This document shows positions 1 to 64,000 of a stretch of 64,000 nucleotides of DNA, one piece after another (the stretch's first letter is position 1; each line of letters opens with the position of its first letter). Source of the stretch: Ignavibacteria bacterium (lineage in GTDB: Bacteria; Bacteroidota; Ignavibacteria; Kapaibacteriales; UBA961). A model generated the notes under the pieces. It searched no databases, was not told the origin of the DNA, and saw only the letters and a program-made list of their open reading frames with translations. A program made the position numbers and the translations under genes. The DNA is taken from assembly GCA_947491315.1 (NCBI GenBank), contig CANLII010000002.1, positions 62,001 through 126,000 on the forward strand. Direction: 5' to 3'.

Positions 1-494
1 ATGCTACGGTAGAAAGTATTTTGCATGAAGAAACCATCATGGTTCCCGGCATCAGCGGTCGTAATCCCTTGGAAATAAACAAAAGTCTCCTTGCTCGAAT
101 CATTGGTCCAAGATTAGAGGAAATTTTTGAACATTGTTTTGATGAATTAAGAAAATCCGGTTATATCCATCGTCTTCCTGCGGGAATAGTACTTACAGGT
201 GGCTCCTCATTATTGCATGGCAATGATGATTTGGCTTCGAGAATTTTCGGCATGCCAGTGAAGTTGGGGATTCCAAATGGAATGGATTTTGGTGGATTCG
301 GTAGTGAGATTGAACATCCCATGTTTTCAACTTCTGTCGGACTATTAATTGAACAAAAGAATATCCCAAGTACAAATGCTGAAACCCCAAAGCAAGAAAT
401 GATCCCGGAAATCAATAAAAGAAGTGAATCCACTGATAAGAATGAAAAACAATCATTCATTAAGAAGTTTTTTACCTTTTTTGATGAACTTTAA
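1..494 (+). CDS. ftsA: Cell division protein FtsA, C-terminal part (5' truncated by window edge)
   Basis: Frame is open to the window start (ATVESILHEETIMVPGISGR...); GIVLTGGSSLLHG actin/FtsA-like motif; directly upstream of ftsZ. Confidence 0.85.
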   Translation, partial: ATVESILHEETIMVPGISGRNPLEINKSLLARIIGPRLEEIFEHCFDELRKSGYIHRLPAGIVLTGGSSLLHGNDDLASRIFGMPVKLGIPNGMDFGGFGSEIEHPMFSTSVGLLIEQKNIPSTNAETPKQEMIPEINKRSESTDKNEKQSFIKKFFTFFDEL

Positions 495-667
495 TTTGAC
501 ATTGCCCCGCCTATTTCCTATATTGTCGAGCATGATTTACCTTTGCAGCTGGTAAATCACCCAAGCATACTCACATTATACAAATTCTGATACCATACTT
601 GTCATACAAGATATGCGATCTTTATTATGATAATTACTTTTTTCATAACACTTTTCCGGGGGGAAAT

Positions 668-2077
668 GTGATAACTATCGATACAGATTTAACCAAATAC
701 GGAGCAAAAATCCGTGTTATTGGCGTTGGTGGTGGTGGTGGAAATGCCATTAATAGCATGATACAACGCGGATTATCCGGGGTTGATTTCATTGCAGCTA
801 ATACAGATGCCCAGGCTCTGTCCAAAAATGCAGCTTCAATCAAATTGCATGTTGGAAAAGAGTCCACAAGAGGACTTGGCGCTGGTGGCAGACCTGAGAT
901 AGGCAAGGAAGCAGCGGAAGAAAATGCTGATGAAATTCGTGAGCATTTGGCTGGTAGTGACATGATCTTTGTCACAGCCGGAATGGGTGGTGGAACAGGT
1001 ACCGGTGGCGCGCCAGTTGTGGCAAGAATTGGTCGTGAACTTGGAGCATTGGTTGTTGGTATTGTCACCAACCCTTTTAATTTCGAAGCAAAGAAAAGAG
1101 CAAATATTGCTGAACAAGGAATCAATGAATTACGACAATATGTTGATGCATTGATTGTCATTCCAAATGAAAAACTTCTATCGATCATAGACCGCAATAC
1201 CTCTTTCATTGAGGCATTTCAAAAGGTAGATGATGTTCTGTATAATGCTACTCGCGGTATATCCGACATTATTTCTGGGAATGGATATATCAATGTTGAC
1301 TTTGCCGATGTACGCTCGATCATGAAAGACATGGGTGATGCACTCATGGGTATTGGTATAGCTTCCGGTGAACACAGAGCAATTTCCGCCGCACAAAATG
1401 CGCTCAATTCCCCATTGCTAGAGGGTGTTTCCATTTCAGGAGCACAAGGCTTGCTTGTAAATATAAGTGGTGGTTCAAGCATGACCATGCATGAAATTGG
1501 AGAAGCTGTTTCGATCATTGAGGAAAATGCCGGTAGTGATGTCAATCTCATCCATGGTATTGTCTACGATGAATCCCTTGATGATAAACTGATGATTACT
1601 GTTGTGGCAACCGGTTTCAAACGTGGACAATATATCTTGCCAAATGCATTAAATGTTCAACAGCAGAATCAAGAAAAAATCATTCCAGCACAAGTAGTGC
1701 AACAACCCACACCTGCTCCTATCATTAGAACAATTGCCGTTAATCCGCCTCAAGCTGATAATCGACAAACTAGAATTGTAGTGAAGCCGGTGAAGGTATA
1801 TGGTGACATTGATGATGAGCAATCAGCTCCTCAATTGTACCAGACTGTGCAAGAAAAACAACAAGAAGAACCAGTTCAAACAAATAGGAATCAACCCGCT
1901 TTCATGCGTCGTACAGATCCGAATATTGTTAGACAAGCAAATGGTGGATCCATTAGAATCAATTCTGTAAATGATTTACCTAATGGAGTGAGAAGTAATT
2001 CTCAGCCGGTGATTATTCGAGAACCAAAATCCTCAGTGGTTGAAAAACCAGCATTTTTGCGAAAGATAATGGACTAA
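668..2077 (+). CDS. ftsZ: Cell division protein FtsZ
   Basis: Tubulin/FtsZ signature GMGGGTGTGGAPVVA, GVGGGGGNAI, NTDAQAL. ORF opens at 599, but GTG at 668 after GGGGGGAAAT is the more likely start. Confidence 0.97.
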   Translation: MITIDTDLTKYGAKIRVIGVGGGGGNAINSMIQRGLSGVDFIAANTDAQALSKNAASIKLHVGKESTRGLGAGGRPEIGKEAAEENADEIREHLAGSDMIFVTAGMGGGTGTGGAPVVARIGRELGALVVGIVTNPFNFEAKKRANIAEQGINELRQYVDALIVIPNEKLLSIIDRNTSFIEAFQKVDDVLYNATRGISDIISGNGYINVDFADVRSIMKDMGDALMGIGIASGEHRAISAAQNALNSPLLEGVSISGAQGLLVNISGGSSMTMHEIGEAVSIIEENAGSDVNLIHGIVYDESLDDKLMITVVATGFKRGQYILPNALNVQQQNQEKIIPAQVVQQPTPAPIIRTIAVNPPQADNRQTRIVVKPVKVYGDIDDEQSAPQLYQTVQEKQQEEPVQTNRNQPAFMRRTDPNIVRQANGGSIRINSVNDLPNGVRSNSQPVIIREPKSSVVEKPAFLRKIMD

Positions 2078-2084
2078 AAAAACG

Positions 2085-2114
2085 AAACCCTGATTCAATG
2101 AATCAGGGTTTTTG
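2085..2114. terminator. Bidirectional intrinsic terminator between convergent ftsZ and purB
   Basis: Perfect 12-bp stem AAACCCTGATTC-AAT-GAATCAGGGTTT with T/A tracts on both sides. Confidence 0.9.
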
Positions 2115-2116
2115 CT

Positions 2117-3412
2117 TTATAGTCCACATCGTTCGAAAATGATATCTACGCTCTTCTGCAATGTCGTTCCCTTGCCAAAAATCTCTTTCAATTCTTGTTC
2201 GGAAATTATATTTGTTACTTCTTCATCCTCAGTAAGATTCAGAAGAAGCGAAGTTTTTTCCTGCCATGTTTTCATCGCTGATCTTTGTACCAATGCATAT
2301 GATTCCTCTCTGGTGAGACCTCTGCGCACAAATTCAAGAAGAATAGTTTGGGAGAATACAAGACCATATGTCTTTTCAATATTACTTTTCATTGTTTCCG
2401 GATATACCAATAACTTATCAATCATATTGATGGATAATTCCAGCATATAATCCAATGTGATCGTAGAATCCGGACATATCACGCGTTCTACACTACTATG
2501 AGAAATATCTCTTTCATGCCACAAAGCATTATTCTCCATGGCAGCCATCGCATTTCCACGCAGTAATCTTGCAAGTCCACAAATACGCTCTGAGACGATT
2601 GGATTACGCTTATGTGGCATTGCAGAACTTCCCTTTTGACCTTTTGAGAAATACTCTTCCGCTTCCAATACTTCAGATCTTTGTAGATGTCTGATTTCTG
2701 TAGCAATTTTTTCAAGGGATGAACCAATAATTGCTATAACTGAAAGAAATTCAGCGTGACGATCTCTTTGCACCACTTGAGTGGAAACCGGAGCAAATGA
2801 CAGACCAAGCTTCTTGCAAACATATTCTTCAACATATGGGGAAAGATGTTCGAATGTTCCAACAGCTCCTGAAATCTTACCTGTTGCAGCATGTTTTATA
2901 GCTTGTTCAAGTCGAATAATATTACGTTTTGACTCTTCAAACCATAGAGCACATTTTAAACCAAATGTCGTGGGCTCTGCATGAATTCCATGTGTTCTCC
3001 CAACACAGACTGCATACTTAAATTCTTTTGCTTTAGCAGCAAGAACATCCTTCAAGCGATAAAGTGATGCGAGTAATGATTCACCGGATTGCTTCATTTG
3101 AACTGCAAGACATGTATCGAGAACATCACTTGAGGTCATTCCCATGTGAATGAATCGAGAACTTGGTCCAACATACTCAGCAACATTCGTTAAGAAGGCT
3201 ATCACATCATGCTTTGTGGTCATCTCAATTTCAAGGACTTTTTCAACGTCAAACTGTGCCCTTTCACGGATGATGCGAACATCTTCCGCAGGAATCAATC
3301 CTAATTCAGATTGAGCTTCGCATGCAAGAATTTCAATTTCAAGCCAGATTGCATACTTGTTTTGATCTTCCCAAATATTGCCCATTTCGGGTCTGGTATA
3401 ACGACTAATCAT
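2117..3412 (-). CDS. purB: Adenylosuccinate lyase
   Basis: GSSAMPHKRNP signature; TSSDVLDT; full-length 431 aa. Confidence 0.97.
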   Translation of the reverse strand: MISRYTRPEMGNIWEDQNKYAIWLEIEILACEAQSELGLIPAEDVRIIRERAQFDVEKVLEIEMTTKHDVIAFLTNVAEYVGPSSRFIHMGMTSSDVLDTCLAVQMKQSGESLLASLYRLKDVLAAKAKEFKYAVCVGRTHGIHAEPTTFGLKCALWFEESKRNIIRLEQAIKHAATGKISGAVGTFEHLSPYVEEYVCKKLGLSFAPVSTQVVQRDRHAEFLSVIAIIGSSLEKIATEIRHLQRSEVLEAEEYFSKGQKGSSAMPHKRNPIVSERICGLARLLRGNAMAAMENNALWHERDISHSSVERVICPDSTITLDYMLELSINMIDKLLVYPETMKSNIEKTYGLVFSQTILLEFVRRGLTREESYALVQRSAMKTWQEKTSLLLNLTEDEEVTNIISEQELKEIFGKGTTLQKSVDIIFERCGL

Positions 3413-4335
3413 GATGATGCTTGGTGTTGTTTCAAAATAGTGAGTGCTTGTTGATATTTGGATGTAATTGCATCTACTACCTGCTCAGGTAAATGAGGAG
3501 CAGGTGCTTGTTTATTCCAATCGAGCATATCCAAATAATCTCTTAAAACTTGTTTGTCAAAATTTTCTTGTACTTGTCCCAGTGCATACGAATCCTTCAA
3601 CCAATATCTTGATGAATCAGGAGTTAGCGCTTCATCTATAAGTATGAGCATACCATCCTCGTCCACACCAAACTCGAATTTGGTATCTGCCAAAATGATA
3701 CCTCGTTTCAGAGCATATTCATGAGCAAAAGCATAGAGCTCAAGTGAATATTGTTTAGCTTCTACTGCTCGATCACCGCATAATATTATTGCCTGTTCGA
3801 GGGTGATATTTTCATCATGTCCTTTTTCAGCTTTGGTTGCAGGAGTAAAGATAGGTGCATTCAATTGTTCGGATTGATGCAAACCATCCGGAAGCTCAAT
3901 TCCACATACAATTCCTGAAGATGCATATTCCTTCCAGCCTGAACCGGCCAAATAACCTCTAATAACGCATTCTATGGGTAATGGAGAAGTTTTCTTGACA
4001 AGCATGGAGCAGCCTTCCAATTGATCGGCAAAAGGTTTGCATATCTCAGGATAGTCTGCAGGATTGGAACTGATCACATGATTTGGGATGATATGTTTGG
4101 TCAACTCAAACCAAAAAAGAGATAATTCCGTGAGAATTTTCCCTTTTCCCGGAATGGGATCTTCCATTATGACATCGAAAGCGGAAATACGATCTGTTGC
4201 TACGATCAGGAGAGTTTTGCCAAGATCATAGACATCGCGAACCTTTCCTCTACGGAATAAGGGTAAACCTTTAAAATCGGTAAATCTGATTGCTTGTTCC
4301 ATGGTACTTTTGAAAGGAATTTTGTGGGTTTTCAT
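3409..4335 (-). CDS. purC: Phosphoribosylaminoimidazole-succinocarboxamide synthase
   Basis: RRGKVRDVYDLG, LPIECVIRGYLAGSGWKEY, LADTKFEFG motifs; 4-nt overlap with purB. Confidence 0.96.
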   Translation of the reverse strand: MKTHKIPFKSTMEQAIRFTDFKGLPLFRRGKVRDVYDLGKTLLIVATDRISAFDVIMEDPIPGKGKILTELSLFWFELTKHIIPNHVISSNPADYPEICKPFADQLEGCSMLVKKTSPLPIECVIRGYLAGSGWKEYASSGIVCGIELPDGLHQSEQLNAPIFTPATKAEKGHDENITLEQAIILCGDRAVEAKQYSLELYAFAHEYALKRGIILADTKFEFGVDEDGMLILIDEALTPDSSRYWLKDSYALGQVQENFDKQVLRDYLDMLDWNKQAPAPHLPEQVVDAITSKYQQALTILKQHQASS

Positions 4336-4415
4336 TCCAAATTTACTAAAATTGACTGGGCATTACTGCTTAGAGTTTTCAACATTACAACTATGTGGTT
4401 TCTCTATTGATTTCG

Positions 4416-4423
4416 TATCTTTG
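4416..4423 (+). promoter_or_regulatory. Bacteroidota-type -7 element (TATCTTTG)
   Basis: Matches TAnnTTTG, 24 nt upstream of the ATG at 4447; no clear -33 TTTG. Confidence 0.4.
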
Positions 4424-4446
4424 CATATTAATTTTTGGAGTTCAGC

Positions 4447-4746
4447 ATGTCAGCCTCAAAATCACGACGCCAAATCGGGAAACAAAAGCAACAAACAGTT
4501 TCCTCTGCTTCATGGAATTTCCCTCTTCATTCATATAATTATAAGATCATCGGCTCTGGTATAATTGTTATTGCAATAGCGTATGGATTGATGTCTACTG
4601 CAATTTCGGATGATCCGACACAATGGAATAATCCTTTGGCTGTGACCATTGCTCCGGTACTTCTTGCAATTGGTTATTGCGGTATTATACCTTATGGTTT
4701 ACTGGCTCGTAAGAAAGAAACCGCAGAGATTTCATCAGAATCTTAA
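4447..4746 (+). CDS. DUF3098-like small membrane protein
   Basis: Two hydrophobic helices with NPLAVTIAPVLLAIGYCGIIPYGLL; ORF opens at 4435, ATG at 4447 (MSASKSRRQ) after TGGAG preferred. Confidence 0.6.
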   Translation: MSASKSRRQIGKQKQQTVSSASWNFPLHSYNYKIIGSGIIVIAIAYGLMSTAISDDPTQWNNPLAVTIAPVLLAIGYCGIIPYGLLARKKETAEISSES

Positions 4747-4754
4747 TACAACAC

Positions 4755-5135
4755 ATGAATGAGGGGCAAAGAATAACAACTGAAAAAACCATTGATGCAA
4801 TGGCAGACTCTATAAAACCCGGTCAAGAAGAGCAGGTTCTTAGAGATATTCCACAAAAGATGGAGCAATTGGAGCATTCAAAAAGTAATACAATCAGGGA
4901 ATTATTACATAATGTTCGTATTGCATTTTCAATGCTTAGAGACTCCGACTATTCCCTCTCATGGAAAACAAAAACTCTCTTGATAGCAGGATTGGTTTAT
5001 TTCCTTCTACCCACTGATTTAACGCCTGATTTCATACCCTTGATTGGCTATATCGATGATGCCGCTGTTATGACTGCAATCTTCAAAAGGATTGCACATG
5101 AAGTGAAACACTATAAGCTGATGCGTAAAATCTAA
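4755..5135 (+). CDS. YkvA-family DUF1232 protein
   Basis: KTLLIAGLVYFLLPTDLTPDFIPLIGYIDDAAVM is the DUF1232 core. Confidence 0.85.
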   Translation: MNEGQRITTEKTIDAMADSIKPGQEEQVLRDIPQKMEQLEHSKSNTIRELLHNVRIAFSMLRDSDYSLSWKTKTLLIAGLVYFLLPTDLTPDFIPLIGYIDDAAVMTAIFKRIAHEVKHYKLMRKI

Positions 5136-5812
5136 GACTTCTCACCGGGAGTCATTTTGGTTGCTCTTAGCAAACCAATAATCCATTGTTTTAAGTCATC
5201 CACAATTGATTGATGTTTCCCAATATCTGTCATAGATGGAAGATGTTCTGAAAAGTATCGTTGATACAATGACATTTCAATAATCGTTGAAGCCAGAGCT
5301 TTTGGAAATGGATAATCAGGACTATATTCGGATAATAAATCGGCTATATGGGAAGTAGTCGATTTCAATGTGCGAAATGCACCATGATTATTGTCGGCAT
5401 CCACATGTTTAGTCATGAATGTTTTTACAGATTCACCTATAACTATAGCATAAATCACTTCTCCGGGTATCTTTCCATTCTCATATGGAATATCGGGTGA
5501 AGTGCATAGTAAATCCACTATTGAATACAACTTCTCTTCATGAGATGCATTAGAGTGGATGATTATCTCGCAATGTTGATCGATCATACCCCAATACATT
5601 GCCATGATAAAAAGGAGAAATTTATGTTTGTTCTCAAAATATCTATAGATAGATGCTTCGGGGGAACCAATCGCTTTACCTAGTTTTTTGAAATTCATTT
5701 CTTCAAATCCCAGCTCTGCGATCATATAAATACCATTCTTAACAATGCTTCTTCCCAATTCGGTTTGTCTTGGGTCTTTGAGAGCAAAGTGAATGATGGA
5801 TGCAAAAGCCAT
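5132..5812 (-). CDS. TetR/AcrR family transcriptional regulator
   Basis: N-terminal HTH KDPRQTELGRSIVKNGIYMIAELGFEEMNFKKLGKAIGSPEASIYRYFENKHKFLLF. Confidence 0.88.
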   Translation of the reverse strand: MAFASIIHFALKDPRQTELGRSIVKNGIYMIAELGFEEMNFKKLGKAIGSPEASIYRYFENKHKFLLFIMAMYWGMIDQHCEIIIHSNASHEEKLYSIVDLLCTSPDIPYENGKIPGEVIYAIVIGESVKTFMTKHVDADNNHGAFRTLKSTTSHIADLLSEYSPDYPFPKALASTIIEMSLYQRYFSEHLPSMTDIGKHQSIVDDLKQWIIGLLRATKMTPGEKS

Positions 5813-6033
5813 ATCTCTTGTTCCATCTTCGAGGCAAACATCGAAGCCGTCAATCGTGCATATTCAATCTCTTCTCCTGAATTCTCAAGTGCAATTGCAT
5901 GAAGGCCAAGCAAAGTTGAGGTTGATGTTGATTCTAAACATGAATCCGACAAATTCAAACCATGTTTTTGTTTCATGTCAAGAATATGAGATATAATCAT
6001 TCTTCTCAATATCAATTGATAATCTTGAATCAA
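5722..6033 (-). CDS. Hypothetical protein (103 aa, TTG start), overlaps the TetR gene by 91 nt
   Basis: Open frame; TTGA overlap with the upstream ORF; alpha-helical composition; no recognised domain. Confidence 0.45.
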   Translation of the reverse strand: MIQDYQLILRRMIISHILDMKQKHGLNLSDSCLESTSTSTLLGLHAIALENSGEEIEYARLTASMFASKMEQEIWLLHPSFTLLSKTQDKPNWEEALLRMVFI

Positions 6034-6470
6034 ACGCTGAATATCGGAAGAGTGATTGTAATCGGAGTATTAGAAGGATAAAGAACACCGAAAAATGCAT
6101 CGGGAGTCTTTTCAAACAACACACATAATGAAGCAGTGTCAAGGTCATGTATTGTAGATTGATCTGTCCAGTATGGAATCACGGCAGGAAAACGAATCGG
6201 ACCATTGGTTTCAGTCATGGATATCGAATCAAAGACATATACCGATGAGTAGATACCCATGAGCTTGGCAGCATCTTTAAGTATAAATCCACTTGTCCAA
6301 AATGGATACTTTAAACCCGGCAAGAACTCTGTATCTAGTGATTCATTGATCACATTTGATGATTGCTCAAAAAAATCATCCACCTGATGAGGAAACATCT
6401 CTTTGTCTGTGGATGTCAGAGATTCAAGAACCGAAATAAGTGTTGATTTCATAATTGATTCAAATATCAA
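6030..6470 (-). CDS. Hypothetical protein, first ORF of the TetR operon
   Basis: 146-aa ORF, same strand, overlapping the next ORF; no recognised domain. Confidence 0.55.
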   Translation of the reverse strand: MIFESIMKSTLISVLESLTSTDKEMFPHQVDDFFEQSSNVINESLDTEFLPGLKYPFWTSGFILKDAAKLMGIYSSVYVFDSISMTETNGPIRFPAVIPYWTDQSTIHDLDTASLCVLFEKTPDAFFGVLYPSNTPITITLPIFSV

Positions 6471-6480
6471 AAGAATGATC

Positions 6481-6497
6481 TGATAGTATTACTATCA
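6481..6497. promoter_or_regulatory. Candidate TetR operator palindrome
   Basis: Perfect 17-bp palindrome TGATAGTA-T-TACTATCA, 10 nt upstream of the first ORF of the TetR operon. Confidence 0.5.
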
Positions 6498-6541
6498 AAA
6501 ACAGTTCCCAAACGATCTGAACCGTGCATTATTGTTATGAA

Positions 6542-7399
6542 TCATCCAAGTTGAGTGATAACAACTCCTATAATTGCGATAATCGCACCAAATATGAAAA
6601 ATTCACTCGGAAGGGCATTAAACAGGAAATACGCCATTACTGTGGTTAAAACCGGTTGAATATTATTGAATACAGCCAGTTTGCTTGCCTCCATTTTAGT
6701 CAAGGCAATATACCATAAAGCATATCCGAGACCGCTTGTAATCACGCCTAAATAAAACAGTTGAAACCAAATCGATGAATCATATGTGGTGGGAGCTATT
6801 TCAAATGGCAATGACATAGCAATCGGAACATACAGAATCAAACCTGTGAACATGCTTATTCCCGTGGTAAATATGCCTCCATATTTCATGGCATATTTTT
6901 TACCCATTGTAGTATATACTGCCCATGAAATACTAGCCATGAGAACCATGATATTCCCAAGAAACTGTTCACTGCCAAATGCCAATCCATTTTCAAATAA
7001 GACAATGAATGTTCCAATCATCGCTATGATGATGCCAAACAGCTTCCGTTTTGTCAAGGTCTCACCCAGAAATATGACTGCAATCATCAATACGAATGCA
7101 GGTGTGAGTGCATAAGCAAGAGAAGCATTTGCCGGAGTTGTATATCGAACACCCCAAATAAACAATAACTGATTGATCGGCATATTCAAAGCACCAAGCA
7201 CAAAGAAACCCAATATGTCTTCTTTCTCTATAGTTTTCATACTCTTACGGATGACCAAGAACCATACTCCATAAGCCATTACCGAAAAGAAGCCTCTGAA
7301 AAGAACAACCGTTGAAGGATGAATGAGCGAAGTGATATGTTTTGCGAATAAATGCGTGCTTGAGGCAATGATTTGTTGCAGGAGTATTAAAGGATACAT
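6542..7399 (-). CDS. EamA/DMT superfamily transporter
   Basis: Ten hydrophobic segments; two EamA halves (ITSLIHPSTVVLFRGFFSV; ASISWAVYTTMGKKYA; SGLGYALWYIALTKMEAS). Confidence 0.9.
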   Translation of the reverse strand: MYPLILLQQIIASSTHLFAKHITSLIHPSTVVLFRGFFSVMAYGVWFLVIRKSMKTIEKEDILGFFVLGALNMPINQLLFIWGVRYTTPANASLAYALTPAFVLMIAVIFLGETLTKRKLFGIIIAMIGTFIVLFENGLAFGSEQFLGNIMVLMASISWAVYTTMGKKYAMKYGGIFTTGISMFTGLILYVPIAMSLPFEIAPTTYDSSIWFQLFYLGVITSGLGYALWYIALTKMEASKLAVFNNIQPVLTTVMAYFLFNALPSEFFIFGAIIAIIGVVITQLG

Positions 7400-7441
7400 G
7401 AAGGATATTCAGAAGAAATGTGTGAATTTGCATCATAGCAC

Positions 7442-7449
7442 TAAATTTG
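7442..7449 (+). promoter_or_regulatory. Bacteroidota-type -7 element (TAAATTTG)
   Basis: TAnnTTTG match 30 nt upstream of the ATG at 7479. Confidence 0.35.
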
Positions 7450-7478
7450 TGCCATTCATTGATCAATTATGACCTACT

Positions 7479-8489
7479 ATGTCAGAATCAGAGAAAGTAT
7501 TCAGTTTTGATGCGAATATTTCTATTCACCCTTTTGGTGATGGTAAGATAACCGATGGACTTTGGGATGAATTCGTTCGAACATCCGATAATGGGACAAT
7601 GTTCCATTTACGGAAGTTTCTCACATATCATCCCGAAGGAAGATTTGAAGATCATTCTTTGTATGTTTTGAGAAATGAGAAACTTTTCGCGGTTTTTCCG
7701 GCAATTCAACAAAAGCGTGATGGGAAATGGATGTTGAATTCACATGGGGGTGCATCTTATGGAGGATTTGTGTATCCGGCTCAATGCAATATTCGAGATG
7801 CATTTTTAATGGTTGAGCGATTGATTGAATATGCCCAAGAACATGATTTCGAGGGTATTCAACTCACTCTTCCCCCGATGATGTATGCAAAGCACTTGTC
7901 GAATTATCTTGATTTTGCACTTGTAAAACATGGATTTTCTTACCTTAAAAGAGAGATTTCTAGTCTTGTGGATTTACGAAGTCCTAAAGATATTGAAAGT
8001 GAATTTCGTCCAGAAGCAAGAACTGCATTAAATAAAGCACGCAAGTCCGGCATCGTGATCAAACAATCAAATGATTATCATGCCTATTATGATATTCTTA
8101 AAAATAATCTTCGGATGCGTCATGGAGTTCAGCCTACTCATTCACTAGAAGAATTGATGGATCTTACAGAGCGTTTTCCGGAAGACATCAAATTATGGGG
8201 TGCCTATTTGGATGATCGAATGATTGCTGGAGTCTGTACATTTGCCGCAAATGAAGAAGTGATTTTGGCATTTTACATTAGTCATGATGATGATTTTCAA
8301 GAATATAGAGCCGTGAATTTACTCTTTGCAACCATCATGGAAGAATCAGCGAAGCTCCGTTTTTCCTATTTAGATTTTGGGATTTTCACAGTGAATATGG
8401 ATCCTAATTGGGGACTAGGCAGATTCAAGGAAAATTTTGGAAGTCGAGGAATTTTCAGAGATACATTCATCAAGTACTTTCATTCTTGA
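7479..8489 (+). CDS. FemAB/GNAT-like N-acyltransferase
   Basis: EFRPEARTALNKARKSGIVIKQSNDYHAYYDILKNNLRMRHGVQPTHSLEELMDL and YLDFGIFT are typical of FemAB-like/Acetyltransf_6 proteins. Confidence 0.7.
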   Translation: MSESEKVFSFDANISIHPFGDGKITDGLWDEFVRTSDNGTMFHLRKFLTYHPEGRFEDHSLYVLRNEKLFAVFPAIQQKRDGKWMLNSHGGASYGGFVYPAQCNIRDAFLMVERLIEYAQEHDFEGIQLTLPPMMYAKHLSNYLDFALVKHGFSYLKREISSLVDLRSPKDIESEFRPEARTALNKARKSGIVIKQSNDYHAYYDILKNNLRMRHGVQPTHSLEELMDLTERFPEDIKLWGAYLDDRMIAGVCTFAANEEVILAFYISHDDDFQEYRAVNLLFATIMEESAKLRFSYLDFGIFTVNMDPNWGLGRFKENFGSRGIFRDTFIKYFHS

Positions 8490-9571
8490 TGCAAAAATCC
8501 GTTCTTCATATTGCACCTGAGAATTTTGCCGGCGTACCATACGATTTCATGCGCATGCACAAAGCACACGGTGATCATTCCAGACTCATTACATTGCATA
8601 AAAATCCACTTGGTTTTACCGAGGATATTTGTCTTAATTTACCCATCTCACGCTCCAGTTTAGCAAAATCATATCGATTGTCACGATCACTAGTGAAACA
8701 AAGTATAAACCGTACAAATGCAGTGTATTGGAAACCTAAATCATTCATTGATTCACTTTACTTTTCCCTTCAAACAAGATCACGCATTTCAAGTATTGAA
8801 CAATTGATCAACTCAGAACAACTCGATACATTTGATATCATTCACTATGATGGCGGTTTGGATTTCACTCGTGATTCCCGTTTTGCCAAGCGTTGGAAAG
8901 CAATGGGTAAATCAATTATTACTTGCTATTATGGAAGCGATCTCAGAGCAAGAGGCATCATTCGCGAAATGGATGAAATGTCGGACTTGAAGCTAACTTC
9001 TGAATTCGATCATCTTGCAATGAAAGATGATTTGGAATATGTGTTTTATCCGTATGATTCAAGTGAATTGCCTACCATTCAACCGGAAAAAGACTTCACC
9101 AATATTCGCATCGTACATTCTCCGACAAATAGATTGTACAAAGGAACTGAGCTCATACTCTCTGTGATTGAAAAGCTTAAAAAATCTTTTACTTTTGAGT
9201 TTTTATTGCTCGAGAATCTTCCACGACATGATGTTCTTTCCATCAAATCACAATGCACAATTTCTATAGATCAAGTTGGTGGTTCCTTTGGTGGAACTGG
9301 TTATGGGAAAGCAGGAATTGAATCATTGGCGATGGGCATACCAACCATCACGAATATGACTGATGACTATGTACAGTGGCTACCTGATAATCCATTCATC
9401 GTAGCTAACACTGCAAAACAACTAGAAGAATCATTGATAGAATTGATTGAGTCCCCAAAGTTATGTCAAGTGCTTGGCGAGAAAGGAAAACAATGGGTTC
9501 ATTCTCATCATTCCTATGAAAAAGTCAATGAGCATCTGAAATCACTGTATCACAAATACGGAATTCTTTGA
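8489..9571 (+). CDS. Glycosyltransferase-like protein (GT-B type)
   Basis: TGATG overlap with the upstream stop; VHSPTNRLYKGTELILSVIEKLK and GGTGYGKAGIESLAMGIPTITN; true start at 8489 (MQKSVLHIAPENFAG), not 8408. Confidence 0.75.
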   Translation: MQKSVLHIAPENFAGVPYDFMRMHKAHGDHSRLITLHKNPLGFTEDICLNLPISRSSLAKSYRLSRSLVKQSINRTNAVYWKPKSFIDSLYFSLQTRSRISSIEQLINSEQLDTFDIIHYDGGLDFTRDSRFAKRWKAMGKSIITCYYGSDLRARGIIREMDEMSDLKLTSEFDHLAMKDDLEYVFYPYDSSELPTIQPEKDFTNIRIVHSPTNRLYKGTELILSVIEKLKKSFTFEFLLLENLPRHDVLSIKSQCTISIDQVGGSFGGTGYGKAGIESLAMGIPTITNMTDDYVQWLPDNPFIVANTAKQLEESLIELIESPKLCQVLGEKGKQWVHSHHSYEKVNEHLKSLYHKYGIL

Positions 9572-10776
9572 TGGGCTTCGATCTATTGAATGATTGGCAA
9601 GAATCGAAACAATTCCGACTCATTGGATGGATTGCCGTGCTCTTGCTCATCATAAAGCTTATCATGCTTTTTGGATTTCCCATCATCCCACATGCAATCG
9701 AAGATTGGTATATCGCAAAACATATCGCGGAAGGCTCAGGATATAGTCTGTCAAATGGTCCGACAGCATTAAAAACACCCGTCTATCCCCTCTTTCTTTC
9801 TTTACCTGCTTTTATAGGTGATTTTGGAAAAATCTTTGCTTCCGGTTTACAACATATTCTGTGGTTCTTTGCAACCATGTTTCTTTACAAAGCTAGTTGC
9901 ATACGATTCGGCAGTGGTTTTGCTTTTGTCGCATCTCTACTTTTTGCTTTGCATCCCGCATATATATATTATCCATATGTACTAGAATCGACTGCACTGA
10001 CAATTCCTCTTTTCATCATATTCTGGTATATGGCCGAATATTCGAAGCTTCAATCAGTGAATATAAAGATTCCAATGCTCATTGGTTGGCTCACAGCATT
10101 GACTCAACCGATACTTTTGCCCGGAATATTGGCTCTTCAATTGTTTTATTTTGGGAAAAGAAATAATGTCATTTCACTCATTCTAACAGCATTGGTGATT
10201 TTTACTCCTTGGACAATTCGCAATGCCATGACTTTCGATGCCTTTATCCCGACAAAATCACCAATGTGGATGAATTTCTATGAAGGCATGAAAAAAGATG
10301 TGACTACTCAGGAGCTTGCACATATTGAATCCGCAAGAAAATACATGAATGATGTTGAATTGGAACAAGAATATAAACCCATAGTTCTCAGGCAATTCTC
10401 TGAAAGCTTTCCAATGTATGGTAAGCGTTCCCTCCATCGATTAACTGAGTTTTGGTTGGTACCGGATACATATCGAGATCAGATGTGGACTCCGGCGATT
10501 ATAATCTCCAGAGTACTACCACAATTGCTTCTTGGCATTGGACTTTTTCTTTCAGTCCTGATGCTTGTCAAGATGACCAACATGATTTCAATCGATACTA
10601 GGCATTTTTTGATTGTGCTCATTGGAATCTTGATATATGTGTCAATCATCTATTCTTTGACCCAAGCTGCAAATATTCGATTCAAATTGGATGTCGAATG
10701 GCTTCAGATTCTGCTCTTATTCCCGATTTTTCAAGGAATTCCAAAACTTGTTGAATTTAAGGGAACAAGTGAGTGA
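9568..10776 (+). CDS. Multi-pass membrane protein, ArnT/PMT-like glycosyltransferase
   Basis: Many TM helices; EDWYIAKHIAEGSGYSLSNGPTALKTPVYPLFLSL is typical of the GT-C/PMT_2 N-terminal loop; ATGA overlap with previous gene. Confidence 0.7.
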   Translation: MMGFDLLNDWQESKQFRLIGWIAVLLLIIKLIMLFGFPIIPHAIEDWYIAKHIAEGSGYSLSNGPTALKTPVYPLFLSLPAFIGDFGKIFASGLQHILWFFATMFLYKASCIRFGSGFAFVASLLFALHPAYIYYPYVLESTALTIPLFIIFWYMAEYSKLQSVNIKIPMLIGWLTALTQPILLPGILALQLFYFGKRNNVISLILTALVIFTPWTIRNAMTFDAFIPTKSPMWMNFYEGMKKDVTTQELAHIESARKYMNDVELEQEYKPIVLRQFSESFPMYGKRSLHRLTEFWLVPDTYRDQMWTPAIIISRVLPQLLLGIGLFLSVLMLVKMTNMISIDTRHFLIVLIGILIYVSIIYSLTQAANIRFKLDVEWLQILLLFPIFQGIPKLVEFKGTSE

Positions 10777-10792
10777 TAGAGCATTGTTTTCT

Positions 10793-10824
10793 TTTGCAAG
10801 GACGGCAAAAAAAAAGTAAGTTTG
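10793..10824 (+). promoter_or_regulatory. Complete Bacteroidota-type promoter upstream of nuoA
   Basis: TTTG (10793-10796) - N20 - TAAGTTTG (10817-10824); matches TTTG/TAnnTTTG -33/-7 consensus spacing. Confidence 0.65.
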
Positions 10825-10857
10825 CCAAGCATTTGAATCATATAAAGGACTGGATGC

Positions 10858-11217
10858 ATGCTTGAATTATATCTCCCTCTCTTTTTGATGATTGCTGTAG
10901 GTTTCCTCTTCGGATTGACCAATATCCTAATCGCTGAATTTGTAGGACCTCGCAAAAATAAATCAAAAGAAAAACTCAGTGTCTATGAATGCGGCATGGA
11001 GCCCATCAAAAGCGCTAGAGAGCGATTCTCTGTAAAGTTTTATCTTGTCGCAATGTTATTCATTTTATTTGATATTGAAATTGTGTTCATGTATCCTTGG
11101 GCCATTCAATTCCAGGAATTGGGTATGATTGGTTTGACCGCTATGGCACTTTTCATGGTATTGCTTTTTGCGGGTTACATTTATGTCTTGAAAAAAGGAG
11201 CTTTGGAATGGCAATAG
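10858..11217 (+). CDS. nuoA: NADH-quinone oxidoreductase subunit A
   Basis: [40 protein letters not shown]. Confidence 0.96.
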
Positions 11218-11729
11218 ATCAATTGACGAAAGACGGATTTTTGACCACAACTGTTGATGCGGTAGTCAGTTGGGCACAAAGAAATTCATTATGGCCCATG
11301 CCGATGGGTATTTCATGTTGTGCAATTGAAATGATGTCATTTGCAGGTCCCCGTTTTGATAGTGCTCGCTTTGGTTCGGAAAAATTTGGTTTTACGCCTC
11401 GCCAAGCTGACTTATTGATTGTGGCAGGAACCGTAACATATAAAATGAGTTGGGTTGTTCGCAAAATCTGGGATCAAATGCCCGAGCCAAAATGGTGTAT
11501 ATCCATGGGTGTCTGTGCATCCTCAGGCGGTATGTTCAGAAGTTATTCTGTTGTGCAAGGCATCGACCAGTTCATTCCAGTGGATGCATATGTGTCAGGT
11601 TGTCCTCCACGCCCGGAAGCACTTTTGAAAGCACTCATGACAATCCAAGAACAAATTGAAAATACAAAGCCGACCATCATTGATACTCGCAAGGAAGTTA
11701 ATATGGACAATGCGGTATTGATTGACTAA
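11208..11729 (+). CDS. nuoB: NADH-quinone oxidoreductase subunit B
   Basis: [42 protein letters not shown] at 11208 (MAIDQL), ORF call at 11097 is too long. Confidence 0.96.
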
Positions 11730-11745
11730 TTGAATATGTACAATG

Positions 11746-11778
11746 AAGCCTGTTTCTTTTAGGAAGCAGGCTTTTTTT
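11746..11778 (+). terminator. Intrinsic terminator after nuoB
   Basis: AAGCCTGTTTC-loop-GGAAGCAGGCTT (one G.T) followed by T7. Confidence 0.8.
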
Positions 11779-12195
11779 ATGGAAAATTATATGCGAAATT
11801 TCATACTTCCATTTCTGATGATGTTTTTGTTGGCTTCATGTGAATCAGTCACATTGGAAGATCCTGCAAGTTATCCCAATTTGAAAATAACCGATATCAC
11901 TATTGGCAAAGGTGCACAGCCAACATTTGGCAGTACTGTCACAGTACATTATGTTGGCACACTCACAAATGGAAAAGTATTTGATTCTTCACGAGAGAGA
12001 AACCAACCATTTTCATTTCGTATTGGTACTTCGGAAGTCATCAAAGGTTGGGATGTCGGACTATCTACTATGAAAGTTGGTGGCAAGAGAAAGCTTGAGA
12101 TTCCACCGGAAATGGGTTATGGTTCAAGGTCTGTTGGTTCTATTCCTGCCAATTCCACATTGATCTTTGAAGTTGAATTATTGAATGTCTATTGA
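11779..12195 (+). CDS. FKBP-type peptidyl-prolyl cis-trans isomerase, putative lipoprotein
   Basis: FLMMFLLASC lipobox; VTVHYVGTLTNGKVFDSSRERNQPFSFRIGTSEVIKGWDVGL. Start set after the terminator (11779 or 11791), not 11743. Confidence 0.92.
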   Translation: MENYMRNFILPFLMMFLLASCESVTLEDPASYPNLKITDITIGKGAQPTFGSTVTVHYVGTLTNGKVFDSSRERNQPFSFRIGTSEVIKGWDVGLSTMKVGGKRKLEIPPEMGYGSRSVGSIPANSTLIFEVELLNVY

Positions 12196-13567
12196 TGTGA
12201 CCAAAAACAGAATCCCATGGATTGTCTTTTGGATATATATCATGGGTTTCATGGTCTATGCATTTATACCTGCAGAGAGAAATTCGCATACCATGCAGGT
12301 ATTTTTAGGGTTTTATGCCATTCATGCGCTTTGCGGAATTTTCCTTCTTCGCAATGGAAGTTCATTTCTCACACTCCCCCGTTTATTCTCACTGTTTCTC
12401 CTTTCAAGATTGGCAGTGTTTTTCATGTATCCATGGCTCTCTGATGATGTCTTTGGATATTTGTTCTATGGCAAAGCAAGCCTCGCAGGCGCAAATCTCT
12501 ATGCCGTGAAAGCAGATGATCCGGCACTCTCATATCTCAGAGACTCAGCCTATGCATTGATGGCATTCAAACCATATCAAAATATCTATCCTCCGATTGC
12601 CACGATATTCATGTCCATTTCCGCATGGATTTCATCCTTTATTCCGTATTCATTGCAAGCAACATTGTTTGTGTGGAAAGCACTGCTCTTTTGCTCGGAA
12701 TTCATTGGACTTGCCATACTGTATCATTGGCTTCGAAAACATCAATATTCATTATTACCTATTGTAATGTATCTCGCCATTCCAATGACAGCGATTGAAG
12801 GAATTGGACAAGCGCATAATGAAGTATTGCTTCTGCCTTTCATTATTGGTGCAATCATGCTGTTCAGGGATGATTCATCTTTCAAGAAAAGCATCCTCAT
12901 TGGAATGCTTTGCGCGGTGTTGGGTCTATTGAAACTCTATCCAATTGTACTCATCATTCCCTTTCTATTGCATGCAAAGAAGAGTAAGAATGTCATTGCA
13001 ATTTTCATTGGGACACTCTTCATGACCCTGCTTACAAGCGCTCCATGGTTTTGGGGTTTGGTGATTGGTAATTACTCAGCTATTCAGGGATATGTCTCGG
13101 TTTTGAATTTTTATCAAGGCACGTATTTCAATGGAGTGATTTTATATGGTATCAGACATATCCTGGAATTATTCAAGATCCATGAATGGTGGCTTCTGGC
13201 TCCCAAAGTGCTTACCATGTTTCGAGGAATTGGAGTGATGATTGTGAGTGCATATGCATATATCAAGAAAGAATCCCTCATAGAATCACTCTATATGATT
13301 CTTTTGGTCACGGTGCTCATTTCAGCCAAAGTACATCCGTGGTATTTCATCCCTTTGATTTTTCTTGGTTCGATCATTCAAAGACAAAGCATCATAATCA
13401 TAGGATCTTTAATGATGTACACCTATGCAATGTATGCGGTGGATCCAGCACATGAATCTATGCTTTTTGAAACAGTATTGTGGTGTATTGCAGGACTAGT
13501 TCTCATTATGGAATACAGACATTCACTTCACATCTTCGATAGAGATCAAAGCAAAATTCTTACCTGA
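12185..13567 (+). CDS. GT87/polyprenol-mannosyltransferase-like membrane protein
   Basis: About 10 TM helices; FMYPWLSDDVFGYLFYGKASLAGANLYAVKADDPAL...IYPPIATIFMS pattern of GT-C glycosyltransferases. Confidence 0.65.
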   Translation: MSIDVTKNRIPWIVFWIYIMGFMVYAFIPAERNSHTMQVFLGFYAIHALCGIFLLRNGSSFLTLPRLFSLFLLSRLAVFFMYPWLSDDVFGYLFYGKASLAGANLYAVKADDPALSYLRDSAYALMAFKPYQNIYPPIATIFMSISAWISSFIPYSLQATLFVWKALLFCSEFIGLAILYHWLRKHQYSLLPIVMYLAIPMTAIEGIGQAHNEVLLLPFIIGAIMLFRDDSSFKKSILIGMLCAVLGLLKLYPIVLIIPFLLHAKKSKNVIAIFIGTLFMTLLTSAPWFWGLVIGNYSAIQGYVSVLNFYQGTYFNGVILYGIRHILELFKIHEWWLLAPKVLTMFRGIGVMIVSAYAYIKKESLIESLYMILLVTVLISAKVHPWYFIPLIFLGSIIQRQSIIIIGSLMMYTYAMYAVDPAHESMLFETVLWCIAGLVLIMEYRHSLHIFDRDQSKILT

Positions 13568-14860
13568 TTCTTGTTGAAAAACAAATCGCTTATTGATTGG
13601 GGGCGGATAAGTCCATAATTCCTTCTTGATTCCCTGACTTGGGATTTCGATGTCTCTTTCTTTCGGAAAACCATAGAGCAAAGCGATTTTACCTCTTTGC
13701 GTCATGATGCCATCGGATTCATTGATTGTTTGAAATTCCGTAAATGCACGGTCTGCTCTTCGAAAATATTCTGTCATGGGCTCATTATATATAGTAGATG
13801 GAGTAGGATCATTCTTCTTCCACCAATCGATGATATTCTTTCGTATATCCAAATCTGTGCTTCCCGATAACTTTTCAAAATCAGCATCATTCAGGAGATA
13901 TTTCATTGTTTGTCTTGCATATTCAGCGCTGATCAGTGTTTTGGGCATGTCTTCCCATAGACATGCAAAATCAAATCGGATGGAATCCTGTCTCCCTTTT
14001 TTTTCACTGTGATTGAGGATCAAAGAATATCTTCCCGGTGCAATGACATTATCGGGAAGCTGTACAATCAGAAGATTCATTCCGGGTGATTCTTTCACAA
14101 TCAAAGGAATTGGCCTTGAAGTAGCTGATTCTTCAATGAATTCCGGCATAATCGTAATATCTGAACGAAGTTCAGTTCTGGTGGCAGAAACAGGTTTTAT
14201 ATGCTTTGCATATTCTTCATTTGCTCTTAGCCGTATGAGTGAAGCGGAATAGTTCTTGACTTTTGATGAAAGCTGGAACACAGCATATTGTTTTTTGGAA
14301 GAAAATGGAATATTGCCATTAAATATATCCGGACTGAATGCATCGGAAAAAGGGTTTTCAGAAGTGAATAAAGGATTGGGAAATTCTTGCAAAGCAATTT
14401 TTGGCATTCGAACTTTCTTGATTATCTGTCCTTTATCCATCAATGAAATCATCACGGCATATTGAGTTTTTATCACCGTGATAGCTCTCAAGCCATAAGC
14501 ATAGAGTGATTCAGAATTCGTTTGTTCATAATTGGATGCAAAGACCGAATCTTTCCATTGAATGCGTGATTTGATAATTCCATTGCTGTCTTTCGATTCA
14601 ATCTCAAGTGAAGGAAATGCAACATATCCACCTCTGAATGATGTGGACTTTTCAAAAAGCAATGCATCATATTGTATGCGAAACATTGCCAAAATAGTCA
14701 TTGAATCTTCGGAAGAATGATGGAGCGTTCGGATTTCCGTATATAGTGGTTCTCTTTGTGATTCCAAAGTTGGATACAGTGATGAACCATTTTTCTGCAC
14801 TTGCGAGATCACTGAAATCGGCAAGAGCATCATGATGAAACAAAGGAAATATTTCAGCAT
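13523..14860 (-). CDS. GWxTD domain-containing exported protein
   Basis: C-terminal EYFRRADRAFTEFQTINESDGIMTQRGKIALLYGFPKERD resembles GWxTD; signal peptide MLKYFLCFIMMLLPISVISQ at the start 14860. Confidence 0.7.
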   Translation of the reverse strand: MLKYFLCFIMMLLPISVISQVQKNGSSLYPTLESQREPLYTEIRTLHHSSEDSMTILAMFRIQYDALLFEKSTSFRGGYVAFPSLEIESKDSNGIIKSRIQWKDSVFASNYEQTNSESLYAYGLRAITVIKTQYAVMISLMDKGQIIKKVRMPKIALQEFPNPLFTSENPFSDAFSPDIFNGNIPFSSKKQYAVFQLSSKVKNYSASLIRLRANEEYAKHIKPVSATRTELRSDITIMPEFIEESATSRPIPLIVKESPGMNLLIVQLPDNVIAPGRYSLILNHSEKKGRQDSIRFDFACLWEDMPKTLISAEYARQTMKYLLNDADFEKLSGSTDLDIRKNIIDWWKKNDPTPSTIYNEPMTEYFRRADRAFTEFQTINESDGIMTQRGKIALLYGFPKERDIEIPSQGIKKELWTYPPPINKRFVFQQESGKNFALISIEDVK

Positions 14861-14864
14861 TGAA

Positions 14865-15323
14865 TCACACATCATATTCATCCAGGAATGATCGTAAAAT
14901 GATTGCCGCCGCTGTTTTATCAATCACGGATTTATCTTTTCTGTATGATTTTGATCGACCGGATGCAATCAATTGCTCAACTGCTCTTTTTGAACTATAT
15001 GATTCATCCTGAAGTATGATGTCGATGTCTAGGGCATCAAGTAATACATGCTGATATTTCAAGATTTCTTTGATGATTGCATTGCTTTGACCTGTGAATT
15101 CAGGTGGTATGCCGATAATGATAGCGCCAATCTGCTCATACTGAGCAATCCTCAAGATTTCTTGAAGAGCATTTGCATCATTTTCAATTGTGATAAGAGG
15201 ATTTGTGGTAATATGCAGCATGTCGCACACAGCTATACCAATTCTTTTCTTGCCTATATCCAAAGCAAGAAGCCTCTTCCCTTTTAAATGTTCATACATA
15301 TTCATAGTTTTACGATAATTCAA
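14865..15323 (-). CDS. ruvX: Putative pre-16S rRNA nuclease / Holliday junction resolvase YqgF
   Basis: LLALDIGKKRIGIAVCD, IIIGIPPEFTGQ, DESYSSKRA, DKTAAAIIL; start may be 15305 or 15299. Confidence 0.9.
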   Translation of the reverse strand: MNYRKTMNMYEHLKGKRLLALDIGKKRIGIAVCDMLHITTNPLITIENDANALQEILRIAQYEQIGAIIIGIPPEFTGQSNAIIKEILKYQHVLLDALDIDIILQDESYSSKRAVEQLIASGRSKSYRKDKSVIDKTAAAIILRSFLDEYDV

Positions 15324-15344
15324 ATCACCACTAAGGGTTCACTA

Positions 15345-16094
15345 ATGAAAAGCATGCGTAAACTACCATTTTTGCTTGTATTGTTGGGTCTACACTTGAA
15401 TGTTGAATCAATGCAAGCGCAATTCTTTGATGCTCTCAAGAAGAAAGCTAATTCACTTTTGAAAGGCGAAAGTTCCATTGGTGGATTTACCGAGCAAGAA
15501 GCTGTTTCCGCTCTTAAAGAAGCATTGCAAAATGGCATTACCAAGGGAACAAATGAAGTATCGAAACAGGATGGATATTTTGGTAATCAATTCATCAAGA
15601 TTCCTTTTCCGCAGGAAGCTCGAGATATTGAGAGTACATTGAGAAAAGTCGGTATGGGAAAGACAGTAGACAATGCTGTATTATCACTCAATAGAGCCGC
15701 AGAGGATGCAGCCACAAAAGCATTACCCATCTTTGTTGATGCAATTACATCCATGTCATTTCAGGATGCAATCGGTATTGTGAAAGGAGATAGCATTGCC
15801 GGCACTCGCTTTTTGCAACAGTCCACGACCCAGGCATTGACGAAAGCGTTTCGACCCGTCATTGAGGGCTCTCTTGAAAAAGTGGATGCAACCAAGCATT
15901 GGTCAACTGTAATGAATGCCTATAACAAGATTCCTTTTGTGAAGAGAATTAATCCTGATCTTACGCAATATGTCACTGAAAAAGCAATGGAAGGATTATT
16001 CTTCACCATTGCAAGCGAAGAAAAACTCATTCGCAAAGATCCACTTGGTCAAGCATCATCCTTATTGCGAAAAGTTTTTGGTGGAAAACCCTAA
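15345..16094 (+). CDS. DUF4197 family exported protein
   Basis: GFTEQEAVSALKEALQNGITKGTNEVSKQDGYFGNQFIKIPFP...TRFLQQSTTQALTKAFRPVI. Confidence 0.88.
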   Translation: MKSMRKLPFLLVLLGLHLNVESMQAQFFDALKKKANSLLKGESSIGGFTEQEAVSALKEALQNGITKGTNEVSKQDGYFGNQFIKIPFPQEARDIESTLRKVGMGKTVDNAVLSLNRAAEDAATKALPIFVDAITSMSFQDAIGIVKGDSIAGTRFLQQSTTQALTKAFRPVIEGSLEKVDATKHWSTVMNAYNKIPFVKRINPDLTQYVTEKAMEGLFFTIASEEKLIRKDPLGQASSLLRKVFGGKP

Positions 16095-16655
16095 AACTCT
16101 TTTCCATTCAATAATGCCTTGGATGGCAAGAGCAAGAAATACGGCATAGAGTATAGCAGACAGATATAAGTCTTTGGAAACATAAATAAGGATATACACT
16201 GCATCTACCACTATCCATATATACCAATTTTCAAGTCTTTTTCTAGTTTGAAGAATTTGTGCAAATATGCTAAGTGAAGCAAGCATTGAGTCAATGTGAG
16301 GATAGTCGGCATTCGTTTGATTCTTGAGTATATATCCAAGAATGATTGCTATCGGGATGGTAATGAGAAGACCAACTGCTATTTCCTTGATTGTGCTTTG
16401 TTTCACTTGTAATGGGGATGAATCAGGCAGATAATTTTCGGAGCCTTTTGTCCAAGCATACCATCCATATACACTGAAAACAAGAAATACACCTTGCAAT
16501 CCCATGTCGGCATAAAGTTTTGCATCGTAAAATATCACACCATAGAGCATGACATTCAATGCTGAAATCGGCCAACAAAATGGGGATCTTTTGATTGTAA
16601 GATACACACCTATTATACCGGTGAAGAAACCCAATATTTCAAGTAAAGAAGGCAT
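16062..16655 (-). CDS. pnuC: PnuC-like vitamin transporter (nicotinamide riboside/mononucleotide)
   Basis: ALNVMLYGVIFYDAKLYADMGLQGVFLVFSVYGWYAWTKG; RKRLENWYIWIVVDAVYILIY. Confidence 0.92.
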   Translation of the reverse strand: MPSLLEILGFFTGIIGVYLTIKRSPFCWPISALNVMLYGVIFYDAKLYADMGLQGVFLVFSVYGWYAWTKGSENYLPDSSPLQVKQSTIKEIAVGLLITIPIAIILGYILKNQTNADYPHIDSMLASLSIFAQILQTRKRLENWYIWIVVDAVYILIYVSKDLYLSAILYAVFLALAIQGIIEWKRVLGFSTKNFSQ

Positions 16656-17542
16656 TAAAAGGCATATCCCGCGCTAAGCATGACAGTACCGATGCTCCAT
16701 GCATTCGTGCCTAGTAATCTCAAATTATACATTGCTTCAAATGTCAATCCATCCGGCAAATGCACTGTGAATGAGGCACCAGCCAAAGTGAAAAATTCAG
16801 CTGGATATAACTTTCTTATCTCAAAATCGGGTACATCTCTTTGCGCACCCAATGGTTGTTGAATATCGACAAAGAATTTCAGGGCTGTTTTTTCAACCGA
16901 TGAGAATCCCGTTTCAGCATGAATGAAAAATCGATCATTCCAATTTTTATCACGAAGAGACAAAGAACCATGCAGTTCGATCCAACTCTTTTCGAAAGGA
17001 ATACCGATTTGAAGTCCAATGATTCCTTCTTTGGATCCACCACCAAGGAATTCCTCCGCGGGATCATTTGGAATACCGGTATATGCCGGCAATCGAAACT
17101 CTCCGATAATGGTGGCATTCAATGGTCCTGAATACAATCGATAGCGTGTACCAATTCCAAACCAAGACAGAAGGGTCCTACTCAATTGTTTGCGTATCGG
17201 TCGATTCCCAATTGAATCCGTCACAAATTTCTCAGTCAGAGTATATGCAATCAATGGCATGCTTGAAAAGATGATGAACTCATCATTAAGACCATACTCT
17301 GCCTCAAGAGTCATCAGAGTACCGGAGAAATCAAATGTATAATTGCTTAATGCCAGACTATCATATACACCACTTCGCCTATTTCCATTTGCTTCGAAAT
17401 AACTTGAGCCGGACATTGAGCCTGCTGAAAGCTTCACAAAACCCTTCCCTTTTCCTCCTGTCCATGCTTGTGCTTGAACTGCAAGTTGAGTAAAGAGTTG
17501 GAAGGAGATTAGGGCAAGTATGACGATTTTACTAATTTGCAT
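16655..17542 (-). CDS. Predicted outer-membrane beta-barrel protein
   Basis: Signal peptide (MQISKIVILALISFQLFTQLAVQAQA) and alternating beta strands ending GTVMLSAGYAF; 1-nt overlap with pnuC. Confidence 0.65.
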   Translation of the reverse strand: MQISKIVILALISFQLFTQLAVQAQAWTGGKGKGFVKLSAGSMSGSSYFEANGNRRSGVYDSLALSNYTFDFSGTLMTLEAEYGLNDEFIIFSSMPLIAYTLTEKFVTDSIGNRPIRKQLSRTLLSWFGIGTRYRLYSGPLNATIIGEFRLPAYTGIPNDPAEEFLGGGSKEGIIGLQIGIPFEKSWIELHGSLSLRDKNWNDRFFIHAETGFSSVEKTALKFFVDIQQPLGAQRDVPDFEIRKLYPAEFFTLAGASFTVHLPDGLTFEAMYNLRLLGTNAWSIGTVMLSAGYAF

Positions 17543-17577
17543 TGACTTTTGCCTAGGGCTAAGTAAGTAAAGGACCA

Positions 17578-18333
17578 ATGATACGAGATTTTTTGAATCA
17601 GCGCATAGGAATGAAACAAATTACGATCATGCTTGGGATCGTTTTCATCATTCTATTTTCAATACTTTGGATTATTGACTCATTTGTCATGCCACCTTAT
17701 GTGCATGCAATCAAAGTTGTCAAGGTTCCAAATATAACTGGATTGACTTTATCAAAGGCAGACCCAATTATTCGTGATGCAAAATTGCGTGTTGCGGAAG
17801 TGAGAGATGTGTATAATGAAACAATACCCAAGGGAAGAATCATCAGTCAATTGCCTTTTGCCGGTTCAGAGGTACGCGAAGGTAGAAGATTGTATATCAC
17901 TGTCAGTAGAGGCATAGAAAAGGTATTGGTTCCCTATTTGATTGGTAAAACCGATAGAGATGCTTTACTTAACTTGCTCAGCATAGGTCTGCAAGTGGGA
18001 GAAACAGTTTTTCAAGAAGATGAAGAAAAACCCTATGGAACTGTATTGAAGCAATCCATTCCAGCCGGAAGCAAGATTCCATATGGAAAGAGTATTTCAT
18101 TGATTGTGAGTCAGGGTCCAACGGGTATTGATCTTGTTGCATTCACAGGCATTACTCTCAATCAGGCCAAAATTCTTGCCATGGAATATGATTTGATTTT
18201 ACAGATTTTAAACAGTGAAGATAAAGATCCCAATCTCTCGGATCAAGACATCTTTATCGAACCCGATATTTCAAGATCTCCTGAATTTCTTCGGAAAGGT
18301 GAGACTGTTTGGATTACGATTCTACCCAGATAA
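17578..18333 (+). CDS. PASTA domain protein (single TM, no kinase domain)
   Basis: Repeated VPNITGLTLSKADPIIRDAKLRVAEV / VPYLIGKTDRDALLNLLSIGLQVGETV...VLKQSIPAGSKI modules. Confidence 0.9.
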   Translation: MIRDFLNQRIGMKQITIMLGIVFIILFSILWIIDSFVMPPYVHAIKVVKVPNITGLTLSKADPIIRDAKLRVAEVRDVYNETIPKGRIISQLPFAGSEVREGRRLYITVSRGIEKVLVPYLIGKTDRDALLNLLSIGLQVGETVFQEDEEKPYGTVLKQSIPAGSKIPYGKSISLIVSQGPTGIDLVAFTGITLNQAKILAMEYDLILQILNSEDKDPNLSDQDIFIEPDISRSPEFLRKGETVWITILPR

Positions 18334-18336
18334 AAT

Positions 18337-19329
18337 TCAAATCTTTGCCATTTGTTGAATTGACTCAACAATTTCTTTCAAATTCCCATGGCGAACTCTT
18401 GCGCCGGCTGCTTGGACATGACCTCCGCCACCGAAGGACTCAGCAATGCTTCGAACTTCATGTGTGGGTTTTGAACGCAGGGACATTTTCACGGTACCAT
18501 CTTCCCATTCGGTGATAAGTCCACCTATTTTTGCACCTTCAATGCTCAAAGTATAATTAACAAAGCCCTCAAGATCTTCTGAACTATAGCCCACTAATTG
18601 TTCTTTTCTCAAGAGAATCAATATCAATGCTCCATCATGAGAGATGGTGAGATTGGACAATGCCATTCCAAGTAATTGCATTGATATAAGTGATTGTGCA
18701 TTCATCACTTTATCATAAATCTTTACGGGATCTGCGCCTGCATCTATCAGTGTAGCGGCCAAACGCATTACTTCAGCATTTGTACGCGAATGTCTGAATC
18801 CACCTGTATCCGTCATTATTCCTGTATATAAGCATTCAGCTGATTGAGCATTAATCTCGATATTGGATTCAAGAGCCATTCTTGCAATGATTTCACATGT
18901 GGAGGATGACTCAATAATAACATGCGAATAATCCGCTTTCAATATTGGTTTAACATGATGATCAAAGAGAAAGACTTTCCCTGTAAAGTGTTCAAAGAAA
19001 GGAAGAATATTCGGACCAAGCCTTTGAGGAGCGTTCAAATCCAAAATACACCAAGCTTCAGTGCCAGCTATGATTTCTTTGATATCGGCTTGGTCATAGA
19101 ATAAGAATGCTTGATCATGAGGAAGAAATGAAAGATTCTTGGGAATGGGATGATGTTGTAAAATATGTGCATTGATGCCTTGTTCACGAAGCAAATGCAA
19201 TAGCCCAAGACTGCTTCCAATAGAATCTCCATCAGGATCAATATGTGCTGAGATGAGTACTGAAGTGACAGTGCTTAGTTCTTTCCATGTATCGGCAAGT
19301 TTAGCATATAATGAATCCTTCATCAACAT
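18337..19329 (-). CDS. nrnA: DHH/DHHA1 phosphoesterase (NrnA-like oligoribonuclease/pAp phosphatase)
   Basis: ISAHIDPDGDSIGSSLGLLHLL, LFDHHVKP, YTGIMTDTGGFRHSRT, GGGGHVQAAGARV. Confidence 0.9.
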   Translation of the reverse strand: MLMKDSLYAKLADTWKELSTVTSVLISAHIDPDGDSIGSSLGLLHLLREQGINAHILQHHPIPKNLSFLPHDQAFLFYDQADIKEIIAGTEAWCILDLNAPQRLGPNILPFFEHFTGKVFLFDHHVKPILKADYSHVIIESSSTCEIIARMALESNIEINAQSAECLYTGIMTDTGGFRHSRTNAEVMRLAATLIDAGADPVKIYDKVMNAQSLISMQLLGMALSNLTISHDGALILILLRKEQLVGYSSEDLEGFVNYTLSIEGAKIGGLITEWEDGTVKMSLRSKPTHEVRSIAESFGGGGHVQAAGARVRHGNLKEIVESIQQMAKI

Positions 19330-20156
19330 TATTTCCTCTCTGTTTCAGGTATGATTGCATGCTCTCTGAGTACGGATTCCAATGCATGATGTGCGGCTTC
19401 TTGTTCGGCCTGTTTTTTACTTTTTCCGGAACCTCGTCCCATTTCTTCACTATTGACATATACTGCTACAAGAAATTCTTTTTCATGGTCCGGACCCTTC
19501 GATTCAATCACAGAATATCTTGGTGCTTCTTTTCCTTCAGACTGAACAAGTTCCAATAAGATACTCTTGAAATTCGAATCTTTCATGATCATTTCATTAG
19601 TGAGCATCGGGATGAGTTTTTCAATGACAAATGTTCGTGCTTGCTGCAAGCCGGAATCAAGATAAATGGCGGCAATGATTGCTTCCATTGCATCAGCCAG
19701 TATGGTTTCATTACCCTTTTGAAGAGATTGTTCGGCACTGAATGACAGTAAAAGAAAGCGCTCTAGCTTCAATGATCTTGCACAATGCGCCAGAGATTTT
19801 TTATTCACTAACCATGAGCGCATCTTCGTTAATTCGCCCTCATGATCTTGTTCATAGTGATAAAACAAGTATTCAGCGATGACCATACCAAGTATAGCAT
19901 CACCTAAAAACTCCAATCGTTCATTTGCAATGATTGCGATTTCCGGTTGAACTTGCAGATAAGAACGATGAGTACAAGCTTGTTCAAAGTACCCGATATG
20001 ATCAATTTTAATTCCAAGAGATTGTTCTAATTCTGTTTTCTTGGCTTTATTGATGAGTCCTTGAATCGGAAATTGCGGTTTCTTTGGATTGCGCTTGAAA
20101 GTGGGCAATCGAAAGAAATTTTCATAAATCTGTTGAACAATAGCAGGGGTTTTCAT
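19329..20156 (-). CDS. rnc: Ribonuclease III
   Basis: NERLEFLGDAILGMVIAEYLF signature and C-terminal dsRBD GSGKSKKQAEQEAAHHAL; ATG at 20156 preferred because the ORF start at 20201 lies inside a terminator hairpin. Confidence 0.94.
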   Translation of the reverse strand: MKTPAIVQQIYENFFRLPTFKRNPKKPQFPIQGLINKAKKTELEQSLGIKIDHIGYFEQACTHRSYLQVQPEIAIIANERLEFLGDAILGMVIAEYLFYHYEQDHEGELTKMRSWLVNKKSLAHCARSLKLERFLLLSFSAEQSLQKGNETILADAMEAIIAAIYLDSGLQQARTFVIEKLIPMLTNEMIMKDSNFKSILLELVQSEGKEAPRYSVIESKGPDHEKEFLVAVYVNSEEMGRGSGKSKKQAEQEAAHHALESVLREHAIIPETERK

Positions 20157-20168
20157 TGTAAATTCAAT

Positions 20169-20208
20169 ACATAAGAAAACAGGTTGAATATATGGATTCA
20201 ACCTGTTT
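20169..20208 (-). terminator. Intrinsic terminator downstream of fabF
   Basis: Perfect 13-bp stem AAACAGGTTGAAT/ATTCAACCTGTTT followed on the minus strand by a T-rich tract. Confidence 0.88.
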
Positions 20209-20231
20209 GAAATGAGTGTTTGAAGATGTTA

Positions 20232-21494
20232 TCAACCTTCGTAGGCCTTAAAACAAATTGAAGCATTATGTCCGCCAAAGCCAAATGTATTGCTAACCGC
20301 CGCTTTGATTTGCTTTGCAATAGGTACATTCGGAACATAATTCAAATCGCAATCGGGATCAGGAGTAGTATAATTGATTGTTGGTGGAATCATTGAATGC
20401 TTCATGGCCAATACTGTTGCGATTGCCTCGATTGCACCGGCCGCACCTAATAGATGACCAGTCATGGATTTTGTTGAACTCACAGCAATGCTATGGGCAT
20501 ATTCACCAAACACAGTCTTGATTGCTGCTGATTCATTTTTATCATTGAATGGCGTTGATGTACCATGTGCATTGATGTAATCAATATCTGTCAATTCCAA
20601 GCCCGCATCTTGAATGCAGAGTTTCATGGAACGAACAGCACCTTCTCCACCCGGAGCAGGTTGCGTGATATGGAATGCATCATCGGTCAACCCGATTCCG
20701 GCAATTATGCCATAGATTTTCTCTGCACCGCGATTCATTGCATGTTCGAGAGTTTCAACTACCATGATACCACTTCCTTCGCCCATAACAAATCCATCCC
20801 TGCCTAGATCGAAAGGTCTGCTTGCTGTCATGGGATCATCATTACGAGTTGACAGGGCTTTCATGGAATTGAACCCGCCGATTCCCATAGGGCAAACAAC
20901 TGCTTCACTACCACCAACCAACATGACATCGGCATCACCTCTTTGCATGATCATGAGTGCATCTGCAATGGAGTGGCTGGATGTTGCGCAAGCTGATACG
21001 GTTGCATAATTGGGACCTTTCAATCCAAAACGGATAGCAACATGGCCGGCGGCTATATCACTAATCAACATTGGAACGAAAAATGGGGAGATACGATCAG
21101 GATTACCATCTCTGATATACAAATTCTGTTGTTGATGATGATAAGTCCACATCCCACCAATTCCTGATCCAATGATCACGCCCGCTCTTTCTTTATTTAC
21201 TTTTTCAAAGTCAATACCTGAATCTTCAACAGCCATTGCTGAAGCACTGATGGCAAATTGTGTGAAGAGATCCATTCTTTGCGTTTCTTTTCGATTGATA
21301 TGCAGTAATGGATCATATTGTTTGACTTCACAAGCAAAGCGAGTGTCAAACTTTTCGGCATCGAAACGAGTAATCGGACCTGCGCCATTGGCAGCATTCA
21401 TCATCCCGGTCCAAAATTCTTGTACTGTATTTCCTATCGGAGTAACGGCTCCTACTCCTGTCACCACGATGGTTGGATAATCATATCTTGACAT
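20232..21494 (-). CDS. fabF: 3-oxoacyl-ACP synthase II
   Basis: VSACATSSHSIADA active site; NAHGTSTPFND; SSTKSMTGHLLGAAG; SNTFGFGGHNA. Confidence 0.97.
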   Translation of the reverse strand: MSRYDYPTIVVTGVGAVTPIGNTVQEFWTGMMNAANGAGPITRFDAEKFDTRFACEVKQYDPLLHINRKETQRMDLFTQFAISASAMAVEDSGIDFEKVNKERAGVIIGSGIGGMWTYHHQQQNLYIRDGNPDRISPFFVPMLISDIAAGHVAIRFGLKGPNYATVSACATSSHSIADALMIMQRGDADVMLVGGSEAVVCPMGIGGFNSMKALSTRNDDPMTASRPFDLGRDGFVMGEGSGIMVVETLEHAMNRGAEKIYGIIAGIGLTDDAFHITQPAPGGEGAVRSMKLCIQDAGLELTDIDYINAHGTSTPFNDKNESAAIKTVFGEYAHSIAVSSTKSMTGHLLGAAGAIEAIATVLAMKHSMIPPTINYTTPDPDCDLNYVPNVPIAKQIKAAVSNTFGFGGHNASICFKAYEG

Positions 21495-21529
21495 TATGCG
21501 CTCTCACATAGAAATAAAAATAGCCACAT

Positions 21530-21577
21530 GGAAAACAAAAGCCACATCTCCTGGAATGGATACCGGATCAGTGGCTG
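21530..21577 (-). terminator. Terminator-like hairpin between acpP and fabF
   Basis: Minus strand GCCAC-TGATCCGG...CCAGGAGAT-GTGGC followed by TTTTGTTTT. Confidence 0.6.
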
Positions 21578-21588
21578 TTCATGAGCTT

Positions 21589-21613
21589 GCAAAAAGGATA
21601 TTCAATGAATATC
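21589..21613 (-). terminator. Second terminator-like hairpin between acpP and fabF
   Basis: Perfect GATATTC-ATT-GAATATC stem followed on the minus strand by CTTTTTGC. Confidence 0.45.
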
Positions 21614-21629
21614 AAAGGAAAGCAACCAA

Positions 21630-21866
21630 TCAGGAAGCGTGTGATTCCAAATATGTAATCGCATCACCGACTGTTTGAATTTTCTCAGCATCTGAATCTT
21701 CAATTGTGATATTGAATGCTCTTTCAAATTCCATGATCAATTCAACAGTATCCAAAGAATCTGCACCAAGATCATTGGTGAAGGATGCGCTAGGAGTAAT
21801 TTGAGTTTCTTCAACGCCCAATTTAGTGACGATGATTTCTTTAACTTTGTCTGCTACGGCAGCCAT
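21630..21866 (-). CDS. acpP: Acyl carrier protein
   Basis: [20 protein letters not shown] phosphopantetheine motif. Confidence 0.98.
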
Positions 21867-21902
21867 GAGGGAACCTCAGAAATAGTATGAACAAAAAGAT
21901 AT

Positions 21903-22646
21903 TTACATTGCCAATCCGCCATCAACGGCGATAACTTGTCCTGTCACATATGTTGAGTCAGCATTCGCAAAAAATGACACAACATTAGCCACTTCTTCCG
22001 GCTTTGCGGCTCTCTTTAGAGGGATTTTATCCGCAAAAGCTTTACGCTGATCATCATTTAGCTTACCGGTCATATCTGTTTCAATATAACCAGGAGCGAT
22101 GCAATTTACTAAAATATTACGAGATGCAAGTTCTTGTGCGAGGGATTTGGTCAAACCAATCATTCCTGCTTTCGAAGACGAATAATTGACTTGTCCGGCA
22201 TTTCCTCTCAATCCTACAATGGAGCTCATATTGATGATTCTTCCCGAACGCTGAGACATCATGGGTCTGGCCACTGCTTTGCAACACAAAAATGCACCTT
22301 TGAGATTCGTATTCAATACATCATCCCAATCTTGCTCAGTCATGCGCATGATCAAAGTATCCTTGGTGATGCCTGCATTATTGACCAATACATCAATTCT
22401 TCCAGATTCTGACAATATTTCCTCTATTCCGGCAAGAATTGATTCATTGGAAGAGATATCCATTTTCTTAAAATGAACTTGTTTGCCTTCTTCTCGCAAT
22501 GTTTGGGCAATCGCTTCTGCTTTTTCAGGACTGCTATTATATGTTCCATATACGATGAATCCATCAGAGGCCAATCTCTTCACGATTGCTTCACCAATAC
22601 CTCGGGAGCCACCTGTGACCAATGCAACTTTTTGAATAGTTTCCAT
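21903..22646 (-). CDS. fabG: 3-oxoacyl-ACP reductase
   Basis: VTGGSRGIGEAIV; INMSSIVGLRGNAGQVNYSSSKAG; start at METIQKVALV (22646). Confidence 0.96.
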   Translation of the reverse strand: METIQKVALVTGGSRGIGEAIVKRLASDGFIVYGTYNSSPEKAEAIAQTLREEGKQVHFKKMDISSNESILAGIEEILSESGRIDVLVNNAGITKDTLIMRMTEQDWDDVLNTNLKGAFLCCKAVARPMMSQRSGRIINMSSIVGLRGNAGQVNYSSSKAGMIGLTKSLAQELASRNILVNCIAPGYIETDMTGKLNDDQRKAFADKIPLKRAAKPEEVANVVSFFANADSTYVTGQVIAVDGGLAM

Positions 22647-22647
22647 T

Positions 22648-23601
22648 TTATTCTCCTTTCCCGAGTATAGCTTTAATATCGAGAGATGTATCAATTCCGC
22701 CAATGATTAAACCCGGATCGGAAAGAGTTCTTTTCACCAATCCTTGCAAAACTTTGCCCGGTCCGATTTCTTTGAATGATGTAATGCCATGTTCATGCAT
22801 CGATTGCAAACTTTGCGACCATAAAACCGGAGAAGTCAATTGATCAAGCAAGAGTTTTCGCAGTTCTATTGGATCACTAACCGGCTTACCTATAACATTA
22901 GGATAAACTGGCTTGATTGGATCATGAAAATGTACTGCATCGATTGCCTTTCCCAATTCTTCGGATGCAGAATTCATCAGTGGAGAATGAAAAGCTCCGC
23001 TCACTTGCAATTCGGTCACCATCCGAGCACCGGCTTCTTTGAACAGTGGCGCTTTGAGTCTTATATATTCTGCATCTCCCGACAATACAACTTGTCCGGG
23101 CGAATTGAAGTTTGCAGGTACAATTATTCCCTCTTCACCGGATAATTCTTGACACAATGAAATCACTGATTCATCACTCATTCCGATGATGGCGAACATG
23201 GTGCCGGGTTTTGCATTACCGGCAGAAAACATCAAAGATCCACGCAGGACAACCAATTTCATGGCATCTTCAAAAGAAAGCACGCCTGCCGCATAGAGTG
23301 CTGAATATTCACCCAAGGAATGTCCGGCAAATGCATCAGCTTGCACATGATCCTTTATCAAATCCCAAATGATGGCTTCATGAATGAAAAGTGCAGGCTG
23401 GGTATAACGAGTTTCTTTGAGTAGTTCCACAGGACCATTGAAGCATATTTCATCGAGTGCAAATCCGGCTATGTCACAAGCCTGTTTCATTCTCTCGGCT
23501 GCAGAATCACTATCCTTAACAATATCAGCGGTCATGCCAACATATTGCGATCCTTGACCGGAAAAAATACATGCCATTGAACTCATGATTTGATACCCCA
23601 T
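22648..23601 (-). CDS. fabD: Malonyl CoA-ACP transacylase
   Basis: FSGQGSQYVGM; FAGHSLGEYSALYAAG; VSGAFHSPLM. Confidence 0.97.
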   Translation of the reverse strand: MGYQIMSSMACIFSGQGSQYVGMTADIVKDSDSAAERMKQACDIAGFALDEICFNGPVELLKETRYTQPALFIHEAIIWDLIKDHVQADAFAGHSLGEYSALYAAGVLSFEDAMKLVVLRGSLMFSAGNAKPGTMFAIIGMSDESVISLCQELSGEEGIIVPANFNSPGQVVLSGDAEYIRLKAPLFKEAGARMVTELQVSGAFHSPLMNSASEELGKAIDAVHFHDPIKPVYPNVIGKPVSDPIELRKLLLDQLTSPVLWSQSLQSMHEHGITSFKEIGPGKVLQGLVKRTLSDPGLIIGGIDTSLDIKAILGKGE

Positions 23602-24578
23602 GTCAAGAGAATGCTACCCCAAGTGAAACCTGCGCCAAAACTTGCCAATATCACTTTGTCACCATATTTCAATTTGCCTTCATGATGCAATTCTGAAAGA
23701 CAAATCGGGATAGTACCAGCAGTAGTATTTCCATATTTATCAATATTGATGATCACTTTTGATGAATCCAGTCCCATTCTTCTTGCTGTGGCTTCTATGA
23801 TGCGGAGATTTGCCTGATGTGGTACGAGCCAAGCGATATCATCGGCTATCAGGGCATTTCTTTCCATGATTTCAGAAGATACATCAGCCATTCCAACCAC
23901 AGCGGATTTAAACACGGATTGTCCATCCTGAATCACATAATGCTCTTTGATTTCATCGGGATATTCCTCAAACGGAGCTTTTGCACCATCGCCATGATCA
24001 CTCATATAGAGAAATTGTCCTCCCTTTCCATCCATGCGCAAAATACTGTCCTGAATCCCTATTGAATCATCATCAGTTGACTCCAATAAAGCCACTCCGC
24101 CTCCATCTCCAAAAAGTATGCATGTAGTGCGGTCTTTGAAATTCAAAATGGAACTCATTTTATCACCACCACATACCAATACTTTTTTGCAAGTACCACC
24201 TGTAATCAATCCTGCACCGGTCATGAGTCCATAGAGAAAACCTGAACATGCTGCAGAAATATCATATCCCCAAGCATTCACCATTCCTGCCTTTGCTTGA
24301 AGAGTTGCACTTGAAGACGGAAATCTATTGTCAGGAGTGATAGTAGCCACAATCACGCAGTCTATTTCCTCAGGACCAATTCCACGCTCTTTCAAACACT
24401 GTTCCACTGCCGGAAGGAGCATGTCGGAAAGATGACCTTCAGTCAAAAATCTTCTCTCGGTGATACCGGTTCGGGTTTTGATCCATTCATCATTTGTATC
24501 TACTTTGTCTTCGAAATACGAATTGGTAAATATCTCTGGTGGAACAAAATGTGCGATTGATGAAATGTAAATAGGCAT
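23583..24578 (-). CDS. fabH: 3-oxoacyl-ACP synthase III
   Basis: DISAACSGFLYGL; VPHQANLRII; GNTTAGTIP; start at MPIYISSIAHF. Confidence 0.96.
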   Translation of the reverse strand: MPIYISSIAHFVPPEIFTNSYFEDKVDTNDEWIKTRTGITERRFLTEGHLSDMLLPAVEQCLKERGIGPEEIDCVIVATITPDNRFPSSSATLQAKAGMVNAWGYDISAACSGFLYGLMTGAGLITGGTCKKVLVCGGDKMSSILNFKDRTTCILFGDGGGVALLESTDDDSIGIQDSILRMDGKGGQFLYMSDHGDGAKAPFEEYPDEIKEHYVIQDGQSVFKSAVVGMADVSSEIMERNALIADDIAWLVPHQANLRIIEATARRMGLDSSKVIINIDKYGNTTAGTIPICLSELHHEGKLKYGDKVILASFGAGFTWGSILLTWGIKS

Positions 24579-24600
24579 ATATTTCTTCTGTTTTGAGTAT

Positions 24601-25623
24601 TTAGTCCTTCTTTTCAACCAATGCTTTTTTGATGGAACCATTCACGTCTCCGCGAATGACTTCAACGGCTCTGGTGAGCATATTTTCTATGGCAAGCGGA
24701 CTTGATTTGCCATGTCCAATTATGACCACGCCATTTACTCCAAGGAGTGGGACGCCACCGTATTCTTGATAATCGAAATCTTTCAATATTTTTTTCAAAG
24801 GGATCAGCATGAACAAAACTATAAGCTTGTGAAATATGCTTTTTGCCGCATATCCCTTGATTCTTGCTTTGAGCAAACCGAGCATACTCTCTGCAAATTT
24901 CAATACTATATTTCCAATAAAACCATCGCATATGACAACATCTGCTGTGCCGGCCAATACATCTCGGCCCTCAATATTTCCGATGAAATTCATGGTACTT
25001 TCTGAGAGCAATGCATGTGTCTGTAATATTGGTTCAGTTCCTTTTGTAGCTTCTTCACCAATATTGAGCAATCCAATTTTTGGTTTGTCTATTCCTTGGA
25101 CTATTCTAGAATAAACATCACCCATGATGGCATATTCATAGAGAAATCTTGGCTTGCATTCAATAGTAGCTCCAACATCAAGAAGTAAGACGGGGCGACC
25201 ATGTTGCGTCGGAAGGAATGTGCCAATAGTAGGCCTGCTTACACCTTTAATTCTTCCCAAAACTACAGTTGCTGTGCTCATCACTGCACCTGTATTTCCG
25301 GCAGAAACGAATGCATCTACATGTCCCCTGGCATGAATGTCAATTCCTATAAACAATGAGGAATTTCTTTTTGATTTAATGACTGCAGTGGGATCATCTT
25401 GCATGGTGACAACTTCATCAGCATGTACGATGGAATAGACCAAATGTGGAAAAGACAATGTTTCCATTGCCTTTTTAATCTCAGATTCCTTTCCTACTAA
25501 CACAAATTCAATATTCAAACCCATTTGATTGAACTTCTCAGAAGCAAGGATTGCTCCCTGAATCTCGTTCAAAGGAGCAAAGTCTCCACCCATGACATCA
25601 ATTGCAATGCGAATGGGATTCAT
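24601..25623 (-). CDS. plsX: Phosphate acyltransferase
   Basis: RIAIDVMGGDFAP; FVSAGNTGAVMS; GFIGNIVLKFAE. Confidence 0.97.
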   Translation of the reverse strand: MNPIRIAIDVMGGDFAPLNEIQGAILASEKFNQMGLNIEFVLVGKESEIKKAMETLSFPHLVYSIVHADEVVTMQDDPTAVIKSKRNSSLFIGIDIHARGHVDAFVSAGNTGAVMSTATVVLGRIKGVSRPTIGTFLPTQHGRPVLLLDVGATIECKPRFLYEYAIMGDVYSRIVQGIDKPKIGLLNIGEEATKGTEPILQTHALLSESTMNFIGNIEGRDVLAGTADVVICDGFIGNIVLKFAESMLGLLKARIKGYAAKSIFHKLIVLFMLIPLKKILKDFDYQEYGGVPLLGVNGVVIIGHGKSSPLAIENMLTRAVEVIRGDVNGSIKKALVEKKD

Positions 25624-25677
25624 AGTAATAGGATAGAATGATGGAATCGCAAATCTTTTTGTAAAGCTTTGGCGAAA

Positions 25678-25872
25678 TTATTCGACTGAAGCACCACTAT
25701 TGATTTCAATCATCTTACGACCATTGTAGTAACCGCAAGAAGGACAAGCTGTGTGATTCAATTTCATGCTTCCGCAATGAGCGCAAGATGCTACTGTCGG
25801 TGCAACTGCTTTATAGTGTGTTCTGCGCTTGTCTCTGCGAGATTTGGAATGTCTTCTTTTAGGATTTGGCAT
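25678..25872 (-). CDS. rpmF: 50S ribosomal protein L32
   Basis: MPNPKRRHSKSRRDKRRTHYK; zinc-type CAHCGSMKLNHTACPSCGYYNGR. Confidence 0.97.
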   Translation of the reverse strand: MPNPKRRHSKSRRDKRRTHYKAVAPTVASCAHCGSMKLNHTACPSCGYYNGRKMIEINSGASVE

Positions 25873-25890
25873 GATTCTGCTCCGATAAAA

Positions 25891-26406
25891 TCAATTCTTT
25901 TGAATATTCAAATGTTTTAATGCTGCGAATGGTGAGTCTTCACCATCAATTTTTTCTTCTTCTTTTGTCAAAAGGTCAGGATGCAATGTTTCAAAACTTA
26001 TATCCGCATAAGCGGGAGAAACTTTTTTCATAGGTAGATGAATCACTAATTCCTGTCTGACTTCTTCTGTAATGTCTATAACTTCTTCATCATCTCTAAG
26101 TAAAATTTCATCACCATCTTCTTTGTCTGTCTGAAGATCGAACAATTGGGTATCAATCCTGAAATGCTTCATGATCGCTGCCTCAATCTTCTGGTCATAA
26201 TCTTCACCGGATATATCACATGTCAATGTTGTGTTGCATGATGCATGTGCATGCAATATCAACCGTTTTCCTTGCTTTTTGATCACTCCTTCAATTTCAA
26301 CAATTCCATTGAACTCAGTAAACATATCCTGAATCTCTGAGGAATCGCATGAAGAATGAAAAGCATTATCACCGTCTTCCATTCCAAGTATTGAAATTTT
26401 CAGCAT
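25891..26406 (-). CDS. yceD: YceD/DUF177 family protein
   Basis: CNTTLTCDISGEDYDQKIEA...EEVIDITEEVRQELVIHLPMKKV; position upstream of rpmF. Confidence 0.85.
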   Translation of the reverse strand: MLKISILGMEDGDNAFHSSCDSSEIQDMFTEFNGIVEIEGVIKKQGKRLILHAHASCNTTLTCDISGEDYDQKIEAAIMKHFRIDTQLFDLQTDKEDGDEILLRDDEEVIDITEEVRQELVIHLPMKKVSPAYADISFETLHPDLLTKEEEKIDGEDSPFAALKHLNIQKN

Positions 26407-26483
26407 GATTATGCGACTCCGCTATTTCAATGCAAAAATGCAAGAACACAAAAATAGAAAAATTTTGGCTCACATAAGGCATG

Positions 26484-26574
26484 CTTCCTGAGTTTGAATT
26501 CATTTTTGTTTATGATCTGCACAGAAATTGTGGATTAATCAGTGTGATTTACGCGTATTACACACTTCCTGAGT
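26484..26574. repeat. Direct repeat CTTCCTGAGT (26484-26493 and 26565-26574)
   Basis: Two identical 10-mers, 81 bp apart, between divergent yceD and the tryptophan dioxygenase gene. Confidence 0.5.
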
Positions 26575-26597
26575 CCAAATTTTGCATGGGATAATCG

Positions 26598-26605
26598 TAT
26601 ATTTG
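26598..26605 (+). promoter_or_regulatory. Bacteroidota-type -7 element (TATATTTG)
   Basis: TAnnTTTG match in the long intergenic region upstream of 26687. Confidence 0.35.
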
Positions 26606-26686
26606 CATTCATTCTTTTGGTTATTTTCAGCTTATCGATCAAAGCACTAATTTTAGGCGAATAATCTTAAATTATCCCATATCATT

Positions 26687-27775
26687 ATGAGTCAGACACA
26701 TGACAATTCGGTGTATTATTCCGAATATCTTCAATTGGACAAAGTACTTAAAGCACAATTTCCAGAAAGTGACAAAGCCGGCATAGAAGCACATGATGAG
26801 ATGCTTTTCATCATAACTCATCAAACATTTGAGTTATGGTTCAAGCAAATAATGTTTGAATTGGATTCGGTCATTGCGATACTTTCCAAAGAATCTGTGA
26901 AGGAACATGAGATTTCTCTTTGTGTGCACAGGCTTCACAGGATGGAGTCCATTCTACGAATGAGTATGGAGCAATTTACAATACTCGAAACAATGTCTGC
27001 ACTGGACTTCATGGACTTCCGTGATTTATTGCATCCGGCTAGTGGTTTTCAATCAGTTCAATTCCGTGTATTGGAAATGCGACTTGGATTGCCACAAGAT
27101 AAAAGGATGAATCGTGCCTTTTTGACTGCCATGAAGGATTTTGATAAGAAGCTTGTTCAACAAGCTGAAGGAAAAGCTACACTATTCGAAGTAGTACAGT
27201 CCTGGCTTGAACATACTCCTTTTTTGGAAACGGAAGATTATCTTTTTTGGCAAGAATATAAATCAGCAGTATCAGACACATTTGCAAAAGACCGAGCCGA
27301 TATTGCCAATCATGAAATATTAACGGATGAAGAACGCATTATCAGAGTGCAATCCATAGATCAAGCTGAAAGTAGTTTCAATGCTTTGTTTGATGAAAAT
27401 ACCTATAATGAGCTCATAGAGAAGAGTGAAAGAAGATTGTCTCACAAAGCAACTCTGGCGGCACTTTTCATACAATTGTACAGGGATTATCCTCTTCTTA
27501 ATCATCCTAATGCATTACTTCAGGCAATTTGCGGATTTGATGAAACCTTATCAGTTTGGAGATATCGTCATGCTTCCATGACAATGCGTATGATAGGATC
27601 ACGCATTGGAACAGGCGGGTCTAGCGGGTTTCATTATCTTGCTCATACAGCTTTGAAACAAAAAGTCTTTGGAGATATCACTTCCCTTTCAGGTATGTTG
27701 ATTCCAAGACGCATTACACCGTCTTTACCCAATTCAATTTCTCAAAGATTGAAGTTCACTTTTGAAAATGAGTGA
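26687..27775 (+). CDS. kynA: Tryptophan 2,3-dioxygenase
   Basis: YYSEYLQLDKVL; HDEMLFIITHQTFELWFKQI; MDFRDLLHPASGFQSVQFR; RIGTGGSSGFHYL. Confidence 0.95.
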   Translation: MSQTHDNSVYYSEYLQLDKVLKAQFPESDKAGIEAHDEMLFIITHQTFELWFKQIMFELDSVIAILSKESVKEHEISLCVHRLHRMESILRMSMEQFTILETMSALDFMDFRDLLHPASGFQSVQFRVLEMRLGLPQDKRMNRAFLTAMKDFDKKLVQQAEGKATLFEVVQSWLEHTPFLETEDYLFWQEYKSAVSDTFAKDRADIANHEILTDEERIIRVQSIDQAESSFNALFDENTYNELIEKSERRLSHKATLAALFIQLYRDYPLLNHPNALLQAICGFDETLSVWRYRHASMTMRMIGSRIGTGGSSGFHYLAHTALKQKVFGDITSLSGMLIPRRITPSLPNSISQRLKFTFENE

Positions 27776-27784
27776 TAAAGCACA

Positions 27785-28507
27785 ATGAATCTTTTAGGCA
27801 TGACTTTCATACCAAATATCATGCATGCAATGATGGATGCAATTGCACCATTGCACTGTGAGACATGCGATCAATGCATAAGTGGAAATACTCATGTTCA
27901 TAGAGTATGCGATGCTTGTTTGTATATGTTTGAATGTGCCCCGAATGATGATGTTTTGTTGAATCAATTGTACACACAGAACAATAAAGACTCTTTTGTT
28001 TGTAGCATTGAAAGTCACTTTGCTTTTCATCAAGAAGCACCGATTCAACGAATAATTTATGCCATCAAATATGGAAATGCACAATACATGGCATTTGATT
28101 TCGGGAAATATCTTGCTAGAATCAAAAAGCACACCGAAGTGGACTATTATGTTCCCGTTCCTTTGCATCGCGCAAGAGTCAGAGAGAGGGGTTATAATCA
28201 GTCTTTGTTGATCGCGCAGGGCATTTCCTCAGTCACAAAAGTACCGGTCATTCATTCCTTGGAAAGATTGCATTATTCCACGACTCAAACCAAACTCTCC
28301 TCAAAAGATCGCATGCAGAATGTTCAAGGAATTTTTTCAATCAAGAATGCAGACCGAATTCGAGGCAAACGCTTAATGCTCCTAGATGATGTGATGACCA
28401 CTGGTTCCACGCTTGAAGAATGCGCTCAAGTATTGCTTGAATCCGGAGCACGCTCAGTATCCGCGCTCACTTTGGCAGCAGCGACTTCAACAAGAGGAAT
28501 ACAATGA
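27785..28507 (+). CDS. comF: ComF family phosphoribosyltransferase
   Basis: CETCDQCI zinc-like region; PVPLHRARVRERGYNQS; LMLLDDVMTTGSTLEECAQVL. Confidence 0.92.
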   Translation: MNLLGMTFIPNIMHAMMDAIAPLHCETCDQCISGNTHVHRVCDACLYMFECAPNDDVLLNQLYTQNNKDSFVCSIESHFAFHQEAPIQRIIYAIKYGNAQYMAFDFGKYLARIKKHTEVDYYVPVPLHRARVRERGYNQSLLIAQGISSVTKVPVIHSLERLHYSTTQTKLSSKDRMQNVQGIFSIKNADRIRGKRLMLLDDVMTTGSTLEECAQVLLESGARSVSALTLAAATSTRGIQ

Positions 28508-30006
28508 AAATCACCATACAAGTATTTGCCTTTTTCTTGCTACTCATCATGACTTCGTGTGATGATTCCATACTGACGACAAATGAAAATCTCCCACCCG
28601 ATACAAAGATCTATGTAGATACAATTCTCAATCAACAAAATAGCAGAGTAAATGTCAGTTGGTCAGGAGATGATCCCGATGGTTTGGTGATAGGTTATGC
28701 AATTTCGTGGAATGAAAAAGATTGGTATTTCACAAGAAAGAATGATTCAATATTTGCATTGCAAGTGGAATCATCCGATACCAATTTTATTTTTTCGGTT
28801 GCATCCATAGATAATTCACTCAAGCAATATCCAAATGAAGGTGAAAAACTTGACTTTACTGACAAGAATGGGAATAATAGATTGGATAATGGTGAGATTT
28901 TCCCACTATTGGATGGTGCAATCGATCCTATTCCATCCAGACTCCAATTCCCTATCAAAAATTCTCCACCAATTATAGCTTGGGGTAATGACACATCAGC
29001 GAAGTCAGCCATAGCAGTAGCATTACCGGATACCACATTCTCATTTGCAACATTTAAGTTCTTTGTTTCTGATCAGGATGGAGATGCAACACTTGAAACT
29101 ATAGAATGGTCATTGAATGATTCTTCAAAAACTGCAAAGTGGACCTCTATTCCAAAAAACACAAGACTTTTCAGTCTTAGTGCAAAAGATGGTTTACAAC
29201 TGAATGCACATAATATTCTCTACTTAAGAGCAAGAGACATAGGTAAACTTCAAAGCAAAATTTTAACTTATCCAGCACCCGGTAAAACATGGTTTGTACA
29301 GGGTTCGAAAGGACCTATTCTTCTCATCAAAGATAGTGGCAATCGAGATGCGGATAACTTCTATCTCAAAGCTTTGAATGCAATGAACTCTGGTAGTTTT
29401 TCTGGCAGATTTGATGTTTTAGACATACATACCACAAAAACGACTGATGCTCCTGCAAAGACGATTCCCTCTTTTATTAGTCCAATGTTCATTGAATCAT
29501 TAAAACTGTATTCAGCCGTGATTTGGTATACCGATAAAAGTCCGAGTATGTCACTTGCTCAACAATCTCTTGTAGAATATATGCGTGCAGGTGGGAAGGT
29601 ATTGTTCGTCGCTGATCTTCCCGCTCCATTAAGTGAAGACATGCGTACGGAAATACGGGATTTTTCTCCGATAGATTCCATTGGCAGACAAGAGGTTTCA
29701 AGCGACCCACTGGCGATTAGAAATGGCACTGAATTTCTTGGGATTCCACATGGTTCCGTAACCTATCCGAATTTGACCAAAGAAAAAGGATCTGTTTTGG
29801 TATATCCATTATATCCAAAAGCTAATGCAAAGCCGGTGTATCGACTCCCTGAAAATCCCAAGTGGACAGGTTCTCCGATTTTGGGCGCAATGGATGATGA
29901 ATCTGACATGGTATTTCTCCATCTTCCACTTCATCTAATGAATGTCAATGATCAGGCAATTCAATTGATGGAAACGATCCTTCGCAATGAGTTTTTCATC
30001 CAATGA
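28504..30006 (+). CDS. Hypothetical lipoprotein, fibronectin-like N-terminus
   Basis: Lipobox FLLLIMTSC; PPDTKIYVDTILNQQNSRVNVSWSGDDPDGLVIGYAISW; coupled by ATGA overlaps to comF and tsaB. Confidence 0.65.
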   Translation: MKITIQVFAFFLLLIMTSCDDSILTTNENLPPDTKIYVDTILNQQNSRVNVSWSGDDPDGLVIGYAISWNEKDWYFTRKNDSIFALQVESSDTNFIFSVASIDNSLKQYPNEGEKLDFTDKNGNNRLDNGEIFPLLDGAIDPIPSRLQFPIKNSPPIIAWGNDTSAKSAIAVALPDTTFSFATFKFFVSDQDGDATLETIEWSLNDSSKTAKWTSIPKNTRLFSLSAKDGLQLNAHNILYLRARDIGKLQSKILTYPAPGKTWFVQGSKGPILLIKDSGNRDADNFYLKALNAMNSGSFSGRFDVLDIHTTKTTDAPAKTIPSFISPMFIESLKLYSAVIWYTDKSPSMSLAQQSLVEYMRAGGKVLFVADLPAPLSEDMRTEIRDFSPIDSIGRQEVSSDPLAIRNGTEFLGIPHGSVTYPNLTKEKGSVLVYPLYPKANAKPVYRLPENPKWTGSPILGAMDDESDMVFLHLPLHLMNVNDQAIQLMETILRNEFFIQ

Positions 30007-30689
30007 TACAGAAGTCAACATATCTCCTTGCGATTGAAACCGTGGGAAAAGTATGCGGTATAGCAATCATTGATGCCAAGAATGGCAGTCTCCAACTTGA
30101 GTATGTAATCCATGTGCCCAATATGCATGATGCGATGCTCGCCGAGTTGATTCGAAGAGCTATGAATGATTTGCACATTCAGCCTGAACACTTGCAAGTC
30201 ATAGCAGTTTCCGAAGGACCAGGAAGTTTTACAGGAGTCCGTATCGGAATGTCATTTGCCAAAGGATGGTGTGCAGATGGGAAAACCGCATTGGTCTCCG
30301 TTCCAACATTTCATGCAATGTTTGATGCTGCGAAAGATTTCCTGAATATAGAGTTAGATTCTTCATTATGCATCATCATGAAATCTCATGCTGATTCTTA
30401 CTTTATGCAAATGTTCGACATTATGACCGGAGAAGAGAAAACAGCCATTGCAATTATTTCATATGAACAAGCAGTCAATGGATTGGATGCATCCCATGTC
30501 TTGATCGGTGATATACATATCAGTGATTGCAATGCGAGAAGACTTCCTCATATTTCTGCTTCTCATCCGACTTTTATTGCGAAATATGGACTGAAAATGT
30601 TTCAAGAAGGAAAATTTATTTCACCACATGATGCTGATCCCGGATATCATGCGGAATTCGTTCCTACCATCAAGGGTCAACAGTCATGA
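30003..30689 (+). CDS. tsaB: tRNA threonylcarbamoyladenosine biosynthesis protein TsaB
   Basis: LLAIETVGKVCGIAI; SEGPGSFTGVRIGMSFAKG. Confidence 0.92.
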   Translation: MIQKSTYLLAIETVGKVCGIAIIDAKNGSLQLEYVIHVPNMHDAMLAELIRRAMNDLHIQPEHLQVIAVSEGPGSFTGVRIGMSFAKGWCADGKTALVSVPTFHAMFDAAKDFLNIELDSSLCIIMKSHADSYFMQMFDIMTGEEKTAIAIISYEQAVNGLDASHVLIGDIHISDCNARRLPHISASHPTFIAKYGLKMFQEGKFISPHDADPGYHAEFVPTIKGQQS

Positions 30690-31138
30690 GTATTCATTGG
30701 AAATGTATTCCTTTCAACGATTTGACCCCACAAGAAGTATATGCTATTCTTGGTTTGAGACAAGATGTATTTATCATTGAGCAAGCATGTATTTATCAGG
30801 ATATAGATGGTATTGACTCAACTTCACATCATGTACTTGCCTCCTCAGATGATGTATTGACAGCATATTCCAGAATAATACCCATTGCTGATTCAGACTT
30901 TGTGAAATTGGGTCGAATCATCGTACATCATGATTACAGAGGAATAGCGCTTGGAAAACATTTGGTTGAATATTCCATAGCAGAAGCAATCCGACTATAT
31001 TCACCAAAGCACATTCATATTTCCGCACAATCATATTTATTGCAGTTCTATGAGTCTTTTGGATTTCATTCGATCAGTGATTCTTATGATTTGGATGGCA
31101 TCACACATCTCGATATGGCATTGGACATACTATCATGA
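30686..31138 (+). CDS. ElaA-family GNAT acetyltransferase
   Basis: YAILGLRQDVFIIEQACIYQDIDGID; LGRIIVHHDYRGIALGKHLVEYSI; SAQSYLLQFYESFGF. Confidence 0.88.
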   Translation: MSIHWKCIPFNDLTPQEVYAILGLRQDVFIIEQACIYQDIDGIDSTSHHVLASSDDVLTAYSRIIPIADSDFVKLGRIIVHHDYRGIALGKHLVEYSIAEAIRLYSPKHIHISAQSYLLQFYESFGFHSISDSYDLDGITHLDMALDILS

Positions 31139-32676
31139 AGATTCTTTCAACTTTATGTTCCGCCTTGAACGGTTTTACTGTCATTGGTTCAACAGAAAAG
31201 CTGGTAAGTTCCATAGAATATGATAGCAGAAGCTGTCAGGAATTCTCATTATTTGTTGCCATAAACGGAAGTACTATTCCTCCAGTCGATGGAAATCAAT
31301 TCATTGAGGATGCGATTGCAAGAGGAGCAAAAACAATCATCACCGATATTCCTGATTGTATTGTTCCAAATGATGTTACAATCATTGGCGTGCCTGATAC
31401 CCGCATTGCATTATCTAGAGTATCAAATGCATTCTATGATTTTCCTTCAAAGAAATTGCGCATTTATGGCATAACTGGTACGAATGGAAAAACATCTACG
31501 ACATTTCTTTTGAAATCAATTTTTGAAGCATCAGGTGAACCAACAGGACTCATAGGAACCACCGGAAATTATATAGGTGATGAAAGAATTGCCGCCACAC
31601 ATACCACACCCGAATCCCCGCATCTTTGTCAATTACTGTCCATGATGGTCCGCAGAGGAATCAAAACGGTCTTCATGGAAGTCAGCTCTCATGCACTGGC
31701 ATTGCATCGCGTTGAAGGAATTCGCTTCGCAGGCGCTATTTTTACGAATCTCACACATGATCATTTGGATTTTCACGGCTCGATGGAGCGATATGCACAA
31801 GCAAAAAAACATCTCTTTGACATATTGCCAAAAGAATCGATTGCAATTGCAATGGGAGATTCTCCCTATTCATATTTAATGCTCAGTGATTGCAAAGCTC
31901 GCGAGCAATATCGAGTGGGAAGATCAAATGCCTTTGATGTTTCAATTAACTTGGAAAATCATTCTTTATCCGGCACATCATATAGACTTTCATTTGCAGG
32001 TTTGGTTCCTGAGTTTTATGTTTCTACCATTGATATTGTTTCCCCTCTCATCGGAAAATTCAATGTTGAGAATACAGCGCTGGCTGCAGCATTTGCCCAT
32101 CTCACAGGCATTGAGACCAATATTATTCAACATTCTCTGAGAAGTGCGGAAGGTGCACCTGGGAGAATGCAGAAATTACGACTACCAAATGGAGCATTGG
32201 TATTAGTAGATTATGCGCATACACCCGATGCATTGGAAAAATCGCTTTTAACATGCACATCATTGATCAATACCACAGGCAAAGGAAGACTAACAGTTGT
32301 GTTTGGTTGTGGCGGAGACAGAGACAATACAAAAAGACCCATCATGGGAAAGATTGCATCAGAATTGGTAGATCGCATCATCATCACAGATGATAATCCG
32401 CGACATGAAACATCCGAGAAAATCATCAATGATATCAAGTGTGGCATCAATCAATGTAATGCTCATAAAGTCATTTCTATTCCCGATAGATTACAAGCCA
32501 TCAGTCATGCTTTACAGTATTCTGAAGACAAAGAAATAATTTTGATTGCCGGCAAAGGTCATGAAGAATTTCAAATCATCGGCAATGAAATCTTACCCTT
32601 CAGCGATATGAATACAGTAAAATCTCTGATAACTACGATTTTTCTTTCACAGTCAGATAGTGATGCACATGAATAA
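31135..32676 (+). CDS. murE: UDP-N-acetylmuramoyl-tripeptide synthetase (MurE)
   Basis: GITGTNGKTSTTFLLKSI; TTPESPHLCQLL; VFGCGGDRDNTKRPIMG; TDDNPRHE (meso-DAP-type DNPR motif). Confidence 0.96.
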   Translation: MKILSTLCSALNGFTVIGSTEKLVSSIEYDSRSCQEFSLFVAINGSTIPPVDGNQFIEDAIARGAKTIITDIPDCIVPNDVTIIGVPDTRIALSRVSNAFYDFPSKKLRIYGITGTNGKTSTTFLLKSIFEASGEPTGLIGTTGNYIGDERIAATHTTPESPHLCQLLSMMVRRGIKTVFMEVSSHALALHRVEGIRFAGAIFTNLTHDHLDFHGSMERYAQAKKHLFDILPKESIAIAMGDSPYSYLMLSDCKAREQYRVGRSNAFDVSINLENHSLSGTSYRLSFAGLVPEFYVSTIDIVSPLIGKFNVENTALAAAFAHLTGIETNIIQHSLRSAEGAPGRMQKLRLPNGALVLVDYAHTPDALEKSLLTCTSLINTTGKGRLTVVFGCGGDRDNTKRPIMGKIASELVDRIIITDDNPRHETSEKIINDIKCGINQCNAHKVISIPDRLQAISHALQYSEDKEIILIAGKGHEEFQIIGNEILPFSDMNTVKSLITTIFLSQSDSDAHE

Positions 32677-33097
32677 TCTGTTCTTTTTCATGGCAAGCTT
32701 GATTATGGCCTGTTCACTTTTTGGATTCAATCATCAAAGATCCTATGCTATACCCTATGAAGATGACTCAGTGAAGCAGGAAACAATGCTTGAAATTCCT
32801 GATTCCCTCATTCAAGGAAAGGCATCATTTTATGGTTCTGAATTTAATGGTCGCAAAACCGCAAATGGTGAGATTTATGATGAAACGGCTTTGACTGCAG
32901 CACATCGAACTTTGCCATTTGGAACTGTTCTCCGCGTGACAAATCTTCGAAATGGATTGTCTGTCATAGTACGAATCAATGATCGCGGACCATTTCATCC
33001 GGATAGGGTAATTGATCTCTCAAAAAATGCCGCAGAAGAAATTGATCTCATAACCTATGGCGTCACAGATATCGAAGCGGAAATTCTTGAATACTAA
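32660..33097 (+). CDS. rlpA: Septal ring lytic transglycosylase RlpA family protein
   Basis: GKASFYGSEFNGRKTANGEIYDETALTAAHRTLPFGTVLRVTN; VRINDRGPFHPDRVIDLS. Confidence 0.92.
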   Translation: MMHMNNLFFFMASLIMACSLFGFNHQRSYAIPYEDDSVKQETMLEIPDSLIQGKASFYGSEFNGRKTANGEIYDETALTAAHRTLPFGTVLRVTNLRNGLSVIVRINDRGPFHPDRVIDLSKNAAEEIDLITYGVTDIEAEILEY

Positions 33098-33109
33098 TCA
33101 AATCTCCAT

Positions 33110-35239
33110 ATGAAGACATTACTACTGACAATTTTCCTATTCATACTGTTTCAAAGTGCATCCTCACAGTATATTCCTTCCATCCTCCTACCTGGTCATC
33201 AGGAGGAGAAGCATGAGCTTTGTTCTCATGCGCATGAAATGCATCAAAAGATGAGTGAAAGACCACTGGAGTCCATCAATGAAATTGATGTATTGACATA
33301 TGATGTTTTTATGGATTGGAGACTACCATTTGCCACGCCTGATTCCGTGCTTCCGAGTTATACCTATTCCGGAAAAAACGAATTGACTTTCATTCCTCTT
33401 TCAAGCAGTACAACAATCAAACTTCATGCTACTTCCATGACAATTGATTCAGTAACATTAGATGGAACGAAGCTTGCCTCCATTGCGATCATTCAGCCAT
33501 CGAATGGACATTGGAGTATAAATGTTCCGAGTGCTTTATCGGTAGATACGCATTCATTGCATATTTGGTATACCTATAAAGGTGATGCGAAGAAAGGATT
33601 CTACTATTATCCCAAAGGAATGTTTGTCCGAAAATTCCAGGGACTCGATTCCAATTTTGTCGAAGAAGACCTCGCCTATGTGATGAATCAACCGGAAGAT
33701 GCTCGGTATTGGATGCCATGCAATGACAGACCAGATGATAAAGCAAGAGCTCGAATCACGATTCGCGTTCCTTATGACTCCACGCTTAGTGACACTAATA
33801 ATATACGCGTCACATCCAATGGAGATTTGACGGAACTTGTAATCGGTAGAATGAATGGCATTCCATCCTACAGAGATTATACATTTTATGATACCACGCT
33901 CATTCCAACATATCTCATGGTTGTGAATGCATCACGATTCGTGGACTTTACCCTTTGGGCCAAAGTCCCTAATTCGAATGATTCCATTCCGATTTACAAT
34001 TATGTTTGGAAGAAGGATTTTGATGGAACAAAAACAGATGGTAGCGAATACAATGCAAAATATGCTTTGAGTTTTACGCCTAGCATGATCACCGGTTATA
34101 TTCCATTATTTGGAAAGTATCCATTCAAAACATATGGACATACATCGGCTCAACCATTTTGGGCGGGTGGCATGGAACATCAGCGTATGAGTACAATCAA
34201 TCGCACATGGCTAAGAGGATTCTCCAACAATGGATTGGCGCATGAAGTTATGCATCAATGGTTTGGCGATTTGGTCACATGCAAAACATGGGGTGAAATC
34301 TGGCTCAATGAAGGAGCCGGTACTTGGGGCGAAGCTTTATGGTATGAAACATGGGGAGGATATCCCGAGTATATATCCATGATGCGTTCAAAAAGAAATG
34401 ATTATTTCCGCATCAATGGAAATGTCTTGCAACCACCAATTTTCGGCATTCCAATTGAAAATGTTTTCAATTATGCCACCACCTATGCAAAAGCAAGTTG
34501 GGTCTATCATATGCTTCGCACAATGCTTGGTGATGATGTATTCTATCCAGTATTACGCACATATTTTAATCGATATGCGTATGGCAATGCCAATACAGAG
34601 GAATTTAAGAACATATTCAAACAAGAAGCTCCGAATCCACCGATTGACTATGATGTATTTTTTGATCAATGGCTCATGAAAAGAGGACATCCCATCGTGA
34701 AATTTTCTACTCTCAGAGAGCATGTCAATGCGCAAAATGAGACATATATTCACTTTGTGATCAATCAAGTACAAGCAGGCAATACTATTCCGGCAATCTT
34801 TCAATTCCCTCTTTCGATTCGATTCATAGGTACAACAGATACAGTCATGTATCGCGGAATTGTCAAGAATTCAAGTCATGAAGGATTCATCAAACTTCAA
34901 TCTCCCCTTGTCAAAGCAATCATTGATCCGAATTCTGATGTTTTGATGGAGACAGACACCGTTTCTGGATCATATCTCTCCATTGAAGAATCAATGCCAA
35001 CCATGCAAGCATATATTCGTGGATTTGGAGATGAGCAATATCTTTCAATCAAAAGTGGAATCGAAGAGCACGTTTCCATCATGATTCATGATATTCGAGG
35101 ATCCTTGATTCATTCTGACAATATATCAATAGCTTCAACTGCATTGATTGAAAAGAAACTTCCACACTTCAGTTCAGGAATGTATATTGTATCCATTCGA
35201 TCCACTCAAGGAATGATCAGTTTGCGCTATCAGCTATAA
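33110..35239 (+). CDS. M1 family metallopeptidase with T9SS-type C-terminal sorting domain
   Basis: GGMEHQRMS, GLAHEVMHQWFGDLVTCKTWGEIWLNEGAGTW (HExxH-x18-E); C-terminus VSIMIHDIRGSLIHSD...FSSGMYIVSIRSTQGMISLRYQL. Confidence 0.92.
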   Translation: MKTLLLTIFLFILFQSASSQYIPSILLPGHQEEKHELCSHAHEMHQKMSERPLESINEIDVLTYDVFMDWRLPFATPDSVLPSYTYSGKNELTFIPLSSSTTIKLHATSMTIDSVTLDGTKLASIAIIQPSNGHWSINVPSALSVDTHSLHIWYTYKGDAKKGFYYYPKGMFVRKFQGLDSNFVEEDLAYVMNQPEDARYWMPCNDRPDDKARARITIRVPYDSTLSDTNNIRVTSNGDLTELVIGRMNGIPSYRDYTFYDTTLIPTYLMVVNASRFVDFTLWAKVPNSNDSIPIYNYVWKKDFDGTKTDGSEYNAKYALSFTPSMITGYIPLFGKYPFKTYGHTSAQPFWAGGMEHQRMSTINRTWLRGFSNNGLAHEVMHQWFGDLVTCKTWGEIWLNEGAGTWGEALWYETWGGYPEYISMMRSKRNDYFRINGNVLQPPIFGIPIENVFNYATTYAKASWVYHMLRTMLGDDVFYPVLRTYFNRYAYGNANTEEFKNIFKQEAPNPPIDYDVFFDQWLMKRGHPIVKFSTLREHVNAQNETYIHFVINQVQAGNTIPAIFQFPLSIRFIGTTDTVMYRGIVKNSSHEGFIKLQSPLVKAIIDPNSDVLMETDTVSGSYLSIEESMPTMQAYIRGFGDEQYLSIKSGIEEHVSIMIHDIRGSLIHSDNISIASTALIEKKLPHFSSGMYIVSIRSTQGMISLRYQL

Positions 35240-35253
35240 TCATTGAGTTCAAT

Positions 35254-36915
35254 TTGCCAAAAGCACCTCTACATATTCCACATAGTCAATATTCAGAATA
35301 TTGCTTTCATGGTATACCTGCCTCTCGCGGTATTGTGAACGGAAATGCAATCGTCATTCACAATGATTTGATTGGTGATTATCAAGAACATATCTCAATA
35401 GATCAGATACCGGATGAACTTGAGCGATTTTCTCAAGCAGTGATCAAGAGTGAACAACAATTCGAACATATCATCTCGATAAGTCGTGAGCAATTTCCTG
35501 CCATGTCTCATATTCTTGAGACATATTCCATGATTCTTATGGATGCAGACATGCATGAATCCATACGAAAGAAAATCAAGGAAGGATATTCAGCCGAAAA
35601 TGCAATCTTCCATAATTTTAATGCACAGAAGCAATTCTTTCTACTAGCAAAAGATCCCATACTCAGTGAAAGAGCAGTAGATTTTGACCATGTAAGTTCA
35701 CAATTACTTTCCGCATTGCGCAATAAAATCATCAGTCATCAAGTTTGTGAAGATAGCATTGTCATTGCAACATCGATTACACCCACCGATATCATGACCT
35801 TCAAGCAGCAAAATTGCAAAGGATTTGCGACGGAAATCGGAGGAATTGCATCACATGCATCAATCCTTTCTCGCTCCCTTTCGATGACCTCTGTTATTGG
35901 CATCAATGATATCGTGCATAAAGTCAAAACCGGTGATACAATCATATTGGATGGCAATAATGGCATCCTGATTGTAAATCCCACCGATGAAACATTGAGT
36001 CAATATCGTCAAAGAAGCATTGAAGAAATTCAATACCGCGCTTCATTGGGTGATCTTGCTCATATGGAATCGAAGACAGAGAAAGGAACGCATATATGCA
36101 TCTCAGCAAATATCGATTCATTGACGGACATTGATGAAGCCATAGCAAATGGTGCCCAAGGAATTGGGTTGCTCAGATCAGAGTTTCAAATTGCACGATA
36201 TGGAAGAATTCCCGATGAGGATACTCAAGTGGAATGGTATTCGACTTGTGCAAAAAAAGTATATCCCGAATTCTGCACAATTCGAGCATTCGACATAGGT
36301 TCAGATAAATTTGCAGAAGGTTTACCAAAGGAAGAAAATCCTGCTTTGGGAGTAAGAGGCATTCGTTTTTTACTCAAGAGGAAGGATTTATTCAAAACAC
36401 AATTGAGAGCCATCATCAGGGCCTCAAAAACAAAAAATGTCAAGCTCATGTTGCCAATGATTACGAATGTATCAGAGGTGCTTCAGACAAAAGAATTACT
36501 GGAGGAGTGTAAAAGTGAATTAGATCAAGAAGGATTTCTGTATGATCCGCATTTGCCCTTTGGGATCATGATTGAAACGCCAGCATCCGCATTGGATATT
36601 GAATCCTTTTTCGAGCATTGTGAATTTTTCAGCATTGGTACGAATGATCTAACGCAGTATATTCTTGCCTCCGATAGAATCAATGAACATGTTGCCGATA
36701 TCTATAATATTTTTCACCCAGTAGTATTCAAACTCATAGGTACTATAGTCAAGGATTGCAACAAAGCCGGAAAAGATATATCTCTCTGCGGAGAACTTGC
36801 AGGTTTTCCCGATGCAACCGATAGATTACTCTCATTGGGATTACAACATATCAGCATTTCCCCACCCCTGATTCCTGGTATAAAAAGAAAAGTAATCAAT
36901 AACCAAATAGTCTGA
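35254..36915 (+). CDS. ptsI: Phosphoenolpyruvate-protein phosphotransferase (PTS enzyme I)
   Basis: ATEIGGIASHASILSRSL; GIGLLRSEF; FSIGTNDLTQYILASDR; SLCGELAG; TTG start. Confidence 0.93.
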   Translation: MPKAPLHIPHSQYSEYCFHGIPASRGIVNGNAIVIHNDLIGDYQEHISIDQIPDELERFSQAVIKSEQQFEHIISISREQFPAMSHILETYSMILMDADMHESIRKKIKEGYSAENAIFHNFNAQKQFFLLAKDPILSERAVDFDHVSSQLLSALRNKIISHQVCEDSIVIATSITPTDIMTFKQQNCKGFATEIGGIASHASILSRSLSMTSVIGINDIVHKVKTGDTIILDGNNGILIVNPTDETLSQYRQRSIEEIQYRASLGDLAHMESKTEKGTHICISANIDSLTDIDEAIANGAQGIGLLRSEFQIARYGRIPDEDTQVEWYSTCAKKVYPEFCTIRAFDIGSDKFAEGLPKEENPALGVRGIRFLLKRKDLFKTQLRAIIRASKTKNVKLMLPMITNVSEVLQTKELLEECKSELDQEGFLYDPHLPFGIMIETPASALDIESFFEHCEFFSIGTNDLTQYILASDRINEHVADIYNIFHPVVFKLIGTIVKDCNKAGKDISLCGELAGFPDATDRLLSLGLQHISISPPLIPGIKRKVINNQIV

Positions 36916-36916
36916 A

Positions 36917-38194
36917 TCAGACATATTTTCTATCGACTTTTCTTCTGTTTCTATATACATTCAGCACTATTCCTACAGATGCCATATTCATGACGAGTGC
37001 AGAACCACCAGCACTTAAGAATGGAAGTGGAATTCCCATTACGGGAAATGCCCCGATTGCCATACCGATATTCACCGTTGCATGATAGAAAAAGAAAATT
37101 CCCACGGATGCACTTAACATTGAACCAAATGCATTTCCCGATTGTCTTGCAATGCCAATACATTGCATGATGAGGATTGCCAACAGTCCAATGACCAAAA
37201 CTCCTCCAACAAAACCAAATTCTTCGGTTGGAACGCAGAAAATAAAATCTGTCCATTGTTTAGGAATATATCGCAATTGAGTTTGCGACCCATGCAGGAA
37301 TCCTTTGCCCGTTACTCCGCCGCTACCAACAGCCATAATTGATTGTATCACATGATAGCCCCTTCCCCTGGGATCATTATCAGGGTTGAGAAAAGTCTGA
37401 ATACGGCTTTGCTGATGAGGTTTCAATACTCCATACACATATCGAGAGGAGAATCCAATCGCTATGAATACTAGAAGCATTGCTAATGCTTTCATGAGAT
37501 CCCTTTTCAAAAACATTGGGACCGATGCACTGATGATGGATGACACAAATACCCATTCCCTTCCGATGAAACCCATGATCACCGCAATTGGAGCCCCTAC
37601 TAGAAATGTGATGAGATTAATACTAGCGCCACCCCAAAACATCATGCCAAGGAGCATCACACCATAAACGGAAGCACTTCCAAAGTCAGGCTCCAACATG
37701 ATGAGTCCGATTGGAATCGCAAACAACATGATCGGCATAATCAGATCGCTCCAATTGCTGAGGTCTCTACCTCTAGAGGAAATAGAGCGGGCAACAGCCA
37801 ATAGCGTGGCGATTTTCCCAAATTCAGAAGGCTGAAAAGTGATAGGACCGATTGTGAGCCAACTCTTCGATCCATAGACTGTTTTTCCAATCACAATAAC
37901 AGCAATCAGCAGAAGCATTGCAATGCCATAAATAATATAGGCATAGTCAAAGAGCCATCGTTCAGGCATGAACATGATTGCGACCATGACACCGCCCCCA
38001 ACAATCCCGAATAATAACTGTTTGGTGAAATACTCACTCATGCCCGCATCATATGTGGCACTATAAATTGAAATCAAACCCATTGCAAAAAGTAATGTCG
38101 TCACAAGGATCAGTACCCAGTCCAACATCGCATTGGATTGTTTTGAACCCGAAGCAACAAATTCTTCGGTGAAATCATCATAGATGGATTGCAT
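36917..38194 (-). CDS. rodA: Rod shape-determining protein RodA (SEDS family)
   Basis: LMLEPDFGSASVYGVMLLGMMFWGG; DFIFCVPTEEFGFVGGVLV; PVMGIPLPFLSAGGSAL. Confidence 0.93.
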   Translation of the reverse strand: MQSIYDDFTEEFVASGSKQSNAMLDWVLILVTTLLFAMGLISIYSATYDAGMSEYFTKQLLFGIVGGGVMVAIMFMPERWLFDYAYIIYGIAMLLLIAVIVIGKTVYGSKSWLTIGPITFQPSEFGKIATLLAVARSISSRGRDLSNWSDLIMPIMLFAIPIGLIMLEPDFGSASVYGVMLLGMMFWGGASINLITFLVGAPIAVIMGFIGREWVFVSSIISASVPMFLKRDLMKALAMLLVFIAIGFSSRYVYGVLKPHQQSRIQTFLNPDNDPRGRGYHVIQSIMAVGSGGVTGKGFLHGSQTQLRYIPKQWTDFIFCVPTEEFGFVGGVLVIGLLAILIMQCIGIARQSGNAFGSMLSASVGIFFFYHATVNIGMAIGAFPVMGIPLPFLSAGGSALVMNMASVGIVLNVYRNRRKVDRKYV

Positions 38195-38208
38195 GATAGA
38201 TTCTACTA

Positions 38209-38778
38209 TTAAACGCGATTGATATATTCCACGGTGACCGAATCGCCATCCGTACTGATCTTTGTGATGCTTCCGAAAGCAATGTGGATGTCGAATGTTC
38301 TTTGATATGGAATCTCAAGCACATATGACAAAATTGCACGAATAACACTCGCATGTGTAGAGATAACGACTGTTTTATAATTCTTTGTGATGATATCCTC
38401 AAAGAAGTCTTTCACTCGCAAAATCAGTTGTGTATAAGACTCACCTTCGGGAACAGAATGAAATACAACATCGCGCATCCATTCCTGAAGCTCCACTTCA
38501 TCGATCTCTTCCCATTTTTTCCTCTCCCAAACACCGAAATTCAAGTCAGATAATCGATCATCCTGCATTGCAGGCCTTTTACTGATGAACTCAGCTAGCT
38601 GGATACAACGACGGGTCGGACTCGAAAAATACACCGCATGCATTTTATCGGGCACAAGCTTCATTGTATCCGAAGCTTCTTGCAAAAAGCTTGAAGCTAC
38701 AGGAATTTCAGTTTGACCATAGCAAACATTATTATCAACTGCTACGGTTGTATGTCTTAAGAAATAGAGATCCATCAT
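38209..38778 (-). CDS. Histidine phosphatase family protein (CobC/alpha-ribazole phosphatase-like)
   Basis: YFLRHTTVAVDNNVCYGQTEIPVASSFLQEA; SPTRRCIQLAEFI; DLNFGVWERKKWEEID; ISTHASVIRAIL. Confidence 0.8.
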   Translation of the reverse strand: MMDLYFLRHTTVAVDNNVCYGQTEIPVASSFLQEASDTMKLVPDKMHAVYFSSPTRRCIQLAEFISKRPAMQDDRLSDLNFGVWERKKWEEIDEVELQEWMRDVVFHSVPEGESYTQLILRVKDFFEDIITKNYKTVVISTHASVIRAILSYVLEIPYQRTFDIHIAFGSITKISTDGDSVTVEYINRV

Positions 38779-38856
38779 TTCACCGGGAAGAATTCAATGA
38801 TGTGCAAAAATACCATAATTCTTCCCTTTTCACGGAGAATCTTGGGGATTTATTGA

Positions 38857-40185
38857 TTATTGCAGGTGCAGAAGCAATTCATTCTTTGTAGTCTTTGGTG
38901 CATTCACATGAATGCCATATAATCCTTGAGGAAAATCTTGCATCGAGAATTGGAAAAAATGACCAGACATGGCTCTTGACGCCACTACTTTGCCATGTGC
39001 ATCAATCACTCGTATATCAGCATTCGCAAGATTCATTTCTGAAGTGATTGTACATATACCTTGGTTCAAAGTAATTGAGATGCCTGAATCAATTTTATCT
39101 TGAATTGAAGTCAAACCAATATCAAATATGGCAATTGTCGAATCAGATGCATATTCTCCTTTTTTATACGCATTGCAAGCCCAAAGTTTGCCATCAATTA
39201 TTGCCAATCCTTCAGGTTTTCCAGCCGGTTCCAAAATTCCCAAAACATCACCACTTATGTAAGAAGCAATACGAATATCTGAAGCATATGTAGAAACAAA
39301 TACTCTATTCGTTATGGTGTCAATCACAACTTCTCGAGGACCATCATAACCGGTGGTTCCGGTTGCATATCCCGGTAAAACTGTATTTGTGGCCAGATTG
39401 ACTGGAATAATCTCATGAGAACCATTCATGACAGTAAGCGCTAGTTGATCCTGAATGATAAAGAAATTGCCTGTATCACCGAGATCAAAGAAATCAGTCT
39501 TGAAAGGCAATGCTGAAGATGGAGTCGGTAAGAGCCTATACAATTTGGAATTTTTTCCTCCAAATGTTCCCTCGCAAAGGATAGCAAATTCCACTTCACC
39601 TAGCAGATTTCGGAAAGGTTTAATCATTTGAGGGTTAATCCCGACTTCGGTTTCCGCAATGATTTTTTTGTCCGAAATGCTATACAGACCGAAGGTTCCA
39701 TTTTGAGTGAATGAAGTTTTATGAGACATTGCAATAACCGTTTGTTCTTCACCACCCAAGTTTAGGGAAAGAATACTTATCGCAGTGATTATTGATTGTG
39801 GATTTGGAAGAGTCAATATGGTGGAATCGATCAATTGCTGTGATGTCACATCATAGACTTCAATAGAATTTCCATTGGGATTATAGAAATTCGTCTTCGT
39901 GAATGCAGGTCTGAAAGGAAGGGAGAAATATGTGTGTGTGATATCTCTGCGAGCAATAAGATTTCCAGATTGTGCGTGATACTTCAACCAAGAAGCGGGT
40001 AATTCACCATTATTGGGTTCATAGATACCATCAAAGTCGATATCATTTCCATTACAAAACACATGGACCGTATCATCAACTTGATGAATGGAAAGGGGTT
40101 GAAAACCTGTTGGAAGAAGCTTCGGCACTTGTGCTTGGAGCACGGAAGAAGTGAGAAGCAAAGCAGCGAGGATGAACTTTTTCAT
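38857..40185 (-). CDS. Secreted beta-propeller (YncE/BtuG-like) protein with T9SS-type C-terminal domain
   Basis: Signal peptide MKKFILAALLLTSSVLQAQ; repeated propeller-like strands (NSIEVYDVTSQQLIDS, PREVVIDTITNRVFVSTYAS, PEGLAIIDGKLWACNA); C-terminus ADIRVIDAHGKVVASRAMSGHFFQFSMQDFPQGLYGIHV; preceded by a cobalamin riboswitch. Confidence 0.75.
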   Translation of the reverse strand: MKKFILAALLLTSSVLQAQVPKLLPTGFQPLSIHQVDDTVHVFCNGNDIDFDGIYEPNNGELPASWLKYHAQSGNLIARRDITHTYFSLPFRPAFTKTNFYNPNGNSIEVYDVTSQQLIDSTILTLPNPQSIITAISILSLNLGGEEQTVIAMSHKTSFTQNGTFGLYSISDKKIIAETEVGINPQMIKPFRNLLGEVEFAILCEGTFGGKNSKLYRLLPTPSSALPFKTDFFDLGDTGNFFIIQDQLALTVMNGSHEIIPVNLATNTVLPGYATGTTGYDGPREVVIDTITNRVFVSTYASDIRIASYISGDVLGILEPAGKPEGLAIIDGKLWACNAYKKGEYASDSTIAIFDIGLTSIQDKIDSGISITLNQGICTITSEMNLANADIRVIDAHGKVVASRAMSGHFFQFSMQDFPQGLYGIHVNAPKTTKNELLLHLQ

Positions 40186-40190
40186 GAGAT

Positions 40191-40222
40191 ATTCCTTGCG
40201 ATTGCCTCGAAAGAAAAGGAAT
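40191..40222 (-). promoter_or_regulatory. Candidate Shine-Dalgarno-sequestering hairpin of the riboswitch expression platform
   Basis: Minus strand ATTCCTT-N18-AAGGAAT; the 3' arm contains the AAGGAA SD 5 nt before the ATG at 40185. Confidence 0.5.
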
Positions 40223-40327
40223 TATCATGATGCCCACGCATGATGTGGAGTATATCATGCATGGCAAAGCCATAAAACCATCTCATTCGTGGAGCGCGAA
40301 TGTTGTCTTAAAGACAATGATGTAAAA

Positions 40328-40440
40328 ACACGAGGCAGGTTTCCTGACTTTCCATCAAAGATGGTTCACAGTTGCGCCACAGTACCCGATTTTCACGGGT
40401 TTCCCTATTCTCCTCTCAAAAGAGGCACCTCATGATGTAA
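40328..40440 (-). promoter_or_regulatory. Cobalamin riboswitch aptamer
   Basis: Minus strand GGTGCCTC...AGGGAAACCCGTGAAAATCGGGTACTGTGGCGCAACTGTGA...AGTCAGGAAACCTGCCT; the last element is the B12 box. Confidence 0.93.
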
Positions 40441-40448
40441 AATGTATA

Positions 40449-41624
40449 TCAATCAACAGATAATTGTGTCTTCTGAGATTGAATGCTTCGAAAAATACTA
40501 TATCCGAATGCAATCACCAAACCTGCACACATTGTAAGAAATGCGAAAACAAGTCTTTTGGGTGAAATCTGCTTTCTGGAAGGAATGCCAGCTTCAATGA
40601 TTTGTATCGCCGGAACATCTCTGACTTCTTGAATATATTCTTGAGTCCTCTGGGATTGCAAATATGCATTGATCTGCTCCATGATTTTGATATCTCGAAG
40701 CATAGTGACATAAGTCTTAGACAATGCAGGCAATCTGGAAAATGGAATGGAAAATGCATCACTTGACACACCCCCATTTTGCACTTTGGAGTATTGACTT
40801 CTCAATGAAGCAACTTTCTTTTGTAAAAGAGCAATTGCGGGCGCATCAGCTTGATATTGCTGCCCAGCAACGGATAATTCAATTTGTGCTTTTGATAATT
40901 CAGCACCGGCAGCAACTGCACTTTCCACGAGAGCTTTTGCTTGATTCTCGAGCTCCAATACTTTATTCTGCTGTTGAAACATTTGCATTGTTTCATAGGC
41001 AGAGTCAAGTGAAACACGATTTTGAAACATGAGCGTATCGATGAATATCCTTGCTCTTCTTGCAGATGTCATGCTCTTATTTTTAATTAAATCATCAATC
41101 CCAGATGAAGCTTTATTTGCAATGATGGAGGCCATGATTGCGGCTTGTCTTTTCTCAAGTGTACCGGGAAAAAATGTGCTTGTCCATTGCGCTTCTATAA
41201 TAACAATCCCGCTTCTGCGAGTATCGATGTTCAGTGATTCTTGAATCGCTTCTGCTTTCTCTTCTTCTGGTATTGCGGAAAACAGAGCGAATGTATCGAG
41301 CGCTTTGGATTTCACAATAGATTCAGCGAGTGATCTCGACAAAACAATCTCAGGAGAAAGAAAACTATTTTTGGCATCTGTGCCGGGAAGCATTCCACCT
41401 AATCCGCCGGGGAGAGAACCGGACAGCAGTGAAGCCAAACCCATTCCGGAATTTTTTTGATCAGCCGGTAGCACCATGACTGTGGAGAGATATGTATGCG
41501 GTATCACATAACTCAAACCCAAGCCGATCAAAAGCGAAACGAAAGATATGATGACTATGCTTTTTAATCGCTTTTGTAGATAATGAATCAAAGTTGGAGA
41601 TTCTGTTGTATTCATTGATATCAC
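40449..41624 (-). CDS. Wzz/GNVR chain-length determinant-like protein
   Basis: Two TM segments flanking coiled coil; VISHTYLSTVMVLPADQ-type N-terminus (IPHTYLSTVMVLPADQK), IIEAGIPSRKQISPKRLVFAFLTMCAGLV C-terminus. Confidence 0.87.
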   Translation of the reverse strand: MISMNTTESPTLIHYLQKRLKSIVIISFVSLLIGLGLSYVIPHTYLSTVMVLPADQKNSGMGLASLLSGSLPGGLGGMLPGTDAKNSFLSPEIVLSRSLAESIVKSKALDTFALFSAIPEEEKAEAIQESLNIDTRRSGIVIIEAQWTSTFFPGTLEKRQAAIMASIIANKASSGIDDLIKNKSMTSARRARIFIDTLMFQNRVSLDSAYETMQMFQQQNKVLELENQAKALVESAVAAGAELSKAQIELSVAGQQYQADAPAIALLQKKVASLRSQYSKVQNGGVSSDAFSIPFSRLPALSKTYVTMLRDIKIMEQINAYLQSQRTQEYIQEVRDVPAIQIIEAGIPSRKQISPKRLVFAFLTMCAGLVIAFGYSIFRSIQSQKTQLSVD

Positions 41625-43270
41625 TTTGATTGTTGAGATAATGTATACAAAACCCCAACGACAGTCACAATCTGTGCGGTGATGGTCAAGGCCATGCTGA
41701 GAATCTGTGAGAAAGTCACTTTGGACTCCGGAATCTCAGGAACCAAGATTTGATCACCGGGTTGTAATTCATAATCATCATCATCAGCAATAAATTGTTC
41801 ACCTCTTTGCTTCAAAATCAATGTTTCATCTTCATCTGCACGGGTGGAAAATCCACCGGCTGATTTGATATAATCTAGATAGGAAAATTGAGGATTGAAT
41901 TTGATTCTTCCGGGGTTTTTCACTTTACCGAACACATTGATGAAATCTTTTTTTCTGGTGATATGGATGGAGTCCTCATGCTCTAATGGCATTTGAGAAA
42001 TACCCTTTGACTGTTGCGATGAAAAATCTACAGCAATCATGCCGCGAATCTCTCTTTTCTTTTCCCGCATGAAGGCTTTTTCTCTTTCTGAAAGTGCATC
42101 TGGAGGAAGAGCCATCAATCTCCAATATTCAATGTCATACACATTATTATCATCACTTTGTCTAATCAAAAGCGAACTCTGGGGATATGCTTCTTTGGTT
42201 AATCCACCCGCTCTTTTAATCAATTCATGAATGTTCACGCTTTCCGGATCAATCGCATAGCGTCCGGGATTCATGACTTCACCTGTTACTGAAACAGTAT
42301 GCGGTTCTCTCCATTCATATTTCTTACGAATTGCTATTCTGTCGCCGGATTCCAGTGGGAAGTCTGCAGCACTCGCATTGACAAACCATGTTTTGATAGT
42401 TCTATTATCTTCATTGAATCTTGAAATTTCGATGGAGTCCATTCGAGCTGTTTCGAGCATTCCACCTGCAGATATAATGGCCGTTGAAAACATTTCACCT
42501 TCTTTAAACTCGAATGTTCCGGGTTTACCAACTTCTCCGCTCACTTCATACGTCAAATTTGCAGATTGAGACGGAACAAATATCACATCCCCTCCATTCA
42601 AGAATGGATTTCTTGTTTTTTCACCTTTATAAAAGAAGTCATGTAAATCAACAGGAATTGATTGAGTTTGGGAAGATGACAATGAACGAGTGATGATAAT
42701 TTTTCTCATTGATGCATCATACATCAATCCACCTGCTCTATCGATGACTTCAGATACTCTGTCTGCAGGAGTGGCTGGAATAATTCCCGGTTTTCGAATG
42801 GCACCTCTCACAAACACTTTGAATGTGCGCATTTTTCGAAGTGACAAAGAAACCGACGAAGTTTTTAGTACTTTCATCACTTCCGCACTTACCAAAGATT
42901 CCGCATCCAATAGAGATAAGCCACCAATCTTGATGGCGCCTATACCTGGTATGATGATTCTTCCATCGGGAGAAACAGGTATGTCCATATGGGATGGAAT
43001 TTCCGGTTTGTATAGAATCGGCGCGATAAAAACAGTCAAAATATCATTCGGGCCAAGAATATAGTAAGCAGGATCTACCGTTGTTTCAACCAAACCAAGT
43101 GTTTCTTTAGAAAGTAGTTCTGCCTTTTCAAGTGCGGTGGTATCATACTCTCCAGGTTTCATCATTCCGGGTTTAGGCAGTTTGAATGCTCCCGTAACCT
43201 GAGCAGTGAGAATATTCCTTTGGAACAGGAATAAGAGTAAAGAAAGGAGAATGCAATACAAATATTTCAT
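41621..43270 (-). CDS. Polysaccharide export protein with SLBB domains (Wza-like)
   Basis: YILGPNDILTVFIAPI; VSPDGRIIIPGIGAIKIGGLSLLDAESLV; several SLBB repeats; start at MKYLYCILLSLLLF (43270). Confidence 0.92.
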   Translation of the reverse strand: MKYLYCILLSLLLFLFQRNILTAQVTGAFKLPKPGMMKPGEYDTTALEKAELLSKETLGLVETTVDPAYYILGPNDILTVFIAPILYKPEIPSHMDIPVSPDGRIIIPGIGAIKIGGLSLLDAESLVSAEVMKVLKTSSVSLSLRKMRTFKVFVRGAIRKPGIIPATPADRVSEVIDRAGGLMYDASMRKIIITRSLSSSQTQSIPVDLHDFFYKGEKTRNPFLNGGDVIFVPSQSANLTYEVSGEVGKPGTFEFKEGEMFSTAIISAGGMLETARMDSIEISRFNEDNRTIKTWFVNASAADFPLESGDRIAIRKKYEWREPHTVSVTGEVMNPGRYAIDPESVNIHELIKRAGGLTKEAYPQSSLLIRQSDDNNVYDIEYWRLMALPPDALSEREKAFMREKKREIRGMIAVDFSSQQSKGISQMPLEHEDSIHITRKKDFINVFGKVKNPGRIKFNPQFSYLDYIKSAGGFSTRADEDETLILKQRGEQFIADDDDYELQPGDQILVPEIPESKVTFSQILSMALTITAQIVTVVGVLYTLSQQSK

Positions 43271-43275
43271 TATGA

Positions 43276-43908
43276 TCATCGAATGCTTGGTCTTGTGAGT
43301 CGCATGGGAAGGAATTCCAAACCATTGACTGCAACTTTGGAATATGGCAAAGAATTCGTAAAAACGAACTCCGTACCAATACTTTCGGTCGTAAATATAC
43401 ATGGTTTTGCGCAACCTATCTCAATTCTGATGGTTTTTCCTTCTGAGTCAATTTTAATCAGTTCTTCCACACCAGGAACTGCTTTAATGGTATCTGTTTG
43501 CATCACTATCCGCTCACCATCACGAATGAGTATGCCTTTTTGGGTATAATCTAATGTGATTCCCGGCAAAGTTGAATCACCTTTGATTGTTTTTCTGAGA
43601 ATAATTCTGAGTCCCTCGCCTTTCAATACAGAAGTATTCATGAGCAAACGGAAATCTGTTATTCTTGGGACAGAAAGCGCCACTCTGCCATCTTCTTTCA
43701 AGACATATCCATTTTCATAGACGATATCGACTGTTTCAAGTGGTGACATGACTTGTCCCAAACAACGAATAAAAAAACCGCTTCTCCATTCAAATGAATC
43801 GGGTGCTGGTGGCAGTAAACTATCCAAATACTCCATGCATCCGCTCAGAAGAACCATAGAAGCAGTAAATCCAATCAAGCATAAACGCATTATGTTCTTA
43901 TTTGCCAT
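43276..43908 (-). CDS. Hypothetical lipoprotein in export cluster
   Basis: Lipobox SMVLLSGC; start at MANKNIMRLCLIGF (43908) giving an 11-nt overlap upstream. Confidence 0.6.
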   Translation of the reverse strand: MANKNIMRLCLIGFTASMVLLSGCMEYLDSLLPPAPDSFEWRSGFFIRCLGQVMSPLETVDIVYENGYVLKEDGRVALSVPRITDFRLLMNTSVLKGEGLRIILRKTIKGDSTLPGITLDYTQKGILIRDGERIVMQTDTIKAVPGVEELIKIDSEGKTIRIEIGCAKPCIFTTESIGTEFVFTNSLPYSKVAVNGLEFLPMRLTRPSIR

Positions 43909-45256
43909 AGCGCATTTCATCCTTGTAGAATATCCTGTCATACAAACCAATCCCCAAGCCGATATAATAAATGTCAAAGTCACCAAGCGTTTTGAATGTA
44001 TCATTGAGTTGTGCTATATGAGAGCCCGAGGAATAACCCGCCTGCAAAAAAGCATTGATTTGTTTGCTGATGCGAAATGCCAATTTGGCTCCCATATGCA
44101 CCATATTTGTGGGATAATAATTGTATTCCAAGAATGGCTCCAGAACAGCATCATTGGAGATCACATTTTGCCAATACCCTATTCTGACTGGCAATATTCC
44201 TATGCCTCCCTCTTTATTGCCAAAGAGCAAGAGATTAAAGAGTGAAGTTCCCAATGTGAATTTGTTATTCCCCAAAGGAATGAACATCGAGGCCGGAGCA
44301 AGCCGAGCGATGATACCTTTGAAGGGAGTATTCGTATTCGGATCAAAGAATGGTTTTTCAGCATTGGAAAAAACTCCCATAACACTTGCCAATCCAATCT
44401 GCCAACCAGAATGATCATGATATTTCCATTCTTTCTCAGTTTCGGGTACCCGATTGAGAAAATCAAGAAATGACGTTCCAATTCCGGCATAAGGGATATA
44501 GTTTTTAGCAATGAAGGGTATTGCCACACCGATATATGTACGAAGATTCATACCACCAATGGATCCCAGATCACCGGAAACGCTAATATTGACATATGGA
44601 TCGGGAAAGAGAGAAAAACCGATTGCAGGTGTTATAGCCACATATGGAATCGTTTCTTTGATAAAGAATCGCTTTCGAATATAGATTGGCGCAATGCCAG
44701 TCAGCGTATTATTGGATCTATTGTCGCCAATGATCTTTTCATAATAATGCGTTCCCAATGTCCAGTCAGGATCATCATTGAACCAGCGGAGTCTTTTCTC
44801 CATGATTCCAATACGATAGATCGCGCCGGAGAAGATATTGCTTGTCGATGGAGCTCTTTTATTATCATAGTCGCGATTGAAATATCCAAATACTCCGAAC
44901 AATCCTCCATTAAGAGAATTTTGCATGGATCCACCGCCAACGATTCCAATAGTTTCTAGTAGTCCAATGCGAATGAAATTGGGATAATCTCTCGTTGTGG
45001 AAGAATCAACCTGCATCACATCTCTTCTCATTTCAACGATACGCGAAGTTGGATATACTATGCCATTGTCTCTTTGACCGGGAGCATTTCTAACGGCATC
45101 AATGATTGCTGTATCGCGCAAAGTTCTGGTATAAATATCCTTCTCTGTTCTTGTGATCATCTCATCTATTCCACCCATATTGGTGAGACTTGAGCATCCA
45201 AACAATAGAAGCGAAGTGATTGCTATGAGAATTGTTTTAAAGAAGGTATGGTTCAT
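43898..45256 (-). CDS. Predicted outer-membrane beta-barrel lipoprotein in export cluster
   Basis: Lipobox SLLLFGC; long alternating beta-strand pattern with terminal aromatic strands; start at MNHTFFKTILIAITS. Confidence 0.6.
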   Translation of the reverse strand: MNHTFFKTILIAITSLLLFGCSSLTNMGGIDEMITRTEKDIYTRTLRDTAIIDAVRNAPGQRDNGIVYPTSRIVEMRRDVMQVDSSTTRDYPNFIRIGLLETIGIVGGGSMQNSLNGGLFGVFGYFNRDYDNKRAPSTSNIFSGAIYRIGIMEKRLRWFNDDPDWTLGTHYYEKIIGDNRSNNTLTGIAPIYIRKRFFIKETIPYVAITPAIGFSLFPDPYVNISVSGDLGSIGGMNLRTYIGVAIPFIAKNYIPYAGIGTSFLDFLNRVPETEKEWKYHDHSGWQIGLASVMGVFSNAEKPFFDPNTNTPFKGIIARLAPASMFIPLGNNKFTLGTSLFNLLLFGNKEGGIGILPVRIGYWQNVISNDAVLEPFLEYNYYPTNMVHMGAKLAFRISKQINAFLQAGYSSGSHIAQLNDTFKTLGDFDIYYIGLGIGLYDRIFYKDEMRYGK

Positions 45257-45270
45257 AAGATGGTTCTCTA

Positions 45271-45936
45271 TCATGCTATTGTGCATTGCAATGTCAAAAA
45301 ATCATCAAAGTCAGCTACAATGATATCTCCGGAATACAATGGACCAACACCTTCGGGAGTTCCCGAAAGGATGCAATCACCAGCTTTGAGATGAAATATG
45401 GAATGACAAAATGCTATGAGTTCTTCGAATGTTCTTTCCATATTATCTGTATCGCCTCTTTGTCGAAGTTCACCATTGATGGAAAGCGAAAATATGAAAT
45501 GCGGATATGTTGAAAATGGAAGTATTGTCGAAACGGGAGCTGATCCTGCAAAACCTTTACTTATTGCCCATGGCTCACCTTTTTCTTTGGCAATCTTTTG
45601 AATATCCCGCAAAGTCAAATCCAAGGCAATTCCATAACCTGCAATATACTTTTCGAATCCACTTTGTAATCCAATTGGTAAGTCATGACCAATCACAATG
45701 GCAATTTCTACCTCATGATGCATTTCTTTGGAAAATGAAGGACATGTCAGCACAGCATTTTCAAATGGAATATAGGCAGTGGAGGGTTTTAAAAACACAA
45801 GAGGTGTATCAGGCACAGATGCACCCATTTCTTTTGCATGTGCTGAGTAATTCCTTCCGATGCAGTAGAAAGTTCCAATTGGAATTTCTGCTCCATCTTT
45901 CATGGTGAAACTTGTTGGGCTTTGTATATGCATCAT
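45271..45936 (-). CDS. Fumarylacetoacetate hydrolase family protein
   Basis: GTFYCIGRNYSAHAKEMGA; PLVFLKPSTA; EVEIAIVIG; GDCILSGTPEGVGPL. Confidence 0.93.
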   Translation of the reverse strand: MMHIQSPTSFTMKDGAEIPIGTFYCIGRNYSAHAKEMGASVPDTPLVFLKPSTAYIPFENAVLTCPSFSKEMHHEVEIAIVIGHDLPIGLQSGFEKYIAGYGIALDLTLRDIQKIAKEKGEPWAISKGFAGSAPVSTILPFSTYPHFIFSLSINGELRQRGDTDNMERTFEELIAFCHSIFHLKAGDCILSGTPEGVGPLYSGDIIVADFDDFLTLQCTIA

Positions 45937-48080
45937 TCAAATTCCTGATTCTTGTCTTGCAATTTTTTGGGTATTGTATTTTCTTCTATCAATTCCTTTG
46001 AATCCGACATTTCTGAGGAATCCGCCGGAGTGAATCCAAAACGTTTCAATCGATATTGCATGCCGGGTTTAGAATACACTTTCTGCATCATTCTACCCCA
46101 GATTGGAGCGGCAGCTTTCCCACCCTGACCATACCATCCGGTGAATTTGATGCGCCTATCATCGAATCCGACCCAAACTCCAGCGGCCAATTGAGGAGTG
46201 AGTCCAACAAACCAGGCATCTGCATAGTCATTGGTCGTACCAGTTTTGCCGGCAGCATCATAAGAGAAAAATGATCGAATGGAAGATGCCGTGCCACCGG
46301 TTACGACACCACGCATCATTTTCACCATAGCTTTGGCGATATCAGGTCTAAGAGCATCAACCAAATTGATATGTCTGCTTCGCTGATATATGACCTTTCC
46401 TCTCTTGTCCTCAATTCTTTGAATGTACACGGGATCAATACTGATGCCGTGATTGAGAAAAGTACCAAATGCTGAGGTCATCTCAAGCGGGGTAACTTCT
46501 TCTGCACCTAAAGCAAGTGTTGGGAAAGCATCCAATTCAGACTTGATTCCCATTCTATGAGCAAGAGCAATGACTTCAGAAGGAGAAGTATGCTCGGTTA
46601 TCAATCGTGCGGCAACGGTATTGATGGAATAGCGTAATCCTCCCGCAAGTGAAATGGGTCCACTGGAAGAACCACTTGGACTCCAAACTCCACCGGAAGG
46701 TAATGTATAAGAAAAAGGACCGCTTTCAATGACCGATTCAGGAGTAAGTCCATTGATCATTGCACTTGCATAAACAAATGGTTTGAATGAAGAACCCGGT
46801 TGTCTTTTGATTTGAACAGCATGATTCAATGTATATCTTGAATCACCGGCCAAAGCGAGTCCTTCTGGTGAAGATCCAACCATTGCCACGATATGTCCGG
46901 TCATGGGATCAATGACATTCACTCCGGTTTGAATGGTAGTGGCTTTGAGTTTTACGGAATCAATGAATTTCTGATTCTTCATTGCTCCTTGCATCATTTG
47001 TTCTTTCTTTGCGGGATCTGATACACTCAGATATTCCGGTTTTTCCATGACGGCTTGTCTGATGAGTGAATTGAGCAATTTTTGTTTTCCTTTCCAGCTC
47101 CAATTCTTTCGAAATGTCTCCTGAAATCCCGAGAGATGTTCTTGCACCGCTTCATTTGCCGCTTGCTGAATGCGCGAATCAAGCGTAGTGAATATCACCA
47201 AGCCATCACGATAAAGATTGTTTTCCTGCAAAGTGAATTGATCATCCTTTTCCAAGGCCTGGCGAATCATCTCAACAAAATGCGGAGCAATTGATTCCTC
47301 TTTCATGCCGAGTCTTCCTCTGTTCAAAAAGATAGGCTGTATAAGAGATGAATAATATTGATCTTCTTCCAAATACCCCATGTCCGCCATCATTGACAGA
47401 ACAAGATTTCTTCTATTCAGGGCTTTCTCATAATTTCCAATAGCTGAGTAATTTTCGGGTCCTTTCAACAATGCAATTAAATAAGCACATTCTGCCGTGG
47501 AAAGTTGGAGTGGACTTTTCTTGAAATATAATTCTGATGCCACTTGAATTCCATAAGCACCTTTACCGAAATACACTGTATTGCAATACAATTCAAGAAT
47601 TTCTTTTTTTGTGTAGGTTTGCTCAATTTTTACAGCAGTAATAGCTTCTTTAATCTTTCTTGCAATGCTAACTTCTCGATTCAGGAATAGATTTCTTGCA
47701 AGCTGTTGTGATAAAGTCGAAGCACCTTCCTTTGCTCTGAATACAATGATATTTTTCACGAAAGCTTTGGCAATGCGCATGGGATGAATGCCCCAATGAT
47801 CAAAAAAAGCACGATCCTCGGTGGCAATCAATGCATTGATCACATCTTTGGGTATACTATCATATGGGATATTTGAGCGTTTTTTGATGAAAAACATATC
47901 AAGAATCTTTCCATCAGAACTCAATACTTTTGTTGCCAATTCCTGCGGTGGATTCTCAAGTTGATCAAATGATGGCAGTTCATCAATAATAAACGCATGT
48001 ATATAGAATGCCAGCCCCAATAGTAAGAAGAGGATTACCCCGATGCTGATCAAAAGTGTTTTTTTTACAGTCATATTCAT
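45933..48080 (-). CDS. Class A penicillin-binding protein (PBP1A-like)
   Basis: ALIATEDRAFFDHWGIHPMRIAKA; EGASTLSQQLARNLFLNRE; RQPGSSFKPFVYASAM; GKTGTTNDYADAWFVG. Confidence 0.95.
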   Translation of the reverse strand: MNMTVKKTLLISIGVILFLLLGLAFYIHAFIIDELPSFDQLENPPQELATKVLSSDGKILDMFFIKKRSNIPYDSIPKDVINALIATEDRAFFDHWGIHPMRIAKAFVKNIIVFRAKEGASTLSQQLARNLFLNREVSIARKIKEAITAVKIEQTYTKKEILELYCNTVYFGKGAYGIQVASELYFKKSPLQLSTAECAYLIALLKGPENYSAIGNYEKALNRRNLVLSMMADMGYLEEDQYYSSLIQPIFLNRGRLGMKEESIAPHFVEMIRQALEKDDQFTLQENNLYRDGLVIFTTLDSRIQQAANEAVQEHLSGFQETFRKNWSWKGKQKLLNSLIRQAVMEKPEYLSVSDPAKKEQMMQGAMKNQKFIDSVKLKATTIQTGVNVIDPMTGHIVAMVGSSPEGLALAGDSRYTLNHAVQIKRQPGSSFKPFVYASAMINGLTPESVIESGPFSYTLPSGGVWSPSGSSSGPISLAGGLRYSINTVAARLITEHTSPSEVIALAHRMGIKSELDAFPTLALGAEEVTPLEMTSAFGTFLNHGISIDPVYIQRIEDKRGKVIYQRSRHINLVDALRPDIAKAMVKMMRGVVTGGTASSIRSFFSYDAAGKTGTTNDYADAWFVGLTPQLAAGVWVGFDDRRIKFTGWYGQGGKAAAPIWGRMMQKVYSKPGMQYRLKRFGFTPADSSEMSDSKELIEENTIPKKLQDKNQEFE

Positions 48081-48112
48081 TTATCCGACATGATGCTAAG
48101 GGCCCGAAAATA

Positions 48113-48259
48113 ATGACAAAACTACAAAAAAGCAGTGACAGACTCCATAGTCTGTATAAGGCAGAACATGGACTTTCCTTGGTGAATCTTTGGATTACCG
48201 CTAACTTTACGAAGTTAATCTATCAATCGCGCATAAATCCATGGCATTTCCCTGTATAA
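48113..48259 (+). CDS. Possible N-terminal (frame 0) segment of the FkbM methyltransferase
   Basis: MTKLQKSSDRLHSLYKAEHGLSLVNLWITANFTKLIYQSRINPWHFPV*; runs into the FkbM ORF in the -1 frame. Confidence 0.45.
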   Translation: MTKLQKSSDRLHSLYKAEHGLSLVNLWITANFTKLIYQSRINPWHFPV

Positions 48260-48933
48260 GAGGCCATCATATTCATGATGGTTTATTGAATTCCGACAGC
48301 ATCATCATTGACCTGGGCGGACATAAAGGCGAATTCAGTTCGATCATCAGTGAACGATATCATTGCATGTGTCATGTGATTGAAGCCATGCCTGAATTAT
48401 ATGCATCCATCAAACAAACCAAGAATATTCGCACATATCACTATGCAGCTTCAGATTCCGATGGAGTGATGTCTTTTCACCTTTCTGAAAATCCGGAGTC
48501 GAATTCACTTATTCGAAAAACCGAGGAGCATGCCAAAACCATTGAAGTGCCAACCATTTCAATGTCTTCACTCCTTCAAAAACATGATATCCCAAGAATT
48601 GATGCATTGAAGATGGATATAGAAGGTGCTGAAATCGCGGTATTCAGAGGTATGTCCGATGAGCTTCTTCGCTCAATAAAGCAGATAACTGTCGAATTTC
48701 ATGATTTTATACCTGAAATGAACATGGAACAAGATGTTCTGGATGTGATTTCAAGACTCGAATCACTTGGATTTGCCTGCATCGTGTTTTCTCGACATAC
48801 CCATTTCGATGTACTGTTTCTCAATACGAGAAATGTATCTCATGTGGATATATTCATGGCAAGAATGACAAAATATATACATGGAATCGGAAGAGTGATC
48901 AACAGAAATTTGGGTTTGAATAAAGATCACTAA
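48241..48933 (+). CDS. FkbM family methyltransferase
   Basis: SIIIDLGGHKGEFSSIIS; VIEAMPELYASI; IPRIDALKMDIEGAEIAVFRGM. Confidence 0.88.
   Translation: MAFPCIRGHHIHDGLLNSDSIIIDLGGHKGEFSSIISERYHCMCHVIEAMPELYASIKQTKNIRTYHYAASDSDGVMSFHLSENPESNSLIRKTEEHAKTIEVPTISMSSLLQKHDIPRIDALKMDIEGAEIAVFRGMSDELLRSIKQITVEFHDFIPEMNMEQDVLDVISRLESLGFACIVFSRHTHFDVLFLNTRNVSHVDIFMARMTKYIHGIGRVINRNLGLNKDH
48247..48281 (+). promoter_or_regulatory. Candidate -1 frameshift signal (slippery heptamer plus stem-loop)
   Basis: T_TTC_CCT at 48247-48253, zero-frame TAA at 48257, perfect 7-bp stem CCATCAT-ATTC-ATGATGG at 48264-48281. Confidence 0.45.
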
Positions 48934-48984
48934 TTCGGCAACTATTGTATTTTCAATGCTTTAGATATATGTGAGGACTATTTT

Positions 48985-49095
48985 GAAAATGCGGGAACAT
49001 GGTCGTATGTGATGGTGTTAATGAGATGTGAAAGTTTCTCGATACCCATCCCGCTTTCACCACAACAACAAAGCCCCAAATTTGGGGCTTTTTTT
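48985..49095 (+). ncRNA. Candidate structured RNA or long 3' UTR ending in an intrinsic terminator
   Basis: Complementary segments GCGGGA(48991-48996)/TCCCGC(49049-49054) and GTGAAAG(49028-49034)/CTTTCAC(49054-49060), then terminator. Confidence 0.25.
49070..49095 (+). terminator. Intrinsic terminator between fkbM and prfC
   Basis: AAAGCCCCAAATTTGGGGCTTT plus T-tract. Confidence 0.9.
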
Positions 49096-50662
49096 ATGCT
49101 ATTGGGGGTTTATCCAAGAGAATTAAACCTTCGGTTCGATCTCGATGATAACCGATTTCCCAGTCATTTTTGAACAGAATCACTTCTCGATCAGCATCAT
49201 CAAAGGCAAATGTCAAAGTTGCACTCATGGGTTTCACATCACCACCAAGCCAGCGCATTCTGGTGAATGGTAATCTATCTAATTTCACCTTTTCATTGTA
49301 TTCCGACTCCATTCGAGCCTGAAATACTTGTAATTGAAGTTCACCAACCGCGGCTATAAGCGGAGTTGGAGAATGATGTGCATCGCTGAAAATTTGTACG
49401 ACGCCTTCCTCTCCCAATTGCTCAATTCCTTTACGGAAACTCTTACTGAATGATCCTGAAACAGGAAACAATTTTGCAAAAATCTCGGGAGCAAATCTCG
49501 GAAACTGTGGAATTGTGAAATCAGGTCCGGTTGTGAGTACATCACCCACGAGGAATGTTCCGGGATTTGAAAGACCAATCACATCACCCGGATATGCCAC
49601 ATCGATGATATCTCTGTCTTGTCCAAAAATCTGAAAAGGATAATTAATTTTTACTTCCTTTCCGCTTCTAGGATGCTTTGCCGTCATGCCTCTCTCAAAA
49701 ATCCCACTCACGATTCTAAAGAATGAAATGCGATCTCTGTGAGACTTATTCATATTCGCTTGCATTTTATAAACAAAGCCCGAAAAATACGAACTGTCTG
49801 GTGCTATAAGTCCTGCAGAAGAACCCATACCTTGAGGAGATGGAGCCAAGTCAATCAAATATTGAAGAAAGTTTTCAATACCAAAATTCGTGATGGCACT
49901 TCCAAAAAAGACCGGTGTAATGATTTCCTGCAAAAATGCTTCATGCTCAAATGGAGGAAGTGCGGCTTCCACCAGTTCGATTTCTTCAAGAAACTTTGCA
50001 TGTGCATGTTCGCCAATCAATGCTTTGAAACTCGGATCATGTATGCCTTTTGTGCTTACAGGTGCTCTGTGTTTATTACCCTCAGTTTTTTCAAACAAAT
50101 GCAATACACCGGAAGATCTTTCATATACACCACGGAAACTGGGTCCATCTCCAATTGGATATGTGAGCGGCACTACAGTAATACCAAGTACTTTCTCAAC
50201 ATTATCCATTAATTCAAATGGAGAAAGTGCTGGTCGATCCATTTTATTAATGAATGTAATGATGGGAATGCCACGATCTCTACATACTTTGAATAACTTC
50301 ACTGTTTGTTCCTCAACACCTTTGGCGGCATCAAGAAGCATAATTGCACAATCTACTGCCATGAGCGTGCGATAGGTGTCTTCAGAAAAGTCTTGGTGAC
50401 CAGGAGTATCAAGGATATTGAGCAAGATCCCATCATATTCAACTCGCATCGCGCTTGAAGAAACAGAAATTCCACGCTCTTGTTCAATACTCATCCAATC
50501 GGATGTAGTGGATCTATGTTTTCCTCCGGTCACAGCACCCGCACTACGAATTGCTCCTGAGTATAGGAGTAATTTTTCGGTCAATGTGGTTTTTCCCGCA
50601 TCCGGATGCGAGATGATGGCTATTGTTCTTCGCCTTTGAATTTCACTTTGTAATTCTGACAT
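49094..50662 (-). CDS. prfC: Peptide chain release factor 3
   Basis: AIISHPDAGKTTLTEKLLLYSGAI; RGISVSSSAM; DTPGHQDFSEDTYRTL; TFINKMDR; 522 aa. Confidence 0.96.
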   Translation of the reverse strand: MSELQSEIQRRRTIAIISHPDAGKTTLTEKLLLYSGAIRSAGAVTGGKHRSTTSDWMSIEQERGISVSSSAMRVEYDGILLNILDTPGHQDFSEDTYRTLMAVDCAIMLLDAAKGVEEQTVKLFKVCRDRGIPIITFINKMDRPALSPFELMDNVEKVLGITVVPLTYPIGDGPSFRGVYERSSGVLHLFEKTEGNKHRAPVSTKGIHDPSFKALIGEHAHAKFLEEIELVEAALPPFEHEAFLQEIITPVFFGSAITNFGIENFLQYLIDLAPSPQGMGSSAGLIAPDSSYFSGFVYKMQANMNKSHRDRISFFRIVSGIFERGMTAKHPRSGKEVKINYPFQIFGQDRDIIDVAYPGDVIGLSNPGTFLVGDVLTTGPDFTIPQFPRFAPEIFAKLFPVSGSFSKSFRKGIEQLGEEGVVQIFSDAHHSPTPLIAAVGELQLQVFQARMESEYNEKVKLDRLPFTRMRWLGGDVKPMSATLTFAFDDADREVILFKNDWEIGYHRDRTEGLILLDKPPIA

Positions 50663-50671
50663 GATTCCTTC

Positions 50672-54726
<4,055 letters not shown>

Positions 54727-54790
54727 TCATTCATAGGGACAATCATATCCCCGGAATGATCACAATCACATTGAATGTGTAATTTGCAAT

Positions 54791-56551
54791 ATGAGATATC
54801 TATTTCGCATACTGATACTTATGTTTCCGCTCCTGGCATTGCTGTCTTCTTGTACGGTGCTGCGCCCCCGTTCTCTATTCAAAGATCTGATTTGTCCTCC
54901 GCCTCCTTCACAAGATTGTTATCCCAAACGCTTCACGGGTCCGGTTTTGGATACCGCATCCCAGGGAAAAGAACGATTTATGAGAATTCGCTCGGTTGAA
55001 GGCTTGAATTCTCCCGTAATCGATGAATGGAGTGTTTCATTTCTCAAAGACTCGACCATTTGGAATACCGCATCTGCCGGTGGAAGTCAGATTTTGAGAT
55101 CCATTCGATTTTATAATGAAAAGACTGTTTCAGAGATATATACCCCTGAAATGGAGGAAAATGGATCTCTTGGTTTTGTGACGGGAGATTCGGAGAAAGC
55201 AATAGCCGCCAGAGTATCAGCCGGTGCATATCCGGGAGATGCAGATATCATTGTCTCCGAACTTTCAAGAGATATAATTAAACCCCTAAATAGCATCGCA
55301 GTCTCTTCCCTTTTGCACTGGGAATCGCATCCCACTCTTTCACCTGATGGAACATTGCTGTTTTATGTGAGCGATCAAATAGCATCCATAAAAGGTACGG
55401 AAATTTATGTATCAGCAAAAGAAGGCAATGCTTGGAGTGAACCCATGAATTGCGGACATATCATCAATTCGAAGTGTGATGAATTGAGTCCTTTTGTTAC
55501 GAAACAAGGCAATGTTTTGCTTTTTTCTTCATCAGGTCATGCTAATCTTGGCGGTTATGACATATTTTCTACCATGTTTGATCCGGAATCCGTTAAAAAA
55601 GCAATAAAAGTCCGAGATTCAATGGCACTTGCGAAGACATTTGAACAGCCCACAAATATAGGCGCACCCATCAATACCATTCATGATGAGTTATTTCCAT
55701 CTTCCCCAAGCAATCGCATAGATACATTACTCTATTATAGTTCCAATCAATCATCCCCGGCAGATGATTTTTCCTTCGATATATTTGTCTATCATCCTGC
55801 CTATCAGTTTGACACAGTGAAGCAGACGCCTATTGTAAAATGGCAAATGACATCTCCTACACTTAAAAGAGCTGATAAATTGGACCCCAAGACTATCATC
55901 ACCATTGAAGGGAGAGTTATTGACGAAGAAAGCAAAAAGCCGGTAAAGAATGCAGAAGTAACCACCACTTTATATCCAGAGAATGAAGTCATCGATCAAC
56001 AAATGACTGATACCACTGGTCGATACAGAGTGAAGGTGGCTACAAACAGACCTGTCCGAATTTCAGCAGAATCAGATGAGCTCTTTGAATCGGCATTCAT
56101 CACTACATTTTTGCAGTCTGACAATAATGCCTATCTGTCCGATCCGCTTCAATTGCCCAAGACCATTGCACTTCGCATCAATTTTCCTACGAATGAATTC
56201 AAGGATCCTTATCCATTTCTTTTGGATTCCAATGGGAATGAAACCCCGGTTTCATGGATAGATGCCATTGTGAAAGTGGGTATGAATTTGCAGAAATTTC
56301 AAACAAACATTGAAACTCTCTCGATAATTGGACATACTGATCAAGTTGGATCGAATGAATATAATATGAAGCTTGGTCAAAGAAGATCTGATTTCATTGT
56401 TCAACAACTTGTAAAACTTGGAGTGCCGGCCAAAATGTTGAGAGCAGAATCTCAAGGTGAGGAAGCTCTTCTGAACATTCGACCCTTCGAAAATGAAGAT
56501 ATCTACAACAAACGCTGTCGAAGAGTCGAATTATTCAAGTTCATCCGTTAA
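54791..56551 (+). CDS. OmpA-C/PD40/carboxypeptidase-regulatory-like lipoprotein (PorE-like architecture)
   Basis: Lipobox LALLSSC; WESHPTLSPDGTLLFYVSD (PD40); VIDEESKKPVKNAEVTT (CarboxypepD_reg-like); IIGHTDQVGSNEYNMKLGQRRSDFI (OmpA). Confidence 0.85.
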   Translation: MRYLFRILILMFPLLALLSSCTVLRPRSLFKDLICPPPPSQDCYPKRFTGPVLDTASQGKERFMRIRSVEGLNSPVIDEWSVSFLKDSTIWNTASAGGSQILRSIRFYNEKTVSEIYTPEMEENGSLGFVTGDSEKAIAARVSAGAYPGDADIIVSELSRDIIKPLNSIAVSSLLHWESHPTLSPDGTLLFYVSDQIASIKGTEIYVSAKEGNAWSEPMNCGHIINSKCDELSPFVTKQGNVLLFSSSGHANLGGYDIFSTMFDPESVKKAIKVRDSMALAKTFEQPTNIGAPINTIHDELFPSSPSNRIDTLLYYSSNQSSPADDFSFDIFVYHPAYQFDTVKQTPIVKWQMTSPTLKRADKLDPKTIITIEGRVIDEESKKPVKNAEVTTTLYPENEVIDQQMTDTTGRYRVKVATNRPVRISAESDELFESAFITTFLQSDNNAYLSDPLQLPKTIALRINFPTNEFKDPYPFLLDSNGNETPVSWIDAIVKVGMNLQKFQTNIETLSIIGHTDQVGSNEYNMKLGQRRSDFIVQQLVKLGVPAKMLRAESQGEEALLNIRPFENEDIYNKRCRRVELFKFIR

Positions 56552-56592
56552 AAGCGTGGAAAATTCACTGATTTTCAATCCTTGAAATTCCC

Positions 56593-56600
56593 TAATTTTG
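56593..56600 (+). promoter_or_regulatory. Bacteroidota-type -7 element (TAATTTTG)
   Basis: TAnnTTTG match 37 nt upstream of the etfB ATG. Confidence 0.4.
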
Positions 56601-56636
56601 CATACTGATCACCATCAAAAAACACGGAGTCACTCC

Positions 56637-57383
56637 ATGAATATCCTTGTGTGTATTTCACAGGTACCTGATACCACAGCCAAAATCCAAGTATCCGGCG
56701 ATGGAAAATCCATTGAAAAGACGGGTATCAAGTTCATTCTTAATCCTTATGATGAATTTGCAATTGAAGAGGGTCTTCGCTTAAGAGAGCGATTCGGAGG
56801 CACGGTAATAGCCTTGACTGTTGGTTCTGAAACCTCGAAAGAGATTCTTAGAACCGCTCTTGCAATGGGAGTCGACAAAGCCGGCATCGTAAAAACTGAT
56901 GATATTCTTGATTCATATAATGTGGCAGAAAATATTGCAGGTTATGCCAAATCTATTTCACCTGATTTGGTGATTTTTGGAAGACAATCCATTGATTTTG
57001 ACTCATCCGGGATGGCACCAATGGTTGCAGAAATGCTTGATCTTCCATCAATTTCCGTCGTATCATCTTGGAATATCGAAAATAATGTCATTACTGCGGA
57101 GCGAGACATCGAAGGTGGAAAAGAAGTGCTGACATGCTCAATTCCCTGCGTCATCAGTGCGCAAAAAGGTTTGAATGATCCTCGCTATCCAAAATTGCCT
57201 GATATCATGAAAGCAAAGAGTAAGCCGATTGAAGAGATTGCTTCATGTCATGGTTCTGCATTGGTGTCTTTGACATCCATGGTGCTTCCATCCTCAAAAA
57301 GAGTCGGAATGATAGTTGGTGACTCCGAAGCAGAAATTGCATCAGTAGTCACTGCACTTCATGAACAGGCAAAAGTTATTTAA
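56637..57383 (+). CDS. etfB: Electron transfer flavoprotein beta subunit
   Basis: MNILVCISQVPDTTAKI; FILNPYDEFAIEEGLRLRE; GRQSIDFDSSGMAPMVAEML. Confidence 0.95.
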   Translation: MNILVCISQVPDTTAKIQVSGDGKSIEKTGIKFILNPYDEFAIEEGLRLRERFGGTVIALTVGSETSKEILRTALAMGVDKAGIVKTDDILDSYNVAENIAGYAKSISPDLVIFGRQSIDFDSSGMAPMVAEMLDLPSISVVSSWNIENNVITAERDIEGGKEVLTCSIPCVISAQKGLNDPRYPKLPDIMKAKSKPIEEIASCHGSALVSLTSMVLPSSKRVGMIVGDSEAEIASVVTALHEQAKVI

Positions 57384-57404
57384 TTAATCCGGAAGACTTC
57401 ACTC

Positions 57405-58376
57405 ATGAAACATATAATCGTTTATATCGAACCCAAAGATGCAAGTTCACTGAAAAGAACTTCCTATGAAGCTTTAACAGCCGCGCGCTCCATCGCCGGC
57501 GATGCACAAATCACTGCTTTTGCCGTGCATGGTTCTGAGCAGGCACTTGCAACCGCAGGAAACTATGGCGTGCAATCAGTTGTGGTCGCCAAGCATGATC
57601 TCCTTTCCACCTATTCATCCACAGCCACAGCCGAAGCGCTTGCTCAATATGCTCAGTCAGTATCAGCAGATACGATTATCCTTTCAGGAAATGCTTCTGG
57701 GAAAGAAATTTCTCCGCGCTTAAGCGTAAAACTCAAAGCAGGAATTCTGCCTGATTGCATTACTCTAGAGAATGATGGCGGTACAGTGAAGGCTATAAGG
57801 CCTGTCTATGCTGGTAAGGCACATATTGCTGTGCAGTCGATATCTGATCATTCCATTATTGCGCTCAGACCAAATGTGTTTACCGCAAAGCAAGAAGGCT
57901 CAGCGAATGCAAGTATCAGTTCATTTACGCCAAACCTGGAAGCAAAACATGCAGGCGTGAAAGTTACATCATTAGTAAAAAATGAAGGAAGATTGGATGT
58001 AGCCGAGGCAGATATCATCGTGTCCGGCGGAAGAGGAATGAAGGGTCCGGAGCATTTTCCAATCATCGAACAACTGGCATCCACATTGAATGCCGCGGTT
58101 GGCGCTTCTCGTGCGGTTGTTGATGCCGGCTGGAGACCACATGGCGAGCAAGTCGGTCAAACCGGAAAAACCGTATCACCTTCTCTTTATGTAGCTTGCG
58201 GTATTTCGGGTGCAGTTCAGCATTTGGCCGGCATGAGTTCATCGAAATTCATTCTTGCCATCAATAAAGATAAGGATGCACCGATTTTCAAAGTTGCCGA
58301 TTATGGCATCGTTGGTGATGTGTTTGAAGTATTACCTGTTCTTGATGCAAAGTTAAAAGCGATGTTGCATTCATGA
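57405..58376 (+). CDS. etfA: Electron transfer flavoprotein alpha subunit
   Basis: IVSGGRGMKGPEHF; VGASRAVVDAGWRPHGEQVGQTGKTVSPSLYVACGISGAVQHLAGM. Confidence 0.96.
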   Translation: MKHIIVYIEPKDASSLKRTSYEALTAARSIAGDAQITAFAVHGSEQALATAGNYGVQSVVVAKHDLLSTYSSTATAEALAQYAQSVSADTIILSGNASGKEISPRLSVKLKAGILPDCITLENDGGTVKAIRPVYAGKAHIAVQSISDHSIIALRPNVFTAKQEGSANASISSFTPNLEAKHAGVKVTSLVKNEGRLDVAEADIIVSGGRGMKGPEHFPIIEQLASTLNAAVGASRAVVDAGWRPHGEQVGQTGKTVSPSLYVACGISGAVQHLAGMSSSKFILAINKDKDAPIFKVADYGIVGDVFEVLPVLDAKLKAMLHS

Positions 58377-58454
58377 TGCGGAAATACATAGTATTGCATG
58401 GCCGTAACGATACGGACATTTTTGTCTTGGGGTCACATAAATCGGAATGAAACA

Positions 58455-59087
58455 ATGAATGATAAAATACAGGTCGAGGTCTTGGGTTTGTCCCAAAGTC
58501 CGACTAGCAATGGATCCTATGCTTTGATCTTGAAAGAAGTTGATGGTGATCGTAGATTACCCATCGTTATTGGTGCGCCTGAAGCTGGAGCAATTGCTTA
58601 TGAAATGGAAGGTGTCCATACAAGCAGGCCGATGACACATGATCTGATAAAGTCCATCATTGAAACATTAGATACAAAGGTGACCGAGATTTTCATCCAT
58701 GAGATGAAAGATAGTACATTCTATGCCTCCCTCCATTTTTTTGGCATTGATTCAGTGGTTGATGCCAGACCAAGTGATGCAATTGCCATTGCTTTGCGCT
58801 TTGAAGCTCCGATGTATATCGCTTCTTCCCTTTTGGATCTTGCAGGATTTTCACTCGAAGAATATGAAGGAAAGGATGATGATGAAGATGATTCTGATGA
58901 ACCGGACTTAGAAGATACCGAAGAAGAAGAAATTGATTTTTTTCTCAAGGATGGACCTCAGAAGAAACAATCAATAACTTCTTTGAGCAAAAAAGATCGC
59001 CTCGAAACTGAATTGGAGCAAGCAATCAAGGATGAAGATTATGAGAAGGCCGCTCAGCTTCGTGATGAAATTGAAGGTCTCAAATAA
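58455..59087 (+). CDS. Bifunctional nuclease (DUF151) with UVR-like C-terminus
   Basis: LKEVDGDRRLPIVIGAPEAGAIAYEMEG; DARPSDAIAIALRFEAPMYIA; LEQAIKDEDYEKAAQLRDEIEGLK. Confidence 0.92.
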   Translation: MNDKIQVEVLGLSQSPTSNGSYALILKEVDGDRRLPIVIGAPEAGAIAYEMEGVHTSRPMTHDLIKSIIETLDTKVTEIFIHEMKDSTFYASLHFFGIDSVVDARPSDAIAIALRFEAPMYIASSLLDLAGFSLEEYEGKDDDEDDSDEPDLEDTEEEEIDFFLKDGPQKKQSITSLSKKDRLETELEQAIKDEDYEKAAQLRDEIEGLK

Positions 59088-59116
59088 AAAGTGTTTTTCT
59101 CGGAACGGAATTATCG

Positions 59117-59124
59117 TATTTTTG
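59117..59124 (+). promoter_or_regulatory. Bacteroidota-type -7 element upstream of tRNA (TATTTTTG)
   Basis: TAnnTTTG with T-rich -33 region, 36 nt upstream of the tRNA. Confidence 0.45.
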
Positions 59125-59159
59125 AGGTCTTCATTTCACTCCTCGTGAATGAACAGAGT

Positions 59160-59233
<74 letters not shown>

Positions 59234-59240
59234 CATAAGA

Positions 59241-59280
59241 AAAGTCTTTTGTTTTCCATGTGAAAACAAAGGACTTTTTG
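59241..59280 (+). terminator. Intrinsic terminator after tRNA
   Basis: AAGTCTTTTGTTTTC-CATGT-GAAAACAAAGGACTT (one G.T) plus T-tract. Confidence 0.85.
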
Positions 59281-59289
59281 TTTTTAACC

Positions 59290-59345
59290 CCACCCCTCGG
59301 CTTCCGCTCGGGGTGCAATATCACAATAACGCCCCATCGGGGCGA
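59290..59345. repeat. REP-like GC-rich double palindrome
   Basis: ACCCCtcgg...ccgctcGGGGT and CGCCCC-ATC-GGGGCG hairpins in an otherwise AT-rich spacer. Confidence 0.4.
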
Positions 59346-59363
59346 CATCATCATTCTTATTTT

Positions 59364-59975
59364 CTATCTCGGCACCGAATACACGGTCGAAGCATGATGC
59401 GGAAAATGTTCAAGTTTTGTCAAGCATGGAAGATCACCTGCATGTACGGAATTGTATTGCCAAAGGATCAGATTTCTTTGCGCTAATATGACTGAAGTCA
59501 AGGTGAATGGATCACCAATTGGTTTGCCGATTATGAGTCCCTTTGCTGCGGCTCGAAGACCACATTTCCATACATCCGGACCAAACATTTCTTTCATTCC
59601 ACCTGATTTCACTTCAAATGCCTTATAGAATCGATGATTCACATCAGCAATGGCACGAGCTTGAGGCCAATATTTATCAAAGAAAGACTTACCATCTTTC
59701 ACCGAGCCTTGATAGAAAAATATGGGTTGTGGTGCGAAAGGATTATTCTCCATCATCTTCTTGGCATCAATCACCATTTCTTTGGAGAAAAGGCATCCAA
59801 AATGTCTGAGAAAAACGAATAAGACAATTGAATTACCCATTTCTTCCTGTAATGTTCCGCTCGTGAGATTTATCCCCTCGACGCGAGCATCTAAGATCTT
59901 TTGATCGATTATCTGCATATGTTCCGGCTGAACAGTCGATCGTGGCATGACTTCACCTAAGATGAAAAAATACAT
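59364..59975 (-). CDS. PRXL2/AhpC-TSA-like peroxiredoxin-family protein
   Basis: SIVLFVFLRHFGCLFSKEMVIDA; GKPIGDPFTL; likely start at MPRSTVQPEH or MQIIDQ. Confidence 0.75.
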   Translation of the reverse strand: MYFFILGEVMPRSTVQPEHMQIIDQKILDARVEGINLTSGTLQEEMGNSIVLFVFLRHFGCLFSKEMVIDAKKMMENNPFAPQPIFFYQGSVKDGKSFFDKYWPQARAIADVNHRFYKAFEVKSGGMKEMFGPDVWKCGLRAAAKGLIIGKPIGDPFTLTSVILAQRNLILWQYNSVHAGDLPCLTKLEHFPHHASTVYSVPR

Positions 59976-60010
59976 TCAGGTGATTCAAACACATGAGTTT
60001 CAAAAATCGT

Positions 60011-60697
60011 TCACTGAATGGATTTTTTTTCTTCGCGGTATCTTTTGAAAGAATAAGCAATGGGGATAATCACGATGATGGTAATCCATATGAGAAATAC
60101 CATGAGTATAATTTCTGCGCCAAATCCCATCAAACTCAGAAGAGCCGAGATTATCGCCATCCCAATTCCGGAATAAAACCACAAAGGCGATGTGAAGCGA
60201 TGTGTATCATCCCAAACGAGTTCATTGCTGAGTGTCCAAGGAGTGCGAATACCCACAAAATAATTCTGTTTCACATTGACCATTGCCCTACCGAGAAAAG
60301 CAAAAAAGAGTGAAATGATGGAGAATATCCACTCGGGCTTGACAGTAGAGGCTTCGATGATTGAAAGAGTGGTCCAAATCATGATCATACCCAATAGACC
60401 ATGCGTACCGAGTCTGATCAATTGAAGTGTTTTTATGGATTCTTTCAATTGCTCATTGTTTGGATCTATCTTCGGAATGAAGTACAAAAACAGATATAAA
60501 CCCGTATTTATGAGCGGGAGCAGGAATAATCCAATATCTTTTGGAGCATAATTATCCGGCTTCCCTTCCAGATTCCAATGTATGGGTACGATGTCAGGTG
60601 CATAAGCATATGCAATGACTCCAATCAGCCATGTTGCAATGACCAAGATGATGATAATCGCTTCAAGAACTTGTGATTTTTTTTGTTTCATATTCAT
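60011..60697 (-). CDS. SdpI/DUF1648 family membrane protein
   Basis: APDIVPIHWNLEGKPDNYAPK; VKQNYFVGIRTPWTLSNELVWDDTHRF; start at MNMKQKKSQ. Confidence 0.88.
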   Translation of the reverse strand: MNMKQKKSQVLEAIIIILVIATWLIGVIAYAYAPDIVPIHWNLEGKPDNYAPKDIGLFLLPLINTGLYLFLYFIPKIDPNNEQLKESIKTLQLIRLGTHGLLGMIMIWTTLSIIEASTVKPEWIFSIISLFFAFLGRAMVNVKQNYFVGIRTPWTLSNELVWDDTHRFTSPLWFYSGIGMAIISALLSLMGFGAEIILMVFLIWITIIVIIPIAYSFKRYREEKKSIQ

Positions 60698-60779
60698 AAC
60701 ATATCCTTTAACATCATGTAAACTATGGATTTCAATCATAATGCCATCTCGTAATGGGATGAGTCTCATCAAAAGTGCG

Positions 60780-60787
60780 TATCTTTG
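60780..60787 (+). promoter_or_regulatory. Bacteroidota-type -7 element (TATCTTTG)
   Basis: TAnnTTTG 34 nt upstream of the typA ATG. Confidence 0.4.
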
Positions 60788-60820
60788 TTACTTGTTTTGT
60801 TTCAAAGGCATAAATCTTCA

Positions 60821-62659
60821 ATGAGTAATACCTCACCTCGAACAGATATTCGTAATATCGCAATAATCGCCCATGTTGATCATGGAAAAACAACATTGGT
60901 GGATCATCTTCTCAGACAATCAGGAACATTCCGAGATAATCAAATCGTCGCTGAACGCGTGATGGATTCTAATGATCTTGAAAAAGAAAGAGGGATAACC
61001 ATCATGGCCAAAAATGCATCCGTTCATTGGAATGGTGTCAAAATCAATATCATTGATACTCCCGGCCACTCTGATTTCGGAGGTGAAGTTGAGCGTATTC
61101 TGAGCATGGTGGATGGCGTTTTACTTCTAGTGGATGCAGCTGAAGGACCTCTGCCTCAAACAAGATTTGTATTAAAAAAAGCGCTCGATCTAGCGCTCAC
61201 TCCGATTGTCGTCATCAACAAAATCGACCGCTCGGATGCACGCGCTCCTGAAGTATTAGATGAAATTCTAGAGCTATTCATTGCACTTGGCGCAGATTAT
61301 CATCAGCTGGATTTCCCAGTGATCTATGCAATCGCAAAGCAAGGAAAATCCACATTGTCTCTTGATGTAGAGCCCGAAACTTTGGCTCCATTGTTGGAAA
61401 AAATCATCGAGAAAATTCCACCACCAAAAGTTGAGGCGGATAGACCTTTCAAGATGATCATCACAGCTCTCGATTGGAGTGATTATATCGGAAGAATCGC
61501 AGTCGGTAGAATTCAAATGGGTTTTGTGAAAACCGGTGATTCAGTTCTTTTAATTAAACCCGATGGCACGGTAGAACAACAAAGGATTACCAAAATGTAT
61601 GCCTTTGAAGGTGTACAAAGAAAAGAAATCACTGAAGCTGCAGCGGGTGAAATTGTTGCTCTTTCAGGTTTTGAGAATGTGCATATAGGCGATACAATTT
61701 CCGATCCATCCGATATTGAGCCATTGGCATATGTCAATATAGAAGAACCAACAATCGCTATGGAATTCAGCGTGAACAATTCTCCTTTTGCAGGTAGAGA
61801 AGGAAAACATGTTACCACTCCGAAACTGCGTGAAAGACTCTTTCGTGAACTCCGCACAAATGTTGCTCTTCGCGTTGCAGAAACCGATTTTCCGGATACA
61901 TTTAAAGTATCGGGACGAGGCGAATTACAACTTGCCATTCTCATCGAAACAATGCGCAGAGAAGGATATGAGTTTGCGGTTTCAAAGCCCGAAGTATTGT
62001 TCAAGCGTGATGAAAGTGGCAAATTGCTCGAGCCGATTGAACATGTGATAGTAGATGTACCCGATACACATGTTGGAACAGTAATCGAAATTCTTGGAAG
62101 AAGAAGAGGCGAAATGGTCAATATGATGCCAACTGCCGATGTCATTCGCGCGGAGTTCTATGTACCAGCCCGCGGTCTTATCGGATTTAGAACTGAATTT
62201 CTTACATCAACAAGAGGCGCAGGTATCATTCACCATACATTCTATAATTATCAACCACATAAAGGTCAACTCGCAGGAAGAGTGAAAGGTGCTTTGGTAT
62301 CTATGGAACCCGGTGTTTCTACTGCATATGCTCTTGAAATGGTTCAGGAAAGAGGCACTTTATTTGTAGCACCTGGCGTTGAAATTTACGAAGGAATGGT
62401 AGTTGGTGAAAACTCAAGAGAAGATGATCTTAGCATCAATCCATGTCGCGCCAAGCATTTGACGAATATGCGCGCAAGTGGTTCCGATGGAATCGTTAGA
62501 TTGGATACCCCACGAGACATGAGTCTTGAACAATTTATCGAATTCATAGAAGATGATGAATTGCTTGAAGTTACTCCAGTGAGTTTGCGTATCAGAAAGA
62601 AGATTTTGGATTCCACAGCTCGTCAAAGAGCTGCGAAGCGTTCAAAGCAACAAGTCTGA
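60821..62659 (+). CDS. typA: Translational GTPase TypA/BipA
   Basis: [52 protein letters not shown] at 60821. Confidence 0.97.
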
Positions 62660-62753
62660 TTTACAACAATTTTTCCACAATTGCCCTGAAATATCCCTGA
62701 AGCAAACCCAAGCATATTGTTGATGCTTGATTATTGTGCTAATTTGCACATAT

Positions 62754-62810
62754 GGGAGTTGGGGTACATGATAATTTCCCAGCCGGGCTCAAACAAACTC
62801 CCAATGAGCC
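62754..62810 (+). promoter_or_regulatory. Candidate H-type pseudoknot in recA leader
   Basis: GGGAGTT(62754-62760)/AACTCCC(62796-62802) interleaved with GGCTC(62786-62790)/GAGCC(62806-62810). Confidence 0.35.
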
Positions 62811-62829
62811 GGGCATATTACTCTGAAGG

Positions 62830-63873
62830 ATGCAATTCATGGCAGAATCCAAAGCTGATAAAGTAGCTGACAAACAGCCAACTTCAAAGATTGATGCATC
62901 GAAGCTGAAATTAGCTGAAAATGCGATCGAACAAATCGAAAAACAATTTGGGAAAGGATCTATTATGCGTTTGGCTGATGCACAGCCGATTGCAATTGAT
63001 GCGATTTCCACAGGATCTATTTCCTTTGATGCATGCCTTGGAATTGGCGGTGTACCGAAAGGGCGTATCGTGGAGATTTATGGACCCGAATCATCCGGTA
63101 AAACAACCGTTTGTTTGCATATCATTGCCAATGCACAAAAGAGTGGTGGAATTGCCGCTTTTGTGGATGCCGAACATGCACTTGATACGAAATATGCCAA
63201 GAAATTGGGTGTAGATCTGGGTAATCTTCTCATTTCCCAACCCGAGTTTGGTGAACAAGCACTTGAAATTGTTGAGACACTTGTGCGTAGTAATGCGATT
63301 GATGTGGTTGTTATAGACTCTGTTGCAGCATTAACACCTCGCGTTGAAATTGAAGGTGATATGGGAGAAGCTCAAATGGGTTCTCAAGCTCGTTTGATGT
63401 CACAAGCCATGCGAAAACTCAATGCAGCGATTGGTCGTTCAAGTACCTGCGTTATCTTCACCAATCAATTGCGTAGTAAAATCGGAGTGATTTATGGTAA
63501 TCCTGAAGTCACAACCGGTGGTAATGCATTAAAATATTATGCATCTGTCCGCATTGATATCAGACGCAAGGATGTGATTAAGGATGGACAGGAAATCATT
63601 GGTAATCGCGTGCGAGCAAAAATCGTGAAGAACAAAGTTGCTGCACCGTTCCGTGAAACTGAATTTGACATCCTTTATAATGAAGGAATCTCAAGGATTG
63701 GTGATCTGCTTGATGTTGCCATTGAACATGGTATAGTTGCAAAAAGCGGTTCATGGCTCACATATAAAGAAGAACGCGTGCAAGGTAGGGACAGCTTCAG
63801 AAAACTCTTGGAAGGTAATGAACCACTTCTTACCGAGATTGAATCCGAAGTAAAGAAAGCGCTGAAAATCTGA
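62830..63873 (+). CDS. recA: Recombinase RecA
   Basis: [77 protein letters not shown]. Confidence 0.98.
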
Positions 63874-63891
63874 TAGAACAGATATGTATTG

Positions 63892-63927
63892 AGCGGGACA
63901 TTCTAATGAATGCTCCCGCTTTTTTAT
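63892..63927 (+). terminator. Intrinsic terminator after recA
   Basis: AGCGGGA-CATTC-TAAT-GAATG-C-TCCCGCT plus T6. Confidence 0.88.
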
Positions 63928-64000
63928 TTTGGAATCGCGACGCCCATTCTACCTTGAATCGAACGCGCTCTTTTCTTGATATAGGGAGTTGATTTTGCAG
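63924..64000 (-). CDS. C-terminus of an unidentified minus-strand gene (truncated by window edge)
   Basis: Minus-strand frame ...AKSTPYIKKRARSIQGRMGVAIPK* open to the window end, convergent with recA. Confidence 0.4.
   Translation of the reverse strand, partial: AKSTPYIKKRARSIQGRMGVAIPK

Follow-up and report, generated by a model that had tools for sequence, protein, structure and literature searches.

The stretch of DNA analysed here (the window) spans 64,000 nucleotides of an Ignavibacteria bacterium whose genome (G000) comprises 2.30 Mb in 49 contigs. On the minus strand of the window, a cobalamin riboswitch aptamer (RF00174, 40317..40447) precedes a gene with an ATG start for a 442-aa secreted protein (38857..40185), which is very likely a circularly permuted, seven-bladed BtuG-like propeller with a T9SS tail, and the next gene downstream on the same strand encodes a CobC-like histidine phosphatase (38209..38778). 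In cmscan, the aptamer covers the full-length model (model positions 1-189 against minus-strand 40447-40317, 75.7 bits, E 7.7e-17, with a gathering score of 31.5 bits), and the 2.3 Mb genome has only one other RF00174 match. The ORF for the 442-aa protein begins 131 nt downstream of the aptamer, and both the aptamer and its distance from the start codon are retained at three related loci (L003, L004 and L005).

Between the aptamer and the start codon, two local hairpins on the minus strand are kept in relatives. First, the hairpin CATTCG-CGCTCCA-CGAATG (40284..40302) folds at -4.0 kcal/mol just past the aptamer, and its CATTCG/CGAATG stem is identical in the window, L003, L004 and L005, with a single varying loop position. 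It could be P13, the kissing-loop partner of L5, a role that is inferred and that we put forward only as a possibility. Second, a hairpin at 40191..40222 pairs the Shine-Dalgarno-like AAGGA (ATTCCTT with AAGGAAT); its place before the start codon is unchanged in relatives while the stem covaries, reading CTCCTAT/ATAGGAG in L004 and GACTCC/GGAGTC in L005. As the stem is preserved with differing sequences, this hairpin is consistent with an expression platform by which the ribosome-binding site is closed, and we regard that as its likely role. The minimum-free-energy fold of the whole leader was rejected, as it gave a single long structure without the aptamer fold, and the local covarying hairpins were used instead. 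B12-dependent switching at this locus is inferred from the general behaviour of this riboswitch class.

The N-terminus of the 442-aa protein (MKKFILAALLLTSSVLQAQ) resembles a signal peptide (residues 1-19, 40129..40185, minus strand), as read from the sequence without a predictor. A BtuG-type lipobox cysteine or lipoprotein export signal was sought in the N-terminus (MKKFILAALLLTSSVLQAQVPKLL), and no cysteine was found. At the other end, a T9SS type A C-terminal sorting domain (38860..39087, minus strand) was matched by TIGR04183 at 24.7 bits (cut-off 23), with Pfam Por_Secre_tail (PF18962) slightly under its cut-off (23.3 bits, cut-off 27); the TIGR04183 scores are higher in orthologues (44.8 bits in L058, 35.0 in L043 and 29.9 in L049). 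Scans with Pfam and NCBIfam returned no named domain in the protein besides this tail. An AlphaFold2 model (pLDDT 70, pTM 0.65) predicts seven blades, the last closed by the N-terminal strand, followed by a separate C-terminal beta domain that corresponds to the tail. The model is of moderate quality, was built from four sequences, and had its blades assigned by us from the strand list. Foldseek agrees with a seven-bladed propeller, with G-beta and other generic propellers ranking top; considering that its alignment runs in chain order and cannot favour a permuted BtuG, it was used for the fold only.

An earlier sequence-only reading had described a cobalamin riboswitch ahead of a secreted, T9SS-type propeller, and this observation was confirmed: its coordinates were right, with the riboswitch extending 7 nt further upstream. 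The RF00174 check was passed on the minus strand, the sorting-domain claim held by TIGR04183 (if not by Por_Secre_tail), the signal peptide without a lipobox held on reading the sequence, and the propeller fold was supported by the model and Foldseek. The same reading had offered the resemblance to BtuG, the B12-capture protein of gut Bacteroides, only as an analogy; it is now upheld as homology by profile search. The circular permutation, the order-wide family and the BtuH-like partner with a T9SS tail, all described below, had been missed.

For homology, a single-sequence phmmer search of the PDB gave only BtuG-like matches (E 0.19-0.52), which were treated as a lead, and the matter was settled with a family profile (A1, 25 members) searched against all PDB sequences. 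The top nine matches were all BtuG or BtuG-like chains, the first being BtuG1 (8blw_B, E=2.6e-24), and the profile also matched the solved T9SS C-terminal domains 8glj and 8glk. The 442-aa protein is thus homologous to BtuG. The best-conserved part of the family is the equivalent of BtuG blades 1-4, and the residues shared with BtuG are E204, G205, G235, T237, N239, S255, P282, R283, P323, E324, G325 and N337. (Residue numbers from alignments and from the model start at K2, the translation of 38857-40182; adding 1 gives the numbering of the 442-aa protein.) In BtuG2, blades 1-4 provide all 13 hydrogen bonds to B12 (PMC10404256). The N-terminal half resembles BtuG blades 5-7 only weakly.

The two halves of the propeller match BtuG in swapped order. 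The blades equivalent to BtuG blades 5-7 come first (39622..40107, minus strand; BtuG profile columns 236-377), followed by those equivalent to blades 1-4 (39118..39600, minus strand). In HMMER, the match falls into two segments, with A1 columns 199-375 aligned to BtuG1 residues 47-227 and columns 31-198 aligned to residues 217-377. The second of these segments is weak by itself (E 0.025 to 0.63); the first half searched by itself aligned to BtuG profile columns 236-377 with a probability of 96 and E 3.7e-9. Co-linear BtuG-like proteins taken from other parts of the phylum gave the same split, order-swapped match in 10/10 cases. As plain HMMs tested with single sequences could not tell the rotations apart, the rotation test was run profile against profile: the profile was cut and rejoined every 15 residues and compared by hhalign with a profile of co-linear BtuG-like proteins. 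The native order scored 191 over 155 columns, and there was a single optimum, for rotation at residues 184-199, with a score of 254-255 over 300-303 columns. With the second half held constant, the three N-terminal blades scored 246.7 in their true order, compared with 217-226 for the five other orders, 213 for a duplicated half and about 192 for shuffled columns. In the merged alignment, the BtuG C-terminal motif NYxVxGxV...VGxNPxxI leads straight into the BtuG N-terminal motif LxEGxF. In addition, blade 2 of the model, which is short (residues 98-124), coincides with BtuG blade 6, which is two-stranded in BtuG2 (PMC10404256). We conclude that the 442-aa protein is very likely a circularly permuted BtuG homologue in which a C-terminal T9SS tail replaces the N-terminal lipid anchor; with similar confidence, the end of BtuG blade 7 is fused to the start of blade 1 at about residues 187-200, and the new termini lie between BtuG blades 4 and 5. 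This places the anchoring end about half a turn round the propeller from the lipid anchor of BtuG.

The protein is matched in 49/60 relatives in the order, some of the weak matches being BtuG-like lipoproteins. A survey of 298 genomes of the phylum placed the permuted form at full length in this order, in one further genome of the class, and nowhere else; matches in the rest of this set were confined to columns about 199-365 and fell in BtuG-sized proteins. RF00174 lies directly upstream on the same strand in 37/39 scanned loci with the permuted gene, and was not detected at two orthologous loci (L046 and L047). At 12 loci the next gene encodes a TonB receptor (cluster c1). One c1 receptor matches TIGR01779 (E 3e-48), and the best match of the c1 profile among solved structures is BtuB1 of the BtuB1G1 complex (E 1.2e-92). 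At five loci, the operon also includes a BtuH-like partner family (A6); among solved structures it comes closest to the BtuH domain of BtuG1 (E 1.8e-5), and its members have a T9SS-like tail of their own.

We also sought RF00174 in 12 genomes of the order that have no clear permuted gene. It was present in 8/12, in 8/8 of these upstream of a co-linear BtuG-like protein, with lipobox-like cysteines in the N-termini that were read and, in 4 of the 8, with the start of a BtuB gene following within the sequence examined. In contrast to the permuted family, the order's BtuG-like lipoproteins (A2) match BtuG co-linearly (E 1.4e-47). As a co-linear BtuG-like protein stands behind the riboswitch in every such case, the permuted, T9SS-tailed protein and the ordinary lipoprotein occupy one and the same regulated slot. 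This context, namely the riboswitch linkage, the BtuB1-type receptor and the ordinary BtuG that occupies the slot when the permuted gene is missing, supports the BtuG idea independently of the profile search. The proposal that a different anchoring route serves the same function is supported overall: the tail and the missing lipobox back the route, with B12 binding and surface attachment inferred.

In the window genome itself, the BtuB orthologue is on a separate contig (G000:C1:10789-12660, E 2.4e-123); no RF00174 match was found near it, and the btuB adjacency seen at 12 related loci is absent here. The genome encodes a T9SS component, SprA (a 2343-aa frame scoring 885.9 bits, cut-off 200). 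It also encodes three proteins with B12-binding domains and one BtuF-like protein, and a search for CobS found none, which together fit a B12 user that depends on import. The CobC-like phosphatase downstream of the propeller gene (His_Phos_1, E 4.2e-30) scored 157.4 bits with TIGR03162, slightly under the cut-off of 162.9, and so failed the equivalog test. The order riboswitch gene, CobC-like phosphatase, FtsW/RodA is retained across the genus, and the phosphatase may share a transcript with the propeller gene. Considering this score and the undetected CobS, reading the neighbour as a sign of corrinoid assembly was dropped. The second riboswitch of the genome (34.9 bits, at L053:7024-8751(-) on G000:C12) is followed by a DUF6580 membrane protein and then by an A6 BtuH-like protein with a T9SS-like tail. 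As BtuC (PF01032) gave only a below-cut-off match in this genome, the DUF6580 protein is a possible candidate for the inner-membrane B12 importer.

Overall, the 442-aa protein is very likely a B12-repressed surface protein for B12 capture, with B12 binding, surface attachment, complex formation with BtuB and the direction of regulation all inferred, in the absence of binding or expression data. When cellular B12 is low, the riboswitch would leave the ribosome-binding site accessible, allowing translation of the protein. The signal peptide would direct it across the inner membrane, and recognition of its C-terminal tail by the T9SS would take it across the outer membrane. Outside the cell, the folded propeller would capture corrinoids and pass them to a BtuB-type TonB receptor, as BtuG does in Bacteroides.

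The rival that survives best is release, in which the T9SS cleaves the tail and the propeller is freed or carried in vesicles, acting as a diffusible or vesicle-borne B12 scavenger and not as a BtuB lid. This remains possible. T9SS type A cargo may be either attached or released, btuB is not adjacent in the window genome, and extracellular vesicles of B. thetaiotaomicron incorporate proteins of uptake operons (PMC12751083). Against it, a BtuB1-type receptor is the next gene in 12 related loci, and the exchange with ordinary BtuG in the same slot favours a receptor-bound role. A second rival, that of a B12-regulated surface protein which shares only the BtuG fold and does another job (an adhesin, an enzyme, or a carrier of cobalt or another ligand), is very unlikely. 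In its favour, YncE-like propellers have varied roles, and a BtuG-like lipoprotein of the window genome (L052) lies away from any riboswitch, so members of the family need not all bind B12. It is opposed by the near-constant riboswitch linkage, the BtuB and BtuH-like neighbours and the BtuG-like replacement in the slot, and by a similarity that is strongest in the equivalents of the B12-contacting blades of BtuG2 (PMC10404256). Finally, that the swapped order is a blade-repeat artefact of a native-order propeller in shifted register, as might be suspected considering that propeller blades look alike and that the second HMMER segment is weak by itself, is very unlikely in view of the higher score of the true blade order over five others and a duplicated half, the score maximum at the predicted cut with near full-length coverage, the identical two-segment order in all ten BtuG-like proteins and the direct joining of the BtuG C-terminal and N-terminal motifs.

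Returning to the capture protein, a bolder reading is that the B12-capture surface has been rebuilt on the T9SS throughout an order of Bacteroidota: BtuG was permuted, apparently as its anchor shifted from a lipid at the N-terminus to a T9SS tail at the C-terminus, the BtuH-like partner gained a tail, and the BtuB lid would hinge from the opposite side. Taken as one joint claim, we think this a little more apt to fail than to hold. BtuG2 is anchored N-terminally near blades 1 and 7, with the linker acting as the hinge, and the widest opening is around Asp236 in blade 5 (PMC10404256). The tail of the permuted protein exits at the boundary of blades 4 and 5, which would put the tether on the widest-opening side if the pose on BtuB is the same; this hinge geometry is inferred. 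The opposite-side hinge is suggested because the edge of the lid where the new anchor would sit is free in Bacteroides BtuBG and opens widest there. Either the lid would hinge the opposite way, or the tether would have no hinge role.

Compared with BtuG1, BtuG2 and BtuG3 of Bacteroides thetaiotaomicron (PDB 8blw, 3dsm, 8bmx, 8p97), the protein shares the seven-bladed propeller (here predicted), cobalamin riboswitch control, the linkage to a BtuB1-type receptor (in relatives) and the motifs LxEGxF, GDTxN, PR and PEG. It differs in its permutation (cut between blades 4 and 5), in lacking both a lipobox and a lipoprotein export signal, in ending with a T9SS tail, and in often being doubled to about 750-800 aa in relatives. 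Because the lipobox and blade-order tests fail, we do not file it as BtuG proper; it is a permuted BtuG homologue that very probably works like BtuG, a function that is inferred. BtuH (BtuH2, PDB 7biz, and the BtuH domain of BtuG1) is resembled by the operon partner A6, a protein distinct from the propeller, which unlike BtuH has a T9SS-like tail. With T9SS type A cargo, the 442-aa protein shares the signal peptide and the C-terminal sorting domain (TIGR04183/Por_Secre_tail), in a genome that encodes SprA; no B12-capture T9SS cargo was described in the open-access literature searched. The DUF5074 or co-linear BtuG-like proteins of the order (L037, L140, L150-L157) belong to the same fold family and occupy the riboswitch slot in genomes without the permuted form, but are co-linear with BtuG, carry a lipobox cysteine (in those read) and lack a T9SS tail.

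BtuG, the high-affinity B12-capture lid of gut Bacteroides, has been reported to be a surface lipoprotein found in Bacteroidetes alone (PMC6143338). In open-access titles and abstracts on permuted BtuG, on cobalamin riboswitches with T9SS, and on T9SS with B12 or BtuB (subscription papers being outside this scope), the present form was not found. A permuted form that swaps with the ordinary one amounts to a natural experiment on the BtuBG lid, in which B12 binding, with blades 1-4 kept, is uncoupled from where the hinge lies. Riboswitch-controlled nutrient capture would join the known uses of the T9SS, and a family left unnamed by the databases searched gains a testable function. An environmental order thus seems to hold B12 at the cell surface in a new way, with surface location and B12 binding both inferred.

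Some further genes in and around these loci are recorded here. Within the window, 33110-35239 on the plus strand encodes a protein resembling M1-family aminopeptidases, whose T9SS tail is weak (TIGR04183, 20.8 bits, below the cut-off). A co-linear, DUF5074-like BtuG-like lipoprotein without a riboswitch is present at L052:222-1271(-) (G000:C2) and at L147:5467-6591(+) (G001), where it sits after apparent alternative complex III genes, an arrangement kept in the genus. In one family of the order (L063, L065, L067, L071, L072, L038 and L068), a PAP2-family protein stands beside the permuted gene in place of btuB, joined there in most of these loci by a repeat protein of about 1060 aa that is sortilin-Vps10-like. 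Tandem double permuted propellers (747-809 aa) occupy the riboswitch slot at L066, L070, L037, L044, L045 and L049, and may either give each chain two B12 sites or be left over from a permutation that arose by duplication.
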